Assembly: GCF_000020965.1 (NCBI RefSeq) | Contig: NC_011297.1 | Span: 1,584,525 to 1,648,524, forward strand | DNA: 64,000 bases | Source of the DNA: Dictyoglomus thermophilum H-6-12 | Lineage (GTDB): Bacteria > Dictyoglomota > Dictyoglomia > Dictyoglomales > Dictyoglomaceae | Direction of reading: 5' to 3' | Shown here: positions 1 to 64,000 of the stretch, piece by piece | Position numbering within the stretch: the stretch's first letter is position 1 | Layout: each line of letters opens with the position of its first letter | The notes under the pieces: generated by a model | What the model saw: the letters and a program-made list of their open reading frames with translations, nothing else | Told to the model about the DNA's origin: nothing | Database searches by the model: none | Made by a program: the position numbers and the translations under genes

Positions 1-967
1 TTACCAACTTTTTGGCAAGAGATTCAAAGGGATTGCTCACATCAAGTTTCTCCCAGGAGATAGAGGTAGATTCTTCAAAAACAATATATGCACCCTTGCT
101 ATTCAACCATTGAAAGAAATCTGTTTTAAAATAAGGACCAAGGTGCATCCAATATAATCTTACCTTTGGCTCTATTATATCTCCCCTTTTTATTCTTTCT
201 TTTATTTCATCTCTAAGACTTTTAAAAAACTCAACTCCATATTTAGAGCCAAAAACAGAAAAAATCATTCCTGCATAATCTAAAAAGTTTTTACCATCCA
301 TTACTACATACTCTCTCCTAAGATCTTTTATCTCTTCAAAATATTTATAAGCCTCATTAGATAAAGTAATAGCCTTTTTAAGCCTATTTATTCCGTCTTT
401 CACTCCAAGCCTCTTAGTAAGGTTATAGTACAACATTTCAATTTGGGAGGCCAAGTAATCTATATCTTCATAAGAATCTATTATGTAAATCTCTCCTCCA
501 TTTAGATCTTTTGTAAGAGCAAAAGAAAATACAGGAGAAAAACACGGTTTTGTATAGCTTACTAAAAAATCAGGCGTGGGAAAAATTTTTAGTTTTGATA
601 ATCCTACAACTCCCCTATGTACACTACATACATCAGAATTCCCTAAAATTGCCTCACTCTCAGAAAGAGCCCTTCTTATTAAACCAAAAGCAGCCAAAAA
701 ACCTGCTGCCACCTCCGGAAGAAGAGGATACATATCAAGGGCATAAAATATCTCTGAAGGGGCAAAAATATTCATCATAATTTTTTTACTTTTCTTACTG
801 TAAACATGCTTTACAAGATCTAATGCATATAAATAAGAAATTTTGGTTACCTTATCTTCCCTATATTTTGCTCTAATGAACATTCTTGCCCCCAAATAGA
901 AAAGGGGAAAATTCACAGCACTCTTTATAATATTTGATTTCTCATAAATTATTTTTTCTACGTTCAT
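1..967 (-). CDS. 2-hydroxyacyl-CoA dehydratase-like subunit (HgdB/BcrC family), 3' end outside window
   Basis: Reading the minus strand from an ATG at 967 gives an open frame that runs off the left edge, so the C-terminus is missing (about 322 residues visible). The segment EIFYALDMYPLLPEVAAG near residue 70 and the later NSDVCSVHRG are the hallmark regions of the HgdB/BcrC/BadD family, whose members bind a [4Fe-4S] cluster and dehydrate 2-hydroxyacyl-CoA or reduce benzoyl-CoA after ATP-driven activation. Its start overlaps the end of the next dehydratase-like gene by 26 nt, so the two are translated together and probably form a heterodimer. No activator ATPase (HgdC type) is visible here; it may lie beyond the edge. 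Family assignment is firm; the substrate is unknown. Confidence 0.75.
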   Translation of the reverse strand, partial: MNVEKIIYEKSNIIKSAVNFPLFYLGARMFIRAKYREDKVTKISYLYALDLVKHVYSKKSKKIMMNIFAPSEIFYALDMYPLLPEVAAGFLAAFGLIRRALSESEAILGNSDVCSVHRGVVGLSKLKIFPTPDFLVSYTKPCFSPVFSFALTKDLNGGEIYIIDSYEDIDYLASQIEMLYYNLTKRLGVKDGINRLKKAITLSNEAYKYFEEIKDLRREYVVMDGKNFLDYAGMIFSVFGSKYGVEFFKSLRDEIKERIKRGDIIEPKVRLYWMHLGPYFKTDFFQWLNSKGAYIVFEESTSISWEKLDVSNPFESLAKKLV

Positions 968-1961
968 AGATCATCTCCATGAAAGCTTCAACTCTTGTTC
1001 TTATTTGTCCCTTATTTCCCAGGGTATAATCGTCTTCGATTAAAAGAACTGGAAGATCTAAACCTTTTAAAGCCTCTCTTAATCTTCCTACTTGATAAAT
1101 GAGGGGATCACAAAACTTCAAAAGATAAATAATAACACCATCAATATTTCCTTTTAAATCTTTGATCAAATTGATTCTCTTTTCCTGATCTAAATTTCTC
1201 ACACAGGTAACCCTTCTAAGATAGTACTTAGAAAGGGCATAAAATGGATCTTCATGATAATTTTTAATCTCTTCTAAAGAATTTCCCCCAAAACAAGCAT
1301 CAAGATATATAACTTCAATACCTAATTCACTCAAATAATTGACAAAATCAAGGGGAAACATTGAAGAAAGCAAATAAACTCTTAACCCATTACTATTCCT
1401 TATAGGTCTAGAAGAAGTAAAAGAATTCCCTGTAAGGAGAGAAAGAATAAAGAGGGGATCTCCTAACCTATTTCTTTTAATCTCCCTTCTCAAAGAATTA
1501 TAAAAATCAATTACTTCTACAAGTTTTTCAAACTTTATATCTTCGCTAAGATCTTGATAAAATGCTTTAAGTTCCTCTGAAAAATATCTCACAGCTTCCT
1601 CATCTCTATTAAATGGGATTTTTAAAAAGTAAATTTTTTCAGAAATATCTAAATTTCTCCAACATTCGTATATTCTCTTTGAAGAATCACAACCATCGGT
1701 GAGGACAACCTTTTCCAATCTTAATTCATTTCTTAAAATATACTCATTTACATTCCTAATATATGGACAAAAATATTTTGGATATAATTCATCGGTTCTT
1801 TCGGGATATGATTGGGGAAAAATCAAAGGAAGGGGATTAAAATCTGAAGCAGAAATAATCTCAGGGGGTACGTAGGAACACATATATCCCACGTAACCCC
1901 CCAAATTAATTTTCTCTTTTATATAAGAATAGTAACTATAATAATCACTCAACTCCTCCAT
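942..1961 (-). CDS. 2-hydroxyacyl-CoA dehydratase-like subunit (HgdB family)
   Basis: A 339-residue protein of the HgdB/BcrC superfamily. The N-terminal GYMCSYVPPEII (about residue 25), DGCDSSKRIYECWR (about 90), and C-terminal LKFCDP, IEDDYTLGNKGQIRTR motifs match the pattern of cysteine ligands and conserved residues in this family of [4Fe-4S] enzymes. It pairs with the overlapping downstream gene of the same family, as the two subunits of 2-hydroxyglutaryl-CoA dehydratase do. Neighbouring ribulokinase and GH4 genes suggest a catabolic setting, but no CoA-transferase or acyl-CoA dehydrogenase is seen, so classical amino acid fermentation is not supported. The ATG has no Shine-Dalgarno sequence in front of it but a TATAAT box 9 nt upstream, so the mRNA is probably leaderless. 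Confidence 0.8.
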   Translation of the reverse strand: MEELSDYYSYYSYIKEKINLGGYVGYMCSYVPPEIISASDFNPLPLIFPQSYPERTDELYPKYFCPYIRNVNEYILRNELRLEKVVLTDGCDSSKRIYECWRNLDISEKIYFLKIPFNRDEEAVRYFSEELKAFYQDLSEDIKFEKLVEVIDFYNSLRREIKRNRLGDPLFILSLLTGNSFTSSRPIRNSNGLRVYLLSSMFPLDFVNYLSELGIEVIYLDACFGGNSLEEIKNYHEDPFYALSKYYLRRVTCVRNLDQEKRINLIKDLKGNIDGVIIYLLKFCDPLIYQVGRLREALKGLDLPVLLIEDDYTLGNKGQIRTRVEAFMEMIYERRKNNL

Positions 1962-1970
1962 TTAAGAAAA

Positions 1971-1976
1971 ATTATA
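1971..1976 (-). promoter_or_regulatory. Extended -10 promoter of the dehydratase pair (probable leaderless start)
   Basis: On the minus strand TGA-TATAAT lies with only 9 nt between the -10 hexamer and the ATG at 1961. A transcript starting about 7 nt after the hexamer would have essentially no leader, and no Shine-Dalgarno sequence is present. I see no good -35 box; the TGn extension may compensate. Confidence 0.5.
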
Positions 1977-1985
1977 TCACAAAAA

Positions 1986-3698
1986 CTACTTTACTCCTTT
2001 TACTTTATCTCTTATTTCGATTAACTCTTTCATCACATGATATAGATTGTAAGATGCCTCTTTCGTTCCAAAGATATCGTGAAGCTCTTTATATAGCTTA
2101 TAAAGTCTATTGTAAATATTTCTATCCTCTTCTCTTGGATAATATACTTTATCCTTTACTCTACATATGGCCTTTTGAGCCTCCTCAACATTTTTATATC
2201 CACTCTTCTCATATCCTGCAGCCACAGCACCAAATATTGCTGCACCAAGGGCTGGAGTTTGAGAAGAATAAGATATTTTTATGGTTCTTCCTAAGACATC
2301 GGCATAAACCTGCATGACAAATGGGTTCTTTTCAGGTATACCACCACAAGCTATTACTTCATTAACCTTTACACCATACTCCTCAAATCTCTCCATAATT
2401 ACTCTTGCACCAAAGGCTGTTGCTTCTATTAGAGCTCTATATATCTCTTCTGGTTTTGTCTGGAGAGTTTGCCCTATTAAAAGTCCTGTAAGTTTGGCAT
2501 CTACAAGTACTGTTCTATTTCCATTATTCCAATCAAGGGCAAGAAGTCCGCTTTCTCCTGTCTTTAACTTCTCTGCTCTTTCTGTTAATAATTGATGAAG
2601 ATCTTTATTTCTCCCTTCCTCACCAAAATACTCTCTTGGAGTTAAATACTTTACAAACCAATTGAATATATCTCCCACAGCAGACTGTCCCGCCTCCAGT
2701 CCATAATAGCCCGGAAGGATTGAACCATCTACTATTCCACAAAGTCCAGGAATATCAGGAAGTTTTTCAGTATTAGGAACCACCATCATATCACAAGTAG
2801 AGGTACCTATAACCTTTACAAGAATGCCAGGCTTAATTCCTGCGCCAACTCCTCCCATATGGGCATCGAAGGCTCCAACGGCTACTACTACATCTTTATT
2901 CAACCCAAACTTCTCCGCATAATATTCTGATATATATCCAAAAGGAACATCAGAGGTATAAGCTTTATTGTAAAGCCTATCCCTTAACTCTGCAAGTTTG
3001 GGATGAAGTTGAGAGAGAAATTCTTTGCTTGGTAGCCCTCCCCACTCTAAATTAAACATAGCCTTATGTCCTGCTGCACATATACTTCTTTTTATTTCAT
3101 GGGGTTTAGTTTTCCCTGTTAAAACTGCTGGGATATAATCGCATATCTCTACCCATGTATATGCAGCATCAAAAACCTTAGGATCTACTCTCAGACAATG
3201 TAGTATCTTAGAGAAAAACCATTCAGAAGAATATACACCGCCATACTTTCTCAAGTATGGATATCCCTTTTCATTGGCAAGTCTTGTTATCTCTTCTGCC
3301 TCCTCATAACTGGAGTGATCTTTCCAAAGCCATGCCAAAGCATTAATGTTGTCTTTAAACTCCTCATGAAAGGCAAGAGGTATTCCATCTCTGTCTACTG
3401 GTAAAGGAGTGCTTCCTGTAGTATCTATTCCTATACCTATAACATCCTTTCTGCTAAACTCCTTACTGTTCCTTTCTGCTTCCTTTAACGCTCCCTCTAT
3501 GGTTACTTCAAGCCCTTTTATGTAGTCGGCTGGATGTTGCCTTGCTACATTTGGATTCTTAGGATCAAGAACCACTCCATCTTCCCCATGTTCATAATTG
3601 TATACGTATGTACCCAACTCTTCCCCATTTCTTATATCCACTACTAAAGCTCTGACAGAGTTAGTACCATAATCTAAGCCAATAGCATATTTACCCAT
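1986..3698 (-). CDS. araB: Ribulokinase (FGGY carbohydrate kinase)
   Basis: FGGY-family kinase of about 570 residues, the usual ribulokinase length. It phosphorylates L-ribulose to L-ribulose 5-phosphate in L-arabinose breakdown in the cytoplasm. The N-terminal GLDYGTNSVRALVVD is the phosphate-binding loop; RQHPADYI, TTGSTPLPVD and GTSTCDMMVV are typical of AraB rather than xylulokinase; GGIPEKNPFVMQVYADVLG is the FGGY C-terminal signature. I place the start at the ATG at 3698 because GGAGG sits 7 nt upstream; longer readings begin inside that ribosome site. It follows the GH4 gene on the same strand after 67 nt. No araA or araD is in the window. Another FGGY kinase specificity remains possible. 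Confidence 0.85.
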   Translation of the reverse strand: MGKYAIGLDYGTNSVRALVVDIRNGEELGTYVYNYEHGEDGVVLDPKNPNVARQHPADYIKGLEVTIEGALKEAERNSKEFSRKDVIGIGIDTTGSTPLPVDRDGIPLAFHEEFKDNINALAWLWKDHSSYEEAEEITRLANEKGYPYLRKYGGVYSSEWFFSKILHCLRVDPKVFDAAYTWVEICDYIPAVLTGKTKPHEIKRSICAAGHKAMFNLEWGGLPSKEFLSQLHPKLAELRDRLYNKAYTSDVPFGYISEYYAEKFGLNKDVVVAVGAFDAHMGGVGAGIKPGILVKVIGTSTCDMMVVPNTEKLPDIPGLCGIVDGSILPGYYGLEAGQSAVGDIFNWFVKYLTPREYFGEEGRNKDLHQLLTERAEKLKTGESGLLALDWNNGNRTVLVDAKLTGLLIGQTLQTKPEEIYRALIEATAFGARVIMERFEEYGVKVNEVIACGGIPEKNPFVMQVYADVLGRTIKISYSSQTPALGAAIFGAVAAGYEKSGYKNVEEAQKAICRVKDKVYYPREEDRNIYNRLYKLYKELHDIFGTKEASYNLYHVMKELIEIRDKVKGVK

Positions 3699-3724
3699 AT
3701 GCATACCTCCCAAACATCATTCAA

Positions 3725-3749
3725 TTTTTAGTAATAATTTTACTAAAAA
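3725..3749. repeat. Perfect 10-bp inverted repeat upstream of araB
   Basis: TTTTTAGTAA, a 5-nt loop, and TTACTAAAAA form a perfect inverted repeat 27 nt before the ribulokinase start and after the GH4 stop. It is too AT-rich for a typical intrinsic terminator. As DNA the core TTAGTAA-N5-TTACTAA looks like an operator; as RNA it could be a processing hairpin between the two genes. Structure is seen; function is inference. Confidence 0.45.
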
Positions 3750-3765
3750 ATACCTCAAAATAAAA

Positions 3766-5166
3766 TCAGTAATTCAAGTATTCTCTAAGCTCTTTATTAA
3801 AAGGCTGTGTCAAAATCTCGTCTAAAACAGCAAGCACCTGTTCATAAGACTTAGTCCTAGGATCTCTTACTAATATCTCCTCAAGTACTTTTATATCTTT
3901 AGAGATAAACCCTTCTAAAGCCCATTCCATTCTTAAAATTCTTGGCATTAAGTAGAAGATTTTTATCCTATGAGTAAGATCAGGCTCTATCTTTTCAGGC
4001 TTTATCCCAGTTTCATCTACCCATACAGGCACTTCTACCACTACATCGTCAGGAATACCTGATAGGGTACCTCTATTAGGAATATTCAATATTAATCTTG
4101 ATTTGCCTTTTCCAGTAATACTTTTTATAAAATGTATATGCTGTTCACCACTTAATTTATCTTTATTAAATAACTCAGGCCATATTTCCATTAACTTTAT
4201 ACTTTTATCCTTCTCAACCTCTTTAGCAATTTCAATCATTCTCTTCCTACCCTTTCTTAGCTCTTCATGAAATTTAGGCCTTTCTATCTCATTATCAATA
4301 CCTCCAAACTTCCCATACCATTTCTTTTTAGTCTCAAGATTGTAGTTGTACTTCCATGTTCCATTCCTACAGGCATCCCCTATGGGGAGCATTCCATAAA
4401 ATTTGTACATATCCATAACCGCAGGACTCATCTGAAGATCCCATGGATTCTTAGGCTCCCAATTTTGAGACTCCTTTTCAATCCATTCATCAAGAAGAGG
4501 GTAAGCATTCTTACCTCTATATAAAAATCTATTAAGGAAAATTCCATGGTTAACTCCAGCAACTTGCCAATCTACCTCTTTTGGATCTAATCTCAAAGAG
4601 TTAAATACTTCGTATACTCCATGAAAGCCATGACATATTCCCACCACATTAATATCCGTTAACCTATTTAAAAGTTGGGTAATTTCAAAAACAGGATTAG
4701 CAGTCTGGAGAAGCCATGAAGATGGAGCATATTTTTTCATAGCCTTTGCTATATCAATAGCAAGCTTCAGATCATAATAAGAAATCAATACATAAGTGTA
4801 AGTTGAGACCATATTCAATTCCTGACTGTCAATCCCCCTGTAATAACCGTGCTTTTCTCCAATCTGCGTAACTATATCATACTTTATAAATCCATCTTCA
4901 TGACCCTCAGGAAAAGGAAGAGCAGTATTTATAATAAAATCTGCTCCTTCGATGCCCTCCTCAAGTCTCTTAGTCTTTTCAAACCTCAGATCAGCCCCAA
5001 TTTCTTCCACATATTTCTTAGCAAGAATATAAGAAGCATTTAATCTTTCCTCATGTACATCTATCATAGATATCAAAGATCCGCTTAATTCAGGTGTCTT
5101 AGCAATATCACCAATGATTTGTAAAGAAAATCTAATACTTCCTGCCCCTACAATAGCTATTTTCAT
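3766..5166 (-). CDS. Glycoside hydrolase family 4, probable alpha-glucosidase
   Basis: A 466-residue GH4 enzyme. GH4 enzymes cleave glycosides by an NAD- and Mn-dependent oxidation-elimination mechanism. The Rossmann start MKIAIVGAGSIRFS binds NAD; Cys178 in GICHG and His207 in AGVNHGIFLNRF are the expected metal ligands. The stretches AGVNHGIFLNRF, NAYPLLDEWIE, SGEQHI and DPRTKSYEQV resemble what I remember of Thermotoga maritima AglA (alpha-glucosidase) more than MelA or 6-phospho-beta-glucosidases. AAGGGGGTTAG precedes the ATG. It lies upstream of ribulokinase on the same strand, so oligosaccharide use is likely. Alpha-galactosidase or alpha-glucuronidase activity cannot be excluded from sequence alone. 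Confidence 0.82.
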   Translation of the reverse strand: MKIAIVGAGSIRFSLQIIGDIAKTPELSGSLISMIDVHEERLNASYILAKKYVEEIGADLRFEKTKRLEEGIEGADFIINTALPFPEGHEDGFIKYDIVTQIGEKHGYYRGIDSQELNMVSTYTYVLISYYDLKLAIDIAKAMKKYAPSSWLLQTANPVFEITQLLNRLTDINVVGICHGFHGVYEVFNSLRLDPKEVDWQVAGVNHGIFLNRFLYRGKNAYPLLDEWIEKESQNWEPKNPWDLQMSPAVMDMYKFYGMLPIGDACRNGTWKYNYNLETKKKWYGKFGGIDNEIERPKFHEELRKGRKRMIEIAKEVEKDKSIKLMEIWPELFNKDKLSGEQHIHFIKSITGKGKSRLILNIPNRGTLSGIPDDVVVEVPVWVDETGIKPEKIEPDLTHRIKIFYLMPRILRMEWALEGFISKDIKVLEEILVRDPRTKSYEQVLAVLDEILTQPFNKELREYLNY

Positions 5167-5195
5167 AAGAATCTAACCCCCTTCTTAAAAAATCT

Positions 5196-6086
5196 TTACT
5201 TAAAAAGTATAAGAAAAATTATACCTAAAAGAATAGTAAGAGAAACATAAAAGGAAGCAAACTTTGAATTCAAATTCCTCTCATTAGAATAAATCACAAC
5301 CACAAGAGGTGCTGGAAGTAGTACTCCTATAGAGATAATTTTAATCATTAGAGAACTTCCCATCAATCTTAAGAGTAAAGCCAAAGCTAAACCCGGAATA
5401 AATCTCAATAAAACACCATATAATAAAGCTTTTATCTCCGATTTATTTAAATTAAAGTCCAAAAAGTAGCCAAGAGTAAAAAGAGCAAGAGTAGAATTAG
5501 GCAAAGAAAGTTGAGATACAAAAGTAGTAAAAACTTCTGGAAAGTTGATCTTTAGAGAGCTTAAAACAAGAGAAATTATATAAATTTGCAAAGGAAAGAA
5601 AGAAAAAACCCTCTTAAGAAGATAAGGAATTTTATTTAAAGACCACCCATTCTCCGACATCAGAGAAAGAGCATAAGAGAGTCCAAAAACAATAAAAGAA
5701 TTACCTATATCAAACATTGCCATATAGAGAAGTCCCTCATCGCCATAAAGCCCCTTAATAAAGGGATAAGAAAAAAGCCCCACATTGTAGCCACATATAC
5801 CAATTAGTAGAGTCCATTTTAATCTATCATCCAAATCCAACCCTCTTAAAAAATACAAACCAAGTAAAAATATAATTAGGCCAAAAAGGAAGGACACTAA
5901 CGGAAGTATAAAAAGATCAGCCTTCAAAGCTGAAGAAATAAATACTTTTAATATCGTTGCAGGAAGGGTTATATATATCACAAATCTACTAAGAACAGTA
6001 CCTGTGCTCTCAGGAAATAGTTTTATTTTTTTTGCAATATAACCTATAATTATCACAAGTATGTTTATTAAAATACTTTCTGTCAT
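5196..6086 (-). CDS. AEC (auxin efflux carrier) family permease
   Basis: A 296-residue membrane protein with about ten hydrophobic segments, starting TESILINILVIIIGYIAKKI and containing RFVIYITLPATIL, the conserved first-half motif of AEC-family carriers (bacterial members export malate, malonate or amino acids). The second half repeats the fold, with GVLLPAPLVVVIYS near the end, consistent with the two five-helix halves of the family. It is read away from the AraM gene across a 38-bp gap and has no Shine-Dalgarno sequence; TATAAT lies 9 nt before the ATG. Another AEC gene is at 55921. The substrate cannot be told from sequence. Confidence 0.78.
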   Translation of the reverse strand: MTESILINILVIIIGYIAKKIKLFPESTGTVLSRFVIYITLPATILKVFISSALKADLFILPLVSFLFGLIIFLLGLYFLRGLDLDDRLKWTLLIGICGYNVGLFSYPFIKGLYGDEGLLYMAMFDIGNSFIVFGLSYALSLMSENGWSLNKIPYLLKRVFSFFPLQIYIISLVLSSLKINFPEVFTTFVSQLSLPNSTLALFTLGYFLDFNLNKSEIKALLYGVLLRFIPGLALALLLRLMGSSLMIKIISIGVLLPAPLVVVIYSNERNLNSKFASFYVSLTILLGIIFLILFK

Positions 6087-6095
6087 ATGAAAAGA

Positions 6096-6101
6096 ATTAT
6101 A
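6096..6101 (-). promoter_or_regulatory. Extended -10 promoter of the AEC permease (probable leaderless start)
   Basis: TGA-TATAAT on the minus strand is followed by 9 nt and the ATG at 6086, the same arrangement and spacing as for the dehydratase gene at 1961. No ribosome binding site intervenes. The divergent AraM gene must share this 38-bp gap. Confidence 0.5.
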
Positions 6102-6124
6102 TCATTTTTACAGGAGGACAAAAA

Positions 6125-7336
6125 ATGTTAGTTTGGGACAGTAGTTATTCAAATCTCATAGAGTATATCAAAAACCAAAAAGAAAAGCCTTTTCTTCTTG
6201 TCGATGAAAATACTTACAAAGTAGCTGGAAGAGAGATTGAAAGCCAATTAAAGAAATTGAATATTGATTATGATTTGCTAATCCTACCTGGAGATGCTCA
6301 TGCCGATGAAAAGCACATATGTAAAGTAATGCTTCACGTAAATAGTAACCACATGATGGTATCTATAGGTTCGGGAAGCTTAACAGATATTGCTAGATTT
6401 ATCTCTTATAAAATGAATCTTAGATTTCTATCGGTACCTACAGCCCCCTCTATGGATGGATACGCCTCTTCAGTAGCCGCTTTAACAATTGATAATATAA
6501 AAACTACAGTTATAGCCAAAACACCAGAAAAAATTTTTGCTCGTATAGATGTAATAAAAGATGCCCCTGAGATACTTAAAAAGGCTGGATTTGGAGATCT
6601 CATAGGGAAATATACCGCTCTTTCCGACTGGAAACTTGCAAATATCCTTACAGATGAACCAATAAACGAAAAAGTATATAACGAAATGTATGAAGCCTGC
6701 GAGAATACTTTAAAAAGCATAAATAAACCTGACTTTGAAAAACTCCTTCTTGAAGCCCTCATAAAATCAGGTGAGTTAATGGCAATTGTAGGTAATTCAA
6801 GACCAGCCTCAGGCGCAGAACACCACATTGCCCATTATTTAGAGTTTTTAGGATATGACATATTTCATGGGATAAAAGTAGGAATATCAACCCTATATGT
6901 GATAAAACTGTATGAAAAACTTTTTGAAATTGATCTTGATAATACTAACCAATACTTAGACTACGAAGTAGATATAGAACCATGGAAAGAGGAGATCAAA
7001 GTAAACTTTCCGCAAATTAGTGAGAGAATAATAAAAGAGAATTTAGAAAGAATGAAAGAATTCAATAATCCATCTTTTAGAAGAGCCTTCTTAGAAAAAA
7101 TCAAGTTAAATAAAAATAAAATATACCTTATTGCAGAAAAGCTTCTCAATAAGAAAGAGGAAATAATAAGGGCATATAATGAATTAGGATTTTCCACAAA
7201 TCCTCAAGACTGGAACATTAAAGAGGAGGACATTAAAAAAGCAATACAATATGCTCTATACATTAGAGATAGATTTACTATTCTTACCCTATATCAATTT
7301 TTAGGTGTTTTAAAAAATTTATCAAATGATGTATAA
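6125..7336 (+). CDS. AraM-type glycerol-1-phosphate dehydrogenase
   Basis: A 403-residue member of the iron-dependent alcohol/glycerol dehydrogenase superfamily, closest in pattern to AraM/EgsA, which interconvert dihydroxyacetone phosphate and sn-glycerol 1-phosphate with NAD(P)H. SIGSGSLTDIARFISYK is the nucleotide-binding motif, SVPTAPSMDGYASSVAAL follows, GFGDLIGKYTALSDW holds a metal-binding Asp, and SGAEHHIAHYLE a metal-binding His. ACAGGAGGA precedes the ATG. In Bacillus subtilis araM belongs to the arabinose operon; here ribulokinase is nearby but on the other strand. In bacteria its product feeds unusual glycerolipids; whether that holds here is unknown. Confidence 0.82.
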   Translation: MLVWDSSYSNLIEYIKNQKEKPFLLVDENTYKVAGREIESQLKKLNIDYDLLILPGDAHADEKHICKVMLHVNSNHMMVSIGSGSLTDIARFISYKMNLRFLSVPTAPSMDGYASSVAALTIDNIKTTVIAKTPEKIFARIDVIKDAPEILKKAGFGDLIGKYTALSDWKLANILTDEPINEKVYNEMYEACENTLKSINKPDFEKLLLEALIKSGELMAIVGNSRPASGAEHHIAHYLEFLGYDIFHGIKVGISTLYVIKLYEKLFEIDLDNTNQYLDYEVDIEPWKEEIKVNFPQISERIIKENLERMKEFNNPSFRRAFLEKIKLNKNKIYLIAEKLLNKKEEIIRAYNELGFSTNPQDWNIKEEDIKKAIQYALYIRDRFTILTLYQFLGVLKNLSNDV

Positions 7337-7355
7337 TATTGTTAAGAAAGTTAAC
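7309..7355 (+). promoter_or_regulatory. Promoter with inverted repeat before the first sensor-GGDEF gene
   Basis: TATAAT lies at 7332-7337 with a weak -35 (TTTAAA, 7309-7314). Directly downstream, GTTAA-N5-TTAAC (7341-7355) is a short perfect inverted repeat at the expected transcription start, a place where a repressor would block. The promoter overlaps the end of the AraM gene. Moderate evidence only. Confidence 0.4.
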
Positions 7356-7375
7356 TTTTAAAGGATGGATATATT

Positions 7376-9532
7376 TTGAGAAAGAAGATCGGAGTCATAA
7401 TAAACTATCTATATGAGGGGTATCAATTAAAGGTATTATCTGGAATACTTAATACAGCCAGAAATTATAATACTGATGTCCTTGTTTTTGTAGGGGGAAA
7501 TTTAAACTCTGATATTGAAAACATACAAAGAAACAAGATATATAAGCTAATTACTTCTAAAAATGTTGATGGCTTAATAATACTTGGATTAGTCTTGGGG
7601 TATAATATACCAAAAGAGAAAATTATTCAATTTTACAAAAACTTTGTTGATATACCCACAGTAAGTATTGGAATTAAGGTTAAAAACTTTCCATCTATAA
7701 TCACCGATAATTCAAAAGGATTTATCAGCTTACTTAATCATCTTGTAAAAGACCACAAATATAAAAACTTTGCCTTTGTCACAGGGCCATTAAATAATGA
7801 TGAGGCAAAAGAAAGATATGAGATCTTTTTAAGAGTAATGGGAGAAAACCATATGGAAGTAAGCTCTGATTATATCTACTATGGAGACTTCTCAAAAATT
7901 TCTGGTATCAATGCAGTTAAAGCCTTTTTAGATGAAAGAAAACTAAAACTACCAGATGTAATAGTTTTTTCTAATGATATAATGGCCATTGGAGGAATAG
8001 AAGAACTTAAAAGAAGGAATATAAAGATCCCGGAAGAGATTGCAATAACAGGCTTTGACAATATTGAAGAATCCTATTCCATAACCCCCTCTCTTACCAC
8101 TGTAGATCAACCCCTTTATAAACTTGGAGAAACAGCATTAGAAACATGTCTCTCATTGACCTTAGGAGAGAAAACAAGAGAAGATGTTATTCTTCCCACA
8201 AAATTAATAATAAGGGAATCTTGTGGACACAAAGAGGGCACCGTCAATATATATTTTCCCGAAAAAGAGAAAGTAAAAAATATTTCAGAGATAAGAAAAC
8301 TAAAGAAAGACTTTCTGGAACTCTTAGAAAAGGATTTGAAAGACAAAAAGAATTATCAGTTACCTTCTGAAATTTATGACTTTTTCTTTACTTCTTTATT
8401 TGAAAATAATCAAGTCTTCTTAAATAAAATTTGTGAATACTTAGAGAAGGAAGAGCCCGAAACCATAGAAGAACTAAAAGAAATCACATCTTCACTTTAT
8501 CTTTTCGTTCAAATATATTTAGAAGAGGATTTAAAGAAAACCGCAGAAAATCTAATCCTAACAGCAGAAAAAATAATAAAAGCCTATTCTGAAAAATTAT
8601 TAAGATATGAGAAATTCAAAATCAATGAAGAAACAGAACTTTTAGGATATGTTGGTTCTGATCTCCTTTCAAGTTTTAGAATGGAGGATATCCTTGAAAG
8701 AATTTCTATAAGGCTTCCAGAATTAAATATCAACACTTTCTATTTGATATCTACCGATGAAAACTTAGAAAAAAGGAAACTTATCTTTGCTCGATTAAAA
8801 GATCGAATCGTACAGGAAGAAATAAGTTTTAACTCTAATGAGATAATACCCCAAAAACTTTACCCAAAGGAAAGAACAACTTTAATAATAAAACCATTAT
8901 ATTTTCAAGAGAGTTTTTTTGGATATATAGTATTTGAATACGGTCCTAAAAGAGGAGTAATATATGAGATTCTAAGATCCCAAATCAGCGCAGCTATACA
9001 AGGTGCAAAACTTTTTGAAGAATTAAATCAGTTAGCCATTACTGATCCTCTGACTAAGCTTCCCAATAGAAGGTATATAGAAGCAGAATTTCAAAAAGAG
9101 ATAGAAAGATCTAAGAGATATTCAAGCCCCTTATCGGTTATGGTACTCGATCTTGACAATTTTAAAATTATAAATGATACCTTTGGACATCAGTATGGAG
9201 ATGGGGTATTAAAGAAAATTGCAGAAAACCTCAGAAAATATTGTAGAAAAGTGGACATTGTAGGCAGATTTGGAGGAGATGAGTTTGTAATAATCTTACC
9301 AGAAACAAATCTTGAAAAAAGTATAAAAGTTGCAGATAAGATAATAAAAAATCTTGAGAAAATGAATATAACTCTCCCTAATGGTGAGAAAGTATATATA
9401 AGTGTAAGCATTGGCATAGCCTCATATCCTGAGACCACTAAAGATCCAGAAAAGCTTTTAAGCCTTGCTGACATAGCAATGTATAATGCCAAAAAATTAG
9501 GAGGTAAGCAGTACTCTGTCGCAAGCTTTTAG
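7376..9532 (+). CDS. Sugar-binding (LacI-type) sensor fused to GGDEF diguanylate cyclase
   Basis: A 718-residue soluble protein. Residues about 1-280 are a periplasmic-binding-protein-like domain of the LacI/GalR type (VDGLIILG, FVTGP, PDVIVFSNDIMAIGGIEELKRR, IPEEIAITGFDNIEES, LTTVDQPLYKLGETAL), but the protein begins directly with MRKKIGVIINYLYEG: there is no helix-turn-helix and no signal peptide or membrane segment. A helical linker and a GAF-like region (about 420-545) follow, then a GGDEF domain with an intact GGDEF at 633-637 and an RxxD inhibitory site (RKVD) five residues before it. It should make c-di-GMP in response to a cytoplasmic ligand. The start is TTG, supported by AAGGATGG upstream. 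The next gene is a paralogue. Confidence 0.85.
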   Translation: MRKKIGVIINYLYEGYQLKVLSGILNTARNYNTDVLVFVGGNLNSDIENIQRNKIYKLITSKNVDGLIILGLVLGYNIPKEKIIQFYKNFVDIPTVSIGIKVKNFPSIITDNSKGFISLLNHLVKDHKYKNFAFVTGPLNNDEAKERYEIFLRVMGENHMEVSSDYIYYGDFSKISGINAVKAFLDERKLKLPDVIVFSNDIMAIGGIEELKRRNIKIPEEIAITGFDNIEESYSITPSLTTVDQPLYKLGETALETCLSLTLGEKTREDVILPTKLIIRESCGHKEGTVNIYFPEKEKVKNISEIRKLKKDFLELLEKDLKDKKNYQLPSEIYDFFFTSLFENNQVFLNKICEYLEKEEPETIEELKEITSSLYLFVQIYLEEDLKKTAENLILTAEKIIKAYSEKLLRYEKFKINEETELLGYVGSDLLSSFRMEDILERISIRLPELNINTFYLISTDENLEKRKLIFARLKDRIVQEEISFNSNEIIPQKLYPKERTTLIIKPLYFQESFFGYIVFEYGPKRGVIYEILRSQISAAIQGAKLFEELNQLAITDPLTKLPNRRYIEAEFQKEIERSKRYSSPLSVMVLDLDNFKIINDTFGHQYGDGVLKKIAENLRKYCRKVDIVGRFGGDEFVIILPETNLEKSIKVADKIIKNLEKMNITLPNGEKVYISVSIGIASYPETTKDPEKLLSLADIAMYNAKKLGGKQYSVASF

Positions 9533-9565
9533 TGTTAAAATTATAAAAATAGGGGGGAGGCAACA

Positions 9566-12500
9566 ATGAGAAGAAACATTGGAATATTCGTAGATAATTT
9601 AAATGTATATCAATGGAATATTTTAAAAGGCATTTTTGCATATGCAGAGAAAAATAACATAAATCTTTACTGTGTTGTAGGAAAACCTCTAAATTCTCCC
9701 TTTGATTATGAAAAAAACGCTAACAAAATTTATTATTTAATATCTAAAAAAGATATAAACGGATTAATAATCTTTACCTCTGCCTTAAGCTCTCATACCC
9801 CAAACGAAGAAATAGTAAGATTTTGCAAACTATTTTCTGAAGAGATACCTATAGTAAGCATTGGTCTACCTTTAGAAAAAGTTCCAAGCTTTTCCGTAGA
9901 CAATATAAAAGGATTTAGAGAACTTCTAACTCACCTTATTGAAGACCATGGTTATACAAAGTTTGCCTTTATAACTGGTCCTATGGACAACATTGAAGCC
10001 AGAATAAGATATAAAGTATTCATGGAAGTTATGTCTAAATACGACATAAAAGTACCCGAAGACCACATATATTATGGAAATTTTCTACATGAAGCTGGAA
10101 AAGAAGCTATAAGAACCTTTTTTGACGAGAGAAAAATAAGACCTGAGATAATTGTTTCATCCAATGACGATATGGCTCTTTCCGCCATTGAAGAATTAAA
10201 GAAAAGAAATTTTCTTATACCAGAAGACATCAAAATCACTGGATTTGATGATGTGGAAGAAGCAAGCTTTATAACTCCACCTCTCACTACTGTGAGACAG
10301 CCCCTATTTGAGATGGGAGAAAAAGCCATAAAAACTCTAATGGAAATAATAGAGGGAAGAGAAGTACAAAATATAGAACCTCTTCCCACAAAATTGATTA
10401 TAAGAGATTCTTGTGGATGTAAGTACTCGGCTTTAGACAGAGCAAAAGTAGAAGTTAAAAAGATAAATCTAAATTTTGGTTTAGAAAAATTAGAAAAGCT
10501 AAAAGAAGAATTTATAAAGGTTGCAAATGAGGTTCCATATGATTTGGAAAAAGATGAAATACTAAACCTTTATGAAAATTTTCTCAAAAGTTTAAAAGAA
10601 AAAGATCCAGAGCCCTTCCTTAACTACCTACAAAAACTTCTCAAGATAAAAGAACTAATTAACCCTCAACTAGGATACTTTCAAGATTACATCTCTATTC
10701 TAAGAAGATTTCTCATATACTATATAGAGAAAGAAGATCTAATCTTTGCGGAAAATCTTTGGCACCAGGCAAGGGTTATGATAAGTGACTATGCGGAAAG
10801 ATCTCAAGGATATCAAAAGGCTCGCTTAGAAGAAGACTTTCAAGAGTTAACAGGATTTGGCATAAACTTAATTTCTTCTTTTGACAAAAGCTCTATTATA
10901 AATTCCCTTAAAGAAAATCTACCAAATCTTGGAATAAAAAGTTTCTACATTATAGAACAAGAAGATTCTCAAAATAAAAAGAATCTACTTTTTGGTCTCT
11001 CAGAAGATAGCGAGTATAAAGATATAGATTTCTCCAATGGACTAATACCCAAAAATGTTCTACCCAAAAGAAGATTTACATATATTGTTGAGCCTCTTTA
11101 CTTCCAAGACACATTCTTTGGTTATGCTCTTTTTGAATTTAGTAATCTTCATAGATTCTTCTATGAAATACTCAGAGCTCAAATAAGTTCAGGAATCCAA
11201 GGGGCAAGATTATTCGAAGAGAGAAAAGAGTATGAAAATCAATTAATAGAACATATTAAAGAGCTATCAATTTTAAACGAAATTGGAAATACCATAACCT
11301 CTTCTATTGAATTAGAACTAATATGGGATCTTGTTTCAAGCAAAATAGCAAACCTTTTTGATTACAATGTCTTTTACTTGATATTATTGGATGAGGAGAA
11401 AAACCTCTTAGATATAAAAGTGAAAAAAGTCAAAAAAGGAAACGGAAAACTTTCAGATTCGGATAAGAAAATAATAATGGACTCTATAAAGAATAATAAG
11501 CCTATATTAAGAAAGGGACAAAAGAAAAACATACTATGTGTTCCCTTAATCACAGGAAGAGGAGTAAAAGGAGCTATTTTCCTTAAGCATGAAAAGGATA
11601 TATATACCGAAAAAACCTTAAATTTGCTAAAAACCATAGCAAATTACATATCCATAGCAATTGAAAATGCCCTTCTTTTTGAAGAGACAAAGAAATTAGC
11701 TACCATTGATCCTCTTACAGGAATTCTAAATAGAAGAGCCTTAGAAGAAGCTTTTAACAAAGATGTAGAAAGAGCCAAAAGATATAATAGACCTCTTTCT
11801 GCTATGGTTATAGATGTGGATGATTTTAAACTATTTAATGATACCTATGGACATCTTTTTGGAGATCAGGTATTAAAAGAACTGGCAAAGACCTTAAGAA
11901 ATTCCTGTAGAAAGACTGACATAGTAGGACGCTACGGTGGAGATGAGTTTTGTATAATCCTACCAGAAACCAATTTACAAGGCGCTACTAAATTTGCAGA
12001 AAGGCTATTAAAAAACATCAGAAATTTAACCGTTGTAACACCTGATAATAACAAAATACCAATAAAAGTAAGTATAGGGGTAGCCTCCTATCCTGATGAC
12101 ACCTACGAACCTGAAAAACTATTAACTCTTGCAGACACCACCATGTACAAAGCCAAAACTTCTGGAGGAGACTCCTTTGCTACTATATCTTATTCCTATA
12201 AGACTCCAATCTCTAAAGAGGCTCCTAATTTTGATGTATTTCTTGGCCTAATAAACGCTATTGATAGTAAAGATAATTACACTTATGTCCACTGTAACGA
12301 TGTGGCAAAGTATGCAAGAAAAATCGGAGAGAAATTAGGACTCTCTAAAGATGATCTTGAGATACTAGAACTTGCAGGAAAACTTCACGATATTGGAAAG
12401 ATAGGAATACCTTCTGAAATACTTAAAAAACCAGGACCATTGACCGAAGAAGAATGGAAAATCATCAAAGAGCATCCCAGATTAGGATACCTTATATTAA

Positions 12501-12787
12501 ATCAACTCCCCAAGATGGAAAAACTACTCCAGGCAATACTCTACCACCATGAAAGATACGATGGAAAAGGATATCCCCAAAGCCTTGAAGGGAAAGAAAT
12601 CCCACTTATTGCAAGAATTTTAGCAGTAGCAGACGCCTACTCTGCAATGAAAACCGATAGACCTTACAGAAAAGGCCTTTCTAAGAAGGAAATTATTAGT
12701 GAGATAAAGAAAAACATGGGTAAGCAGTTTGATCCAGAAATTGCTCAAGCATTCTTGGAACTATTAGAAAAAGGAGAGATTGAATGA
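9566..12787 (+). CDS. LacI-type sensor - GAF - GGDEF - HD-GYP bifunctional c-di-GMP protein
   Basis: A 1073-residue paralogue of the preceding protein with extra domains. Order: LacI-type ligand-binding domain (1-285, no helix-turn-helix), helical linker, GAF-like segment (about 420-555), a second GAF (about 570-700), GGDEF (GGDEF at 791-795, RxxD site RKTD just before), and C-terminal HD-GYP with HD at 941-942 and HHERYDGKGYP at 994-1004. GGDEF makes and HD-GYP degrades c-di-GMP, so this protein could do either depending on its sensory state. All catalytic motifs look intact. GGGGGAGG precedes the ATG, and 33 nt separate it from the first sensor gene, so they form one unit. Confidence 0.87.
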   Translation: MRRNIGIFVDNLNVYQWNILKGIFAYAEKNNINLYCVVGKPLNSPFDYEKNANKIYYLISKKDINGLIIFTSALSSHTPNEEIVRFCKLFSEEIPIVSIGLPLEKVPSFSVDNIKGFRELLTHLIEDHGYTKFAFITGPMDNIEARIRYKVFMEVMSKYDIKVPEDHIYYGNFLHEAGKEAIRTFFDERKIRPEIIVSSNDDMALSAIEELKKRNFLIPEDIKITGFDDVEEASFITPPLTTVRQPLFEMGEKAIKTLMEIIEGREVQNIEPLPTKLIIRDSCGCKYSALDRAKVEVKKINLNFGLEKLEKLKEEFIKVANEVPYDLEKDEILNLYENFLKSLKEKDPEPFLNYLQKLLKIKELINPQLGYFQDYISILRRFLIYYIEKEDLIFAENLWHQARVMISDYAERSQGYQKARLEEDFQELTGFGINLISSFDKSSIINSLKENLPNLGIKSFYIIEQEDSQNKKNLLFGLSEDSEYKDIDFSNGLIPKNVLPKRRFTYIVEPLYFQDTFFGYALFEFSNLHRFFYEILRAQISSGIQGARLFEERKEYENQLIEHIKELSILNEIGNTITSSIELELIWDLVSSKIANLFDYNVFYLILLDEEKNLLDIKVKKVKKGNGKLSDSDKKIIMDSIKNNKPILRKGQKKNILCVPLITGRGVKGAIFLKHEKDIYTEKTLNLLKTIANYISIAIENALLFEETKKLATIDPLTGILNRRALEEAFNKDVERAKRYNRPLSAMVIDVDDFKLFNDTYGHLFGDQVLKELAKTLRNSCRKTDIVGRYGGDEFCIILPETNLQGATKFAERLLKNIRNLTVVTPDNNKIPIKVSIGVASYPDDTYEPEKLLTLADTTMYKAKTSGGDSFATISYSYKTPISKEAPNFDVFLGLINAIDSKDNYTYVHCNDVAKYARKIGEKLGLSKDDLEILELAGKLHDIGKIGIPSEILKKPGPLTEEEWKIIKEHPRLGYLILNQLPKMEKLLQAILYHHERYDGKGYPQSLEGKEIPLIARILAVADAYSAMKTDRPYRKGLSKKEIISEIKKNMGKQFDPEIAQAFLELLEKGEIE

Positions 12788-12793
12788 TATAAT
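12785..12793 (+). promoter_or_regulatory. Extended -10 promoter of the alcohol dehydrogenase gene
   Basis: TGA-TATAAT overlaps the TGA stop codon of the preceding gene. Fourteen nt further on, ATACCTAAAAAG matches most of the inverted-repeat element found upstream of larE and the flavodiiron gene, and runs into the GGAGG ribosome site. No clear -35 box. Confidence 0.45.
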
Positions 12794-12829
12794 TTTTAAA
12801 AAAACATACCTAAAAAGGAGGATTTCCTA

Positions 12830-13987
12830 ATGAGAAATTTTGTATTTCATAATCCAACCAAAATCATCTTTGGTAATGACACAACTAATGAGGTGGGAAA
12901 AGAGGTTAGAAATTATGGAAAGAAAGTACTTCTTATTACAGGACAAGGAAGTATTAAGAGAATAGGCTTATACGATAAAGTGATAAACTTACTAAAAGAG
13001 GAAAATCTTGAAATATATGAACTTTCCGGAGTTAAACCTAATCCCAGAGTAGATCTTGTAAGAGAAGGAATAAAAATAGTAAGAGAGAACCAAATTGATA
13101 TACTACTTGCTGTAGGCGGTGGAAGTGTCATTGACACAGCAAAGGCAATTGCAGCAGGATTAACTTATGATGGAGATGTGTGGGACCTATTTACAAAAAG
13201 AATACCCATAAAACCTACCTTGCCTATTGGAGTTGTATTGACCTTAGCTGCTACAGGCTCAGAAATGAATGGGAATGCTGTCATATCTAATATGGAAACC
13301 CAAGAAAAATTAGCGATCTCAAGTCCTTATTTATACCCTAAATTTTCTATTCTTGACCCCAAAAATACAGTATCCGTTCCTTTAAACCACACTCTTTATG
13401 GAATTGTAGATATTCTATCTCATGTTTTCGAACAATATTTCGATAAAACAGAAGATGCAATACTTCAAGATAGGTTTGCAGAGGCTATAATGAAAACAGT
13501 AATAGAGACAGCCCCTAAGCTCGTAGAAAATCCAGAAGACCTAGAAAGCAGAGCGGTAATACTTTGGTGTGGAACCAATGCTCTTAATGGAATAATAGGT
13601 GTGGGAAAAGAGCAAGATTGGGCTTCTCATGCAATTGAACACGCCATATCTGCCATCTATGATATTCCTCATGGGCTTGGGCTTGCTATAGTATTTCCTC
13701 ATTGGATGAAGTATGTTATAGATGTGATTCCTCATAAATTTGCTAATTTCGCAAGAAATGTATGGAACATTCAAGGAGATGACGATTTTGAAGTAGGATT
13801 AAAAGGTATTGAGAAACTTATAGAGTTCTATGAAAGTTTAGGCATTCCTACTAAACTCTCGAGAATAGGAATAAATAATGAACGTTTAGAGGAAATGGCA
13901 GAAAAAGCTACTGAGTTTGGTCCCATAGGAAATGTAAAAAGGTTAACTAAAGAAGACGTATATAAGATTTTAGAACTTTGTTTATAA
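12830..13987 (+). CDS. Iron-containing alcohol dehydrogenase (butanol dehydrogenase/YqhD-like)
   Basis: A 385-residue group III alcohol dehydrogenase that reduces aldehydes to alcohols with NAD(P)H. GGGSVIDTAKAIAAG (97-111) is the cofactor motif. The metal ligands fall at Asp194, His198, His267 and His281, the same positions as in E. coli YqhD, within GIVDILSHVFEQ and SHAIEHAISAIYDIPHGLGLA. Length is normal for the family. AAGGAGG precedes the ATG. It has its own promoter and is followed by the ilvD promoter, so it is probably monocistronic. A role in disposing of fermentation reductant is likely; the actual aldehyde is unknown. Confidence 0.9.
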   Translation: MRNFVFHNPTKIIFGNDTTNEVGKEVRNYGKKVLLITGQGSIKRIGLYDKVINLLKEENLEIYELSGVKPNPRVDLVREGIKIVRENQIDILLAVGGGSVIDTAKAIAAGLTYDGDVWDLFTKRIPIKPTLPIGVVLTLAATGSEMNGNAVISNMETQEKLAISSPYLYPKFSILDPKNTVSVPLNHTLYGIVDILSHVFEQYFDKTEDAILQDRFAEAIMKTVIETAPKLVENPEDLESRAVILWCGTNALNGIIGVGKEQDWASHAIEHAISAIYDIPHGLGLAIVFPHWMKYVIDVIPHKFANFARNVWNIQGDDDFEVGLKGIEKLIEFYESLGIPTKLSRIGINNERLEEMAEKATEFGPIGNVKRLTKEDVYKILELCL

Positions 13988-13994
13988 AAATCTC

Positions 13995-14025
13995 TTGACA
14001 TAATAATCTTATTGTTGTTAAGATT
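13995..14025 (+). promoter_or_regulatory. ilvD promoter with inverted repeat on the -10 region
   Basis: TTGACA at 13995-14000 is followed after 18 nt by TAAGAT (14019-14024). A perfect inverted repeat AATCTTA-N7-TAAGATT (14005-14011 and 14019-14025) covers the spacer and the -10, a typical repressor position. The -35 is a consensus match; the operator role is inference. Confidence 0.55.
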
Positions 14026-14065
14026 TTGTAAATCTTTCTTTTTTGGGGAAAAGGAGGCTTGTCCT

Positions 14066-15742
14066 ATGCATAGAAGTGACGCTGTAAAAAAAGGAATAGA
14101 AAAAGCTCCTCATAGATCTTTGTTTTATGCTATGGGATATACAAAAGATGAATTAGAAAAACCTCTTATAGGTGTGGTAAATTCTGGAAATGAAATGATA
14201 CCTGGCCATATTCATCTGGATATAATTGCTCAAGCAGTAAAATACGGCATCTTAGAGGCAGGAGGTACCCCATTAGAATTTAGAGTTATAGGAATATGTG
14301 ATGGCATTGCCATGGGACATAAAGGAATGAAGTATTCCCTTGCAAGTAGAGAGCTGATCGCAGATTCTATTGAGGCAATGGTAGAGGCATATCAACTGGA
14401 TGGAATAATACTTATAACTAATTGTGATAAGATTGTACCTGGAATGTTAATGGCTGCAGCAAGACTTAACTTACCGTCCCTTATCCTTAGTGGTGGCCCT
14501 ATGCTTGCAGGAAGATGGAGAGGAAAAGATGTAGATCTAATAAGCGTTTTTGAGGGTATAGGACAGGTAAAAGCAGGAAACTTAAAAGAGGAGGATCTTT
14601 ATGAATTAGAACAATATGCTTGCCCTGGGTGTGGTTCATGTTCAGGAATGTTTACTGCAAACACCATGAACTGTCTCTCAGAAGCTTTAGGAATAGCTTT
14701 ACCTTATAATGGAACATTACCTGCTGCTTATGATGGTATGAGAAAAAGACTTTCAAAAGAAGCAGGAAAAAGAATAGTTCAATTGGTAAAAGATAATATA
14801 AGAGCTCGTGATATTTTAACAAGGACAGCTTTTGAGAATGCCATTGCCGTTGATATGGCCCTTGGAGGCTCAACAAATACTGTTCTCCACCTGCTTGCAA
14901 TTGCAAAAGAGGCAAAAGTAGATTTACCCTTAGATACCTTTCAAAAGATCAATGAAAGGACTCCCAATATATGTAAATTGAGTCCAGCCTCCTCTCAACA
15001 CATTCAAGACCTTCACGAGGCAGGAGGTATACCTGCAGTATTAAAAGAGCTTCTTAAAGGAAACTTGATAGACCCAAATGCTTTAACAGTTTCAGGTAAA
15101 ACCATAGGAGAAATAGCAGAAAGTGCAGTAATAAGAGATAGAAACGTAATAAGACCTTTAGAAGATCCCTATGCTAAGGATGGAGGTCTTGCCATACTAT
15201 ATGGTAATCTTGCTCCTGAAGGTGCTGTAGTTAAAAAATCTGCAGTTTCTCCTAAGATGTTAAAACATGAAGGACCTGCAAGAGTATTTAATAGTGAAGA
15301 GGAAGCTATAAAAGAAATATATTCAGGAAAAATTAAAAAAGGAGATGTGGTGGTAATAAGATACGAAGGCCCTAAAGGTGGACCAGGAATGAGAGAAATG
15401 CTTGGCCCTACCTCTGCCCTTGCTGGAATGGGCCTTGATGAAGATGTAGCACTAATAACTGATGGAAGATTCTCAGGAGGGAGTAGAGGTGCTGCTATCG
15501 GCCATATATCTCCCGAAGCTGCCGAAGGAGGTCCTATAGCTCTTCTAAAAGATGGTGATATCATAGAAATAGATATTCCTAATAGAACTTTAAATGTAAA
15601 ATTAAGCAATGAGGAACTGGAAAAAAGAAAGAAAGATTGGAAACCCATTAAGAGAGAGATCGAATTTAGTTACTTAAGGAGATATGCAGCATTGGTTACA
15701 TCTGCTAGCAAAGGGGCAGTTTTAAAAGATATATATGAATAA
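14066..15742 (+). CDS. ilvD: Dihydroxy-acid dehydratase
   Basis: A 558-residue IlvD, which dehydrates 2,3-dihydroxy-isovalerate and -methylvalerate in valine, leucine and isoleucine synthesis. The Fe-S ligands are seen in [10 protein letters not shown] and [29 protein letters not shown] and [23 protein letters not shown] are family signatures. I choose the ATG at 14066 because AAAGGAGG lies just upstream and the family starts with RSDAVKKG-type sequence; the open frame begins 54 nt earlier inside the promoter region. It leads a run with the MetE-like pair 14 nt downstream. No other branched-chain genes are present. Confidence 0.95.
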
Positions 15743-15756
15743 AAGGAGGGTAAGAG

Positions 15757-16734
15757 ATGATTATAACAGTTGTAGATCATTATCCTAAAATACCTAATCC
15801 ACCTCGAGAACCAAAATTAAGAAAAGCTATTCATGCTTATGATCAGGGCAAAATTACAAAAGAAGAATTAGAAAAAATATTTGATGAGGTAACTCAAGAA
15901 GTTATAGAAGAACAAATCTCTGCTGGTGTGGAACTAATAACCGATGGACAAATAAGGTGGGAAGATGGACAAAGTTACATTGCTAGAAAACTTGAAGGAA
16001 CTCAAATTGGAGGACTTATAAGGTACTTCGATAACAACACTTATTACCGACAGCCTGTAATCGTTGGAGAAATAAAATGGAAAGAACCTATCATTGTAGA
16101 AGATTGGAAAAAAGCCCAAAAATGGGCAGGCAGTATCCCGGTAAAAGCAGTACTCACAGGACCATATACCTTAGGAAGACTTAGCAGAGACGAATATTAT
16201 AAAAATCTTGAAAAACTTGTAAAAGCCTATACTAATGCCCTTATAGAAGAAACAAAACTTCTAGAAGAAAACAAAGTTAAATATCTTCAATTTAATGAAC
16301 CCTCCATACAGTATTATCCTGAGGATATAGATCTACTTATAGAAGTTTATAAAGAAATAAGAAAATACTTCTCGGGAAATTTGGCTATATATACTTATTT
16401 CCATACAGTAATTCCTATTAAAAACAGACTTAAGGATCTTCCTGTAGATACTTTTGGGATTGATTTTGTCTCTAGAAAGGAAAATTTTGAGATAATACAA
16501 GAATTCCCTAAAAATCTTGCCTTAGGTTATGGAATAGTAGATGCAAGAAATACAAAACTTGAAACCCCAGAACAAATTGCAAGTCTTATTAAAAAGGCAT
16601 TAGAATGCATACCTGAAGACAAACTTTTTGTTAATCCCAGTTGTGGCCTTGAATATCTACCTCGAGAAAGGGCTTACGATAAACTAGTAAATCTCGTAAA
16701 AGGAGTAAACTTAGTAAGAGGTGAGAGAAAATGA
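15757..16734 (+). CDS. MetE-like protein with altered zinc ligands
   Basis: A 325-residue protein with the single-barrel fold of cobalamin-independent methionine synthase, collinear over its length with the next gene (AVLTGPYTLGRLSRDEYY, LQFNEPSIQYYPE, VNPSCGLEYLPRERAYDKL). Aligned by eye with that paralogue, the zinc ligands His-x-Cys, Glu and Cys become Tyr214-x-His216, Asp237 and Cys296, so the usual zinc site is not kept. It may be a non-catalytic partner, like the N-terminal barrel of full-length MetE, or act on a different methyl donor. Its stop overlaps the next start by 4 nt (ATGA). AAAGGAGG precedes the ATG. Function is inferred; the relationship to MetE is clear. Confidence 0.75.
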   Translation: MIITVVDHYPKIPNPPREPKLRKAIHAYDQGKITKEELEKIFDEVTQEVIEEQISAGVELITDGQIRWEDGQSYIARKLEGTQIGGLIRYFDNNTYYRQPVIVGEIKWKEPIIVEDWKKAQKWAGSIPVKAVLTGPYTLGRLSRDEYYKNLEKLVKAYTNALIEETKLLEENKVKYLQFNEPSIQYYPEDIDLLIEVYKEIRKYFSGNLAIYTYFHTVIPIKNRLKDLPVDTFGIDFVSRKENFEIIQEFPKNLALGYGIVDARNTKLETPEQIASLIKKALECIPEDKLFVNPSCGLEYLPRERAYDKLVNLVKGVNLVRGERK

Positions 16735-17759
16735 AAGAAATAAAACTTCCCATATTACCCACAACTAGCGTAGGAAGTTTCCCCAAACCAGACTATTTAG
16801 TAAAGGCAAGAAATCAATATGCAAGAGGCTTAATTCCTTATTCTACTCTTCACGAGTTAGAGTTAAAAGCTACAGAAGAAGTTATAAGATTACAAGAAGA
16901 AATAGGAATAGATATATTAGTACATGGAGAAATGGAAAGAGGAGACATGGCAACCTATTTTGCCGAAAACTTAGAAGGATTTACCATAAGTGGCCTTGTA
17001 AGATCCTACGGAAATAGGTATTACAAGAAGCCTATTGTAATAGGAAAGATAAGAAGAACAAAACCTATTACTGTGGATATGTTTAAATATGCCCAAAGTT
17101 TGACGAAAAAGCCTGTAAAAGGAATGTTAACAGGACCTTATACTATAGCAGACTGGTCCTTTAACGAGTATTATGATAACAAGAGAGATTTAGTACTTGA
17201 TCTTGCAGAGGTAATAAATCAAGAAGCATTAGATTTAGAAAAAGCAGGAGCCCTATTCGTACAAATAGATGAACCTGCAGTTCCAACTCATCCAGAAGAG
17301 ATCGAAATAGCAAAAGAGGCTTTCAAAATTACCACAAGAGGTTTAAGAAGTTTTCTTATAACCCACATTTGCTATGGTGACTTTAGACCAATATGGAAAG
17401 AAGTAGTGAACTTCCCTGTCCATCAATTTGATCTTGAATTCACCAATAACGCTGATAAACTATATCCTCTTATAGAGAATGAGGGTTTTCCAAGAGAAAA
17501 GTATATTGCCGTTGGAGTCATCGATGTACACTCCCATAGAATAGAAAGTGTAGATGAGATAAAAGCAAGAATAAAAGAAGCATTAAAACATTTCAATCCA
17601 GAACAAGTATTTATTGATCCTGATTGTGGATTAAAAACAAGAACATGGGAAGAGGCAAAGGCAAAATTGGAAAATATGGTTAAAGCTGTGATGGAAGTAA
17701 GAGAGGAATTGGTAAAACAAGGCTATCCTTCTGAAATTACCATAAAATTAGATTTATGA
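16731..17759 (+). CDS. Core methionine synthase (MetE C-terminal domain type)
   Basis: A 342-residue single-domain protein corresponding to the catalytic C-terminal half of MetE, which moves a methyl group to homocysteine. Zinc ligands His212 and Cys214 (THICYGDF), Glu236 (HQFDLEF) and Cys299 (DPDCGL) show nearly the spacing of E. coli MetE H641, C643, E665, C726. TTSVGSFPKP at the start and GMLTGPYTIADWSF are typical. Stand-alone core enzymes are known in archaea and some anaerobic bacteria, where a methyl-corrinoid rather than folate may be the donor. It is translationally coupled to the altered paralogue before it and overlaps the mannosidase start by 4 nt. Confidence 0.82.
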   Translation: MKEIKLPILPTTSVGSFPKPDYLVKARNQYARGLIPYSTLHELELKATEEVIRLQEEIGIDILVHGEMERGDMATYFAENLEGFTISGLVRSYGNRYYKKPIVIGKIRRTKPITVDMFKYAQSLTKKPVKGMLTGPYTIADWSFNEYYDNKRDLVLDLAEVINQEALDLEKAGALFVQIDEPAVPTHPEEIEIAKEAFKITTRGLRSFLITHICYGDFRPIWKEVVNFPVHQFDLEFTNNADKLYPLIENEGFPREKYIAVGVIDVHSHRIESVDEIKARIKEALKHFNPEQVFIDPDCGLKTRTWEEAKAKLENMVKAVMEVREELVKQGYPSEITIKLDL

Positions 17760-19600
17760 GTGAGAAATATTTATTAGAACAATGGAACTTTTGGTTAGAC
17801 GAAATTTATAGCTACTCTATTATAAAGAAATATATCTTAGATGAATGGGGCTTTACAGATAAAAAAGAAGAAGCTGAAAACCTATCAAACTTAGAAAAAA
17901 TAAAACTTGGGGAGAGATGGAAAAAGGTTTCTCTCCCCGTATATTTCGTAAAAAGATTCAAATTATTAGAAAACTTCAAAAACTATCCCCTTTATATACA
18001 TATAGATGTAGGTGGAGAGGCTTTTTTATTCTTAAATAAAAAGCCTTATGCTGGTATAAATCCCTATCATAAGGATCACAAAATCCCCTATCAAGAAGAC
18101 TATCTTTTTCTTATAGAGGCAGTTCCTAAAGGCCTTTTCGGACAAAATCAGAAAAATCCAATTTTCAAAGAAGCATACATTTACCAAAAAGATGAGGAAT
18201 TATATAGAGCATGGCTCGCCTTCTATCTCATAAGGGAATTTGGCCTCCTCTTAGAAGAGACAAATAAAGAACTCCAGAAGAGAGTCCAAAATATCTTAGA
18301 GGAAACCCTTGGCAAAATTGATTTAATAAGTTCCCATCGGGAATTTATACAAAGAATTCAAAACACAAAATTTACCTTAGACCTTATAAATGGACTTTGG
18401 AGCCAGCCTGAATTTGAAAACATTGAGAAACCCATACCCAACGATTTAAGAGAGTCCATTATTCACTACTCCCAATTAGCATTAAGAATGCTCTCTCATT
18501 TAAAAGAGAAATATCCCAACTTAGGAGAGTTATATGCCATAGGACATGCTCATATAGATTATGCGTGGTTATGGCCAAGAGAGGAGACTATAAGAAAAGC
18601 TCAAAGAACCTTTTCTACTATTCTCAACCTTATGGAGAACTATTCAGATTTTATCTTTCTTCAAAGCAGTGCCCAGATTTACCAAGACATAAAAGAAAAT
18701 AATATTTATCTTTTTGAAAAGATAAAAGAAAGGGTAAAAGAAGGAAGATGGATAATTGAGGGAGGAACATGGGTAGAAAACGACTGTCAACTTCCTTGTG
18801 GAGAATCCTTTGTAAGGCAATTTTTATATGCCCAAAAGTTCTTCGAAAAGGAATTTGGAATAAGATGTAAACTTGCATGGCTTCCCGACACCTTCGGATT
18901 CAATCCTAATCTTCCCCAAATTCTAAAAAAGTCAGGAATTAAATACTTTGCAACCACAAAACTAACTTGGAATGAAACTAATACTTTTCCTTATGATCTC
19001 TTCTTGTGGAAGGGCATAGACGGAACAAAGGTTATAGCTCATATTTTTGGAAAAAACTGTGGTTATAATGGAACCACAGAGATTAAAGAGATTTGGAAGA
19101 CTTTTAATGATTTCCAACAAAAAGACATAATAAGTTCACTTATTTACTCCTATGGTTATGGTGATGGAGGCGGTGGTCCCACCTATGAGATGATTGAAAG
19201 ACTTAATCTTCTTAAAGATTTTCCTTTAATTCCTGAAATTAAAAAAGAAAATCCAATTGACTTCTTAGAAAAAATAAACGAAGAAAAACTTCCATTGTAT
19301 TATGGAGATCTATATTTAGAACTTCATAGAGGAACTTTTACAACCCAAGGGAGAATAAAAAGACTACACAGGATGGCAGAAAATCATTTAATAACCATAG
19401 AAAGTCTAAGTACCATACTTAATATCTTAGAGAATATATCTTATCCTAAGGAAGAAATAGATAAAAATTGGAAAAAACTTCTAAGAAATGAATTTCATGA
19501 CATCCTTCCTGGATCCTCTATAAAAGAGGTCTATGAAGATACTGAAAAAGAAATGAAAGAAATTTTAGATTTTAAGATTAATTTTCCCCTCATCGGCTAA
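17756..19600 (+). CDS. GH38 alpha-mannosidase, N-terminal part (catalytic), cut by a frameshift
   Basis: Residues 1-614 of a family GH38 alpha-mannosidase, which hydrolyses alpha-mannosides with a bound zinc or cobalt ion. GHAHIDYAWLWP gives ligands His266 and Asp268, WLPDTFGFNPNLP gives the nucleophile Asp378, and RNEFHDILPGSSIKEVYED gives His581. The frame ends at TAA 19598-19600 a few residues after a T4C4 run; the missing C-terminal half continues in another frame at once. The ATG overlaps the stop of the methionine synthase gene. The catalytic domain is complete here but the beta-sandwich half is not, so activity depends on whether the frameshift is real or bypassed. Confidence 0.85.
   Translation: MSEKYLLEQWNFWLDEIYSYSIIKKYILDEWGFTDKKEEAENLSNLEKIKLGERWKKVSLPVYFVKRFKLLENFKNYPLYIHIDVGGEAFLFLNKKPYAGINPYHKDHKIPYQEDYLFLIEAVPKGLFGQNQKNPIFKEAYIYQKDEELYRAWLAFYLIREFGLLLEETNKELQKRVQNILEETLGKIDLISSHREFIQRIQNTKFTLDLINGLWSQPEFENIEKPIPNDLRESIIHYSQLALRMLSHLKEKYPNLGELYAIGHAHIDYAWLWPREETIRKAQRTFSTILNLMENYSDFIFLQSSAQIYQDIKENNIYLFEKIKERVKEGRWIIEGGTWVENDCQLPCGESFVRQFLYAQKFFEKEFGIRCKLAWLPDTFGFNPNLPQILKKSGIKYFATTKLTWNETNTFPYDLFLWKGIDGTKVIAHIFGKNCGYNGTTEIKEIWKTFNDFQQKDIISSLIYSYGYGDGGGGPTYEMIERLNLLKDFPLIPEIKKENPIDFLEKINEEKLPLYYGDLYLELHRGTFTTQGRIKRLHRMAENHLITIESLSTILNILENISYPKEEIDKNWKKLLRNEFHDILPGSSIKEVYEDTEKEMKEILDFKINFPLIG
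19584..19590 (+). other. Frameshift point splitting the GH38 gene
   Basis: The first frame reads through TTTTCCCC and ends as FPLIG-stop. Removing one base of the C run gives FPSSAKKDYLLVYNPTSFPQ, which joins the two halves with no gap. This could be a sequencing or assembly error, a true mutation, or a site of ribosomal frameshifting. Confidence 0.7.
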
Positions 19601-19613
19601 AAAGGATTACCTT

Positions 19614-20852
19614 TTGGTATACAATCCAACCTCTTTCCCTCAAGAATTAAAATTTGAACTTGATACTGGTCAAAATCTATCCCTCATATATAAAGACGAA
19701 ATTTTACCTTCCCAGAAAACCTACGATAATAAAATGCTTTTCTATTCAAAAGACATATTAATTGAGCCTTTTAGCTTTATAACTCTCAAAATCTCTAAAG
19801 AGGAAGCAAAGAAAATAGAAACCGATCTTGTTGTTGAGAAAAATTCCCTTGAAAATACCTTTTTAAAAGTAGAAATAAACGAGGATGGAACTATAGACAT
19901 TCTATACAAAGACTTAAACAGAAAAATTTTTAAAGAGAGAGGAAATCAACTCTTCGTATTTCCAGATAGACCAAGATACTGGGAAGCTTGGGATATACCT
20001 TTGAATTACGAAAAATTTGGAAGAGAAATAAAAGACGTGGAGAAAATTGAGGTATTAGAAAAGGGTCCTTTAAGAGCAAGGATAAAAGTAGTAAAAAGAT
20101 ACAAAGATTCAAAAATAGTTCAGCACTATACCCTCTATTCTTACTCAAAGAGATTGGATATTGTAAGTGAAATTGAGTGGTACGAAAGAAGGACCGTGCT
20201 AAGAGCATATTTCCCTATGAATATACTTGCTCCTATTGTGCAGTACGAAATACCTTATGGTATTTACTGGAAACCAGTACATAAAAATACCTCATGGGAA
20301 AAAGCTCAGTTTGAAATTCCAGCCCATAGATTTATTGACCTCTCCCAAGGAGATTTTGGAGTAAGCATACTTAATAATGGAAAATATGGTCATAGCATTG
20401 ATGAAAACACTATAGGAATAACCTTATTGAGATCACCTCTAACCCCTGATTATACTGCAGATGTAGGTATACACACTTTTACATACTCTATTTTACCCCA
20501 TTTAGGCCCCTTAAATGAATCCACCATAAAAGAGGCAGAGGAACTTAATAGACCTCTTTATATTATGAATCTTAATGAATATAAAGGAGAAAAATCCCTT
20601 TTGGGTTGGGATAAAAGGAACGTAATACTTGGAGCACTGAAAAAAGCAGAAGATGAAGAGGGAATAATTTTAAGATTTGTAGAATACTTAGGAAAAGAAG
20701 AAGATGTTAATATAAAATTCAATATCTCAGTTAGAAAGATCTATGAAACAAATTTATTAGAGGATACGGAAAAAGAGATAAGTATTGAAAATTCTAATCT
20801 TAAACTACATATAAGACCTTTTGAAATAAAAACCATTAAAGTAATTTATTGA
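19614..20852 (+). CDS. GH38 alpha-mannosidase, C-terminal part
   Basis: About 412 residues matching the C-terminal beta-sandwich half of GH38 enzymes: LVYNPTSFPQ at its beginning, LKVEINEDGTIDILYKD, GNQLFVFPDRPRYWEAWDI, YEIPYGIYWKPVH and GDFGVSILNNGKYGHSIDENTIGITLLRSP are typical. The frame is open further upstream, to within the end of the first half, so the TTG at 19614 need not be a start; however AAAGGA lies 8 nt before it, so independent re-initiation is possible. Together the two parts give about 1030 residues, the normal size of a bacterial GH38 enzyme. Confidence 0.8.
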   Translation: MVYNPTSFPQELKFELDTGQNLSLIYKDEILPSQKTYDNKMLFYSKDILIEPFSFITLKISKEEAKKIETDLVVEKNSLENTFLKVEINEDGTIDILYKDLNRKIFKERGNQLFVFPDRPRYWEAWDIPLNYEKFGREIKDVEKIEVLEKGPLRARIKVVKRYKDSKIVQHYTLYSYSKRLDIVSEIEWYERRTVLRAYFPMNILAPIVQYEIPYGIYWKPVHKNTSWEKAQFEIPAHRFIDLSQGDFGVSILNNGKYGHSIDENTIGITLLRSPLTPDYTADVGIHTFTYSILPHLGPLNESTIKEAEELNRPLYIMNLNEYKGEKSLLGWDKRNVILGALKKAEDEEGIILRFVEYLGKEEDVNIKFNISVRKIYETNLLEDTEKEISIENSNLKLHIRPFEIKTIKVIY

Positions 20853-20877
20853 ACTACTTAAATTTTTGTGATATAAA
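20849..20877 (+). promoter_or_regulatory. Promoter of the membrane GGDEF gene
   Basis: TTGAAC (20849-20854), 17-nt spacer, TATAAA (20872-20877) with a TGa extension. The -35 overlaps the stop codon of the mannosidase gene. Confidence 0.6.
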
Positions 20878-20916
20878 AATCAAAAAATACCTCTTTGGGT
20901 GAGGGTAAGACCAATA

Positions 20917-22596
20917 ATGAAAATTAAGAACAAGATATTTCTCTACTATATATGCATATCATTGATATTTTTCACCTTCTTAGAAATTATTTTTGTAAAT
21001 GTCATAAAGAACGAATATCTTAGAAATTTTAAAGCCGAAATCCAAAATTACGTCAACCTATGCCTGAATTCCATCTCTGAAAAAAGCAAATTAATAATAG
21101 ACTTTGAAAACCCTCAAAATTTTATATCAAAAATAGAAAGTAAAATAAAGGGAAATCAAATACTTAAAGATCTTAAAGTTGGAGGCATAATTATCCAAAG
21201 TAATAACACATATAGTATAATCCCCACAATAGATTATGAAGCCCTTCCTGAAAATCTTCTCACAGAAAAGGATCTTTATTACAAAGACAACTATTTTTAT
21301 GTTTATCCTTTAACAAAAAATTCCTCTAACTCTACAGAATTAATATTTATTTATAATGCAAAAGAATTAAGAAATAAAATCGTAACTTCTGCTATCTCCT
21401 TTTCTCTACCTCTTCTTGCTCTCCAAGTATTCTTTACCATACTTTTTTACTACTCCATGAAGTACACCTATGTAAAACCCCTTGAAAAATTAGCTGAAAA
21501 CTTAACTTTAGAAAATGTCTCAATGAATATAGAAAGTCACGAGATAAATAGAAAGGATGAGATTGGAACCCTTACCAGAAAGATTATTGACTTTGAAAAA
21601 TCTATGAAAAACATAATAAGTTCTTATGAAAAAATTCTCCAACAAAAAGGAACTAACTTAAGCATACTTCTTCAATGTATTTCAGAATTTAATATGGCTA
21701 AAAAACCTGTAGACGTAGCAAAAGTAATAGCCAAACTTTGTAATGGAAACTTTCCCATAAAAATTTATGATGTTTATATCGTAAACCCTATAGAAAAAGA
21801 GGAGTTTTATCAAAATTTACAAATAATCAATAGAGAAGAAGCAAAAGAAATTTTAGACATGTTAAACTTCAATCCCAATAATAATTTCTATACCTCAAAA
21901 GACATAAAACTTTTTGCCTACAATGTTCCTGAAGATTATATCCTCATTCCACTAAGGAGAAATGAAAAATTATATGGGTTTATAGCAACGTCAACTCCTA
22001 CTTCTAATGATCTACAAGATACTACTCTTTCAATCCTATATCATCTTACTGTATCCCTTGAAAACTCCTTTCTCTACGAACATACTGAAAAGCTGTCTTA
22101 CGTTGATCCACTCACAGGGGTATATAATAAGAGAAAAATCGACGAAATCTTAGAAAACGAGGTAAACAGAGCCTTAAGGTATAACCGACCTTTAAGCTTG
22201 ATATTCATAGATATCGATCACTTCAAGAATATAAATGATACTTACGGACACATTATAGGAGACAGTTTTTTGAAGGAATTGGCTCTTTTTTTACTACGTA
22301 ATACAAGAAATATCGATACCATAGGAAGATTTGGAGGGGAAGAATTTGTATGTATCCTGCCTGAAACCGACCTAGAATCGGCTTATAAAGTAGGGGAAAA
22401 ATTAAGAGTCAGATGGAATATAGAAAGGCACATAATTCCTATTAAAATTGATGAAAAAATAGGGACTTTGAGTATGGGGATATCAAATCTTCCTACCCAC
22501 TCTAAGAATGCCAGGGAACTGTTAATATTAGCAGACAATGCCCTTTATAAAGCTAAAAAAGAAAGAAATAAAACCTTAATCGTGGGAAATTCTTAA
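20917..22596 (+). CDS. Membrane-bound GGDEF diguanylate cyclase
   Basis: A 559-residue protein: transmembrane helix at about 6-24, an extracytoplasmic segment of some 125 residues, a second helix (ISFSLPLLALQVFFTILFYY, about 160-180), a HAMP-like stretch, a GAF-like region, and a C-terminal GGDEF domain with GGEEF at 473-477 and an RxxD site (RNID) five residues before it. It should synthesise c-di-GMP in response to an external signal and be feedback inhibited. I choose the ATG at 20917 because GAGGG lies 10 nt upstream; a GTG 18 nt earlier is also in frame. Its last 21 nt overlap the convergent AlaX gene. Confidence 0.85.
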   Translation: MKIKNKIFLYYICISLIFFTFLEIIFVNVIKNEYLRNFKAEIQNYVNLCLNSISEKSKLIIDFENPQNFISKIESKIKGNQILKDLKVGGIIIQSNNTYSIIPTIDYEALPENLLTEKDLYYKDNYFYVYPLTKNSSNSTELIFIYNAKELRNKIVTSAISFSLPLLALQVFFTILFYYSMKYTYVKPLEKLAENLTLENVSMNIESHEINRKDEIGTLTRKIIDFEKSMKNIISSYEKILQQKGTNLSILLQCISEFNMAKKPVDVAKVIAKLCNGNFPIKIYDVYIVNPIEKEEFYQNLQIINREEAKEILDMLNFNPNNNFYTSKDIKLFAYNVPEDYILIPLRRNEKLYGFIATSTPTSNDLQDTTLSILYHLTVSLENSFLYEHTEKLSYVDPLTGVYNKRKIDEILENEVNRALRYNRPLSLIFIDIDHFKNINDTYGHIIGDSFLKELALFLLRNTRNIDTIGRFGGEEFVCILPETDLESAYKVGEKLRVRWNIERHIIPIKIDEKIGTLSMGISNLPTHSKNARELLILADNALYKAKKERNKTLIVGNS

Positions 22597-23724
22597 TAAG
22601 ATTTCCTCTATGAGTTTACTTGGATTTTCTATCTTACCCTGTAAAAAATTCCCTTCTTTACTCCCTCTCCATCCATTGCTCAAAAGAATATTACGAACCT
22701 TATCCCAAATATCATTCTCCACTTTTGAACCAAACACAAAACCTTGTCCTTGAGAATTAAAAAGAACACCTAAAATACCCTCTTTTGCCAAAAGTCTTTG
22801 AGCTATATGTTTTAAGTCCTCCATCTCAAGATCTAAAATCTTCAAAATCAATTTATAACCCCCAACCTCTATTGCATCTTTCAAGAGTAAATCAGCTCTA
22901 TAGGAATTCAATTCTTCTTTAAACTTCTTAACTTGTCTCTCTAAATTTTCTATTTTTACCAAAAGTATCTCTACTCCTTCAACAATATCAGGATTTCCCA
23001 ATAGTTCTTTAATTTTCTTATATTCCTTTTCCCTCTCCTCAAGTCTCTTAATCACTCTTCTTCCTGCTACAAATTCCACTCGCCAATATATATTATTCTT
23101 TCTGTAAAAATCTACTATCTTTAAAACCCTTAATTCTCCTAAGTTCTTTACATGTAGTCCTCCACAAGGATTTACATCAAGCCCTGGAATTTCAACTATC
23201 CTCGTTTTTTCATCTTTCCAGTATATAGAGACTGGTATATTCTTACCAATGAAATCATTAACCTTTTCTTCTACTTCTTTAATAAAACTTTCTGGATTTA
23301 AACCTTTATAAGGAATTTCAATCTTTGTATGATCTTCAAAAATTTGAAAGCCTGTAGTTTCAAGGGAATATTCCTTCTCTAAAATAGCTGAAAGAAGATG
23401 TTGGGCAGTATGCTGTTCCATATACTCCCTGCGTAGATCCTTGTCTATAAAGATATCAACTACTTCTCCTACTTTGGGAAATCTCTCCCCAGATTTTTTG
23501 CCCTTGTGCCATATTATTCCATCTTCCTCAAAAACATAATCAACTAAGATTTTCCAGCCATCCCCTATTATCTCTCCCTTATCTGAGGGCTGTCCTCCAC
23601 CTTCAGGGTAGAAGATAGTCTCGTCTAAGCTTAGAAGGAAATCTCCTTCTTGCTTTATCTTTCCAATTCTACTTTTCCACCTAAAAATTTCTGGATCTTC
23701 GTAATAAATCTTTCTTGTTTTCAT
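22576..23724 (-). CDS. Alanyl-tRNA editing protein AlaX (long form)
   Basis: A 382-residue stand-alone relative of the AlaRS editing domain that hydrolyses mischarged Ser- or Gly-tRNA(Ala). FYPEGGGQPSDKGEI is the family start; the zinc ligands are His105 and His109 (EQHTAQHLLSAI) with Cys187 and His191 (NPCGGLHVKNLGE). A coiled-coil segment and a DHHA1-like C-terminus (about 270-375) mark the long AlaX type. The 3' end overlaps the convergent GGDEF gene by 21 nt. The ATG has no ribosome site; TATAAT lies 7 nt upstream, suggesting a leaderless mRNA. Confidence 0.88.
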   Translation of the reverse strand: MKTRKIYYEDPEIFRWKSRIGKIKQEGDFLLSLDETIFYPEGGGQPSDKGEIIGDGWKILVDYVFEEDGIIWHKGKKSGERFPKVGEVVDIFIDKDLRREYMEQHTAQHLLSAILEKEYSLETTGFQIFEDHTKIEIPYKGLNPESFIKEVEEKVNDFIGKNIPVSIYWKDEKTRIVEIPGLDVNPCGGLHVKNLGELRVLKIVDFYRKNNIYWRVEFVAGRRVIKRLEEREKEYKKIKELLGNPDIVEGVEILLVKIENLERQVKKFKEELNSYRADLLLKDAIEVGGYKLILKILDLEMEDLKHIAQRLLAKEGILGVLFNSQGQGFVFGSKVENDIWDKVRNILLSNGWRGSKEGNFLQGKIENPSKLIEEILLRISHD

Positions 23725-23731
23725 GTCTTTA

Positions 23732-23737
23732 ATTATA
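23732..23737 (-). promoter_or_regulatory. -10 box of alaX (probable leaderless start)
   Basis: TATAAT on the minus strand lies 7 nt before the ATG at 23724, immediately after the terminator hairpin of the RRM gene. No Shine-Dalgarno sequence and no good -35 box are seen. Confidence 0.45.
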
Positions 23738-23749
23738 CAGCAAATAAAA

Positions 23750-23776
23750 AGCCCCTGCTATTTTTTAGCAGAGGCT
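23750..23776 (-). terminator. Intrinsic terminator of the RRM protein gene
   Basis: An 11-bp stem (one G-U pair) with a 5-nt A/T loop, AGCCTCTGCTA / TAGCAGGGGCT on the minus strand, followed by TTTTTATTT. Confidence 0.85.
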
Positions 23777-23810
23777 TCTCACTTTTCAAATTATCAATCT
23801 TTTAGATAAT

Positions 23811-24101
23811 TTAAAATCTTCTGGTATGATTTCTACCAGAATAAGACCTACGCTCTTCCTTAGGCCTTGCTTCGCTTACAACGATCTTTCTTCCATTAAA
23901 TTCATAACCATTGTAAGAATCAATAAGCTTCTGTGCTACTTCTTCGGTAGTCTCTACAAAAGCAAATCCCTTGGATCTTCCAGTATTACGATCGGTAATC
24001 AATCTAACACTTTGGATCTCTCCTTCTCCTCCGAAAAGTCCTTTGATATCCTCTTCGGTGGTCTGCCATGAAAGGTTGCCTACATACAGTGTCTTAACCA
24101 A
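23811..24101 (-). CDS. RNA-binding protein with one RRM domain
   Basis: A 96-residue protein that is almost entirely one RRM. The RNP2 motif LYVGNLSW (about 4-11) and the RNP1 motif KGFAFVETT (about 44-52) carry the aromatic residues that stack on RNA. A short Arg-rich tail (RRSYSGRNHTRRF) follows, as in cyanobacterial cold-inducible RRM proteins. Translation starts at TTG with AGGAGG nine nt upstream. It has a consensus promoter and a strong terminator, so it is a monocistronic, probably highly expressed gene. It probably acts as an RNA chaperone, by family analogy. Confidence 0.93.
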   Translation of the reverse strand: MVKTLYVGNLSWQTTEEDIKGLFGGEGEIQSVRLITDRNTGRSKGFAFVETTEEVAQKLIDSYNGYEFNGRKIVVSEARPKEERRSYSGRNHTRRF

Positions 24102-24134
24102 TTTAACGTACCTCCTAAAAAAATTTATTCTTTA

Positions 24135-24162
24135 ATTATACGCTTATTATTTTTTTTGTCAA
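24135..24162 (-). promoter_or_regulatory. Consensus promoter of the RRM gene
   Basis: TTGACA (24157-24162) and TATAAT (24135-24140) on the minus strand, both perfect, with a 16-nt spacer. It lies just after the stop of the upstream secreted protein gene. Confidence 0.85.
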
Positions 24163-24165
24163 ATT

Positions 24166-25890
24166 TTATTTTGCTTTATCAGAAGCAGGCATAAATTCTA
24201 AGTTGGGAGTAACTTTTACAGTAATAGTATGGTACCTCTCCCCAAAATAGTTAGTATCTCCTGTACATATATAATCTTTCCCTATTTTTTCATTAACTGC
24301 TCCCTTCAAAGTTTCAGTATTTAAATCAAGGATAAAATCTAAATCTTTTCCTTCCCCTTTTAAAATGTCCAAATCATTCTTGAATTTTAAACTTCTCGCA
24401 TAATACTCTTGAATCACTCTAATCTTTATTGGCACTTCTATACTTCTACTACTTAAAGGAATTTTCAAAACCCAATCATGATCTGCAATACCATTGCCAT
24501 CGGTGTCAGGTATCATAGTAGAGAAGGTCTCCCCTCCTATTACTGCCTCCACGTAAAATCTCTTTGAAGATATGTCTATTTTCTCATTTCTTGCAGTATA
24601 GGGAGTTATACCCCTTATATCTTTTACGACTAACCACATGACTTTATCCTTATAAGCAGGTTCATTTAAAGAATAATTAAAAAGAGAAGTATTATAAGAA
24701 AATCCATCCCACTCATATATCTGGGCTTTGAATTTCTTAGAGCCTACAAGATAATTTACTTTAACAAAAAAGTATAAATCTCCTGATAAAGCATCTAAAT
24801 TGTTCTCTCCCAAAGCGGACACATTGAAGAAAGAGTTATACAACGGGTCCTGCAAAACCAAGGCTAACGATCCTTTCAATAAAAGCTCATCCTTTAATAT
24901 AGTCAGCTCTCCTCCTACGCCAGCCGATGCCACTTTATAATCAATACCAATTTCTGCAAAAGCTTTTGTATCTATAGAGGGTTTTACGCTAATAGAACAA
25001 CTTAAACTATCTAAATTGGAGCTTAACTCTAATCCTATTCCTCCTCTTATGCCAAAAGTTCCTGTTATATTAAAAGGCCCTACAGGAGCACTTATTGGAA
25101 ATCCCCAGTCTACACCATATCTTAAATTTTCCTTTAGATCATATTTAGTTTTAAAATTCTTAGAATATTCCTTTTTTTCCAAGATATATACATTTAATTT
25201 TGCATCATCACCATTATTATTTCCCGAAACTAGATTAGTCTCAATCTTTATTAATTGAGCTTTACGCCCAAGGATTCCAGCTTCTGCCAAAGCATAAGCA
25301 TTTGTCAATATTTGACTTTCTTTCCCTTTCATCTCAAGGTTTGTAGAGATATTAATATTAAAATTATTATCCCCTAAGTCTAGATCCCACTTTTTAGAAA
25401 AATTGTAGTCCTTAAATTCCTTCATAGGTTCTTCATTTTGGACAGGTTGAAGAACAGCAAAAGGAGTAATACTTCTTAGAAGCTTTCTTTGCATCTCTAA
25501 ATCATCTCTTTTGATTAAAATCTTTTGTATAACAATCTCTTCTTCTTTATCCCTTAAAGAATACCCGTAAGAATTTAACTTCTTTTCAATTTCGTTTATC
25601 TCTCTTAAAAACTCCTCTCCTGTAATTTTGTTTCCATTTTCCAAAGTTATTACCTGACTCTTAGTGATCTTAAAGAAGTTGTAGTCAAAAGGTTTAAAAG
25701 TTATAGGAGTTTTTTTAATAGTGATTATATTAACATTAGAAGGACTCAATACAAGAGGAACATCCAATCTGATTTTTATGTTCTTAACACTTGGAGATAT
25801 ACTTGGTACGTTAAATCCTTCTTGATTCCCCTCGGCCAATCCAAAGAAAAGAAAGGCAAAAAGGATACTAAACAAAAATATTTTTCTCAT
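24166..25890 (-). CDS. Secreted protein of unknown function
   Basis: A 574-residue protein with a clear signal peptide (MRKIFLFSILFAFLFFGLAEG). I do not recognise a family. After a linker with charged helices (about 95-130), the body is rich in alternating beta-type sequence, including long stretches such as YGVDWGFPISAPVGPFNITG and GIRGGIGLELSS that would suit a beta-rich extracellular or outer-surface protein. DTDGNGIADHDW near residue 455 resembles a calcium-binding DxDGNGxxD loop. GGGGGAAATC precedes the ATG. It stands alone between the MFS carrier and the RRM gene. No catalytic motif is apparent, so I propose no enzymatic role. Confidence 0.6.
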   Translation of the reverse strand: MRKIFLFSILFAFLFFGLAEGNQEGFNVPSISPSVKNIKIRLDVPLVLSPSNVNIITIKKTPITFKPFDYNFFKITKSQVITLENGNKITGEEFLREINEIEKKLNSYGYSLRDKEEEIVIQKILIKRDDLEMQRKLLRSITPFAVLQPVQNEEPMKEFKDYNFSKKWDLDLGDNNFNINISTNLEMKGKESQILTNAYALAEAGILGRKAQLIKIETNLVSGNNNGDDAKLNVYILEKKEYSKNFKTKYDLKENLRYGVDWGFPISAPVGPFNITGTFGIRGGIGLELSSNLDSLSCSISVKPSIDTKAFAEIGIDYKVASAGVGGELTILKDELLLKGSLALVLQDPLYNSFFNVSALGENNLDALSGDLYFFVKVNYLVGSKKFKAQIYEWDGFSYNTSLFNYSLNEPAYKDKVMWLVVKDIRGITPYTARNEKIDISSKRFYVEAVIGGETFSTMIPDTDGNGIADHDWVLKIPLSSRSIEVPIKIRVIQEYYARSLKFKNDLDILKGEGKDLDFILDLNTETLKGAVNEKIGKDYICTGDTNYFGERYHTITVKVTPNLEFMPASDKAK

Positions 25891-25964
25891 GATTTCCCCC
25901 TGGGTTTTTAAGATAATTTAATATTAAAACAATAATTTTAAAAAATCAATAAAATTAAAAAATT

Positions 25965-27326
25965 TTATGGTTTTATCTTTTTAATTCTCTTAACAATATG
26001 ATTCGTCAATTCTTCAACAGGTTTTGACCTTTCCTCAGAAATTTTAGGAATAAAAGTTCTTGAAAAGACAAGTCTCAATATACCAGAAAGGATAAATATG
26101 AGGTGGTATTCTACAAGATGAATATGGAGAAGATTATTTATAAAATTAACTATAGGAGGTGCTACGTATTCTATGATATAACCTCCCAGTATAAAAGAGA
26201 CAGCATTAGTGATACCCACAAATAGATTTAATACTGCAATATAAAAAGAACGATTCTCATCGGGAGAAAGCCCTAAAGCCAAATTATTAAAGGAAAGATC
26301 AATGCCAGGCCAAAAGATTCCTGCAAAAATCTGAACAAGTATTACAAAAAACAGCCAGTTATTTGGAGTAGTAAAACACCATATGTAGGGTAAAAAACTC
26401 ACAATAAAGGTACTTATTTCAAGAATAGGTTTATTCCCAAACCTATCTATTAATCTGCCTAAAATTCTTACCGAAAGAATTGTAGTAACATTACTAATAA
26501 TTTGTACAAAAAGAGCTATATCAAAATAGCTCATTTTAAGATGCTTTATCATATAAAGGTTAAAATAAGGAGCAGAAATATTTAAAGCAAAATTCCAGAA
26601 AATAGCAAATAACAAAAAGCGAGAGAACTTAGGATGAGTTACAGATTCTTTAAAAAGCTTACTAAAATTAACATTAGAAAAATCAGTTTTTCTCATAGGA
26701 GGATCATATACCCATATGAAACATAAGATATCAAAAATTCCCAAAATCACCGCAAAAGTAAATACTATAGCGAAACCATAAAGATTAGAAAATTTATCAA
26801 GGAAGACTCCAATTAAAAGACCACTGATTAGTGAAACAAAAGTTGCAAGCATACTCCTATGGCTAAAGAATCTTCCTCTAATTTCTATAGGTACTAAATC
26901 TCCCATCCATGACATAAAGCTAACATTTATAAAGGCACCACCAATAGCAGTAATACTTAATAAAAAAACTATACTTGAAAAGAGCACATTCTTATCGTGA
27001 ATAAAAAAGGGCAAAATAACTACTAAAAGCCATGGTAACCTCTGAAGAAAACCACCCAGGAAGAATAGAAACTTTCTTTTTCTTGTTTTCTCAAGCACAT
27101 AGGAGGCAAAAAGTTGTATAGCACCTCCAAGAACAGGCATCGCCAACATAACACCATACAGGAGATCACCAAAACCAAGCTCTTTAGCAAATCCTGCTAT
27201 AGGTGCTCCCTGGGTGACATTAAAGAAGATAATCCCAAAACATACTCCAAGGATTACCAAACTTAAACTTTTTCTTAATTCCCTATCTTCAACAAAACTT
27301 ATATCAAATAGATTCCTTACTCTCAT
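25965..27326 (-). CDS. Major facilitator superfamily transporter
   Basis: A 453-residue polytopic protein with about 12 hydrophobic segments and MFS-type loops (LVPIEIRGRFFSHRSMLAT between helices 4 and 5, IDRFGNKPILEIST in the second half). The N-terminus begins RVRNLFDISFVEDRELRKS, so helix 1 starts near residue 22. The substrate is unknown. Its start codon has no ribosome site and follows TATAAT by 8 nt, with that promoter overlapping the nikO stop, so it is transcribed separately from the nickel operon as a leaderless mRNA. Confidence 0.8.
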   Translation of the reverse strand: MRVRNLFDISFVEDRELRKSLSLVILGVCFGIIFFNVTQGAPIAGFAKELGFGDLLYGVMLAMPVLGGAIQLFASYVLEKTRKRKFLFFLGGFLQRLPWLLVVILPFFIHDKNVLFSSIVFLLSITAIGGAFINVSFMSWMGDLVPIEIRGRFFSHRSMLATFVSLISGLLIGVFLDKFSNLYGFAIVFTFAVILGIFDILCFIWVYDPPMRKTDFSNVNFSKLFKESVTHPKFSRFLLFAIFWNFALNISAPYFNLYMIKHLKMSYFDIALFVQIISNVTTILSVRILGRLIDRFGNKPILEISTFIVSFLPYIWCFTTPNNWLFFVILVQIFAGIFWPGIDLSFNNLALGLSPDENRSFYIAVLNLFVGITNAVSFILGGYIIEYVAPPIVNFINNLLHIHLVEYHLIFILSGILRLVFSRTFIPKISEERSKPVEELTNHIVKRIKKIKP

Positions 27327-27334
27327 AACAAAAA

Positions 27335-27340
27335 ATTATA
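27335..27340 (-). promoter_or_regulatory. Extended -10 promoter of the MFS gene (probable leaderless start)
   Basis: TGA-TATAAT on the minus strand, 8 nt before the ATG at 27326. The hexamer includes the TAA stop of nikO. No Shine-Dalgarno sequence follows. Confidence 0.5.
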
Positions 27341-28082
27341 TCAAATTTACCTCTTTTAAAAACTCCCTATCGGAAAAAATAGTTTCGTAATCTCCTACTT
27401 TTACAATTTTTTTCTCTTCATTCATAACAAAAATCCTATCAAAAAATCCATTTACCATCTGCAAATCATGAGTTGCAGTAACTATAGTCTTACCAGCAGT
27501 TCTTAATTCCTTAATATAGGAAAGTAACTCTCTGACACTCCTTGGATCAAGCTCATTTGTAGGTTCATCCAAAAGAATGACATCAGGATCTATTATAAGA
27601 AGTGAGGCAAGAGCAACTTTCTTTTTTTCTCCTTCACTTAATTGAAAGGGAGATCTATTTAAAAGCTTTTCAATCCTAAATTTTCTACTACACTCCATAA
27701 TTTTATTTTCTATTTCTGAATCGGAATAACCAATTTGAAAAAGCCCAAAAGCGAGTTCATCTCTCACAGTAGGTGAAAATAGCATGGCATCTACATTTTG
27801 GAAAAGCAAAACTACTTTCCTTCTAAAATAACGATTAAAAGAGGGATCTTCAAAATTTTTTTCGGTAAGTTCTTTTCCCTCAAAAAAAATTTTACCTCTT
27901 TGGGGAAATAAAAGCCCATCAAGGATTTTTAAAAGAGTAGACTTTCCTGACCCATTAGGTCCTAATATCCCTATACTTTCTCCTTCTTTTACCTCAATAG
28001 AAACTGAATTTAAAGCTACCCTTTCTGGAACGTAATAAAAACTAACATCTACCAATTTAAATAAAATCTTCGATCTATCCAT
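27336..28082 (-). CDS. nikO: ECF transporter ATPase, nickel/cobalt type (NikO/CbiO)
   Basis: A 248-residue ABC ATPase. Walker A GPNGSGKST (about 40-48), Q-loop LFQNVDAMLF, signature LSEGEKKKVALA, Walker B VILLDEPTNELD and switch His in TATHD are all present, in the form typical of energy-coupling factor ATPases. It powers the neighbouring NikQ/NikM pair. The start overlaps nikQ by 34 nt with GGAG just before the ATG. Nickel rather than cobalt is inferred from the adjacent nikR and larE. Confidence 0.9.
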   Translation of the reverse strand: MDRSKILFKLVDVSFYYVPERVALNSVSIEVKEGESIGILGPNGSGKSTLLKILDGLLFPQRGKIFFEGKELTEKNFEDPSFNRYFRRKVVLLFQNVDAMLFSPTVRDELAFGLFQIGYSDSEIENKIMECSRKFRIEKLLNRSPFQLSEGEKKKVALASLLIIDPDVILLDEPTNELDPRSVRELLSYIKELRTAGKTIVTATHDLQMVNGFFDRIFVMNEEKKIVKVGDYETIFSDREFLKEVNLI

Positions 28083-28852
28083 ATTAGAGCTCCAATTAAT
28101 AACACCTCTATTATCACTGGTAAAAAATCTTTTGCTTTATATTTCTCCCTTTTAACGGGACAAAAATTTTTACTAAAACCTCGAGAAACCATACCTTGCC
28201 ATATTTCTTCCGAAAGCATTTTTGCCTTTACAAACAAAAATCCAATGGCAGAACCAATAAAAGAATATTCCCTTTTATAACTAAATTCAATAGTTCTACT
28301 TTTTTTAGCCAAAAAAATATCCTCAGCTAAGTTAGCAAAAAAGAATATGTACCTATAGGTCATATAAATAATGCTTATAATTAAAGAGGGGACTCCTAAG
28401 ATTCGTAAGCCTTTTATAATCCTTACCCAAGGTATAGTAAAAAAGATAATATTTACCAATGAAATGGATATTAAGACTCTAAATATTAATCTCAAAGCAA
28501 CATAGAGTCCTCTATGAGAGTAACCCATACTAAGATTTTCAGGATTAAAAAAAAGATAAGGTAGTACAATAAGTATGGTAAAAAATAGCACAAAACCAAA
28601 AGACCGCTTAAAAAACTCTCTTAATCTTATATTGAGAAGATAAACAAAAGATAACAAGAAAAAATATATCAAAATGAGAATATATAAGTTATGAATAAAA
28701 CTTATGGAGATTAAAAATAATCCTAAAATTATTATTTTTATTTCATCCTTTAACTCCCTCCAAAACCCAGGACTTTCCACCACCTCAAAAAATAAGAAGT
28801 CTCTTACTAATCTGTTTAACTCATATAAAGTCTTATCTATAAAATTATTCAT
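28049..28852 (-). CDS. nikQ: ECF transporter transmembrane (T) protein NikQ/CbiQ
   Basis: A 267-residue membrane protein with about five hydrophobic helices and the coupling motif region AKMLSEEIWQGMVSRGF (Ala-Arg-Gly type box used to contact the ATPase). Position between the PDGLE-type subunit and the ATPase matches cbiMNQO/nikMNQO operons. Its ATG overlaps the stop of the upstream gene by 8 nt, indicating translational coupling. Confidence 0.85.
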   Translation of the reverse strand: MNNFIDKTLYELNRLVRDFLFFEVVESPGFWRELKDEIKIIILGLFLISISFIHNLYILILIYFFLLSFVYLLNIRLREFFKRSFGFVLFFTILIVLPYLFFNPENLSMGYSHRGLYVALRLIFRVLISISLVNIIFFTIPWVRIIKGLRILGVPSLIISIIYMTYRYIFFFANLAEDIFLAKKSRTIEFSYKREYSFIGSAIGFLFVKAKMLSEEIWQGMVSRGFSKNFCPVKREKYKAKDFLPVIIEVLLIGALIWIDRRFYLNW

Positions 28853-29189
28853 TCTTGTTTTTCTTTTTTATGCCCCACCTTCCTATCAAATAAGTTATAA
28901 ACATAACAATTAAAACACCTATAACTCCACTAATTATATATCCAATACTCTGATACAAGAGATCTTTGTCTTCCCAACCCTTTATATTATAATCAGGAAG
29001 TAAAGGTTTTGCGAGAGAAGAAAGCTTCTCTAAACCCTTAGGTATATAGCCTATCATCTCTTTTAACTCTTCAGGCCCCCATTCTCCCCAAGCAGCCCCA
29101 GCGTTTAAAAAGGTTGGCAAGAGAATTCCTATAGGCGACAAAAGAACAAGAATAAAAATACCTATAATTAATTTTCTCCAATTACTCAT
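28845..29189 (-). CDS. nikN: Small nickel transporter subunit with PDGLE-type domain (NikN/CbiN-like)
   Basis: A 114-residue protein with an N-terminal transmembrane helix (8-25), a loop that includes AAWGEWGPEELKEMIGYIPKG and PLLPDYNIKG, and a C-terminal helix (YIISGVIGVLIVMFITYLIG). This matches the PDGLE-domain protein that replaces or follows CbiN in nickel ECF systems and is needed with NikM for uptake. GGAGGGAT precedes the ATG; only 3 nt separate it from nikM. Confidence 0.82.
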   Translation of the reverse strand: MSNWRKLIIGIFILVLLSPIGILLPTFLNAGAAWGEWGPEELKEMIGYIPKGLEKLSSLAKPLLPDYNIKGWEDKDLLYQSIGYIISGVIGVLIVMFITYLIGRWGIKKKNKNE

Positions 29190-29192
29190 TTC

Positions 29193-29861
29193 TTATCCCT
29201 CCTTCACAGCACCTATCTTTCTTAAATAATAAAGAGCAGCCATTGTAACAATAGCCTCTACAAAACCAAAAATTAAAAGATGTTCTATCATCATTGCAGG
29301 AACAGTAACTTTCAAGGGATAAGGACAATAGAGAGGAAGGCCATTTGCATCTTTTGCTATATAAGGTTGAATACCAAGTTCAACTGCTGTAAGTAAAGCA
29401 GCTACATTTATTCCCAAATATGCACCAACTCCTGCCGAGATAATCTCTCTTTTAGAACCCAAACTTGCCTTTCCTTTCAATAGTTTATAAACATAATATC
29501 CCACTAAAGGCATTGCAAAGGCCATGTTAAAACAATTCGCTCCAATCGCAGTAAGTCCTCCATCCCCAAAAATCAATGCTTGAATTATAAGAACAATAGA
29601 AGTCACAAGTACAGCTGCCCAAGGGCCAAGAAGTATGGCAATAAGAACACTCCCTACGGCATGACCTGTAGTTCCTCCAGGAATAGGAATATTAAACATC
29701 ATAATCACAAAAGAAAATGCTGCCAAAATAGCAAGAAGAGGTAAATCTTTCTCTTTTAAAAATTTCTTTACAGAGTTATAAGCCTTAGTCCAGATAGGAA
29801 CCATCACAACAAGCATGCTTCCGTAAGTTTCTGGTCCTAAGTATCCATCAGGTATATGCAT
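29193..29861 (-). CDS. nikM: Nickel ECF transporter substrate-binding subunit NikM/CbiM
   Basis: About 222 residues. I start at the ATG at 29861, giving MHIPDGYLGPETY: in NikM/CbiM the free N-terminal Met-His binds the metal, so this start is functionally required; a TTG 15 nt upstream lies inside the GGGGGTG ribosome site. GGTTGHAVGSVLIAILLGPWAA carries the second metal-binding His region. Five or more membrane helices follow. It leads the nikMNQO operon. Confidence 0.92.
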   Translation of the reverse strand: MHIPDGYLGPETYGSMLVVMVPIWTKAYNSVKKFLKEKDLPLLAILAAFSFVIMMFNIPIPGGTTGHAVGSVLIAILLGPWAAVLVTSIVLIIQALIFGDGGLTAIGANCFNMAFAMPLVGYYVYKLLKGKASLGSKREIISAGVGAYLGINVAALLTAVELGIQPYIAKDANGLPLYCPYPLKVTVPAMMIEHLLIFGFVEAIVTMAALYYLRKIGAVKEG

Positions 29862-29920
29862 TTCTAACACCCCCAAGTATTATAAATTTTTAAAAAAGTG
29901 CTACTTTAAAACTAGAAAAA

Positions 29921-29926
29921 ATTATA
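29921..29926 (-). promoter_or_regulatory. Possible -10 box of the nikMNQO operon
   Basis: TATAAT on the minus strand about 60 nt before the nikM start. The leader then contains a short inverted repeat AAAGT-N3-ACTTT (29895-29907) where a repressor such as NikR could act. A second TATAAT closer to the gene (about 29880) also exists. No clear -35 box, so the choice is uncertain. Confidence 0.35.
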
Positions 29927-29965
29927 CATCAACAAAACCTAAATCGTAAAGCAAAAACTTAAAGA

Positions 29966-30373
29966 CTAAATAATATCAGTGATGGATATATTTGTATGTC
30001 TTACCCACTTAAGGGATGAAATTTCATTATAGAGTTTTTTAATTTTCTCAACTTTACCTCTTACCAATATTACTTCCATACAGTTCTTCTCATCAAGATG
30101 AACATGTAAGGTGGAAATAATCACATCGTGATAATGGTGTTGTATATCAGTTAACTTTTCTGAAAGGCCATAAACATCGTGCTCATAGATAAGACTTATA
30201 CTCCCTGCCACTTTCTCACTTTTTATATTCCATTTCTCTTTAATAATATAATCTCTCATTAGATCCCTTATGGCCTCTGATCTACTGTTATACCCTTTAT
30301 TTTCTATTATCTTATCAAAATTCTCTAAAAGATCCTCCTCTACAGAAACCCCAAAACGCACAATCTTAGTCAT
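29966..30373 (-). CDS. nikR: Nickel-responsive regulator NikR
   Basis: About 135 residues from the ATG at 30373, which has AGGGGT upstream; the longer reading adds an unrelated N-terminus. The N-terminal ribbon-helix-helix (KIVRFGVSVEEDLLENFD, SRSEAIRDLMRDYI) binds DNA. The nickel site is complete: His79, His90, His92 and Cys98, with the same spacing as E. coli NikR H76, H87, H89, C95. It probably represses nikMNQO when nickel is plentiful. It lies upstream of nikM on the same strand and is divergent from larE. Confidence 0.95.
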   Translation of the reverse strand: MTKIVRFGVSVEEDLLENFDKIIENKGYNSRSEAIRDLMRDYIIKEKWNIKSEKVAGSISLIYEHDVYGLSEKLTDIQHHYHDVIISTLHVHLDEKNCMEVILVRGKVEKIKKLYNEISSLKWVRHTNISITDII

Positions 30374-30403
30374 ATTAGTACCCCTAAACAGAATTTTTGA
30401 TAA

Positions 30404-30409
30404 ATTATA
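30404..30409 (-). promoter_or_regulatory. Extended -10 promoter of nikR
   Basis: TGT-TATAAT on the minus strand, about 31 nt upstream of the nikR start, with the AGGGG ribosome site in between. No clear -35. Confidence 0.45.
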
Positions 30410-30430
30410 ACATAAAACTTTAAACAGGTT

Positions 30431-30458
30431 TTTACAATTCATACTTTTTAGGTATAAT
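30431..30458 (+). promoter_or_regulatory. larE promoter with embedded inverted repeat
   Basis: TTTACA (30431-30436), 16-nt spacer, TATAAT (30453-30458). The spacer and part of the -10 are occupied by the imperfect inverted repeat ATACTTTTTAGGTAT (30441-30455). Confidence 0.65.
30435..30456. repeat. Copy 1 of a 22-bp element shared with the flavodiiron gene
   Basis: Identical over 22 bp to 32528-32549. The core ATACTTTTTAGGTAT is a near-palindrome (arms ATACYT and ARGTAT). Here it sits inside the larE promoter, so a bound protein would block RNA polymerase. Confidence 0.65.
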
Positions 30459-30484
30459 ATTAAAAAACAATTGAGGTGAATTAT

Positions 30485-31291
30485 ATGTATGAAAAATTAG
30501 AAAAGCTTAAAAATTTTCTAAAAGAGTGCCAAAAAGTTATAGTAGCTTACTCAGGAGGGGTAGACAGCACTTTTCTTTTAAAGATTGCTAAAGATACCCT
30601 CGGAGAAAATGTTTTAGCAGTCACTCTTGTTAGTCCTATTTTCCCTAAAAAAGAGATTGAGGAGGCTAAAGAATTTGCAAAAAAGCTTAAAGTACAGCAT
30701 ATAATTATAAACAACGATGAGCTCTTAAGAAAGCGAGAATTCATAGAAAATCCACCTGATAGATGTTATATATGCAAAAAATATAATTTTCAAAAAATCT
30801 TAGAAATTGCAAAAGAAAAGAATATAAAATGCATACTTGATGGTAGCAACGCTGATGATCTAAAAGATTATAGACCTGGAAGAAAAGCCCTAAAAGAGCT
30901 TGGAATCCTAAGTCCTTTAATGGAAGTAGGCTTTACAAAAGAAGAAATTAGAGAATTATCAAAAAAGCTTAATCTTCCTACCTCAGAAAAACCATCCCTT
31001 GCCTGCCTTGCCACAAGAATTCCCTATGGAGAAAGAATTGAAATTGAAAGACTAAAAAGAATAGAAGAAGGAGAAGACTTTTTAAGTAAATTAGGATTCA
31101 AACAGGTCAGAGTTAGAGACTATAAAAATATGACAAGAATAGAAATAGAAAAGAAAGATTTTAATCTAATTTTGAAAGAGAATATAAGGGATAAAATTAT
31201 TAAAAAGTTCAAAGATATTGGATATAAATATATAACTCTTGACCTTGAAGGATATAGAACGGGAAGCATGAATGAAGAGATAAAAAAGTAA
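30485..31291 (+). CDS. larE: LarE-type sulfur transferase for nickel-pincer nucleotide synthesis
   Basis: About 268 residues. LarE activates a pyridinium bis-carboxylate mononucleotide with ATP and inserts sulfur to build the nickel-pincer cofactor of lactate racemase-like enzymes. The PP-loop SGGVDS (23-28) and DGSNADDLKDYRPG are clear. Cys174 in PSLACLATRIPYG is the conserved family cysteine; Cys94 and Cys97 (RCYIC) add a CxxC, the three-cysteine pattern of LarE forms that carry a [4Fe-4S] cluster, so it may be catalytic rather than sacrificial. I start at the ATG at 30485 with GAGGTG upstream. It is divergent from nikR. No larA, larB or larC is in the window. Confidence 0.88.
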   Translation: MYEKLEKLKNFLKECQKVIVAYSGGVDSTFLLKIAKDTLGENVLAVTLVSPIFPKKEIEEAKEFAKKLKVQHIIINNDELLRKREFIENPPDRCYICKKYNFQKILEIAKEKNIKCILDGSNADDLKDYRPGRKALKELGILSPLMEVGFTKEEIRELSKKLNLPTSEKPSLACLATRIPYGERIEIERLKRIEEGEDFLSKLGFKQVRVRDYKNMTRIEIEKKDFNLILKENIRDKIIKKFKDIGYKYITLDLEGYRTGSMNEEIKK

Positions 31292-31320
31292 AAGGGGGAG
31301 TAAACTTTATTCTCCCCCTT
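31291..31320. terminator. Bidirectional terminator between larE and the flavodiiron gene
   Basis: AAAGGGGGAG and CTCCCCCTT form a GC-rich stem around an 11-nt loop, flanked by A-rich and T-rich stretches, so it can stop both convergent transcripts. Its left arm abuts the larE stop codon. Confidence 0.85.
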
Positions 31321-31333
31321 TATTAAACTATCT

Positions 31334-32515
31334 TTATGAAACTATTCCTAAATCTTTGTGTTTCGAATAAACACTCTCTGCAAGCTCATCTAATAACCTA
31401 AAATCTTCTTTTTCTGGGAGACCCTTTACAAGAACAGGATTAATTATTTCTACACTAAGATTGGTAAGATTGCTCTTTAAAATTTCAAGAGTTCTTCCAC
31501 CCCATCCATAGGATCCAATAACCGATACAAATCTTGCTTTGGGTTTAAGAACATTTGCAAGGTAGGTAACATAAAGAGCTTTAGGATGCGGACCAGCAAG
31601 TACCGTAGGAGTACCTATTACAATAGTTGCAGCATCTACAAGAGCCATGGCTATCTTTCCAATATCTGCAACAGCTAAATCAAACACTTCTACATTTACT
31701 CCTTTTTCAATTAACCTGTCTACTAAATAGTCTACCATTATCTTTGTACTATCATGCATAGAAATATAAGGAAGAACTACTATATTTTTAGGTTCATCAC
31801 TTATCCAATCCTTATAAGCATTGATAATGAAATTAGGATTATTATAAATAGGTCCATGACTTGGAGCTATTAGCTCAATATCTAAATCTTTGATTTTCTC
31901 AAGATTCTTCTGAATTATGCTACGAAATGGCATCATTATTTCTGCATAATACCTCTTTGCAGCCTCATAAACAATTTTTTCATCTTCTACATATAAACTT
32001 GAAGTCGCATAGTGAGAGCCAAAAAGATCACAAGTAAAAAGTATTTTATCCTCCACAAGATAGGTCACCATAGTCTCAGGCCAATGTACCCAAGGAGTGT
32101 ATATAAATTTAAGAGTTTTATCTCCAAGAGATAGCTCTTCACCATCATTTACTGTAATAAACCTTTCATCAGGTATATGCAAATGAGATTTAAGTAGCTC
32201 CTTACCCTTTGGATTAGTAACTACCTTAGCAGAAGGATATTTTTCTAATACATAAGGAATACTTCCTGAATGATCCTGCTCCGCATGATGGGATATCACA
32301 TAATCAATGTGTACTATATCAGCAAGATAAGAAAAAAGTACATCTTTCTTACTAGGATCTACGGTGTCTATCAATGCAGTCTTCTCACTTCCTAAGATGA
32401 GATAAGCATTATAGCTGGTTCCATCAGGTAAAGGAATAAGAGCATCAAATAGGGTTCTATTCCAGTCAGGAGCTCCCACATAATAAATCTTTTCTTTTAT
32501 CTTCCTTGGTTTCAT
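31334..32515 (-). CDS. Flavodiiron protein (FprA-type oxygen/NO reductase)
   Basis: About 393 residues. The N-terminal metallo-beta-lactamase domain has the diiron ligands HHAEQDHSG (about residues 75-83), a further His in PWVHWPETM, and CDLFGSHY, with His in APSHGPIY. The C-terminal flavodoxin domain has the FMN loop SMHDSTKIM and the second loop PTVLAGPHP. These enzymes reduce O2 or NO to protect anaerobes, receiving electrons from rubredoxin, which is not encoded nearby. I choose the ATG at 32515 with GGAGGGA upstream; the reading could extend to a TTG at 32557 but that covers the operator-like element. Confidence 0.92.
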   Translation of the reverse strand: MKPRKIKEKIYYVGAPDWNRTLFDALIPLPDGTSYNAYLILGSEKTALIDTVDPSKKDVLFSYLADIVHIDYVISHHAEQDHSGSIPYVLEKYPSAKVVTNPKGKELLKSHLHIPDERFITVNDGEELSLGDKTLKFIYTPWVHWPETMVTYLVEDKILFTCDLFGSHYATSSLYVEDEKIVYEAAKRYYAEIMMPFRSIIQKNLEKIKDLDIELIAPSHGPIYNNPNFIINAYKDWISDEPKNIVVLPYISMHDSTKIMVDYLVDRLIEKGVNVEVFDLAVADIGKIAMALVDAATIVIGTPTVLAGPHPKALYVTYLANVLKPKARFVSVIGSYGWGGRTLEILKSNLTNLSVEIINPVLVKGLPEKEDFRLLDELAESVYSKHKDLGIVS

Positions 32516-32527
32516 TCTCAATCCCTC

Positions 32528-32549
32528 CAATTCATACTTTTTAGGTATA
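32528..32549. repeat. Copy 2 of the 22-bp element, in the flavodiiron leader
   Basis: Exact 22-bp match to 30435-30456. Here it lies between the flavodiiron promoter and its ribosome site, about 13-35 nt past the -10 box, a position suited to repression. Confidence 0.65.
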
Positions 32550-32562
32550 TTTTTCAATAGTA

Positions 32563-32591
32563 ATTATAATACTAATAATATAAGATTGCAA
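32563..32591 (-). promoter_or_regulatory. Promoter of the flavodiiron gene
   Basis: TTGCAA (32586-32591), 17-nt spacer, TATAAT (32563-32568), minus strand. Confidence 0.65.
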
Positions 32592-32634
32592 AAATTTTTC
32601 AATAACAAAAGAGGAGTTGAAAGAGATTATAAAT

Positions 32635-32664
32635 GAGGAAAGGGAAGGAACTCCCTTGTTCCTC
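32635..32664 (-). terminator. Terminator of the TRAP operon
   Basis: Stem GAGGA plus AAGGGA pairing with TCCCTT plus TCCTC, interrupted by a 2-nt bulge, with a 6-nt loop. It starts a few bases after the SDR stop on the minus strand. The trailing sequence is AT-rich but not a clean T run. Confidence 0.6.
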
Positions 32665-32666
32665 CC

Positions 32667-33425
32667 CTAAGCAGTAAAACCCCCATCAATAGAAATAATA
32701 CTTCCAGTCATATATCCTGCCTCATCGCAAGCTGCGAAAAGTATAGCAAAAGCTATTTCCTCTTCCTTTCCTAATCTTCCTATAGGACGCCTCTCAGACA
32801 TCTGCTTTAGTACTTCATCAGCATTAGGCAAGTTCTTTAATCTATCAGCAAGTCCTTTAGTAAACGTTGTTCCTGGACATACAGCATTGACTCTTATATT
32901 TTCTCTTGCATAATCAACAGCCATAGACTTTGTCAAAGAAATAAGTGCTGCCTTAGACATACTATATACACATCTTTCTGGAATTGCCCTTAAAGCCACC
33001 TCTGAAGATACGTTTACTATTACTCCTCCACCTTGCTTTTTCATCTCAAGTACAGCATACTTTGAAAGGAAAAATGGGCCTTTCACATTAATAAGCATAG
33101 TCTTATCAAAATCTTCTTCAGAGGTATCCTCAACTTTACCATACACTACTATTCCTGCATTATTGACAAGAATATCTATTCTACCAAAATTGTTTATCAC
33201 TTCTTTTATTATCCTCTCTGCATCTTTAGGAGAAGAAACATCTCCCAAAATAAATACAGCCTCACCACCATTACTCTTTATAATCTCAACAGTCTCTTTG
33301 CCTTTTTCCTCTGAAATATCATTTACAGCAACTTTAGCTCCTCTTTCTGCAAACATGATAGCAGTTTTTCTCCCAATACCAGAACCCGCACCAGTAATAA
33401 GAACTACTTTACCCTTAAAGTTCAT
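32667..33425 (-). CDS. Short-chain dehydrogenase/reductase
   Basis: About 252 residues, classical SDR. The NAD(P)-binding TGAGSGIG (about 11-18), NNAG (about 89-92), the catalytic Ser in NVSSEVALR, and YSMSK (Tyr-x-x-x-Lys, about 155-159) are intact; the C-terminus ends YMTGSIISIDGGFTA as expected. AGGAGGGAAAGG precedes the ATG at 33425. As the last gene of the TRAP operon it probably oxidises or reduces the imported compound or a derivative. The substrate is not known. Confidence 0.9.
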   Translation of the reverse strand: MNFKGKVVLITGAGSGIGRKTAIMFAERGAKVAVNDISEEKGKETVEIIKSNGGEAVFILGDVSSPKDAERIIKEVINNFGRIDILVNNAGIVVYGKVEDTSEEDFDKTMLINVKGPFFLSKYAVLEMKKQGGGVIVNVSSEVALRAIPERCVYSMSKAALISLTKSMAVDYARENIRVNAVCPGTTFTKGLADRLKNLPNADEVLKQMSERRPIGRLGKEEEIAFAILFAACDEAGYMTGSIISIDGGFTA

Positions 33426-33438
33426 TTTCCTTTCCCTC

Positions 33439-34722
33439 CTATTTTCCAAAGATTAAGTTTGGTATGAACAATACAAGATCGGGGAAGAAAACCAATGTGA
33501 TAATCGCAAGGACTACAGCTAAAAGGAAGGGCCAAGACTCTCTTATATACTCCTCTAAGCTAACATCCAAAATAGTACACACCGCATACATGGCAGCCCC
33601 CACCGGAGGAGTAAAGTTACCAACAGCACAAGCAATAACAAAAATAAGCCCAAAATGTACAGGATCAATACCAAGTCTCATAGCAATTGGGAAAAATATA
33701 GCAGTCAGCATTAATATAAGAACAGTAGCATCAATGAAGAATCCAGCAATAAGCAGAAGAACAATTAAGATTAAGTAAAAAACATAAGGATTATTTGTAA
33801 TTCCCAAAATCCAAGAAGAAATTATTTCTGGGATTTTTTCCCAAACAATACCGTAAGAAAATATATTTGAAAAAGCAATCAATGACATAGTAGCACCTAT
33901 ATCTATCGCAGATCCCCTAAGAGCTTCAATAAAATTCTTAAAATTTAACTCCCTATATGCAAAAATACCTACAAACAATGCATATACTACACATAAAGCT
34001 CCAACCTCAGATGGTGTAAAAAGTCCTCCCCTTAACCCCACAATAAGTATTACTGGAAAGATAATAGCCCATATACTTTTTATGAAGGAACTTCCTATTT
34101 CTCCGATAGAAGCCCTTTTCTCCCTCAAAGGAGCAAAATTTCTTATACGAGCAGTAATTGCAACAGTGATCATCAAAAATGTCATTATCAAAAGTCCTGG
34201 AACAATTCCTCCTGCAAATAATCTACCTATGGAAACTTGAGCAATAGTACCAAAGAGAACCAGACCTATACTCGGTGGGATCGTTGGTACCTCAAGAGAA
34301 GAATATACTAATGCTCCTGCTGCATACCCCTTAGGAAGACCTCTTTTTATCATTTCAGGTCCAAGCATTCTAGCCTCCATTGCTGCATCCGCAATAGCAG
34401 AACCTGAAACTCCTCCCATCAAAGCGGAAAGAATACAAGTAACTTGAGCAAGTCCCCCTCTCAAATGTCCCACGAGCACTACAGAAAGATCTATCAATCT
34501 TTTTGTAATGCCAGTATAGTTCATCATATTTCCAGCAGTAATAAACAAAGGAATAGCAAGAAGTGCAAAGTTAATATTTTGGGTCAAAGGAAGCTGAATA
34601 GGAGTTGTAATTGGAATCTCAGGATGCTGTAGGAAAAACAAAAATCCCGAAATTGCTATAGCAAAGACCACAGGCATTCCAAGAAGCATAAATAAAAAAA
34701 AGAATAAAACTACTAAGAGCAT
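33439..34722 (-). CDS. dctM: TRAP transporter large permease (DctM)
   Basis: About 427 residues with a dozen or more hydrophobic segments; MLGMPVVFAIAISG-like start, GVSGSAIADAAMEARMLGPEM (conserved substrate/sodium region) and FTPPVGAAMYAVCTI are DctM signatures. It is the main membrane channel of a sodium-driven TRAP importer for organic acids. The ATG at 34722 has GGAGG 8 nt upstream and overlaps the end of dctQ by 10 nt. A 13-nt gap separates it from the SDR gene. Confidence 0.93.
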   Translation of the reverse strand: MLLVVLFFFLFMLLGMPVVFAIAISGFLFFLQHPEIPITTPIQLPLTQNINFALLAIPLFITAGNMMNYTGITKRLIDLSVVLVGHLRGGLAQVTCILSALMGGVSGSAIADAAMEARMLGPEMIKRGLPKGYAAGALVYSSLEVPTIPPSIGLVLFGTIAQVSIGRLFAGGIVPGLLIMTFLMITVAITARIRNFAPLREKRASIGEIGSSFIKSIWAIIFPVILIVGLRGGLFTPSEVGALCVVYALFVGIFAYRELNFKNFIEALRGSAIDIGATMSLIAFSNIFSYGIVWEKIPEIISSWILGITNNPYVFYLILIVLLLIAGFFIDATVLILMLTAIFFPIAMRLGIDPVHFGLIFVIACAVGNFTPPVGAAMYAVCTILDVSLEEYIRESWPFLLAVVLAIITLVFFPDLVLFIPNLIFGK

Positions 34723-35204
34723 AGCTCTTTCCTCCATCTTCTTAAGTTAGTTATTTCGTCGATAATTTTTACTAATGTTGTTATTGATAAAAGAAGGGAC
34801 CCTACAGGAATACTTAGTGTAGCCCACATATAACTGAAGCCATACATACCCTCAAAAGTTCTATATCTCTGGATAAAAGCTAATTTAACACCAAATACAA
34901 TAAGAAAAATCAAGAAAGCCAAAATAACAAGATAATTAAAAATCTTAATATAACTTTGAATTTTCTGAGGAAATCTTTTCACCAAAAAATCCACATTCAT
35001 AAGTTTATCCCTTCTATAGGCAGCATCCATAGCAAACATAGTAGCCCAAGCAAAAAAGAAGCTAGCTAAAGGATTAGCCCAATATATAGGATTTTTTAAA
35101 GTTCTTGAGACACCCGCTGAAAAAACTAATACTACAATTAGAATTAAAAGAACCTCTGCTACATATAGCTCGATTTTTCCTAAAATCTCATATATTTTCC
35201 TCAT
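34713..35204 (-). CDS. dctQ: TRAP transporter small permease (DctQ)
   Basis: About 163 residues with four transmembrane helices, the normal DctQ layout. ANPLASFFFAWATMFAMDAAYRRDKLMNVDFL contains the conserved segment between helices 2 and 3. It forms the membrane complex with DctM. I take the ATG at 35204 with GGGGAGGAG upstream; a TTG three codons earlier is possible. Confidence 0.88.
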   Translation of the reverse strand: MRKIYEILGKIELYVAEVLLILIVVLVFSAGVSRTLKNPIYWANPLASFFFAWATMFAMDAAYRRDKLMNVDFLVKRFPQKIQSYIKIFNYLVILAFLIFLIVFGVKLAFIQRYRTFEGMYGFSYMWATLSIPVGSLLLSITTLVKIIDEITNLRRWRKELCS

Positions 35205-35242
35205 CTCTAGCAAACTCCTCCCCTAATAAATAAAGAATTCAA

Positions 35243-35266
35243 GGGGAGCCCATTAAAGAGCTCCCC
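35243..35266 (-). terminator. Hairpin between dctP and dctQ (attenuator)
   Basis: Perfect 7-bp stem GGGGAGC / GCTCCCC with a 10-nt loop, followed on the minus strand by TTGAATTCTTTATT. Inside the operon it probably lets the binding protein be made in excess of the permeases or stabilises its mRNA end. Confidence 0.6.
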
Positions 35267-35278
35267 ATAAACTTTTTC

Positions 35279-36274
35279 TTACTTCTTTCTCATCTCTTTC
35301 CAAATTCTATCTTTTACTTCTTTTACTTTTAGTACTTCATAAGCTTTTTCACCAGCTTTTTTAAAGGCTTCAAGATCAATATCTTTCGTAGGAACAATTA
35401 TCATACCTTTTTCTTGTATCATCTTCTTCACTTCTTCTTCCTTTTGGAATACAACTTTTGTAGTTTCAAGTCCTGCTTTATCACATTCCTCTTCTAAGAT
35501 CTTTTGGTAAGTAGGTGGTAGGCTTCTAAACCATTTTGCACTTACAACCTCAAAATTGATAAGAAGAATATGTCTTGTCTCGTTCACATATTTTAATACT
35601 TCATAAAGCCTCATTCCTGGTATGTTGTTGTATACTAACTCTACACCATCAATAGCTTTTTGTTGAAGAGCAGGATAAATATCACCAAAAGCAATAGCTA
35701 CTGGAGTTGCTCCAAGAGCTCTTATGGACTCCTGCCAAACTGGTGTTCCAGGAGTTCTTATTCTAAGACCTTTAAGATCCTCTGGCTTTTTAATTGGCTT
35801 GTTGGTCATAAAATGCCTAAATCCTTGTATCCACGTAAAAGAAAGCACCTTAAAACCATACTTTTCTTCAAGAGTCTTTAACCAGTTATGAACCGTTGGC
35901 ATCTTCTTTAATTTTGCCACTTCCTCTGGACTATCCACAAAGTATGGACAATTCATGACACCAATCTCTGGCACATACATAGCCATTCTTGCAGCATCAG
36001 TATTTTGTCCCACATTAGCACCCTGTCTAATCTGTTCTAATATATCTTCCTCAACTCCCAATTGTGCGCTATGATAAACCTCAATCTTCAAACCACCTTT
36101 TGTCCTTTCCTCAACAGCTTTTGCCCATTTCAAAAATCCTTCATGGTAAGGATCAAGAGGAGAAAGCACATGATTAAACTTCAATACAAATTGGCGAGTT
36201 TGGGCAGAAAGTGGTACTGCAAGAAGAAGCAAAACCAATAAGCCCAACATTAGAAATCTTTTAAAATTTTTCAT
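35279..36274 (-). CDS. dctP: TRAP transporter substrate-binding protein (DctP)
   Basis: A 331-residue secreted binding protein. Signal peptide at 1-24 (LMLGLLVLLLLAVPLSAQT). QFVLKFNHVLSPLDPYHEGFLKWAKAVEERTKGGLKIEVYHSAQLG is the DctP start; PEDLKGLRIRTPGTPVWQES carries the conserved Arg that binds the substrate carboxylate, and ALQQKAIDGVELVYNN is typical. It captures an organic or sugar acid outside the cell for DctQM. GGGGAGG and AGGAGA lie upstream of the ATG. Confidence 0.93.
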   Translation of the reverse strand: MKNFKRFLMLGLLVLLLLAVPLSAQTRQFVLKFNHVLSPLDPYHEGFLKWAKAVEERTKGGLKIEVYHSAQLGVEEDILEQIRQGANVGQNTDAARMAMYVPEIGVMNCPYFVDSPEEVAKLKKMPTVHNWLKTLEEKYGFKVLSFTWIQGFRHFMTNKPIKKPEDLKGLRIRTPGTPVWQESIRALGATPVAIAFGDIYPALQQKAIDGVELVYNNIPGMRLYEVLKYVNETRHILLINFEVVSAKWFRSLPPTYQKILEEECDKAGLETTKVVFQKEEEVKKMIQEKGMIIVPTKDIDLEAFKKAGEKAYEVLKVKEVKDRIWKEMRKK

Positions 36275-36278
36275 TCTC

Positions 36279-36377
36279 CTAAACCTCCCCTTTCAAAAAT
36301 AATTTAATTAAAGCTAAAAACACAAAAAAGACTGCAAAAATCAGATATAAAGCTTTTTTTATCCTCTCACCTCCCAA
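36279..36377 (-). CDS. Candidate small membrane peptide (32 aa)
   Basis: A short minus-strand frame from a TTG at 36377 to TAG at 36279 encodes a single hydrophobic helix (KKALYLIFAVFFVFLALIKLF) with Lys residues on both sides. It begins 4 nt after the dehydrogenase stop and ends in the ribosome site of dctP. A strong GGAGGTGA lies within the frame, followed by ATA rather than a standard start, so the start is doubtful. It might be a real transporter-associated peptide or chance. Confidence 0.25.
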   Translation of the reverse strand: MGGERIKKALYLIFAVFFVFLALIKLFLKGEV

Positions 36378-36381
36378 CCTT

Positions 36382-37338
36382 TTAACATACTCTACTTAAA
36401 GGTTCTCTACCCTTTAAAGCTAAAAGGAGATTTTCAACAGCCAATTTTGCCATATTTGCAACTGCCTCTTCTGTATGGGCTCCTATATGAGAAGTCACCA
36501 CTACATTATCTAGCTGAAGAAGAGGAGAATTTTGTGGAGGTTCTTTCTCAAAAACATCTAATCCAGCTCCTGATATTCTTCCTTCTTTCAAAAATCTATA
36601 CAATGCATCTTCATCCACGATACCCCCACGAGAAGTGTTTATTAGTACAGCATTTTTTTTCATCATACGGAGCTCCTTTTCAGAAATCATATGATAAGTT
36701 TCTTCAGTTAAAGGCACATGAATACTAACCACATCAGAACTTCTAAGCAGTTCATCTAAGGTCACATAAAAGACTTTCTCCTTAGATGCCCATTCGTAAT
36801 CAGGATATTTATCAAAACACAAAACCCTTAAATTAAAACCCTTTAATAGTTCAATTACTCTTCTTCCAATGCTTCCTGTCCCTATAACTCCTAAAGTCTT
36901 TTCACTCAACTCATTCCCTATAAATCTATCCCATCTTCCCTCTCGGGTTTTCTTATCAGATAGGTTTATCTTTCGCAAAACATTTATAATTAACCCCACA
37001 GTAAGCTCAGCCACTGCATTACTATTTGCCCCTGGAGTATTTGTAACAACTATATTTCTCTTTTTAGCCTCTAAAATATCAATATTGTCTACTCCTACAC
37101 CATACTTTGATATAACTTTTAATTTGTTAGCATTCTTTAAAACCTTAGAGGTGACAGGATCAATCCCCACAATAAGTCCATCCACATCTCTTATTAATTC
37201 CCTCATCTCTTCTTCCGTTAAAACTCTCCCAAAAGGATTAAGCATTACCTCTATTCCTTCTTCTTTAAAGACTTCTTCAAATTTATCTTTTATCTTTTCA
37301 AAACTTCTAGGAGTGATAAGCACTTTAAACAAAAACAT
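36382..37338 (-). CDS. D-isomer 2-hydroxyacid dehydrogenase (SerA-like)
   Basis: A 318-residue NAD-dependent 2-hydroxyacid dehydrogenase. The Rossmann motif GTGSIGRRV (about 148-156), the catalytic Arg in NTSRGGIVDEDAL, Glu in FEKEPP and His in TSHIGAHTEEA are present. It lacks the C-terminal ACT domain of full phosphoglycerate dehydrogenases, so phosphoglycerate is not assured. It sits between the regulator and the TRAP genes, so the likely substrate is the imported hydroxy or keto acid. GAAAGGAGAG precedes the ATG. Confidence 0.88.
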   Translation of the reverse strand: MFLFKVLITPRSFEKIKDKFEEVFKEEGIEVMLNPFGRVLTEEEMRELIRDVDGLIVGIDPVTSKVLKNANKLKVISKYGVGVDNIDILEAKKRNIVVTNTPGANSNAVAELTVGLIINVLRKINLSDKKTREGRWDRFIGNELSEKTLGVIGTGSIGRRVIELLKGFNLRVLCFDKYPDYEWASKEKVFYVTLDELLRSSDVVSIHVPLTEETYHMISEKELRMMKKNAVLINTSRGGIVDEDALYRFLKEGRISGAGLDVFEKEPPQNSPLLQLDNVVVTSHIGAHTEEAVANMAKLAVENLLLALKGREPLSRVC

Positions 37339-37350
37339 CTCTCCTTTCTT

Positions 37351-38196
37351 TTAAAATCTTTTAGGAACAATTGCTTCTCTTGTAAGTTTTAAATTTTCTA
37401 TTATCTTGTCCAATCTCCTTAGAGCAACCCCTATATATAAAGTGTCTATGATGGAAAGCTGAGCTATCCTTGCAGAAGTACTCTCTGTTCTATAAAAAGT
37501 TTCTTCGGAGGAGACTGAAAGTTTTATATCAAGGACTCTATCAAGAGGGGTTCTCGCATAATGAGTTATTCCAATAGTAGTTGCTCCTCTGTTTTTAGCA
37601 AGCTCCAAAGCATCAATAATATCCTTACTACTTCCAGAAGCAGATATCCCTATAACCACATCCTGAGGTTCTAAAATACTTGCAGACATTGCCATCATAT
37701 GGCTATCCACATAAGCTACTGTAGGAATTCCAGTTTTCATAAATTTATGTTGAGCATCAAGAGCTACAGGTCCTGATCCACCAACCCCATATATTTGAAG
37801 CTGTCTTGCATTCAAAATAGCCTCGATTGCCCTTTCAATCTCCTTTACTGAAATAACATTCAATGTAGACTCCATAGCCCTGATGTTGGCAGAGAAAACC
37901 TTTTTAAGAATTGTTTCCAAATCATCTCCTTCTTGTACTGCCTGATGTATTGTCTTTATAGGCTGAATCTTCTCTGTAGCAAGAGCAATCTTTAATTCCT
38001 GAAATCCCCTAAGCCCAAGTTTCTTACACATCCTTACTATGGTAGCCTCACTTACTCCTATCCTCTCTGCAAGCTCAGTTATTGGAAGATGAAGGACATC
38101 TTGCCAATGAGCTAAAATATAATTTGCTACTTTTTCTTCAGAGTCTCTGAAATTATCTTTCTGCTCTTTTATTTTTTCAAGGACATTTTTTTCCAT
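37351..38196 (-). CDS. RpiR/MurR-family transcriptional regulator
   Basis: A 281-residue regulator. The N-terminal helix-turn-helix (ITELAERIGVSEATIVRMCKKLGLRGFQELK, about 37-67) binds DNA; the SIS domain (about 125-255; YGVGGSGPVALDAQHKF, GISASGSSKDIIDAL) binds a phosphosugar or similar ligand. It is the first gene of the TRAP operon, 12 nt before the dehydrogenase, and its own promoter carries a large perfect inverted repeat, so it probably controls the whole operon and itself. GGGGGGAT precedes the ATG. Confidence 0.92.
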   Translation of the reverse strand: MEKNVLEKIKEQKDNFRDSEEKVANYILAHWQDVLHLPITELAERIGVSEATIVRMCKKLGLRGFQELKIALATEKIQPIKTIHQAVQEGDDLETILKKVFSANIRAMESTLNVISVKEIERAIEAILNARQLQIYGVGGSGPVALDAQHKFMKTGIPTVAYVDSHMMAMSASILEPQDVVIGISASGSSKDIIDALELAKNRGATTIGITHYARTPLDRVLDIKLSVSSEETFYRTESTSARIAQLSIIDTLYIGVALRRLDKIIENLKLTREAIVPKRF

Positions 38197-38310
38197 TTTA
38201 TCCCCCCTCTTGTAAATTTTTTACACATTATAAAAATCTCTCTCTTAAACCATTTCTAAGAAAATTTTTTTCATAAAGATAAAAAATAAAGTGATAAACT
38301 ATATTTTATT

Positions 38311-38347
38311 ATAATAATACGTTCTTTAAAAATGTCAACGTATTATT
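38311..38347 (-). promoter_or_regulatory. Promoter and operator of the RpiR-TRAP operon
   Basis: On the minus strand TTGACA (38333-38338) is followed after 16 nt by TATTAT (38311-38316). A perfect inverted repeat of 11 bp, AATAATACGTT (38313-38323) and AACGTATTATT (38337-38347), 13 nt apart, places one arm over the -35 and the other over the -10. This is a strong candidate for the RpiR operator. The surrounding gap, 38197-38418, otherwise holds only AT-rich sequence. Confidence 0.75.
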
Positions 38348-38418
38348 TTGATGAAAATTTTTTACATAAACTTGGCAAAAAAAATAATCATCTAAAACTG
38401 CAGAAAACAAAAAACTTT

Positions 38419-39204
38419 TTATAAAGAAGCTAAAACTCTTTTTGTAGTATCCATTAGTCTAAAGACATATTCCTTTGGATCCATCTTAGCATATTCTGGC
38501 CTTATTACCTCAGGAACAATGTAACCATCAAATCCTCCCTCTCTCAAATAGATCAAGATCTGTTCCAGAGGAATAACACCTTCACCTGGAAAAAGTTGTT
38601 GATTTTCTCTTAAATAGTACTTGGGAACATTTTCAGCATCTTTTAAAAAGACAAACTTTATTCTACAGAGATCCTTATCCCTAAAGACATCAAGATCCTC
38701 ACCACTTATGTAAAAATGAAAAGTATCAAAACCCAGATTTAATTTTTTATCCTTTACCATGCTCAAGACCTTATAAGCTTTACTTAATGTATTCACCACG
38801 GAAAAGGCATTTATTCTCAATATTAAGGACAAATCAATTTGAGACAAGAATTTTGAAAAATCTTTAGAAAATACTTCTAAAGCTACATTAAAACTTAGAT
38901 TGAATGGTTTTTCACAAGGATTCACAAGAAGAAAAGGTACATCTAATTCTTTAGAGAGGTTATAGATATTTAAAATTTCCTCATTTTTATTTCCTAAATC
39001 AAACTTGAAATCATGCGAAATTAGTAATGGTTTTATACCATTTTCTGTAAGAATGTTTCTCAATTTGTCTTTACCATTCTCATTTAAAAAGTTAAGAAGT
39101 TTTTTATAATCAAAGATTATAAGATTTGTGTATTCTTTTATAAGATTTATCTCCTCTATTAGGGAAAGACTTATTAAATTACTTCCTGACCAAACTATCT
39201 CCAT
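38419..39204 (-). CDS. Sugar phosphate isomerase/epimerase-like TIM barrel
   Basis: A 261-residue protein of the xylose isomerase-like TIM-barrel superfamily. LGFDTFHFYISGED, FVFLKDAENV and GGFDGYIVPEV near the C-terminus match the metal-binding strand ends of such enzymes, and PGEGVIPLEQILIYLREGGFDG is a typical closing segment. The early part (GIKPLLISHDFKFDLG) is more divergent. AAAGGGGG precedes the ATG. It lies upstream of the RpiR promoter on the same strand and may be co-regulated. The sugar is unknown; myo-inositol- or ketose-type epimerisation is possible. Confidence 0.7.
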   Translation of the reverse strand: MEIVWSGSNLISLSLIEEINLIKEYTNLIIFDYKKLLNFLNENGKDKLRNILTENGIKPLLISHDFKFDLGNKNEEILNIYNLSKELDVPFLLVNPCEKPFNLSFNVALEVFSKDFSKFLSQIDLSLILRINAFSVVNTLSKAYKVLSMVKDKKLNLGFDTFHFYISGEDLDVFRDKDLCRIKFVFLKDAENVPKYYLRENQQLFPGEGVIPLEQILIYLREGGFDGYIVPEVIRPEYAKMDPKEYVFRLMDTTKRVLASL

Positions 39205-39253
39205 ATTTTTAAATCCCCCTTTAATTCTTCATATATCTAATTCTAACACATTC

Positions 39254-39282
39254 TTGTCATAGCCCATATTCTATGCTAAACT
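39254..39282 (+). promoter_or_regulatory. Probable promoter of the small-protein/nrpR-like unit
   Basis: TTGTCA (39254-39259), 17-nt spacer, TAAACT (39277-39282) with a TGc extension, about 45 nt before the ribosome site of the first gene. Confidence 0.45.
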
Positions 39283-39333
39283 ATCCAAGGCATAATACAA
39301 AAAATATAATAAACAAGGAGGTAATAGACAAAA

Positions 39334-39516
39334 ATGAGAAAACCAGAAGAAATAAGACAACTAATACAAGAATTAAGTGATTACAAACACTCAAAGTTAT
39401 TAGATAGCTTTGGGCCAGAGTACATAAGAAGAGAGACTGCTCAAAGGATAATTTCTGTATTAAGGTGGGTCCTTGAGGATCCTGCAGTACAAATTAATTT
39501 AAAGAAAGAACAATAA
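39334..39516 (+). CDS. Small protein of unknown function (60 aa)
   Basis: A 60-residue, helix-rich, charged protein with AAGGAGG before its ATG. No membrane segment, signal peptide or known motif is visible; the sequence ELSDYKHSKLLDSFGPEYIRRETAQRIISVLRWVLEDP suggests two or three amphipathic helices. It is followed after 30 nt by another small gene and then the NrpR-like regulator, all with good ribosome sites or tight spacing. I do not recognise it. Confidence 0.6.
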   Translation: MRKPEEIRQLIQELSDYKHSKLLDSFGPEYIRRETAQRIISVLRWVLEDPAVQINLKKEQ

Positions 39517-39546
39517 TATAAAAAATAGCATTAGGAGGAACTCATA

Positions 39547-39810
39547 TTGAAAAAAGGATCCAAGTCTAATTTTGATTGGGAAGAAAAATTAATCGCTTTT
39601 TATTATACTGCCCTTGAAAATTATGTAGAGAAAGTGGAGCTCTCTGACAGATTAAAAGACGAGTTTGATGAAGATATAGATAGTGATGAACTAATGATTC
39701 TTGCTCAATTTCTTGCTTTAGCCACCAAAAAATTTTTACAACAAGAAGGGTGGCTAAAGCAGGATGATGATCTTGATTTATTCTTTCCACCATCACCCTA
39801 TATACACTAA
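39547..39810 (+). CDS. Small acidic protein of unknown function (87 aa)
   Basis: An 87-residue acidic protein starting at TTG with TTAGGAGGAAC upstream. It appears alpha-helical (WEEKLIAFYYTALENYVEKV, SDELMILAQFLALATKKFLQQEGWL) and has an Asp/Glu-rich middle and end. No motif recognised. It lies 8 nt before the NrpR-like gene, whose own ribosome site is weak, so translation of the two is probably coupled. Confidence 0.62.
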   Translation: MKKGSKSNFDWEEKLIAFYYTALENYVEKVELSDRLKDEFDEDIDSDELMILAQFLALATKKFLQQEGWLKQDDDLDLFFPPSPYIH

Positions 39811-39818
39811 ATCCAACC

Positions 39819-40811
39819 ATGAATAAAGATATCGAAAGAAAAGTCATTGCTATACTTGAAATATTAAGTAATTACACCGAACCTATCGGCGCTAATACCA
39901 TATCGGAAAAACTTTTGGAAAAAGGTATAGAACTAAGTGATAGAGCTGTAAGATACCACTTAAAAATAATGGATGAACGAGGACTAACCAAGGTCGTAGG
40001 AAAAAAAGGAAGACTCATAACTGAAAAAGGAAGAGAAGAGATAAAAAAAGCCTTAGTAGCCGACAAATTAGGGTTCATCATAAGTAAGATAGAAAATCTT
40101 GCTTATCAAGTTACCCTTGACAAATCTACTGGTAAAGGAACTGTAATTTTAAATCTATCTGTCATTCCTAAAAAAGATCTCAAAAAGGCTTTAAACATTA
40201 TGAAAGATATACTTAAAAAGGGTTATGGAATAAGCGAGAAAATAATTATCTTTGACGAAGAAGAAGAGGAAATATCTCCAGGAGTTTTTGTTCCAGAAAA
40301 ATCTGTGATCATAGGTACCGTTTGTAGCGTAACAATTCATGGAATCCTTATCAAAAATGGTATACCAGTAAGTGCAAAATTTGCAGGAGTTTTAGAAGTA
40401 AAAGAAAACGAACCTATTAGATTTTTAGAAGCAATCACATACAATGGCTCAACCCTTGATCCGTTAGAAATATTTATAAAAAGCAGAATGACTTCCCTCT
40501 CTTCCGTAGTAAAAAGAGGTGAAGGTAAAGTTCTTGCTACCTTTCGAGAAATACCAAACTCTGCACGAGAAGATGCCCAGAATATAATTGAGATGTTAAA
40601 AGATATAGGAATAAAAGGTAAAATTTACTTAGGAAAACCCAATCAAGAAATATTTGGAATCCCAGTCACTCAAGAAACATCTGCCCTCGTAATAGTAGGA
40701 GGTCTTAATCCCATAGCAGGAATAATAGAAGCAAATATTGAAGCTGAAAATAAAGCCATGAGTATTCTTTATAATTACGAACAACTTCAACCTATAAAAG
40801 AATATCTTTAA
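39819..40811 (+). CDS. NrpR-type transcriptional regulator
   Basis: A 330-residue protein with an N-terminal winged helix (about 5-70; ANTISEKLLEKGIELSDRAVRYHLKIMDERGL) and one NrpR regulatory domain (about 80-320; AGVLEVKENEPIRFLEAITYNGSTLDPLEIFI, GGLNPIAGIIEANIE). NrpR represses nitrogen assimilation genes in methanogens and responds to 2-oxoglutarate; bacterial members have one regulatory domain. Its stop overlaps the convergent argH by 4 nt, so it borders the arginine operon. No GGAA-N6-TTCC-type operator was found near it by eye. Targets are unknown. Confidence 0.82.
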   Translation: MNKDIERKVIAILEILSNYTEPIGANTISEKLLEKGIELSDRAVRYHLKIMDERGLTKVVGKKGRLITEKGREEIKKALVADKLGFIISKIENLAYQVTLDKSTGKGTVILNLSVIPKKDLKKALNIMKDILKKGYGISEKIIIFDEEEEEISPGVFVPEKSVIIGTVCSVTIHGILIKNGIPVSAKFAGVLEVKENEPIRFLEAITYNGSTLDPLEIFIKSRMTSLSSVVKRGEGKVLATFREIPNSAREDAQNIIEMLKDIGIKGKIYLGKPNQEIFGIPVTQETSALVIVGGLNPIAGIIEANIEAENKAMSILYNYEQLQPIKEYL

Positions 40812-42244
40812 ACTTTGTCTAATAACCTCATTAAATCAGGTAAACTACTCTTTAACTTATGCCATCTATCAATAATATTTCTTAGTTCTTCCTCTCTCTT
40901 TTTAATCACATCTTTATTTATAACTGGATTAGGACTTCCATAAGTTTTTTTCAAATTCAAACTACTCTCAGGATTCAACAAATCAAATATATCTCGATCG
41001 AAGAGCTCTGAAAAGCCCCTCCACTCCTCAAGAGAAAGTTCTCTAAATTTTTTATTATTTTCCTCACAGAATCTAACTACCTCACCAACAATTTTATGAG
41101 CTTCCCTAAAAGGTACTCCTTTCAGAACAAGATATTCCGCTATATCTGTTGCAAAAAGGAAATCTTCAGAAGAAAGTTTATACATTCTCTCAGTATCAAA
41201 CTCAATCTTAGGTAAAAATCCAATCCAAACCCTTAATGCTATTTTTAATTCATCGATGGAAGAAAACAAAGAAGGTTTGTCTTCTTGCAAGTCTCTATTA
41301 TAACTCAAGGGTAATCCTTTCATTATAGTAAACATATTCACAAGATTTCCAATAAGCTTACCACATTTACCTCTTGTGAGTTCAGCTACATCAGGATTTC
41401 TTTTTTGAGGCATCATACTACTTCCTGTAGAATATTCCTCAGGAAGCTTTACAAAAGAAAACTCTTTTGTAGCCCACAGTATTATTTCTTCAGCAAGACG
41501 AGAAAGATGATTATAAGTAAGAGCTGAAAAGAACAAAAACTCAAGCACAAAATCCCTATCAGAAACAGCATCCATACTGTTGTCAGATATTTTTGAGAAA
41601 TTAAGAAGTTCTGCGGTATATTCTCTGTCAAGAGGAATAGTACTTCCCGCAAGAGCGCCAGAACCAAGAGGCAATACATCAACTCTTTTGTATATATCCT
41701 CAAGCCTCTGCAAATCCCTACTAAACATGGCATCATATGCCAAAAAATAGTGAGACAGTGTTACAGGTTGAGCCTGTTGGAGATGAGTATATCCCGGCAT
41801 AGGGGTACTTATAAATTTCTCAGAAAGCTCAAGAAGAACCTTCCTCAAGTTTATTAACAATTCTGCTATATCACAAGTTTCTTCTCTCAAATAGAGTCTT
41901 AAATCAAGTATTACTTGGTCATTTCTACTTCTTCCTGTATGAATTTTCTTGCCTATATCTCCAATTCTTTTAGTAAGACTCTCCTCCACAAAGGTGTGTA
42001 TATCTTCACTATCCCTTATTAGATCAGGATTATTTGATATTTCCAAATATAGGTTTTTAATCTCATCTTTCAGAACTGCTAATTCTTCCTGGGATATAAT
42101 ACCAATTTTATTAAGCATAACTACATGAGCAAGAGTGCCTAAAAGATCTACTTTCCACAGCCTCTTATCAAAATAAAGAGAATATGTAAAATCTTCTACA
42201 ACTTCCTCTAACGACTTTCTCCAGCGACTTCCCCAGAGAGCCAT
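40808..42244 (-). CDS. argH: Argininosuccinate lyase
   Basis: A 478-residue ArgH, which splits argininosuccinate to arginine and fumarate. [48 protein letters not shown] and the catalytic serine loop [21 protein letters not shown] are complete. It is the last gene of the operon; its start overlaps carB by 37 nt with GGAGGAAGT in front. The C-terminal 60 residues are somewhat longer than in many homologues. Confidence 0.96.
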
Positions 42245-45200
42245 ACTTCCTCCTTATAGAAATCTTGAATCGCTCTATAATCTATATCTTTATCTCCAAA
42301 TTCCATAATCATTTTCACCACCGCATTCCACATATCTTCGGATACAATACAAGAGAGGCCAATGTCAAAGCATGCCCTTCTCCATGCTTTGTCCTTGTTG
42401 TCTACTGCCACCACTAGATCAAAATCGTAATTGGCAAGAGTAGATAATTCATCTCCCTTTATATCTATTTTTATAAAATCTTCGTGATCTTCAAGAGAGT
42501 AAAGCTTATAACCTAAATTCTTTAACTCCTTCCAAGGGGAGGAGACAATTGTAGTAACAAGTATCTTACCTCCGTTTATAGGAACCTTAACTCCACTAGC
42601 ATATAAAGCTTTATAAAGAGCTTTAGACCATTCATAATCTATACCCATAACTTCACCTGTTGATCTCATCTCAGGGCCAAGCTCTACCTCTGCGCCTTTA
42701 ATCTTCGTAAAAGAAAATACAGGAGCCTTTATAGCATAATAATTAGGTCTAGGATGAAGTCCTGGTTTTAGACCAAGATCCCTAAGACTATATCCAAGAG
42801 CCACCTTGGTAGCATATTTTACCAAAGGTAATTTTAAAGCTTTACTAAGATAAGGTATAGTCCTAGAAGCCCTTGGGTTTGCTTCAAGTACATATACCTC
42901 TTCATCTTTAGAAGATATCACATATTGAATATTCAAAAGACCTTTAACCTCAAGTCCAAGTGCTATTTTTGTGGAATAATCCACAATTTTATCTATTACT
43001 TCTTGAGAAAGAGTATAATGGGGAAAAACAGTAGTACTATCTCCGGAGTGAATTCCAGCCTTTTCAATATGCTCCATAACTCCAGGAATAAATACCTCTT
43101 TCCCGTCACAAAGAAGATCTACCTCAGCCTCTTTACCTACTATAAATTGATCCATCCATAAGGGTAAGATTATATCCTTTCTCTCAAAATAGTCTTCCAA
43201 ATCTTTCATATTATGCACAATAATCATTGCCCTTCCACCAAGTACATAAGAGGGCCTTAAAAGTACTGGAAAACCTATCTCCTCTATTACTTCTTTGGCT
43301 TCTTCAAGACTCCTTATATAAAATCCTTTAGGTCTTGGAATTTTATTCCTCTTTAGAAATCTATCAAATTTTTCCCTATCCTCTGCCAAATCTATACTCT
43401 TTTGAGATGTTCCTAATAGATAAAAACCTCTCTTTTCAAGATTTTTAGATAAGTTAATAGAAGTCTGACCTCCAAACTGAGATAGAAAACCCAAAGGTTC
43501 TTCCTGTTCCATAATATTTGTAACATCCTCACTGGTTAAAGGTTCAAAATAAAGTCTATCGGACATATCAAAGTCTGTACTTAATGTCTCTGGGTTGTTA
43601 TTTATCATTATAGAGACAAGTCCTTCCTCTTTAATAGCCTTCACAGCATGTACAGTACAATAATCAAACTCTATCCCCTGTCCTATCCTTATAGGCCCAC
43701 TACCAAGAACCACAACAGATCTCTGAGGATTCTTTTGAGCCTCATTTTCATCTTCATAAGTTGAATAATAGTAAGGAGTACTTGCAGCAAATTCTGCTGC
43801 ACAGGTATCTACGATCTTATATACTGGAAAGATCTTATGAAGCCTTCTATAAGCAAAGATTTCATCCTTTGTAGCATTCAAAAAACATGAAAGGTCATAA
43901 TCGCCAAAACCTATCTTTTTAAGTTCTCTAACTTCTTCAGGAGAAAGCTCATTTAAGCTCTTACCTCTATATTTTTGAGCTATTTCTATAAGGTTATATA
44001 TTTTTGTAAGGAAAAATTTGTCTATCTTAGTTAATTCATAGGCCTGATCTACTGTAAGTCCCCTCATAAATCCCTCTGCAAGCAAAAACAATCTTCTATC
44101 ATCTGCCATTTTTAGATATTTTCTTATTTCCTCATCACTAAAATAGGAATATCTTCTATCAAAAAGGCCTGCATCAACTTCTAAAGATCTTAGAGCCTTT
44201 AGGAGTGCCTCTTCAAAAGTCCTACCAAGGGCCATAACTTCTCCTGTTGCCTGCATTTGAGTACCCAGTCTTCTGTCCCTAACTTTAAATTTTTCAAAAG
44301 CCCATCTGGGTATTTTTATTACCACATAATCAAGAGTAGGTTCAAAGGCTGCATAAGTTTCTCCAGTCACAGGATTCTTTATCTCGTCAAGAGTTTTACC
44401 AAGAGCAATCTTAGCAGTAAGCCTTGCAATAGGAAATCCTGTAGCTTTAGAGGCCAAAGCAGAAGATCTACTTACTCTTGGGTTTACTTCAATTACATAG
44501 TATTCTCTCTTATTGGGATTTAAAGCATATTGAATATTACATCCACCTTCGATCTTTAATGCGGTGATTATCTTTAAAGACGCTGTCCTCAGCATCTGAT
44601 ACTCTATATCAGTAAGAGTTTGGGTCGGCGCTACCACGATACTATCCCCTGTATGTATACCCATAGGATCTACATTTTCCATACTACAAACAGTAATTAC
44701 GTTACCTTTTCTGTCCCTCATTACTTCGAATTCGATCTCTTTCCATCCTACAACACTTTTCTCTAGCAGAGCTTGACTCACAGGACTCAATCTTAAACTC
44801 CTCAAAAGAGCCTTCTCAAATTCTTCAAAAGTTTCAACAATTCCTCCTCCCGTTCCTCCAAGAGTATAGGCAGGCCTAATAACAAGAGGTAACCCAATAA
44901 TTTCAAGAGCCTTTCTTCCTTCCTCCATAGATCTTACCACTACGCTAGGAAGTACAGGTTCTCCAATCTCTTCCATCCTTTTTCTAAAAAGTTCTCTATC
45001 TTCAGCCATACTAATGGATTCAAGGGAGGCTCCTAGAAGTGGAACTCCATATTTCTCAAGAATACCTGCTGATGCAAGCTCCATAGCAAGATTCAAACCT
45101 GTTTGTCCGCCAAGGGTGGCAATTATACCATCAGGTTTTTCTTTTTCTATAATTCTTTCTACTACTTCTGCGGTTATAGGTTCTATATAAATCCTATCTG

Positions 45201-45372
45201 CCATCTCCCAATCGGTCATTATGGTAGCAGGATTAGAGTTAATAAGTACTACTTCTACCCCTTCTTCCTTTAAAGCCTTACATGCTTGAGTACCAGAATA
45301 GTCAAATTCTGCTGCTTGTCCTATTACTATAGGTCCTGAACCTATTACTAAAACTTTCTTATATTTCTCCAA
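42208..45372 (-). CDS. carB: Carbamoyl phosphate synthase large subunit
   Basis: A 1054-residue CarB, full length, that makes carbamoyl phosphate from bicarbonate, ATP and ammonia delivered by CarA. Two homologous ATP-grasp halves are seen ([15 protein letters not shown] and [33 protein letters not shown] and [15 protein letters not shown]), with the oligomerisation region between them and an MGS-type allosteric domain at the end. It starts at TTG, with GAGGTG upstream. Presence in the arg operon ties it to arginine synthesis, though it must also serve pyrimidines if no other copy exists. Confidence 0.97.
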
Positions 45373-45390
45373 TGTAGTTCACCTCACTCA

Positions 45391-46464
45391 TCAAAAAAGT
45401 CTATAGTATTCATCAAATATAAACTTAGTATCCCATGGACCTGGAGAAGCCTCTGGATGGAATTGAACCGCCACTAAAGGTAGAGAATTATGTTTTATAC
45501 CTTCCACAGTATGATCGTTCAAATTATAGTAATTTACCTCAAAGCCAGGGGGTAAAGTTTTTTCATCTATGGCATAACTATGATTTTGGGAAGTTATATA
45601 AGTTCTTCTTGTATCCACATGATATACAGGGTGATTAGCTCCTCTATGACCAAACTTTAACTTATAGGTCTTAGCACCAAAACTCAAGGCTATAAGCTGA
45701 ATACCTAAACAAATTCCAAGAATTGGCTTTTCAAGGGACATGATTCTTCTTATGGTTTCTTGAACATACGGTACATTAGCAGGATCGCCAGGCCCATTGG
45801 ATAGTACTATTCCATCAGGATTATAATTTTTAATATCTTCAAAGGAAGTCCATGCTGGGAAAATCTTAATTCTAAAATTATATCTCAATAGTTCTCTCAC
45901 TATACCCATTTTCACTCCAAAATCAAGAAGAGCAAGCTTTTTATCCCCTTCTGGATTTATCTCATAAGGAACAGTAGTAGTAACTCTCCTTACAAGATCA
46001 AGATAGCTAAAATCATATTTCAAAAGTTTTTTGGCTAGTACAAAGGCGTCCTTTTCTTTTGTAGAAATAATGGCTTTCATAGTACCAAACTTTCTTATTT
46101 CTCTTACTATAGCTCTGGTATCTACTTTGTGAATTCCAACTATCTTGTTCTCAACCAAAAATTCTCTAAGACTTTTCTCGCTATTCCAGTGAAACTTGTA
46201 ATCATTAAACTCCCTTGCTACAACTCCACTACAATGAATCTTTGAACTTTCAAGTCTTTCTGTATCTACACCGTAATTTCCTATAAGGGGATAAGAAAAA
46301 ACAATTATTTGATTAGCATAAGAGGGATCCGTCAAGGTCTGAGGATATCCTACCATTCCTGTATTAAAAACAATCTCACCCACCACTTCTCCTTCATATC
46401 CAAAACTTTCCCCCACAAAACTATGTCCTGTCTCTAAAACAAGAATAGCTTCTTTTCCTCTCAT
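45391..46464 (-). CDS. carA: Carbamoyl phosphate synthase small subunit
   Basis: About 357 residues. The N-terminal domain begins GKEAILVLETGHSFVGESFGYEG; the class I glutaminase has its nucleophile in PILGICLGIQLIALSFG and the His-Glu pair in AVQFHPEASPGPWDT. It feeds ammonia to CarB. I choose the ATG at 46464 with GAGGTG just upstream; a GTG three codons earlier overlaps argD. Eighteen nt separate it from carB. Confidence 0.96.
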   Translation of the reverse strand: MRGKEAILVLETGHSFVGESFGYEGEVVGEIVFNTGMVGYPQTLTDPSYANQIIVFSYPLIGNYGVDTERLESSKIHCSGVVAREFNDYKFHWNSEKSLREFLVENKIVGIHKVDTRAIVREIRKFGTMKAIISTKEKDAFVLAKKLLKYDFSYLDLVRRVTTTVPYEINPEGDKKLALLDFGVKMGIVRELLRYNFRIKIFPAWTSFEDIKNYNPDGIVLSNGPGDPANVPYVQETIRRIMSLEKPILGICLGIQLIALSFGAKTYKLKFGHRGANHPVYHVDTRRTYITSQNHSYAIDEKTLPPGFEVNYYNLNDHTVEGIKHNSLPLVAVQFHPEASPGPWDTKFIFDEYYRLF

Positions 46465-46466
46465 TA

Positions 46467-47624
46467 TTAACACCTCTTCTGTAAAACATCTTTTATATTT
46501 TCTATACCCATTTCAAGCTCTTCTTTGGTTATTATTAGAGGAGGAAGAAGTCTTAAAACATTCTCTCCTGCAGAAAGAACAAGGATACCTATTTCTATCA
46601 ATTCCTCCTGAATTTCTCTTGCCTTTATACCATTTAGCTCTATACCCCACATAAGACCTCTACCTCTTATCTCCTTAACCGAGTGAAGATTCAAAAGATC
46701 TTTTAGTTTTTCTTCCATAAAAAGTCCTTTTTCTCGCACTTCTCTTAAAAATCTTTCATTACCTACAATGTCAAGAACTGCTGTACCTGCAGCACAAGCT
46801 ATGAGATTTCCTCCCATTGTAGTACCATGAGATCCAGGCCCCATAACTTGAGCAATATCCCTTGAAGTACATACTGCTCCAAGAGGTAATCCTCCCCCAA
46901 GAGCCTTTGCTAAAAGTACTATATCTGCTTTAACCTCGTAATACTCTTCAGCGAGAAAATATCCTGTTCTTCCTATACCCGTTTGAATCTCATCAAAAAT
47001 TAAGAGTATACCCTTTTCTTTAGTAAATTCCCTTACCTGCTTTAGATATTCCTTATTAGCAGGGTTAACTCCCCCTTCTCCTTGTATAGGCTCTAAAATC
47101 ACAGCACAGGTTTCTTCATCAACGGCATTCTCAAGAGCCGAGATATCGTTATAGGGAACATAAGTGAAACCTGGAACAAGGGGTTCAAAACCCTCATGAT
47201 ATTTTTTTTGCCCTGTTGCAGAAAGAGCTCCATAAGTCCTACCATGAAAAGAATTGTTCATACTAATGATTTTCCATTTTTTACCCCCAAAATACTTTCT
47301 AGACAATTTAATTGCTGCTTCTACAGCTTCAGCTCCACTATTACATAAAAAAAATGCCTCCCTTTTTGTAAGGGAGGCAAGCTTTTCAAGAAGCTCAAAT
47401 TGCGGCAAGTTATAAAACAGGTTTGACACATGACTCAACTTCTCTATCTGATCCTTCACCCTTCTCACTATTTCCGGATGAGAATGACCTAAAGCATTTA
47501 CTCCAATTCCGCTGGTAAGATCTAAATATCTTTTGCCTTGATTATCAAACAACCAAATACCTTCGCCACGCACAAAAACAGGTTTAAACCTTTTATATAC
47601 AGGGAAAAATCTATCTTCCTTCAT
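46467..47624 (-). CDS. argD: Acetylornithine aminotransferase
   Basis: A 385-residue class III PLP aminotransferase that converts N-acetylglutamate semialdehyde to N-acetylornithine. YLDLTSGIGVNALGHSHPEI, FLCNSGAEAVEAAIKLSRKYF, FDEIQTGIGRTG and the PLP lysine in LLAKALGGGLPLGAV (about residue 237) are intact. GAGGTGAAAAG precedes the ATG, 9 nt after argJ. Some ArgD enzymes also act in lysine synthesis. Confidence 0.96.
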   Translation of the reverse strand: MKEDRFFPVYKRFKPVFVRGEGIWLFDNQGKRYLDLTSGIGVNALGHSHPEIVRRVKDQIEKLSHVSNLFYNLPQFELLEKLASLTKREAFFLCNSGAEAVEAAIKLSRKYFGGKKWKIISMNNSFHGRTYGALSATGQKKYHEGFEPLVPGFTYVPYNDISALENAVDEETCAVILEPIQGEGGVNPANKEYLKQVREFTKEKGILLIFDEIQTGIGRTGYFLAEEYYEVKADIVLLAKALGGGLPLGAVCTSRDIAQVMGPGSHGTTMGGNLIACAAGTAVLDIVGNERFLREVREKGLFMEEKLKDLLNLHSVKEIRGRGLMWGIELNGIKAREIQEELIEIGILVLSAGENVLRLLPPLIITKEELEMGIENIKDVLQKRC

Positions 47625-47633
47625 CTTTTCACC

Positions 47634-48809
47634 TCATGTTCTATAGTATGCATTTATTTTGACATACTCCTCTGTAAGATCACATCCCCAGGAAATTGCA
47701 TTGTATCTACCTTCATTGAGTATTATTCTTATTCTCACTTCACTACCCTTTAAATAATTTTTCACTTCCTGTGAATTATACCCTAAAGGTTCATTTTTTG
47801 CAAAGACTAAGTGTTCGCCTATATAAAGCTCTATTTTATCAAGATCAAAAACATATTCCGTTTGTCCAATGCTAGCAAGGACTCTACCCCAATTATCATC
47901 ACCTCCAGCAATTGCAGCCTTAACAAGATTAGACATAACTACAGCCCTTGCCATAATCCTTGCCTTTTTCAAACTCTCTGCTTTTTCCACTGAAACCTCA
48001 ATAAGCTTTTTAGCTCCTTCTCCATCTTTAGCAATCATTTTAGCAAAATTTTGGGTAACCATATCTAAGCCTTTTTGAAACCTTTTCTCCGAAATATCTT
48101 CTTCTTCGGTAGAGAATATTAGAACTGTATCGTTAGTGCTACTACATCCATCAATACTTATTTGATGAAAAGACTTATCCACACTTCTCTTTAAGACTCT
48201 CTTTAAAGCCTCATTACCAAGTTTGGCATTAGTTCCAATAAAGACTAACATTGTAGCCATATTAGGGTGAATCATTCCTGCTCCCTTTGCAATTCCACTT
48301 ATTATTACATTGCCATTCTTAACTCCTGAAAGTTTTGGAAATGTGTCCGTAGTCATGATAGCTTCTGCTATATCTTTACCAGAATTCTTTGAGAGATTTT
48401 TGAAAGCAAGGTCTATACCATAAGCTACTTTATCCCTTTCAAGACAAGCCCCAATTTTTCCTGTAGATGCCACAAAAACCAATTCTTTTTCGATTCCTAT
48501 TCTTTTTGCTACCTCTTCAGCCATAAATTCTGCATCCTTAATTCCTCTTTCTCCCGTACATGCATTGGCTTGTCCACTATTTATAACTATAGCCTGAATA
48601 AGACCATATTTTTCCAAATGTCTTTTTGAAACTATCACAGGTGCAGCTTTAACTGTATTTCTCGTAAACATAGAAGCTGCATTAGCAGGTTTATCAAATA
48701 CTATGAGAGCAAGATCTAATTTGTTATTCTCTTTTAAACCACAAGAAACAGCAGCAGCTTTTACTCCCTTTATATCCGTGAGATATAGTTTTTCTACCTT
48801 CCAAGCCAT
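47634..48809 (-). CDS. argJ: Bifunctional ornithine acetyltransferase/N-acetylglutamate synthase
   Basis: About 391 residues. ArgJ transfers the acetyl group from N-acetylornithine to glutamate, giving the cyclic arginine pathway; many also use acetyl-CoA. The self-cleavage site is in KGAGMIHPNMATMLVF, where the Thr after MA becomes the nucleophile. I start at the ATG at 48809 (MAWKVEKLYLTDIKGVKAAAVSCGL) since GGTTGGAGAG is upstream and this matches family N-termini; a longer reading adds 16 atypical residues overlapping argC. Presence of ArgJ means an ArgA-type synthase is not essential. Confidence 0.95.
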   Translation of the reverse strand: MAWKVEKLYLTDIKGVKAAAVSCGLKENNKLDLALIVFDKPANAASMFTRNTVKAAPVIVSKRHLEKYGLIQAIVINSGQANACTGERGIKDAEFMAEEVAKRIGIEKELVFVASTGKIGACLERDKVAYGIDLAFKNLSKNSGKDIAEAIMTTDTFPKLSGVKNGNVIISGIAKGAGMIHPNMATMLVFIGTNAKLGNEALKRVLKRSVDKSFHQISIDGCSSTNDTVLIFSTEEEDISEKRFQKGLDMVTQNFAKMIAKDGEGAKKLIEVSVEKAESLKKARIMARAVVMSNLVKAAIAGGDDNWGRVLASIGQTEYVFDLDKIELYIGEHLVFAKNEPLGYNSQEVKNYLKGSEVRIRIILNEGRYNAISWGCDLTEEYVKINAYYRT

Positions 48810-48831
48810 TTTTCTCTCCAACCTCTCTCTT

Positions 48832-49842
48832 CTATGGATATAGTGGTAAAAAGTCAAGACCTAAATTTTCGTCATAACCAAACATGATATTCATATTCTG
48901 AACAGCCTGGCCTGCTGCTCCCTTTATAAGATTATCTATAGCTACAAAAATTACTGCATTTCTCGTATTCTTATCTACCTGAGCACTTATTACTGCCCAA
49001 TTTGTACCTCTAACTTTCTTAATCTCTGGTGAACAAGAAGGAGGTAGTATCTTTATAAAATATTCATCTTTGTATACCTCTTTAAATAACAGATACAATT
49101 CATCAGATGTTATATCCTCCCTAAGAGGAACATAGATGGAAGCAAAAATACCTCTAAATACTGGAATAAGTTGAGGAATAAACAAAACTCTTAAATACCC
49201 CATCTCTTTGACTATATTCTCAATCTCTGGCTGATGTCGATGATTAAGAATAGAATAAGCCTGATAGTTTTCTGCTATATTACCATATATGCTTTTGTCA
49301 GTGGGTTTCCTTCCTGCCCCTGAAATTCCAGACTTAGCATCGATTATAGCGTTTCCATAAGTTAAATTATTTTTTATCAATGGGAAAAGTCCTAAGAGTG
49401 ATGCTGTAGGATAACATCCAGGATTAGCTATATACTTTGCATCTCTAATCTTCTCCCTAAATACCTCTGGAAGTCCGTAAACAACTTTTTCCAAAAGCTC
49501 AGGCATGCTATGTTTTATTCCATAAACCCTTTCGTATTCTCCAGGATTTTTGAATCTAAAGTCAGCACTCATATCTATGAATCTTTCAGGGATTTGATTA
49601 TCATTTAAAAATTTTAAAGTCTCCCCACTTCCAAGGGCAAAAAACACTACATCTAAGTTCTTATAAAGTTCTGTGTAAGAACTCCTATCTGACACAAAAA
49701 TTTTTTCAGACTCAAAGATCCAAGAATCCTCAAAATGATCTGAAAAAAGATAAAGTTTTTCTACCTCGGGATGTTTCAAAAGAATCCTTGTGAGCTCCAG
49801 GCCAACATAACCCGAAGCACCCACTATTCCTACCCTAATCAT
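48832..49842 (-). CDS. argC: N-acetyl-gamma-glutamyl-phosphate reductase
   Basis: A 336-residue ArgC. The NADP-binding [20 protein letters not shown] at the start and the catalytic cysteine in [17 protein letters not shown] (about residue 143) are clear; HRHQPEI carries the catalytic His. It reduces N-acetylglutamyl phosphate to the semialdehyde. AAAAGGAGG precedes the ATG. It overlaps argG by 8 nt. Its substrate comes from ArgB, which is not in this operon. Confidence 0.96.
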
Positions 49843-51028
49843 TATTGCCTCCTTTTAGAGCGTAAAGATAATTTTGAAGACCAAAGAGCTTAATAAAGCC
49901 AACAGCAGATTCCGTAGAGAAAGTACTCCCTTTATCATAGGTAGCAAGTCCATGATCATAAAGGGAATAAGGAGACTCTCTTCCAACTATGGAGAAACTC
50001 CAAGGAAGAAGCTTTATTTTTACTTTTCCCGTTACTCTATCTTGGGTCTTATCCATAAATGCTTGAAGAGCCTCTCTAAAAGGATCAAACCAAAGTCCAT
50101 AGTAGACAAGTTCAGCATATTTATCTTCAAGCATCTTTTTATAATGGGCAAGTTCTCGTGGTAAAACCATATCTTCTAAGGCTTCGTGTGCTCTTATAAT
50201 CACTATCGCTGCTGGAGCTTCATAAATTTCTCTAGACTTAATTCCGACGAGCCTATTTTCTATGTGATCGATTCTTCCAATTCCATAACTTCCTGCAATT
50301 TTGTTTAACTCCTCTATAATCTCTACAACATCCTTTCTAACACCATTTAATTCCACGGGAACTCCCCTTTCAAAAGTTATCTCAATATAGGAGGGCTCTC
50401 TATTTTCAAACCTTGTCCACAAATATATGTCCTCAGGAGGCTCTTGCCAAGGATCTTCTAAAATCCCACCTTCGATACTCCTGCCCCACAAATTCTCATC
50501 AATACTATAAGGACTCTTACGTGAAACTGGAATAGGAATATTATTTTCTAATGCATATTCGATCTCTTCTTCTCTTGAAAAGTTCCATTCCCTTACAGGA
50601 GCAATAATCTCCAAATCAGGAGCAAGAGCTTTAACTCCTAAATCAATTCTTACTTGATCGTTACCCTTTCCAGTACATCCATGAGCTACGTACTTTGCTC
50701 CATTTTCCTTTGCTATTTTAACAAGATATTTAGCAATCAAAGGTCTAGACAAGGCTGTAGCAAGAGGGTAAACTCTCTCGTACATAGCATTAGATTTTAT
50801 GGCAGGAATAATGTAATCTTTTACAAATTCTTCTTTCAAATCCAGAACATAAGCCTTTTCAACTCCTAAATTCTCTGCTTTATTTTTTATTTCATCAAGG
50901 TTTATTCCCTGGCCTATATCTACTGTTAAAGTTATTACATCGAGTGAATATTTTTGCATAAGCCATTTTATAGCCACAGAAGTATCTAAACCACCAGAAT
51001 AGGCTAAAACTACTTTCTCTTTTTTCAC
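49835..51028 (-). CDS. argG: Argininosuccinate synthase
   Basis: A 397-residue ArgG that joins citrulline and aspartate with [18 protein letters not shown] is the PP-loop; [31 protein letters not shown] and [23 protein letters not shown] are family signatures. It starts at GTG with AAAGGAGG upstream. It is the first gene of the arginine operon, directly after the ARG-box promoter, so it would be made first and most. Confidence 0.97.
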
Positions 51029-51058
51029 CTTACTTTACCTCCTTTGAAGTTTTGAAAA

Positions 51059-51087
51059 ATTATACCATAAAATTGCATATTTATACA
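51059..51087 (-). promoter_or_regulatory. Arginine operon promoter with ARG box
   Basis: Minus-strand TATAAT (51059-51064) with a TGg extension; 9 nt upstream TGTATAAATATGCA (51074-51087) fits TGNATWWWWATNCA, the ArgR/AhrC ARG-box consensus, at every position. Placement over the -35 region implies repression by arginine. No argR gene is in the window. Confidence 0.75.
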
Positions 51088-51112
51088 CAAATTAAAAAAA
51101 TTTTAACAAATA

Positions 51113-51142
51113 TTGTCTAAAAAAGTTCCTGTGTAGTATACT
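51113..51142 (+). promoter_or_regulatory. Promoter of the FHA protein gene
   Basis: TTGTCT (51113-51118), 18-nt spacer, TATACT (51137-51142). The start codon follows at 51183 after AAGGGAAGGAGG. It is divergent from the arginine promoter with about 25 nt between the elements. Confidence 0.6.
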
Positions 51143-51182
51143 TTAAAAAATCTTTTCATAACTTAAGGGAAGGAGGATTTTT

Positions 51183-51644
51183 ATGAGTCTTGTTTTTTAT
51201 ATAATGTTAGCCCTCTTAATAATTTTAGTAGCTATAGATATAGCTTTAAGACTAAAGAAAGAGAAAAAACCTCAATTACGTAAATTAGAAAAAGGAGAAG
51301 AATTAATAAGCACTTCTAACACAATGAAACTTGACGCATCTTTGCTTCCTATAAATTGGGCATATCTAATAATAAAACACGGAGAAAACAGAGGAAAGGA
51401 TTTTAAAATTATAAAAGACGAAACCACCATAGGAAGAGAGCCAGAAAATGACATTGTTATTCCAAATCCCACTGTTTCAAGATTTCACGCAAAGATAACT
51501 CGTAGCGAAGACAAATATTTTATAGAAGATTTGGGAAGCGCCAATGGCACCATGGTAAATGGCATAAGAGTAACAAAAGAACTTCTACACGATGGAGATA
51601 TTGTCCAACTTGGAGATGTAGTTTTGGTATTCAAATGTCTTTAA
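51183..51644 (+). CDS. Membrane-anchored FHA domain protein
   Basis: A 153-residue protein with an N-terminal membrane helix (about 2-20, VFYIMLALLIILVAIDIAL), a basic linker and a C-terminal FHA domain (about 62-150). The phosphothreonine-binding residues are present: TTIGREPENDIVIPNPTVSRFHAKI and GSANGTMVNG. FHA domains bind phosphothreonine, and a Ser/Thr kinase gene converges on it from 9 nt away, so it is a likely kinase substrate or adaptor at the membrane. Confidence 0.9.
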   Translation: MSLVFYIMLALLIILVAIDIALRLKKEKKPQLRKLEKGEELISTSNTMKLDASLLPINWAYLIIKHGENRGKDFKIIKDETTIGREPENDIVIPNPTVSRFHAKITRSEDKYFIEDLGSANGTMVNGIRVTKELLHDGDIVQLGDVVLVFKCL

Positions 51645-51653
51645 TTTAAGTAC

Positions 51654-53645
51654 TTAATCTTTATTATCCCTCTTAATTATCGTATCTGAAGATGTTATGC
51701 TCTTCTTATCATAAGGATAGAGAGGATATCCTCTCTTCAAATCTTCTAAGAGTTCTTCTGGTGTTTGATATCTAAACTCAGGAAATCTAGCTGTCATTTT
51801 TTCAATAATCTTTGCTATCCCCTCTGGAACCTCAGGATTTATAGCTCTAACATCGGGAAGATCTTCTTGATATCTCTTCAGCATAAGAGAGATTGTATCC
51901 TCATCTGAATATGGAAGAATACCCGTTAACATCTCATAGAAGACAATACCAAGAGAGAAAATATCTGATCTTATATCTACTTTTTTACCTTCCAATTGCT
52001 CTGGAGAAGCATATTGAGGTGTACCCATAAACATTCCTGTCTGAGTTAATGTGGCAAGGCCTCCAACCCTTGCTATTCCAAAGTCCATAAGCTTTACTTT
52101 ACCATCAGTAGTAATCATAATATTTTGAGGCTTTATGTCTCTATGTACTATGTTTTTAGAATTAGCATAAGAAAGAGCTTCGGCTACCTTTTTAACAATC
52201 TCAACAGCCATATTAATAGGAATTCTCTTTTTCTCCTCTATAATCTTCTTAAGATCCTTTCCATTTACAAACTCCATAACCATAAATACATAATCATCTT
52301 CCTTACCATGGTCTAAAACTTTCACAATATAAGGATGATCAAGATTCTTGCAAGTTTCTATTTCTCGATAAAATCTTTCCAGTACTTCTTTATCAGAAGC
52401 ATATTGAGGATGAAGTATTTTAATAGCAACTTCTTTATTAGTCTTCTTATCAAGAGCAAGATAAACAGAAGCCATTCCCCCTGATCCAAGCCTTTTAAGT
52501 ACTTTGTATCTTCTCTTTATAACCGTACCCTCCAACCTTTCTTTGGGTATAAAGTTCAAGTAAATTAAATTTCCTAAAAATGAAAAAACAAATCCTACAG
52601 AGGGTGAAACTAAAGGAAGTAAAACCCTATTTATAAAAGCTTGATATGAGAACATAAAATACAAAAAGATAAATAAGAAAGTTAGGAATAAATTTAATAT
52701 GATTCTCCTTCCAAATAAAACTCCAGGTAGAAATATTGAAAGAAAATTTATTATCAAAACAAACGGTGGAAATATATTAGTAAAAAAGTCCCGCATAAAT
52801 AAATTATCAATTATGTTAGCATGAATTTCTACACCTGGCATGTAAGAGTAATTTATTCCAAGTTTTGAAGAAAATCCAGAAAAGGGATGTAAAAAAAGAT
52901 CTTTCAAGGCAGGACTTACAGCTCCAACCAAAACTATCTTGTCTCTAAAAGTATTCTTTGGAAAATTACCTCTCAATACATTGACATAAGAATAGACCCT
53001 GTAAGTTCCTTCTCCTCCTCTAAAATTAATATAAAAATCCGAAGGAAGGGTTAGAGTAAGGGAGGAAAAATCCTTTTTACTTATGAATTTGTAAGCCACA
53101 AGGGCAAGAGAATAATATTTTACAGATCCAGAATTTTCATAGATTCTAACTCTTCTTACCTTGTTATCTTCATCAATATACAAGTTACTATAACCACTTC
53201 CAAGAGCAGAGTTTTTCAAAATCTCAACAGGTTCTCGTAAGGAAACTACATTAATTTTTAATCTTTTATCAAAATAAGTCTGAAGATATCCTGAAAGAAC
53301 CACATTACCTGCAGATTTTATCTTTTCTGCCAAAATCGCATCAAAAGGAGTAGCTGTATCAAAAAGAACATCAAAAACAATAATCTTAGGCTTCTCTTTT
53401 CTCAATACATCAATAAGCTTAGCATGGATATCTCTTCTCCAAGGCCAATTACCGAGCTCTAAAATGGAGTCGTCATCTATACCAATAATTACTATATCCT
53501 TATAAGGATTAATTTCTCCCCTTAGATGAAACCTGAGATCTACTGTTTGCTTCTCCCATACCTTGAAAAAATTAAGATTAGACAGGATAAGAAGCAATAT
53601 AAAAAAGCCAAAAAGTAATCCAAACTTTATCAATATTCTTCTCAT
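51654..53645 (-). CDS. CHASE2 domain Ser/Thr protein kinase
   Basis: A 663-residue membrane kinase. Helix at about 5-22; CHASE2 sensor outside the membrane (about 25-290; VVIIGIDDDSILELGNWPWRRDIHAKLID, VFDVLFDTATPFDAILAEKIK); three helices (about 295-365); then a C-terminal Hanks-type kinase (about 382-640) with GSGGMASVYLA, the VAIK lysine, HRDIKPQNIM, DFGIAR and GTPQYASPEQ, so it should be active. CHASE2 fused to a kinase with this order puts sensing outside and phosphorylation inside. TTAGGGGAT precedes the ATG. The likely partner is the convergent FHA protein. The extracellular signal is unknown. Confidence 0.92.
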   Translation of the reverse strand: MRRILIKFGLLFGFFILLLILSNLNFFKVWEKQTVDLRFHLRGEINPYKDIVIIGIDDDSILELGNWPWRRDIHAKLIDVLRKEKPKIIVFDVLFDTATPFDAILAEKIKSAGNVVLSGYLQTYFDKRLKINVVSLREPVEILKNSALGSGYSNLYIDEDNKVRRVRIYENSGSVKYYSLALVAYKFISKKDFSSLTLTLPSDFYINFRGGEGTYRVYSYVNVLRGNFPKNTFRDKIVLVGAVSPALKDLFLHPFSGFSSKLGINYSYMPGVEIHANIIDNLFMRDFFTNIFPPFVLIINFLSIFLPGVLFGRRIILNLFLTFLFIFLYFMFSYQAFINRVLLPLVSPSVGFVFSFLGNLIYLNFIPKERLEGTVIKRRYKVLKRLGSGGMASVYLALDKKTNKEVAIKILHPQYASDKEVLERFYREIETCKNLDHPYIVKVLDHGKEDDYVFMVMEFVNGKDLKKIIEEKKRIPINMAVEIVKKVAEALSYANSKNIVHRDIKPQNIMITTDGKVKLMDFGIARVGGLATLTQTGMFMGTPQYASPEQLEGKKVDIRSDIFSLGIVFYEMLTGILPYSDEDTISLMLKRYQEDLPDVRAINPEVPEGIAKIIEKMTARFPEFRYQTPEELLEDLKRGYPLYPYDKKSITSSDTIIKRDNKD

Positions 53646-53673
53646 ATCCCCTAAACCATTTTACTATAAAATC

Positions 53674-54603
53674 CTATATTAATAAAGCCATTATTGCCTT
53701 TTGCACATGAAGCCTATTTTCAGCCTCATCAAAAACTACCGAGTTAGGTCCATCCATCACCTCGTCCGTAATTTCTTCACCTCTATGAGCAGGAAGACAA
53801 TGCATAACAATAGCATCTTCTTTAGCTAAAGAAAGTAATTCTTTATTAAGCTGATATGGAGGCAAAACCCTTCTTCTTATTTCCTTCTCATCTTCCTGCC
53901 CCATGCTTACCCATACATCGGTATAAAGTACATCAGCATCTTTTACTGCCTCTTTAGGATCCTCTATAATCTCAATACTTCCTCCATACCTTTTAGCAAG
54001 AACTAAAGCTTCTTCTAATACCTTCTTAGGAGGCATAAACTCCTTAGGAGAAGAACAAACCACATTCATTCCAAGCATTACTCCTGCAAGAATTAGTGAG
54101 TTAGCCACATTATTACCATCCCCAAGATATACTACTTTTAACTTTTTAAAGCCCTTCTTCTCAATAATAGTAAAATAATCTGCTATAACCTGACATGGAT
54201 GTTCCAAATCAGAAAGGCCATTTATCACAGGAATACGTGAATACTGAGCAAGTTCCACGAGAGTATCATGAGAATAAACCCTCGCCATTATACCATCCAC
54301 ATATCTTTCCAACACTCTTGCTGTATCTGCTATAGTTTCTCCTCTTTTTAGTTGCATCTCTTGAGCATTCAAATACAAAGGATAACCTCCTAATTGATGC
54401 ACGCCAACCTCAAAAGAAATTCTTGTTCTAGTAGAAGGCTTTTCAAAGAATAAAGCCACTGTTTTACCTTTCAAATAATCATGTATTCGCTTACCAGCAT
54501 AATATTCTAATTTTAAATTCTTAGCCAAATGGAATATTTGTTCTATCTCTTCTCTAGAAAGATCAAGAATAGAAAGTAAATCCCTTCCCTTAAGATCACC
54601 CAT
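53674..54603 (-). CDS. argF: Ornithine carbamoyltransferase
   Basis: A 309-residue OTCase that makes citrulline from ornithine and carbamoyl phosphate. The carbamoyl phosphate loop FEKPSTRTRISFEVG (about 53-67), the ornithine loop MHCLPAHRGEEI and the FDEAENRLHVQKAIMA end are present; SMG in DVWVSMGQE supports ornithine over aspartate. It is transcribed apart from the main arg operon, on the same strand, beyond the kinase gene. GGGAGG precedes the ATG. Confidence 0.96.
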   Translation of the reverse strand: MGDLKGRDLLSILDLSREEIEQIFHLAKNLKLEYYAGKRIHDYLKGKTVALFFEKPSTRTRISFEVGVHQLGGYPLYLNAQEMQLKRGETIADTARVLERYVDGIMARVYSHDTLVELAQYSRIPVINGLSDLEHPCQVIADYFTIIEKKGFKKLKVVYLGDGNNVANSLILAGVMLGMNVVCSSPKEFMPPKKVLEEALVLAKRYGGSIEIIEDPKEAVKDADVLYTDVWVSMGQEDEKEIRRRVLPPYQLNKELLSLAKEDAIVMHCLPAHRGEEITDEVMDGPNSVVFDEAENRLHVQKAIMALLI

Positions 54604-54640
54604 TAATTTTTCCTCCCTAATATAAGTTTTATTAGCACCT

Positions 54641-54646
54641 ATTATA
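54641..54646 (-). promoter_or_regulatory. -10 box of argF
   Basis: Minus-strand TATAAT about 38 nt before the argF ATG, with GGGAGG in between. No convincing -35 and no clear ARG box close by. Confidence 0.4.
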
Positions 54647-54676
54647 CTAATATTACTTACCTTATACCTTAAAATT

Positions 54677-54685
54677 TGGTATTAT
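54677..54685 (+). promoter_or_regulatory. Extended -10 promoter of the MFS gene at 54693 (probable leaderless start)
   Basis: TGG-TATTAT ends 7 nt before the ATG, with no ribosome site. An inverted repeat ATACC-N9-GGTAT (about 54664-54682) covers it. Confidence 0.5.
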
Positions 54686-54692
54686 ACAAGTT

Positions 54693-55955
54693 ATGAGTCT
54701 TAAAGAGAGAGATTATCGATGGAATTTTATAGTAAACAGTATAGATAACGCATTCTTTAATTTAGGAATGACCTTTGGGTCTATACAGACCTTACTTCCC
54801 CTTTTTGCAAAAAACTTAGGTGCAGGAAACCTCGAGATAGGGCTGATCCCCGCTATAGCCAATTTGGGATGGGCTATACCTGCCATAATAGGCGCAAAAT
54901 ATTCTGAAAAATACAAAATAAAACTACACTTAGTACTCAAAGTAACCATGGGAGAAAGACTACCTTATCTTTTCATGGCTCTTATAGCTTTTTTTATCGC
55001 TCCCCATAATCCTCACCTTGCCCTTTATTTATCTCTTTTTATGTTAGGAATTGCTACCTTCTCTATGGGATTTCTTGGCCCTCCTTGGATGAGTATGATA
55101 GGAAAGGTAATAGAGCCCTCCAAAAGAGGATTATTCTTCGCTATGGGAAATGGGCTTGGAGCAATAATGGGAGTTGGAGGGGCCGGTATAGCAAGGATTA
55201 TACTTGCAAAATATTCTTTCCCCTACAACTTTGGATATTCTTTTTTGTGTGCAAGCATTGCTCTTCTTATCTCTTTTATATTTCTTGCTCTAACTCGGGA
55301 ATATCCTGATGACACAGAAAATTCAGATGTACCATTAATAGAGTACATTAAAAGTATAAAAATCGTATTTAAGTATGAAAACTTTAAAAACTATGTCATC
55401 GCAAGAATTTTAAATGCATTCTCTGCCTCTTTTATAAGTTTTGTGGTAGTATTTGCATCTAAAAATTTCTCCATACCTGATAAAGTTGGCGCAGATTTTA
55501 CTGCAATACTTCTTATATCTCAGGCAATATCATCCTTTATTTTAGGTCCCCTTGGAGATAAATATGGACACAAACTTCCTCTAACCCTAGGAAAGATTTT
55601 TATTCTCTTAAGCATTATTACCCTCCTCTTGGCAAAAAATATATTTAATATTTATCTTGCATTCATCTTAATTGGTTTTATAAACAGTGCTTTTTGGGTT
55701 GGTGATTCTGCTATGGTTCTTGAGATTTCACCCCCTCAACACAAAGAACTTTATATTGGAGCCTTAAGTTTAATTCTTTCTCCCTTCTCTTTTATAGCTC
55801 CAATTCTTGCAGGTAAGATCGCAGATATAAAAGGTTTTAAGTTCCTATTTATCACATGCCTTTTAATAAGTATAATAAACCTTGTATTCTTTATATATGG
55901 AGTTAAGGATCCAAGAAAAGATGCTCAAAGTACTAATAACATTAATAACAATTAG
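54693..55955 (+). CDS. Major facilitator superfamily transporter
   Basis: A 420-residue polytopic protein with about 12 helices and MFS loops (MIGKVIEPSKRGLFFAMGNGLGA, LGDKYGHKLPLTLGKI). It resembles the MFS gene at 25965 in length and in lacking a ribosome site. The first helix begins near residue 18 (DNAFFNLGMTFGSIQTLLPLF). Its 3' end overlaps the AEC permease start by 35 nt, so three membrane protein genes form one unit. The substrate is unknown. Confidence 0.8.
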   Translation: MSLKERDYRWNFIVNSIDNAFFNLGMTFGSIQTLLPLFAKNLGAGNLEIGLIPAIANLGWAIPAIIGAKYSEKYKIKLHLVLKVTMGERLPYLFMALIAFFIAPHNPHLALYLSLFMLGIATFSMGFLGPPWMSMIGKVIEPSKRGLFFAMGNGLGAIMGVGGAGIARIILAKYSFPYNFGYSFLCASIALLISFIFLALTREYPDDTENSDVPLIEYIKSIKIVFKYENFKNYVIARILNAFSASFISFVVVFASKNFSIPDKVGADFTAILLISQAISSFILGPLGDKYGHKLPLTLGKIFILLSIITLLLAKNIFNIYLAFILIGFINSAFWVGDSAMVLEISPPQHKELYIGALSLILSPFSFIAPILAGKIADIKGFKFLFITCLLISIINLVFFIYGVKDPRKDAQSTNNINNN

Positions 55956-56826
55956 CCTTTTAGGATACTTAGGGAAAAAATATCTTTTTAAAGAAGAAGA
56001 TAAAGAAGTTATATCAAAATTTGTATATAATTTTTCTCTTCCTGCTTTAGTCTTTTACTCTATTTACACAAGCCCTCCACAGATAAGCTCATTTAAGGTT
56101 GTAATCACTGAGTGGATAACAAGCTTTTTAATAGGTGCTATCTCTATTCTCCTTGGTTTTATACTTAAACTGAATAAGAGAACTATTGCAAGCCTGTTTC
56201 TTGTAAGTGTGGGAGGAAATGTTACCTTTATGGGCTATCCAATAATGGAAAGACTATTTGGAAATCAAGGATTAACCCTTGCTATCCTTTTTGATCAATT
56301 AGGAATGATTATATTCATATACACCGTTGGAATCTTAGTAATTAATTTACTTGTTAGCTCTGAAGATGGTACAAAAGGAAGTATGGGGCTTTGGAAAATA
56401 TTACAAAACCCTCCACTGTGGGCCTTATTAGCAGGCTTCCTTTTTCAGAAGATTAATATTCCTGACTTTATATTAGACAGTTTTTCGATTCTTGGAAGAG
56501 CCACAACCCCACTTATGATGTTTCTTCTTGGTCTATCTCTATCAAAGCCTTACAAGGATAATAGGTCTATCATAGGAGTATCCCTTGGAATACTCCTAAA
56601 ATTAATTTTATTTCCTCTCTTTTCTTTATTTATTGCAAAATTCCTAAATCTTAGTGGTATTCCTCTAAAAGTTACTGTTCTTGAGTCCGCCATGCCTTCT
56701 ATGCTTACAGCCCTTGTTCTCGCTATCCAATTTAATCTGGACTACGTATTTGCATCTCAGACAATTACGTATTCTACTCTGTTTTCACTGATCACCTTAA
56801 ATTTATGGATAGGGGTGATAAAATGA
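55921..56826 (+). CDS. AEC (auxin efflux carrier) family permease
   Basis: About 301 residues with some ten hydrophobic segments. KFVYNFSLPALVFYSIY is the conserved first-half AEC motif and VLESAMPSMLTALVLAIQFNLD the second-half one. I choose the ATG at 55921 (MLKVLITLITISLLGYLGKKY), which has AAGGA about 10 nt upstream and begins a typical first helix; an earlier ATG at 55882 adds 13 residues deep in the MFS gene. The stop overlaps the next start as ATGA. It is a paralogue of the gene at 5196. Confidence 0.78.
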   Translation: MLKVLITLITISLLGYLGKKYLFKEEDKEVISKFVYNFSLPALVFYSIYTSPPQISSFKVVITEWITSFLIGAISILLGFILKLNKRTIASLFLVSVGGNVTFMGYPIMERLFGNQGLTLAILFDQLGMIIFIYTVGILVINLLVSSEDGTKGSMGLWKILQNPPLWALLAGFLFQKINIPDFILDSFSILGRATTPLMMFLLGLSLSKPYKDNRSIIGVSLGILLKLILFPLFSLFIAKFLNLSGIPLKVTVLESAMPSMLTALVLAIQFNLDYVFASQTITYSTLFSLITLNLWIGVIK

Positions 56827-58118
56827 TAGCTCTGCTTAAGGTCAGTATAATTCTTGGAATCATTGTAGTCTTGCTCTCCAAAAATTTTCCCCTTTCATGG
56901 GCTCTGCTTGGTGGAAGCCTTATCATGGGAATTAGCTTTGGCATTCCTTTCCGTATGATAATGAAAGGCTTCTGGGAAGGTTTATCAAGCTGGGAAACTA
57001 TTAAGCTTGTTCTTATCTTATATTTTATTGCCCTCTTTGAAAACATTTTAAGAGAAAAAAATTTACTACAAAAAATGGTTCTCTCGCTCAAAAAACTCAT
57101 CAAAGATACAAGAGTTAGATTAATCTCCATGCCTATAATTATGGGACTCCTTCCATCTGTAGGAGGAGCTTTATTCTCCGCCCCCCTTCTTGATGAAATC
57201 TCAAAAGAGGACAATATAGATCCAGAGAGGAAGAGTTATATAAATTACTGGTTAAGGCATATTTGGGAGCCTTTCTTACCCATATATCCAGGAATAATAT
57301 TAGTGTCTATATTAACAGAAAAACCATTGAACTTTTTTGTTAGGGAAGCTTTACCTTATGGCCTTGCAACCCTTGCCATTGGCTTGTTTTTTGCCTTTTA
57401 TAAAGCCAATCTCGAGAAAGCTAATCTTAGCCAAGAAAGTCAAAATATCGGACAAAATGAAGATTCTCAAGAAAATTTAGAAAATCCCCAGGAGACAAAT
57501 GAAACAGAAACCTCTATTGAAGAAATTGAAATCACTAATCCTCTTTCTACTTTTATACTCTCCTTTCTCCCTATAATTTCCTTACTGTTTCTTGTAATTT
57601 TCTTCCACTTTGATCTCCTATATACCCTTATAGGCATAAACATTGTTTTATTCTTTATACTAAAATTTGATTTCAACAAAATGAAAGAGACACTTATTCA
57701 TTCCATAAACCTACAAAATTTAATTTTGATTATTGGAGTAATGATATTTAAAAGAATGCTTGAAATAACTGGTGCAGTATCAGACATTGCTTATTCTCTC
57801 AATTACTCCTTCATACCCACATATATAATCTTTTTCCTACTTCCCCTAATCATAGGAATCTTTACAGGAGTAACTTCTGCTACTATCGGAATAACAATTC
57901 CCATACTCCTAAAAATGCTTCCTTATCAAAATCCCTCCAAATATCTTGTTCTTGCCTTTGCCAGCGCTTTCTTAGGTATAATGGTGTCTCCCCTTCATTT
58001 ATGTCTTGTATTAACTAAAGAATATTTCAAACCCGATTGGAAGAAACTTTATAACTATGTTGTAAAGAGTGGAATTTTACTTGCCATATTTATACTTCTT
58101 AAGTTTTTCTTAACCTAA
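56823..58118 (+). CDS. DUF401 family membrane protein
   Basis: About 431 residues with roughly ten membrane helices, matching the DUF401 family (LPSVGGALFSAPLLDEI, WLRHIWEPFLPIYPGIILVSILTEKP, GVTSATIGITIPILLKML, SPLHLCLVLTKEYF). An acidic, Gln/Asn/Glu-rich cytoplasmic loop (about 205-240) separates the halves. The family looks transporter-like but has no established substrate. The ATG at 56823 overlaps the AEC stop, with GGGGTGA just upstream. AT-rich inverted repeats follow the stop, but no standard terminator. Confidence 0.8.
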   Translation: MIALLKVSIILGIIVVLLSKNFPLSWALLGGSLIMGISFGIPFRMIMKGFWEGLSSWETIKLVLILYFIALFENILREKNLLQKMVLSLKKLIKDTRVRLISMPIIMGLLPSVGGALFSAPLLDEISKEDNIDPERKSYINYWLRHIWEPFLPIYPGIILVSILTEKPLNFFVREALPYGLATLAIGLFFAFYKANLEKANLSQESQNIGQNEDSQENLENPQETNETETSIEEIEITNPLSTFILSFLPIISLLFLVIFFHFDLLYTLIGINIVLFFILKFDFNKMKETLIHSINLQNLILIIGVMIFKRMLEITGAVSDIAYSLNYSFIPTYIIFFLLPLIIGIFTGVTSATIGITIPILLKMLPYQNPSKYLVLAFASAFLGIMVSPLHLCLVLTKEYFKPDWKKLYNYVVKSGILLAIFILLKFFLT

Positions 58119-58202
58119 AGTTAGAAAAGTTTAAGAAAAATTCAAGAAGTTATGTGTTAAAATTAATCCTGATAAAAAACTTACAAAGAAGGGGGTACTC
58201 CA

Positions 58203-59717
58203 ATGAGGGATTTCAAAAAACTCCTACTTTTAACAATTCTAATTATTCTTTTTTCTTCTTTGATATTTGCCCAAGAAATAAAACCCATTGAAATCAAAAT
58301 CCTTCACATCAATGACTTTCATGGTAGATTACAACCCTATATAGTTAAGAGTATAAGTGAAAATATTCCTGTAAGCGGCGGAGCCTATCTCGCCTATCTT
58401 ATAAATGAGGAGAGATCTAAAAATCCTGATGGTACAATTCTTCTTTCCGCAGGAGACATGTTCCAAGGAACACCCATATCAAATATCTTTAAAGGTGAAC
58501 CAGTAATAAAGATGATGAACTACTTAAAATTTGACGCTATGACCATAGGAAACCATGAATTTGATTGGGGACAAGAACAACTCCAAGCCTGGATTAAAAG
58601 CTCAAACTTTCCTTATTTAGCAGCTAATATTCTCAAAGATAAAAATTATTTACCCAATGTGAAACCCTATATAATCCTTGAAAGAAAAGGTATTAAGATT
58701 GCAATCATAGGATTAACTACCCAAGAAACTGCATATATTGTAAAACCAGATTATGTAAAAGATCTCACCTTTGTAGAACCAGAAAAAGTTTTACCCAATT
58801 TAATAAAAGAAGTAAAAGATCAAGGAGCTCAACTTATAATTGTTCTTTCACACTTAGGATATGATGCAGACAAAAAATTAGCTGAAAATGTTCAAGGAAT
58901 AGATGTGATTGTTGGAGGCCACAGCCATACTGTAGTCACAAAACCTGTAATCGTAAGAGGAACCATCATAGTACAAGCAGGTTACAATGGAATATACCTT
59001 GGAGTGGTAGATCTTAAAATACAACCAGAAACAGGTATTGTTCTTGACTTCACAAAAGAAAATATTCTAAAAACCGTATTTGCAGGTCCTGAAAATAAGC
59101 AAGATCCAGAAGTAGCAAGCTTAATTGAAACTTACGCCAGCCAGCTAAAAGAAGAATTCTCCAAAGTAGTAGGAGAGACTCTGGTTGATCTTGTAAGAAA
59201 TTACAATGAGGAATCTAATGTAGGAAATGTAATATGCGATGCTATGCTTGAAGCAAGCAAAGCTCAAATAGCCTTTCAAAACAGCGGAGGAATAAGAATG
59301 GATATTCCAAAAGGAAAAATAACTATGGAACAAGTATACAGCATGTTACCCTTTGACAACGTTCTGGTAGAGATGGATCTCACTGGTAAAGATATACTGG
59401 ACCTACTAGAACAAAGTGCCACCTTAGAAAAAGGAATTTTACAAGTTGCAGGAATTAAAGTAAAATATGATATGAGAAGGCCAGTTGGATCAAGGGTGAT
59501 CGAAGTCTTTGTCAAGGATGAGCCTTTAGATCCTAACAAGGTTTACAGAGTAGTAACTAACGATTTCCTTGCAGCAGGAGGAGATAAATTTACAGCATTC
59601 ACTCGAGGCAAAAATGTAATCTATGGCGATATGTTAAGAGACGTCTTTGTAGAATACCTTAAAAAACACTCTCCTATAAGTCCTAAAGTTGAGGGAAGGA
59701 GTATAATAATTAAATAG
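58203..59717 (+). CDS. Secreted 5'-nucleotidase/2',3'-cyclic phosphodiesterase (UshA-like)
   Basis: A 504-residue exported metallophosphatase. Signal peptide at 1-24 (KLLLLTILIILFSSLIFAQ). The N-terminal calcineurin-like domain has HINDFHGRL, LLSAGDMFQGTP, TIGNHEFDWG and VIVGGHSHT, which bind two metals; the C-terminal domain (about 325-500; QNSGGIRMDIPKG, NDFLAAGGDKFTAF) binds the nucleoside. It probably degrades extracellular nucleotides for scavenging. AGAAGGGGG precedes the ATG. The next gene starts one nt after its stop. Confidence 0.92.
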   Translation: MRDFKKLLLLTILIILFSSLIFAQEIKPIEIKILHINDFHGRLQPYIVKSISENIPVSGGAYLAYLINEERSKNPDGTILLSAGDMFQGTPISNIFKGEPVIKMMNYLKFDAMTIGNHEFDWGQEQLQAWIKSSNFPYLAANILKDKNYLPNVKPYIILERKGIKIAIIGLTTQETAYIVKPDYVKDLTFVEPEKVLPNLIKEVKDQGAQLIIVLSHLGYDADKKLAENVQGIDVIVGGHSHTVVTKPVIVRGTIIVQAGYNGIYLGVVDLKIQPETGIVLDFTKENILKTVFAGPENKQDPEVASLIETYASQLKEEFSKVVGETLVDLVRNYNEESNVGNVICDAMLEASKAQIAFQNSGGIRMDIPKGKITMEQVYSMLPFDNVLVEMDLTGKDILDLLEQSATLEKGILQVAGIKVKYDMRRPVGSRVIEVFVKDEPLDPNKVYRVVTNDFLAAGGDKFTAFTRGKNVIYGDMLRDVFVEYLKKHSPISPKVEGRSIIIK

Positions 59718-59718
59718 A

Positions 59719-59931
59719 TTGAAAGAAAAAATAAAAGTTTTTGTCAACGGAGAAGAGATAGAAATATATCAGGGCATGCAAGTAAAGCATGCCCTGATTT
59801 CTTATGATTATGGCGTTTATAAAAAATGTCTGGAGGGTGAATACATAGTAATAAATGAGGATGGATTTGAAATAGGACTTGAGGGTGCATTAAATGAAAA
59901 TGCTAAAATATATACAAAAAGGAGGGAATAA
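59719..59931 (+). CDS. Small protein, possibly beta-grasp fold (70 aa)
   Basis: A 70-residue reading frame from TTG, with no clear ribosome site and only one nt after the nucleotidase stop, so coupling is likely. KVFVNGEEIEIYQGMQVKHALISYDYG resembles the first half of ubiquitin-like or ferredoxin-like beta-grasp domains, but the ferredoxin cysteines are absent. Its end overlaps the ribosome site of pyruvate kinase. A 12-bp perfect hairpin lies inside codons 17-27. I judge it a real gene with unknown role. Confidence 0.55.
   Translation: MKEKIKVFVNGEEIEIYQGMQVKHALISYDYGVYKKCLEGEYIVINEDGFEIGLEGALNENAKIYTKRRE
59768..59798 (+). repeat. Perfect 12-bp hairpin inside the small gene after the nucleotidase
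   Basis: ATCAGGGCATGC and GCATGCCCTGAT flank a 7-nt loop. It is unusually GC-rich for this DNA and is followed by ATTTCTTATG, a weak T stretch. It could attenuate transcription into pyruvate kinase or be an mRNA processing or protein-binding site. Confidence 0.65.
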
Positions 59932-59933
59932 AA

Positions 59934-61679
59934 TTGCTAAGAAGAACAAAAATAGTATGTACCATAGGCCCTGCCAGTGAAAGAGAAGAGGTTCTTAGGG
60001 AGTTAATAAAGGCAGGAATGAATGTGGCAAGACTAAACTTCTCCCATGGTGACCACAACGTCCATGGCGAAAGAATAAGATTAATAAGAAAACTCTCAGA
60101 AGAATTAGAAACTCCTATACCCATTCTTCAAGACCTTCAAGGACCCAAAATAAGAGTGGGCGAAATAGAAAACGACAAGGTATTATTAAAAGATAACGAA
60201 GAAATTGCACTAACCCCAAAAGAAACCTTAGGAAACGAAAAACTCATCTTCGTAAATTATCCTTATCTTCTTGAAGATGTAAACATTGGAGATAGAATTC
60301 TTATTGATGATGGACTCATTGAACTTAAAGTTATGGATAAAAAAGAAGATAAATTAATATGCCACATAGTTCATGGGGGATATCTTTCCAGTAGAAAAGG
60401 AGTAAATTTTCCAGACTCTACCCTTAGAGTATCTCCTCTTACTGAAAAAGATAAAAGAGATGTACTATTTGGTATAGAGAGAAAAATAGATTTCATAGCT
60501 CTTTCTTTTGTACAAAGAGCATCTGACATTTTAGAACTAAAAGAGTTCCTTGAGCTTCACGATGCAAGAATTCCAGTTATAGCCAAAATAGAGAAAAGAG
60601 AGGCTGTAAATAATTTTAAAGAAATCCTTGAAGTGGCTGATGGAATAATGGTAGCAAGAGGAGACCTTGCCATAGAGATGTCTAACGAAGAAGTCCCTCT
60701 AATACAAAAGAGAATAATAAGAGAGACAAGGCTTGCTGGAAAACCTGTAATAACAGCAACCCAAATGCTAATTTCCATGGTAAGCAATCCTACACCTACA
60801 AGAGCAGAGGTCAGTGATGTAGCCAATGCAATATTAGACGGTACTGATGCCCTAATGCTGTCGAATGAAACCGCCACAGGAAAGTATCCTATAGAAAGTG
60901 TAAAAATGATGGATAAAATTGCTCGAAGGGTAGAAGAAGAATTTCCATACGATAGTTTTCTCCAGGAATCTAATTGTCATAAGAACATTACCGAAGCTAT
61001 AACTTACTCTACATGCCAAATTGCAAAAGAAATAGAAGCCTCAGCCATAGTTACAGCAACCCATAGTGGTTTTACTGCAAGACATATCTCCAAATACAGA
61101 CCAAAGTCTCCCATATTTGCCATCACCCATTTCCCTGAAGTACAAAGAAGGCTTAACTTATCTTGGGGAGTCACCCCACTCCTTACAGAAGTCTTCTACA
61201 ACACTGACGAGATGTTTGAAAAATCTACAAAAATTCTAATCCAAAAGAACTATGTAAAAAGAGGAGATACTATAGTAATAACTGCAGGAATACCTATGGG
61301 AATCTCAGGCATGACTAACCTCATAAAAGTACATGTAATAAGCGATGTTATAGGACAAGGACATGGACTTGGGGGAGAAGCTAAAACCGCAAAAGTAATT
61401 ATTGCAAAGAATGCAAAAGAAGCAATAAGCAAAGTAACTGAAGATGTAATTCTCTTAGTTCCAACCTTTGAAGAGGAATTAGAAATAATATTAGATAAGC
61501 TCCAAGGAATAATAATAGAGGATGAAAAAATACCTTCCACCTTAATTGCGTGGAGAAGTAAAGGTATAAGTATAATAGTAGGTGCTAAAGGTCTATCAGA
61601 AAAGCTAAAAGATAACGAGATAATAACCATAGATCCCGAAAGAGGAGTAATATATCGTGGCGTGGCAAGAGTATACTAA
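59934..61679 (+). CDS. pyk: Pyruvate kinase with C-terminal PEP-utilising-type domain
   Basis: A 581-residue pyruvate kinase that makes ATP and pyruvate from PEP. RRTKIVCTIGPAS, LNFSHGDH, VMARGDLAIEM-type sequence (IMVARGDLAIEMS) and ATQMLISMVSNPTPTRAEVSDVANAILDGTDALMLSNETATGKYP cover the active site. After the allosteric domain, about 105 residues form the extra domain seen in Bacillus-type enzymes; the usual TSHAA motif there reads PSTLIA, so its His is missing. It starts at TTG with AAGGAGGG upstream. Its 3' end overlaps the next gene by 23 nt. Confidence 0.95.
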   Translation: MLRRTKIVCTIGPASEREEVLRELIKAGMNVARLNFSHGDHNVHGERIRLIRKLSEELETPIPILQDLQGPKIRVGEIENDKVLLKDNEEIALTPKETLGNEKLIFVNYPYLLEDVNIGDRILIDDGLIELKVMDKKEDKLICHIVHGGYLSSRKGVNFPDSTLRVSPLTEKDKRDVLFGIERKIDFIALSFVQRASDILELKEFLELHDARIPVIAKIEKREAVNNFKEILEVADGIMVARGDLAIEMSNEEVPLIQKRIIRETRLAGKPVITATQMLISMVSNPTPTRAEVSDVANAILDGTDALMLSNETATGKYPIESVKMMDKIARRVEEEFPYDSFLQESNCHKNITEAITYSTCQIAKEIEASAIVTATHSGFTARHISKYRPKSPIFAITHFPEVQRRLNLSWGVTPLLTEVFYNTDEMFEKSTKILIQKNYVKRGDTIVITAGIPMGISGMTNLIKVHVISDVIGQGHGLGGEAKTAKVIIAKNAKEAISKVTEDVILLVPTFEEELEIILDKLQGIIIEDEKIPSTLIAWRSKGISIIVGAKGLSEKLKDNEIITIDPERGVIYRGVARVY

Positions 61680-62007
61680 AAAGAAAATTAAATCCAAAAT
61701 AAACCCTTATAAGATTCTCTTTTTTATCTTTTTACTGTACCTTAGTCCTTCTATCTACAATGGACTTAAAGATTATTTTGAGTATACAATAAAACTGAGA
61801 GAGCTTTCAGAAAGGAAAGCTAAATTAGAGAAAGAAGTAAGAGAATTAAGAGAAATTGCATATAATATGAATGATCCTTATGTAATTGAAAAGATAGCAA
61901 GGGAAAAACTCTTTATGGCAAGGCCAGGAGAAGAACCCATATTAATAATTGAAAACAAAAGCAACAAAAAGTTAAAAATTGAGATCTTAAATCTTTTTAA
62001 GAAGTAA
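61657..62007 (+). CDS. FtsB/DivIC-like septum formation protein
   Basis: A 116-residue bitopic protein: short basic cytoplasmic N-terminus, membrane helix at about 20-36 (ILFFIFLLYLSPSIYNG), an extracytoplasmic coiled coil (about 42-72, ELSERKAKLEKEVRELREI) and the motif NDPYVIEKIAREKLFMARPGE that defines the FtsB/DivIC family. It helps assemble the division septum. The start is GTG inside the end of pyk with GAGGAG upstream, indicating coupling. Linking pyk to a division gene on one mRNA is unusual. Confidence 0.88.
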   Translation: MAWQEYTKKKIKSKINPYKILFFIFLLYLSPSIYNGLKDYFEYTIKLRELSERKAKLEKEVRELREIAYNMNDPYVIEKIAREKLFMARPGEEPILIIENKSNKKLKIEILNLFKK

Positions 62008-62016
62008 ATTTTAAAA

Positions 62017-62022
62017 TATAAT
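62017..62022 (+). promoter_or_regulatory. -10 box before the small basic protein gene
   Basis: TATAAT at 62017-62022 with a weak TTTTTA at about 61994-61999 (17-nt spacer), some 42 nt before the small gene. Confidence 0.45.
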
Positions 62023-62063
62023 ATTTAAGTAAAAGTAAAATCTAAACTAACAGAGGTGAAAAA

Positions 62064-62171
62064 ATGGGAAAACAGTGGAGAGTAATTCTTAAGAGAAGAA
62101 GAAGAAAGGCAAGAGAGAAAAGAAAGAAAGAAAGACTTAAGATGCTTCTTAAAGAACTAAAAAAGGCCTAA
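62064..62171 (+). CDS. Very small, highly basic protein (35 aa)
   Basis: ATG to TAA in frame encodes 35 residues, more than half of them Arg or Lys, with RRRRKARERKRKER in the middle and an amphipathic tail (LKMLLKELKKA). CAGAGGTG lies 5 nt upstream, an excellent ribosome site, and a TATAAT box precedes it. The composition resembles tiny ribosomal or rRNA-binding proteins (bTHX, bL36, eL41 or mS38 type), but I do not recognise the family. It would be missed by length cut-offs. Confidence 0.7.
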   Translation: MGKQWRVILKRRRRKAREKRKKERLKMLLKELKKA

Positions 62172-62199
62172 TTTCTTAATCAGTAGTTTTTTAATTTAG

Positions 62200-62286
62200 G
62201 AAGGACCCCATAGAATCATTATGAATATTACTGAAAAAATAGAAATATTGACAGAGGCGGCCAAATTTGATCTATGTGGGTCCTTC
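62200..62286 (+). other. Long-range inverted repeat around the radical SAM start codon
   Basis: GAAGGACCCCATAG (62200-62213) pairs with CTATGTGGGTCCTTC (62272-62286) over 14 bp with one bulge. In mRNA the 58-nt loop holds the ATG, and the only SD-like sequence (AGGAAGGA, 62198-62205) would be buried in the stem. Confidence 0.5.
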
Positions 62287-63354
62287 TTGTGTTCCAAAGA
62301 AGCTATCCAAAGAAAATCCACAATAAATGGCTGGATATACCCAACAACCCTTCCCGATGGAAGAACAGTAAGACTTCTTAAAATACTCCTCTCAAATGAC
62401 TGCATCCATAACTGTTATTACTGTGCCAATAGAAGAGATAGGGCATTTCCAAGAATAAGCTTCACAGCTGACGAGATGGTAAGACTCTTTTTAGAGCTTA
62501 GAAGGAGAAACCTTGTTGATGGACTCTTCCTGAGCTCTGCTGTGACCAAATCTCCCAAACACACTATGGAACAAATGCTAAAAGTTGCAGAAATACTAAG
62601 AGAAAAACACAACTTCAAAGGATATATACATCTGAAAATCTTGCCCGAATCCTCCTTAGATTACATAGAAACAGCTATAAGATATGCTGATAGAGTATCT
62701 ATAAACCTTGAGGCACCAAGGGAAAACTATCTTAAAGAAATTGCTCCTGAGAAAGATTTATTAGCGCTTATAAACAAACTGGAGATAATAAAAAGATTAT
62801 CCGAAAAGAACATAGTTCCTAAATCTGGCATAACCACACAATTTGTGGTAGGAGCCTCTAAAGAAAAGGATGTAGAAATTCTTTCCTTAACTTATAAACT
62901 TTACCAGGAATATAAACTTTCAAGAGCTTATTTCAGCGCTTTCCAACCCATACCTCAAACTCCCCTTGAAGACCTACGTCCTACTTCTACTTGGCGAGAA
63001 GTAAGACTATATGAAGCAGATTTTCTAATCAGGAGATATAACTTTTCGATTAACGAACTTATTTTTGATGAAAACGGAAATCTTCCTTTAAACGAGGATC
63101 CTAAAACTCTTTGGGCAAAGACCCATCCTCAATTTTTCCCTATAGAAATAAACAAAGCAACCTATGAACAACTTTTAAGAATACCAGGCATTGGTCCTAT
63201 AAGTGCAAAGAAGATTATAAAAGCAAGAAAAGAACAAAAAATAAGAGATATTAAGGACTTGAAAAAGTTAGGAATCCAGGTTGAAAGATGTAAAAATTAT
63301 ATTTTAATAAATGGAAAGAGCCCTTCCTCAGAGAAGCAACTATCTCTTCTCTAA
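62221..63354 (+). CDS. Radical SAM protein with C-terminal helix-hairpin-helix, putative nucleic acid modification
   Basis: A 377-residue radical SAM enzyme. The cluster motif CxxxCxxC is at Cys61, Cys65 and Cys68 (NDCIHNCYYC). SSAVTKSPKHTMEQML, HLKILPESSL and SINLEAP match the group of putative DNA modification/repair radical SAM proteins that in many genomes sits beside a uracil-DNA-glycosylase-like gene; that partner is not in this window. The C-terminal NKATYEQLLRIPGIGPISAKKIIKAR is a helix-hairpin-helix for DNA binding. The ATG has only a poorly spaced AGGAAGGA upstream, inside a possible hairpin. Confidence 0.85.
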   Translation: MNITEKIEILTEAAKFDLCGSFLCSKEAIQRKSTINGWIYPTTLPDGRTVRLLKILLSNDCIHNCYYCANRRDRAFPRISFTADEMVRLFLELRRRNLVDGLFLSSAVTKSPKHTMEQMLKVAEILREKHNFKGYIHLKILPESSLDYIETAIRYADRVSINLEAPRENYLKEIAPEKDLLALINKLEIIKRLSEKNIVPKSGITTQFVVGASKEKDVEILSLTYKLYQEYKLSRAYFSAFQPIPQTPLEDLRPTSTWREVRLYEADFLIRRYNFSINELIFDENGNLPLNEDPKTLWAKTHPQFFPIEINKATYEQLLRIPGIGPISAKKIIKARKEQKIRDIKDLKKLGIQVERCKNYILINGKSPSSEKQLSLL

Positions 63355-63364
63355 GAAAGGGCTC
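63318..63364. terminator. Shared terminator hairpin of the radical SAM and GH1 genes
   Basis: Outer stem GAGCCCTT / AAGGGCTC and inner stem AGAGAAG / CTTCTCT enclose a short loop. It spans the radical SAM stop codon and lies just past the GH1 stop on the minus strand, where TTTCCATTTATT follows. Likely works mainly for the GH1 gene. Confidence 0.7.
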
Positions 63365-63369
63365 CTCAA

Positions 63370-64000
63370 TTACCCATCTACTCCATTCTCTTCAATTATC
63401 TTCTTGTAAAAGTAAGCACTATCTTTAAGTATTCTTTTTTGAGTATTGTAATCAACATAAATAATTCCAAATCTCTTACTATATCCATGCGCCCATTCAA
63501 AATTATCCATAAGAGACCACACAAAATAACCTCTCAAATCTACTCCATCTCTAATAGCAAAGTACGCTCTTTTGATATGCTCCTTTAAGTAATTTATTCT
63601 ATTAATATCTCTTATTCTTCCATCTTCTACAGTATCATTATATGCTGCTCCATTCTCAGTTATATAAATTGGAATTTTGTAATCTCTATAAAGCTGAATA
63701 AGAATATCATATAGACCATCGGGATATACTTCCCATCCCATATCCGTATGCTCATTAGGACCTTCCACTCTCTTTACTCCAAGATGACTATTTTTGTCAT
63801 AAGCTACAATATTTCTTGTGTAATAATTAATGCCCATAAAATCTATAGGAGAAGAGATGATATCAAAATCCGATGCTGGAAAAACAAAACTCCAATTATT
63901 TTCCTCTAAGATCCTCCATATTATCTCAGGATATTTTCTCTTAAAGATAGGGTCAATAAACCATCTATTTCCAAAGGCATCTTGTTTCTCTGCTGCCTTC
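63370..64000 (-). CDS. GH1 beta-glucosidase, C-terminal part (5' end outside window)
   Basis: About 210 residues, open to the right edge, from a family GH1 glycosidase. FMGINYYTRNIVAYD, IPIYITENGAAYND (the Glu of ITENG is the nucleophile), GYFVWSLMDNFEWAHGYSKRFGIIYVDY and a short end are typical. The acid/base Glu (NEP motif) lies in the missing N-terminal half. It hydrolyses beta-glucosides, fitting cellobiose or related sugar use. Beta-galactosidase or 6-phospho activity is possible; W in DNFEWAHG favours non-phosphorylated substrates. Confidence 0.92.
   Translation of the reverse strand, partial: KAAEKQDAFGNRWFIDPIFKRKYPEIIWRILEENNWSFVFPASDFDIISSPIDFMGINYYTRNIVAYDKNSHLGVKRVEGPNEHTDMGWEVYPDGLYDILIQLYRDYKIPIYITENGAAYNDTVEDGRIRDINRINYLKEHIKRAYFAIRDGVDLRGYFVWSLMDNFEWAHGYSKRFGIIYVDYNTQKRILKDSAYFYKKIIEENGVDG

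Follow-up and report, generated by a model that had tools for sequence, protein, structure and literature searches.

LacI/GalR-type transcription factors, such as RbsR, CcpA, PurR and LacI, share their fold, conserved arginine and aspartate positions and cytoplasmic location with two proteins, here termed P1 and P2, that are encoded next to each other in the genome of Dictyoglomus thermophilum H-6-12 (21-28% identity in Foldseek alignments). P1 and P2 differ from these factors in that they have neither a helix-turn-helix (HTH) nor a hinge helix, and in that their output is a c-di-GMP enzyme. The fusion of a LacI-type domain to a c-di-GMP enzyme is in itself already known: the relevant part of a 2022 review names periplasmic-binding-protein-like domains, in fusions of the same kind as P1 and P2, among the c-di-GMP sensor domains without a validated role (PMC8846402). 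That part of the review gives such fusions one sentence, which mentions neither a helical plus GAF-like part nor a cassette with multiple outputs (PMC8846402). RmcA of Pseudomonas aeruginosa, with an SBP_bac_3 input for L-arginine, resembles P1 and P2 in that a clam-shell ligand-binding domain controls c-di-GMP turnover; however, SBP_bac_3 is another family than the LacI type, and the same part of the review calls such domains periplasmic (PMC8846402). P1 and P2 also differ from membrane-anchored sensors of the RmcA kind in having no signal peptide or transmembrane helix. A connection between LacI-type regulation, a c-di-GMP enzyme and sugar use is likewise seen in Actinoplanes, with AmlR and ACSP50_2473, but there it runs through transcription between two separate proteins, and the GGDEF-EAL enzyme is anchored in the membrane (PMC6828939).

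The window analyzed here is a stretch of 64,000 nt of the D. thermophilum genome. P1 (7376-9532, forward strand; 718 aa) has a TTG start preceded by GGATGG, and P2 (9566-12787, forward strand; 1073 aa) starts with ATG. P1 comprises, as delimited by Pfam and an AlphaFold2 model, a LacI/GalR-type ligand-binding domain ending in a conserved RESCG motif (7376-8227; residues 1-284; Peripla_BP_3, 9e-25; Peripla_BP_1, 1e-13, residues 3-280), a helical segment that closes with a long helix at residues 384-431 (8282-8668; residues 303-431), a divergent GAF-like domain (8681-9022; residues 436-549) and a GGDEF domain (9035-9508; residues 554-711; 1.5e-51). P2 contains the corresponding LacI/GalR-type domain (9566-10417; residues 1-284; Peripla_BP_3, 1.4e-26, with Peripla_BP_1 also matched), a helical segment (10418-10861; residues 285-432) placed by alignment to P1, a divergent GAF-like domain (10862-11224; residues 433-553) recognized by the same alignment and by our own profile (2e-56), a second GAF domain (GAF_3; 11315-11668; residues 584-701; 3.5e-10), a GGDEF domain (11699-12169; residues 712-868; 3e-49) and an HD-GYP domain (12251-12742; residues 896-1059; HD_5, 1.2e-40). 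In both proteins an RxxD I-site lies five residues before the GGDEF motif (P1: RKVD, 624-627, and GGDEF, 633-637; P2: RKTD, 782-785, and GGDEF, 791-795), and the HD-GYP motifs of P2 are complete (HDIGKIGIP, 941-949; HHERYDGKGYP, 994-1004). The motifs for synthesis, feedback and breakdown are intact, as the sequence-only reading had it, and P1 is predicted to be a diguanylate cyclase and P2 a cyclase plus phosphodiesterase.

Between the LacI-type and GGDEF domains of P1, approximately 270 residues are without a Pfam match above cut-off. An AlphaFold2 model of residues 1-550 (mean pLDDT 86.7) comprises the LacI-type domain, the helical segment and an alpha/beta domain at 436-549. Among PDB structures, Foldseek matched this model to LacI, CcpA, PurR and RbsR (best E-value 5e-19); by sequence, P1 matched an ancestral LacI in the PDB (1e-24), with CcpA among the best matches and PurR also matched, and P2 matched the ancestral LacI (1e-32) and RbsR (2.5e-30). 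When the middle region of P1 was modeled separately, GAF structures headed the Foldseek list (E-value about 1e-3, probability 1.00). Pfam gave no GAF match over cut-off for residues 436-549, and the domain, very divergent in sequence, is referred to as GAF-like on the strength of the model. Pfam, AlphaFold2 and Foldseek are in accord on the LacI-type fold, and the initial description of two adjacent paralogues with a LacI/GalR-like N-terminus and a GGDEF or GGDEF plus HD-GYP end holds; the helical segment, the GAF-like domain that Pfam does not see, and GAF_3 of P2 were absent from it.

The LacI-type domain begins at residue 3 of P1, where the N-terminal HTH of a LacI/GalR transcription factor is missing, and the open frame gains just seven codons upstream of the start (725 versus 718 aa), which rules out a hidden HTH in P1. 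No signal peptide or membrane helix is apparent from the hydropathy of either protein, the highest 19-residue Kyte-Doolittle means being 1.37 (P1) and 1.32 (P2), compared with 2.54 for a membrane GGDEF protein encoded from position 20899. P1 and P2 are predicted from these data to be soluble and cytoplasmic, as had been proposed. A missed HTH, an export signal and a lack of profile support for the LacI fold had been named beforehand as findings that would speak against the proposal, and none of the three was found.

Among 67 aligned LacI domains of this type, including those of P1 and P2, R147 (P1 numbering) is invariant (67/67), D201, the aspartate of an ND motif, is retained in 65, and the position of D228 is occupied by D in 42 and by N in 24. 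The residue of the RbsR chain aligned with R147 is R195, which we take to be equivalent to the ligand contacts R197 of LacI and R196 of PurR, and the D228 site is presumably that of D274 in LacI, by our own assignment. P1 and P2 possess, like the LacI/GalR transcription factors, a ligand domain of the type I periplasmic-binding-protein-like kind in which the contact residues are conserved. At the junction, each of the three SCG positions (282-284) is conserved in no fewer than 65 of the 67 domains, and SCG is a signature of the LacI/GAF-like cassette; RES-like endings similar to this junction also occur in LacI repressors.

These residues bear on the possibility that the LacI-type domain does not sense any small molecule and serves the GGDEF enzymes solely as a platform for dimerization or for the docking of a protein. 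The model would be CcpA, which is controlled by HPr-Ser-P and to which P1 shows one of its closest sequence matches. The conservation of the ligand-contact arginine and of the ND-motif aspartate speaks against such a platform, as does the fact that RbsR and the ancestral LacI, both solved with sugars, outscore CcpA for P2, and we regard it as improbable.

P1 and P2 lie in a run of ten co-oriented ORFs (6125-22596) in which no gap exceeds 46 bp. The run begins with an Fe-ADH_2 protein resembling glycerol-1-phosphate dehydrogenase (6125-7336), followed by P1, P2, an iron-containing alcohol dehydrogenase (Fe-ADH; 12830-13987), an IlvD/EDD-family dehydratase (14012-15742), two genes resembling MetE, the cobalamin-independent methionine synthase (15757-17759), a GH38 alpha-mannosidase in two frames (17756-20852) and, as the last gene, a third GGDEF protein (20899-22596), all on the forward strand. 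A GH4 gene and a ribulokinase-like FGGY kinase gene are located nearby on the opposite strand. The run is an operon-like, conserved set of carbohydrate and other metabolic genes. In D. turgidum, the genes for the ribulokinase, GH4 and GH38 are Dtur_1748, 1749 and 1758, a numbering that fits the gene order in the window (PMC5167688). One GH38 gene is listed for D. turgidum, compared with the two frames in the window; the split lies at a junction near 19600, which a single uninterrupted frame spans in G006, a genome of the sister genus, and represents a sequencing error or a true frameshift. The third GGDEF protein is membrane-anchored by its hydrophobicity and, by our own profiles, is not a LacI cassette protein; as it is encoded on the same strand, with no intervening gap above 46 bp, it is probably part of the same transcription unit as P1 and P2. 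The sugar-gene surroundings and the nearby membrane-bound GGDEF protein had both been pointed out at the outset, and both are borne out. A search of the whole window with Rfam gave no match, hence no c-di-GMP riboswitch of the Rfam families searched, and scans for promoters and terminators gave results at chance level only.

The ligand is most likely a sugar or sugar-derived. The IlvD- and MetE-like genes mean that a purely sugar-related role of the run is not implied, and they could be taken to suggest that the LacI domain senses something else, i.e. a nucleobase as in PurR, an amino-acid-related compound or a C1 compound; PurR is among the matches, and those of the spirochete cassette genes described below whose neighborhoods were viewed are, on inspection only, not obviously near sugar genes. 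Such a non-sugar ligand appears rather unlikely to us, given the GH38, GH4, ribulokinase-like kinase and two Fe-ADH-family genes around P1 and P2, and the retention of part of this carbohydrate context in the sister genus.

The tandem of P1 and P2 is kept in two further genomes, G001 (77% identity for P1 and 83% for P2) and G002 (first gene cut by a contig end). In the sister genus, G006 carries two cassette genes, of which one lies between Fe-ADH_2 and Fe-ADH and the other at a different site; in G005, cassette sequence is present on three contigs and is truncated by the contig end on two of these; and in G004 a LacI-GGDEF gene is followed directly by a separate HD-GYP gene. At this G004 locus (L029, 9959-12688), the HD-GYP gene encodes 173 aa that are 74% identical to the HD-GYP domain of P2, so that the P2 fusion is present there as two genes. 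P1 and P2 themselves are 47% identical in the LacI domain, 24% in the helical segment, 41% in the GAF-like domain and 57% in the GGDEF domain, i.e. the inputs are more divergent than the outputs, and in trees of the LacI domain the P1 and P2 types separate across both Dictyoglomota genera. The G006 protein at the conserved locus (L033, 1333-4563) combines a P1-type LacI domain with P2-type GAF, GGDEF and HD-GYP outputs: a grouping with P2 is rejected for the LacI data (p = 0.001), and a grouping with P1 is not rejected for the GGDEF data (AU p = 0.38). A domain swap, or loss of HD-GYP in P1 with differential loss, may equally account for this protein.

P1 and P2 might also function as a pair, possibly as a heterodimer through the LacI cores, with P1 as the synthase and P2 mainly as a phosphodiesterase, and with the ligand setting the balance. 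This proposal concerns the cooperation of the two proteins and is compatible with each being a sensor-enzyme. The conserved tandem, the HD-GYP gene adjoining the LacI-GGDEF gene in G004, and the union of P1-type and P2-type parts in one G006 protein are in line with it; the LacI domains, however, are divergent and each may homodimerize, a single gene is found at the G006 locus, and the G006 pattern is also explicable by HD-GYP loss in P1, so that we hold cooperation as a pair to be a tentative possibility.

The GAF-like domain was also used to trace the cassette in other genomes, with a profile built from two phyla. In two broad samples of 386 and 384 genomes, the true matches outside Dictyoglomota were confined to G309, a spirochete, and G657. 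None was obtained from a third sample, of 395 genomes; with a profile based on two phyla, failure to find the cassette in other lineages is weak evidence of its absence there. Weak matches in G089 and G289 lack a LacI domain and resemble ordinary GAF-containing proteins. A histidine kinase of the GAF/PAS kind accounts for the weak match in G142, and a frame of 170 aa, likewise lacking LacI, for that in G017. The three loci returned by a scan of GTDB contigs with a single protein were all without a LacI domain by our own profiles. When 120 genomes of the phylum containing G309 were searched, 13 were positive. The flagellar protein FlaA (PF04620), which we take to be a marker of spirochetes, was detected in all 13 positive genomes, in none of 14 controls, and not in G657, G034 and G029, and the phylum of G309 is accordingly taken as Spirochaetota.

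In the frames read from these genomes, the LacI and GAF-like domains occur together in 65 open frames, and the lone frame without LacI is cut off by the end of its stretch; two of the 65 represent the same protein read twice, which leaves about 64 spirochete proteins. Outputs were assigned by our own profiles, with Pfam additionally run on 26 proteins, the remainder being shortened or unassigned. Seven output types were found behind the LacI, helical and GAF-like parts in Spirochaetota: histidine kinase (16, with a receiver domain found in 10), LuxR (11), MCP (9), GGDEF (8), AraC (7), HD-GYP (3) and SpoIIE (at least 4). The SpoIIE-type phosphatase domains are joined to the cassette at L092, L103, L106 and L112. 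One spirochete, G436, has 23 GAF-like matches (its loci are among L055, L067, L076 and L083-L112), and the outputs read there include kinase, MCP, AraC, HD-GYP and SpoIIE. At L142 (5809-8268) a protein with LacI, GAF-like and MCP parts adjoins what by eye appears to be an ABC transporter of the branched-chain-amino-acid type. Apparent N-terminal hydrophobic runs at L086 and L091 precede the likely start methionine. G657, without FlaA, encodes two cassette histidine kinases (L145, L146) and is probably a third lineage carrying the cassette.

The occurrence of the same block with seven output types in Spirochaetota is the pattern expected of an input module: LacI, helical and GAF-like parts behave as one self-contained input unit, and the outputs vary. 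We lean towards the view that the cassette is a cytoplasmic sensing unit that can be transplanted between proteins, has not been described before and is shared by Dictyoglomota, Spirochaetota and one or more further lineages (G657), with at least seven output classes. The sequence-only reading had seen a distinctive design against a background of LacI-type domains with mostly transcriptional output; the latter stands for characterized cases, but the design is less isolated and more general than supposed, since the review lists such domains (PMC8846402) and kinases, chemoreceptors, HD-GYP proteins and SpoIIE proteins have the cassette as their input as well.

Taken from the architecture, motifs, fold, conservation, gene context and re-use of the cassette observed here, P1 and P2 are probably cytoplasmic one-component sensor-enzymes, in which a metabolite in the LacI cleft acts through a helical and GAF-like relay on a c-di-GMP enzyme. 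On the class of the ligand, dimerization, the route of allostery, the sign of its effect and the net activity of P2, we infer the following: the metabolite bound in the cleft would be small, most likely a sugar or a derivative of one released in polysaccharide breakdown, and the LacI-type domains would be dimeric as in the repressors; closure of the lobes would be relayed via the helical segment and the GAF-like domain (in P2 also via the second GAF) to the C-terminal enzyme; and P1 would make c-di-GMP, and P2 would be able to make it and break it down, perhaps switching between the two. Evolution would have attached the same block to many outputs. Two observations count against P1 and P2 as sensor-enzymes with a clear c-di-GMP output: Pfam detects no PilZ domain, as a c-di-GMP target, in the genome, and D. 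thermophilum is nonmotile (PMC3931368). The genome has three MshEN matches in two frames (L135-L137), and these proteins are possible candidate c-di-GMP receptors; the multicellular spherical bodies that the organism forms (PMC3931368) are another possible, putative target.

A search of open-licence papers on LacI-type inputs fused to GGDEF proteins, kinases and chemoreceptors did not find the cassette, which, with its cryptic GAF-like domain and seven outputs, appears to be new within this literature. Little is known of the sugar inputs of c-di-GMP networks, and proteins of the P1/P2 type, soluble and with a LacI-type input and intact motifs, lend themselves to testing whether a metabolite controls c-di-GMP directly; they are probably stable, as they originate from an extreme thermophile. 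If the cassette is what we propose, an intracellular metabolite could act through it on transcription or on kinases, chemoreceptors, c-di-GMP enzymes or SpoIIE phosphatases. If it is truly interchangeable, one type of sensor would link intracellular metabolites to chemotaxis, two-component signaling, c-di-GMP and transcription, and its many versions would provide a natural series in which to follow the rewiring of LacI allostery.
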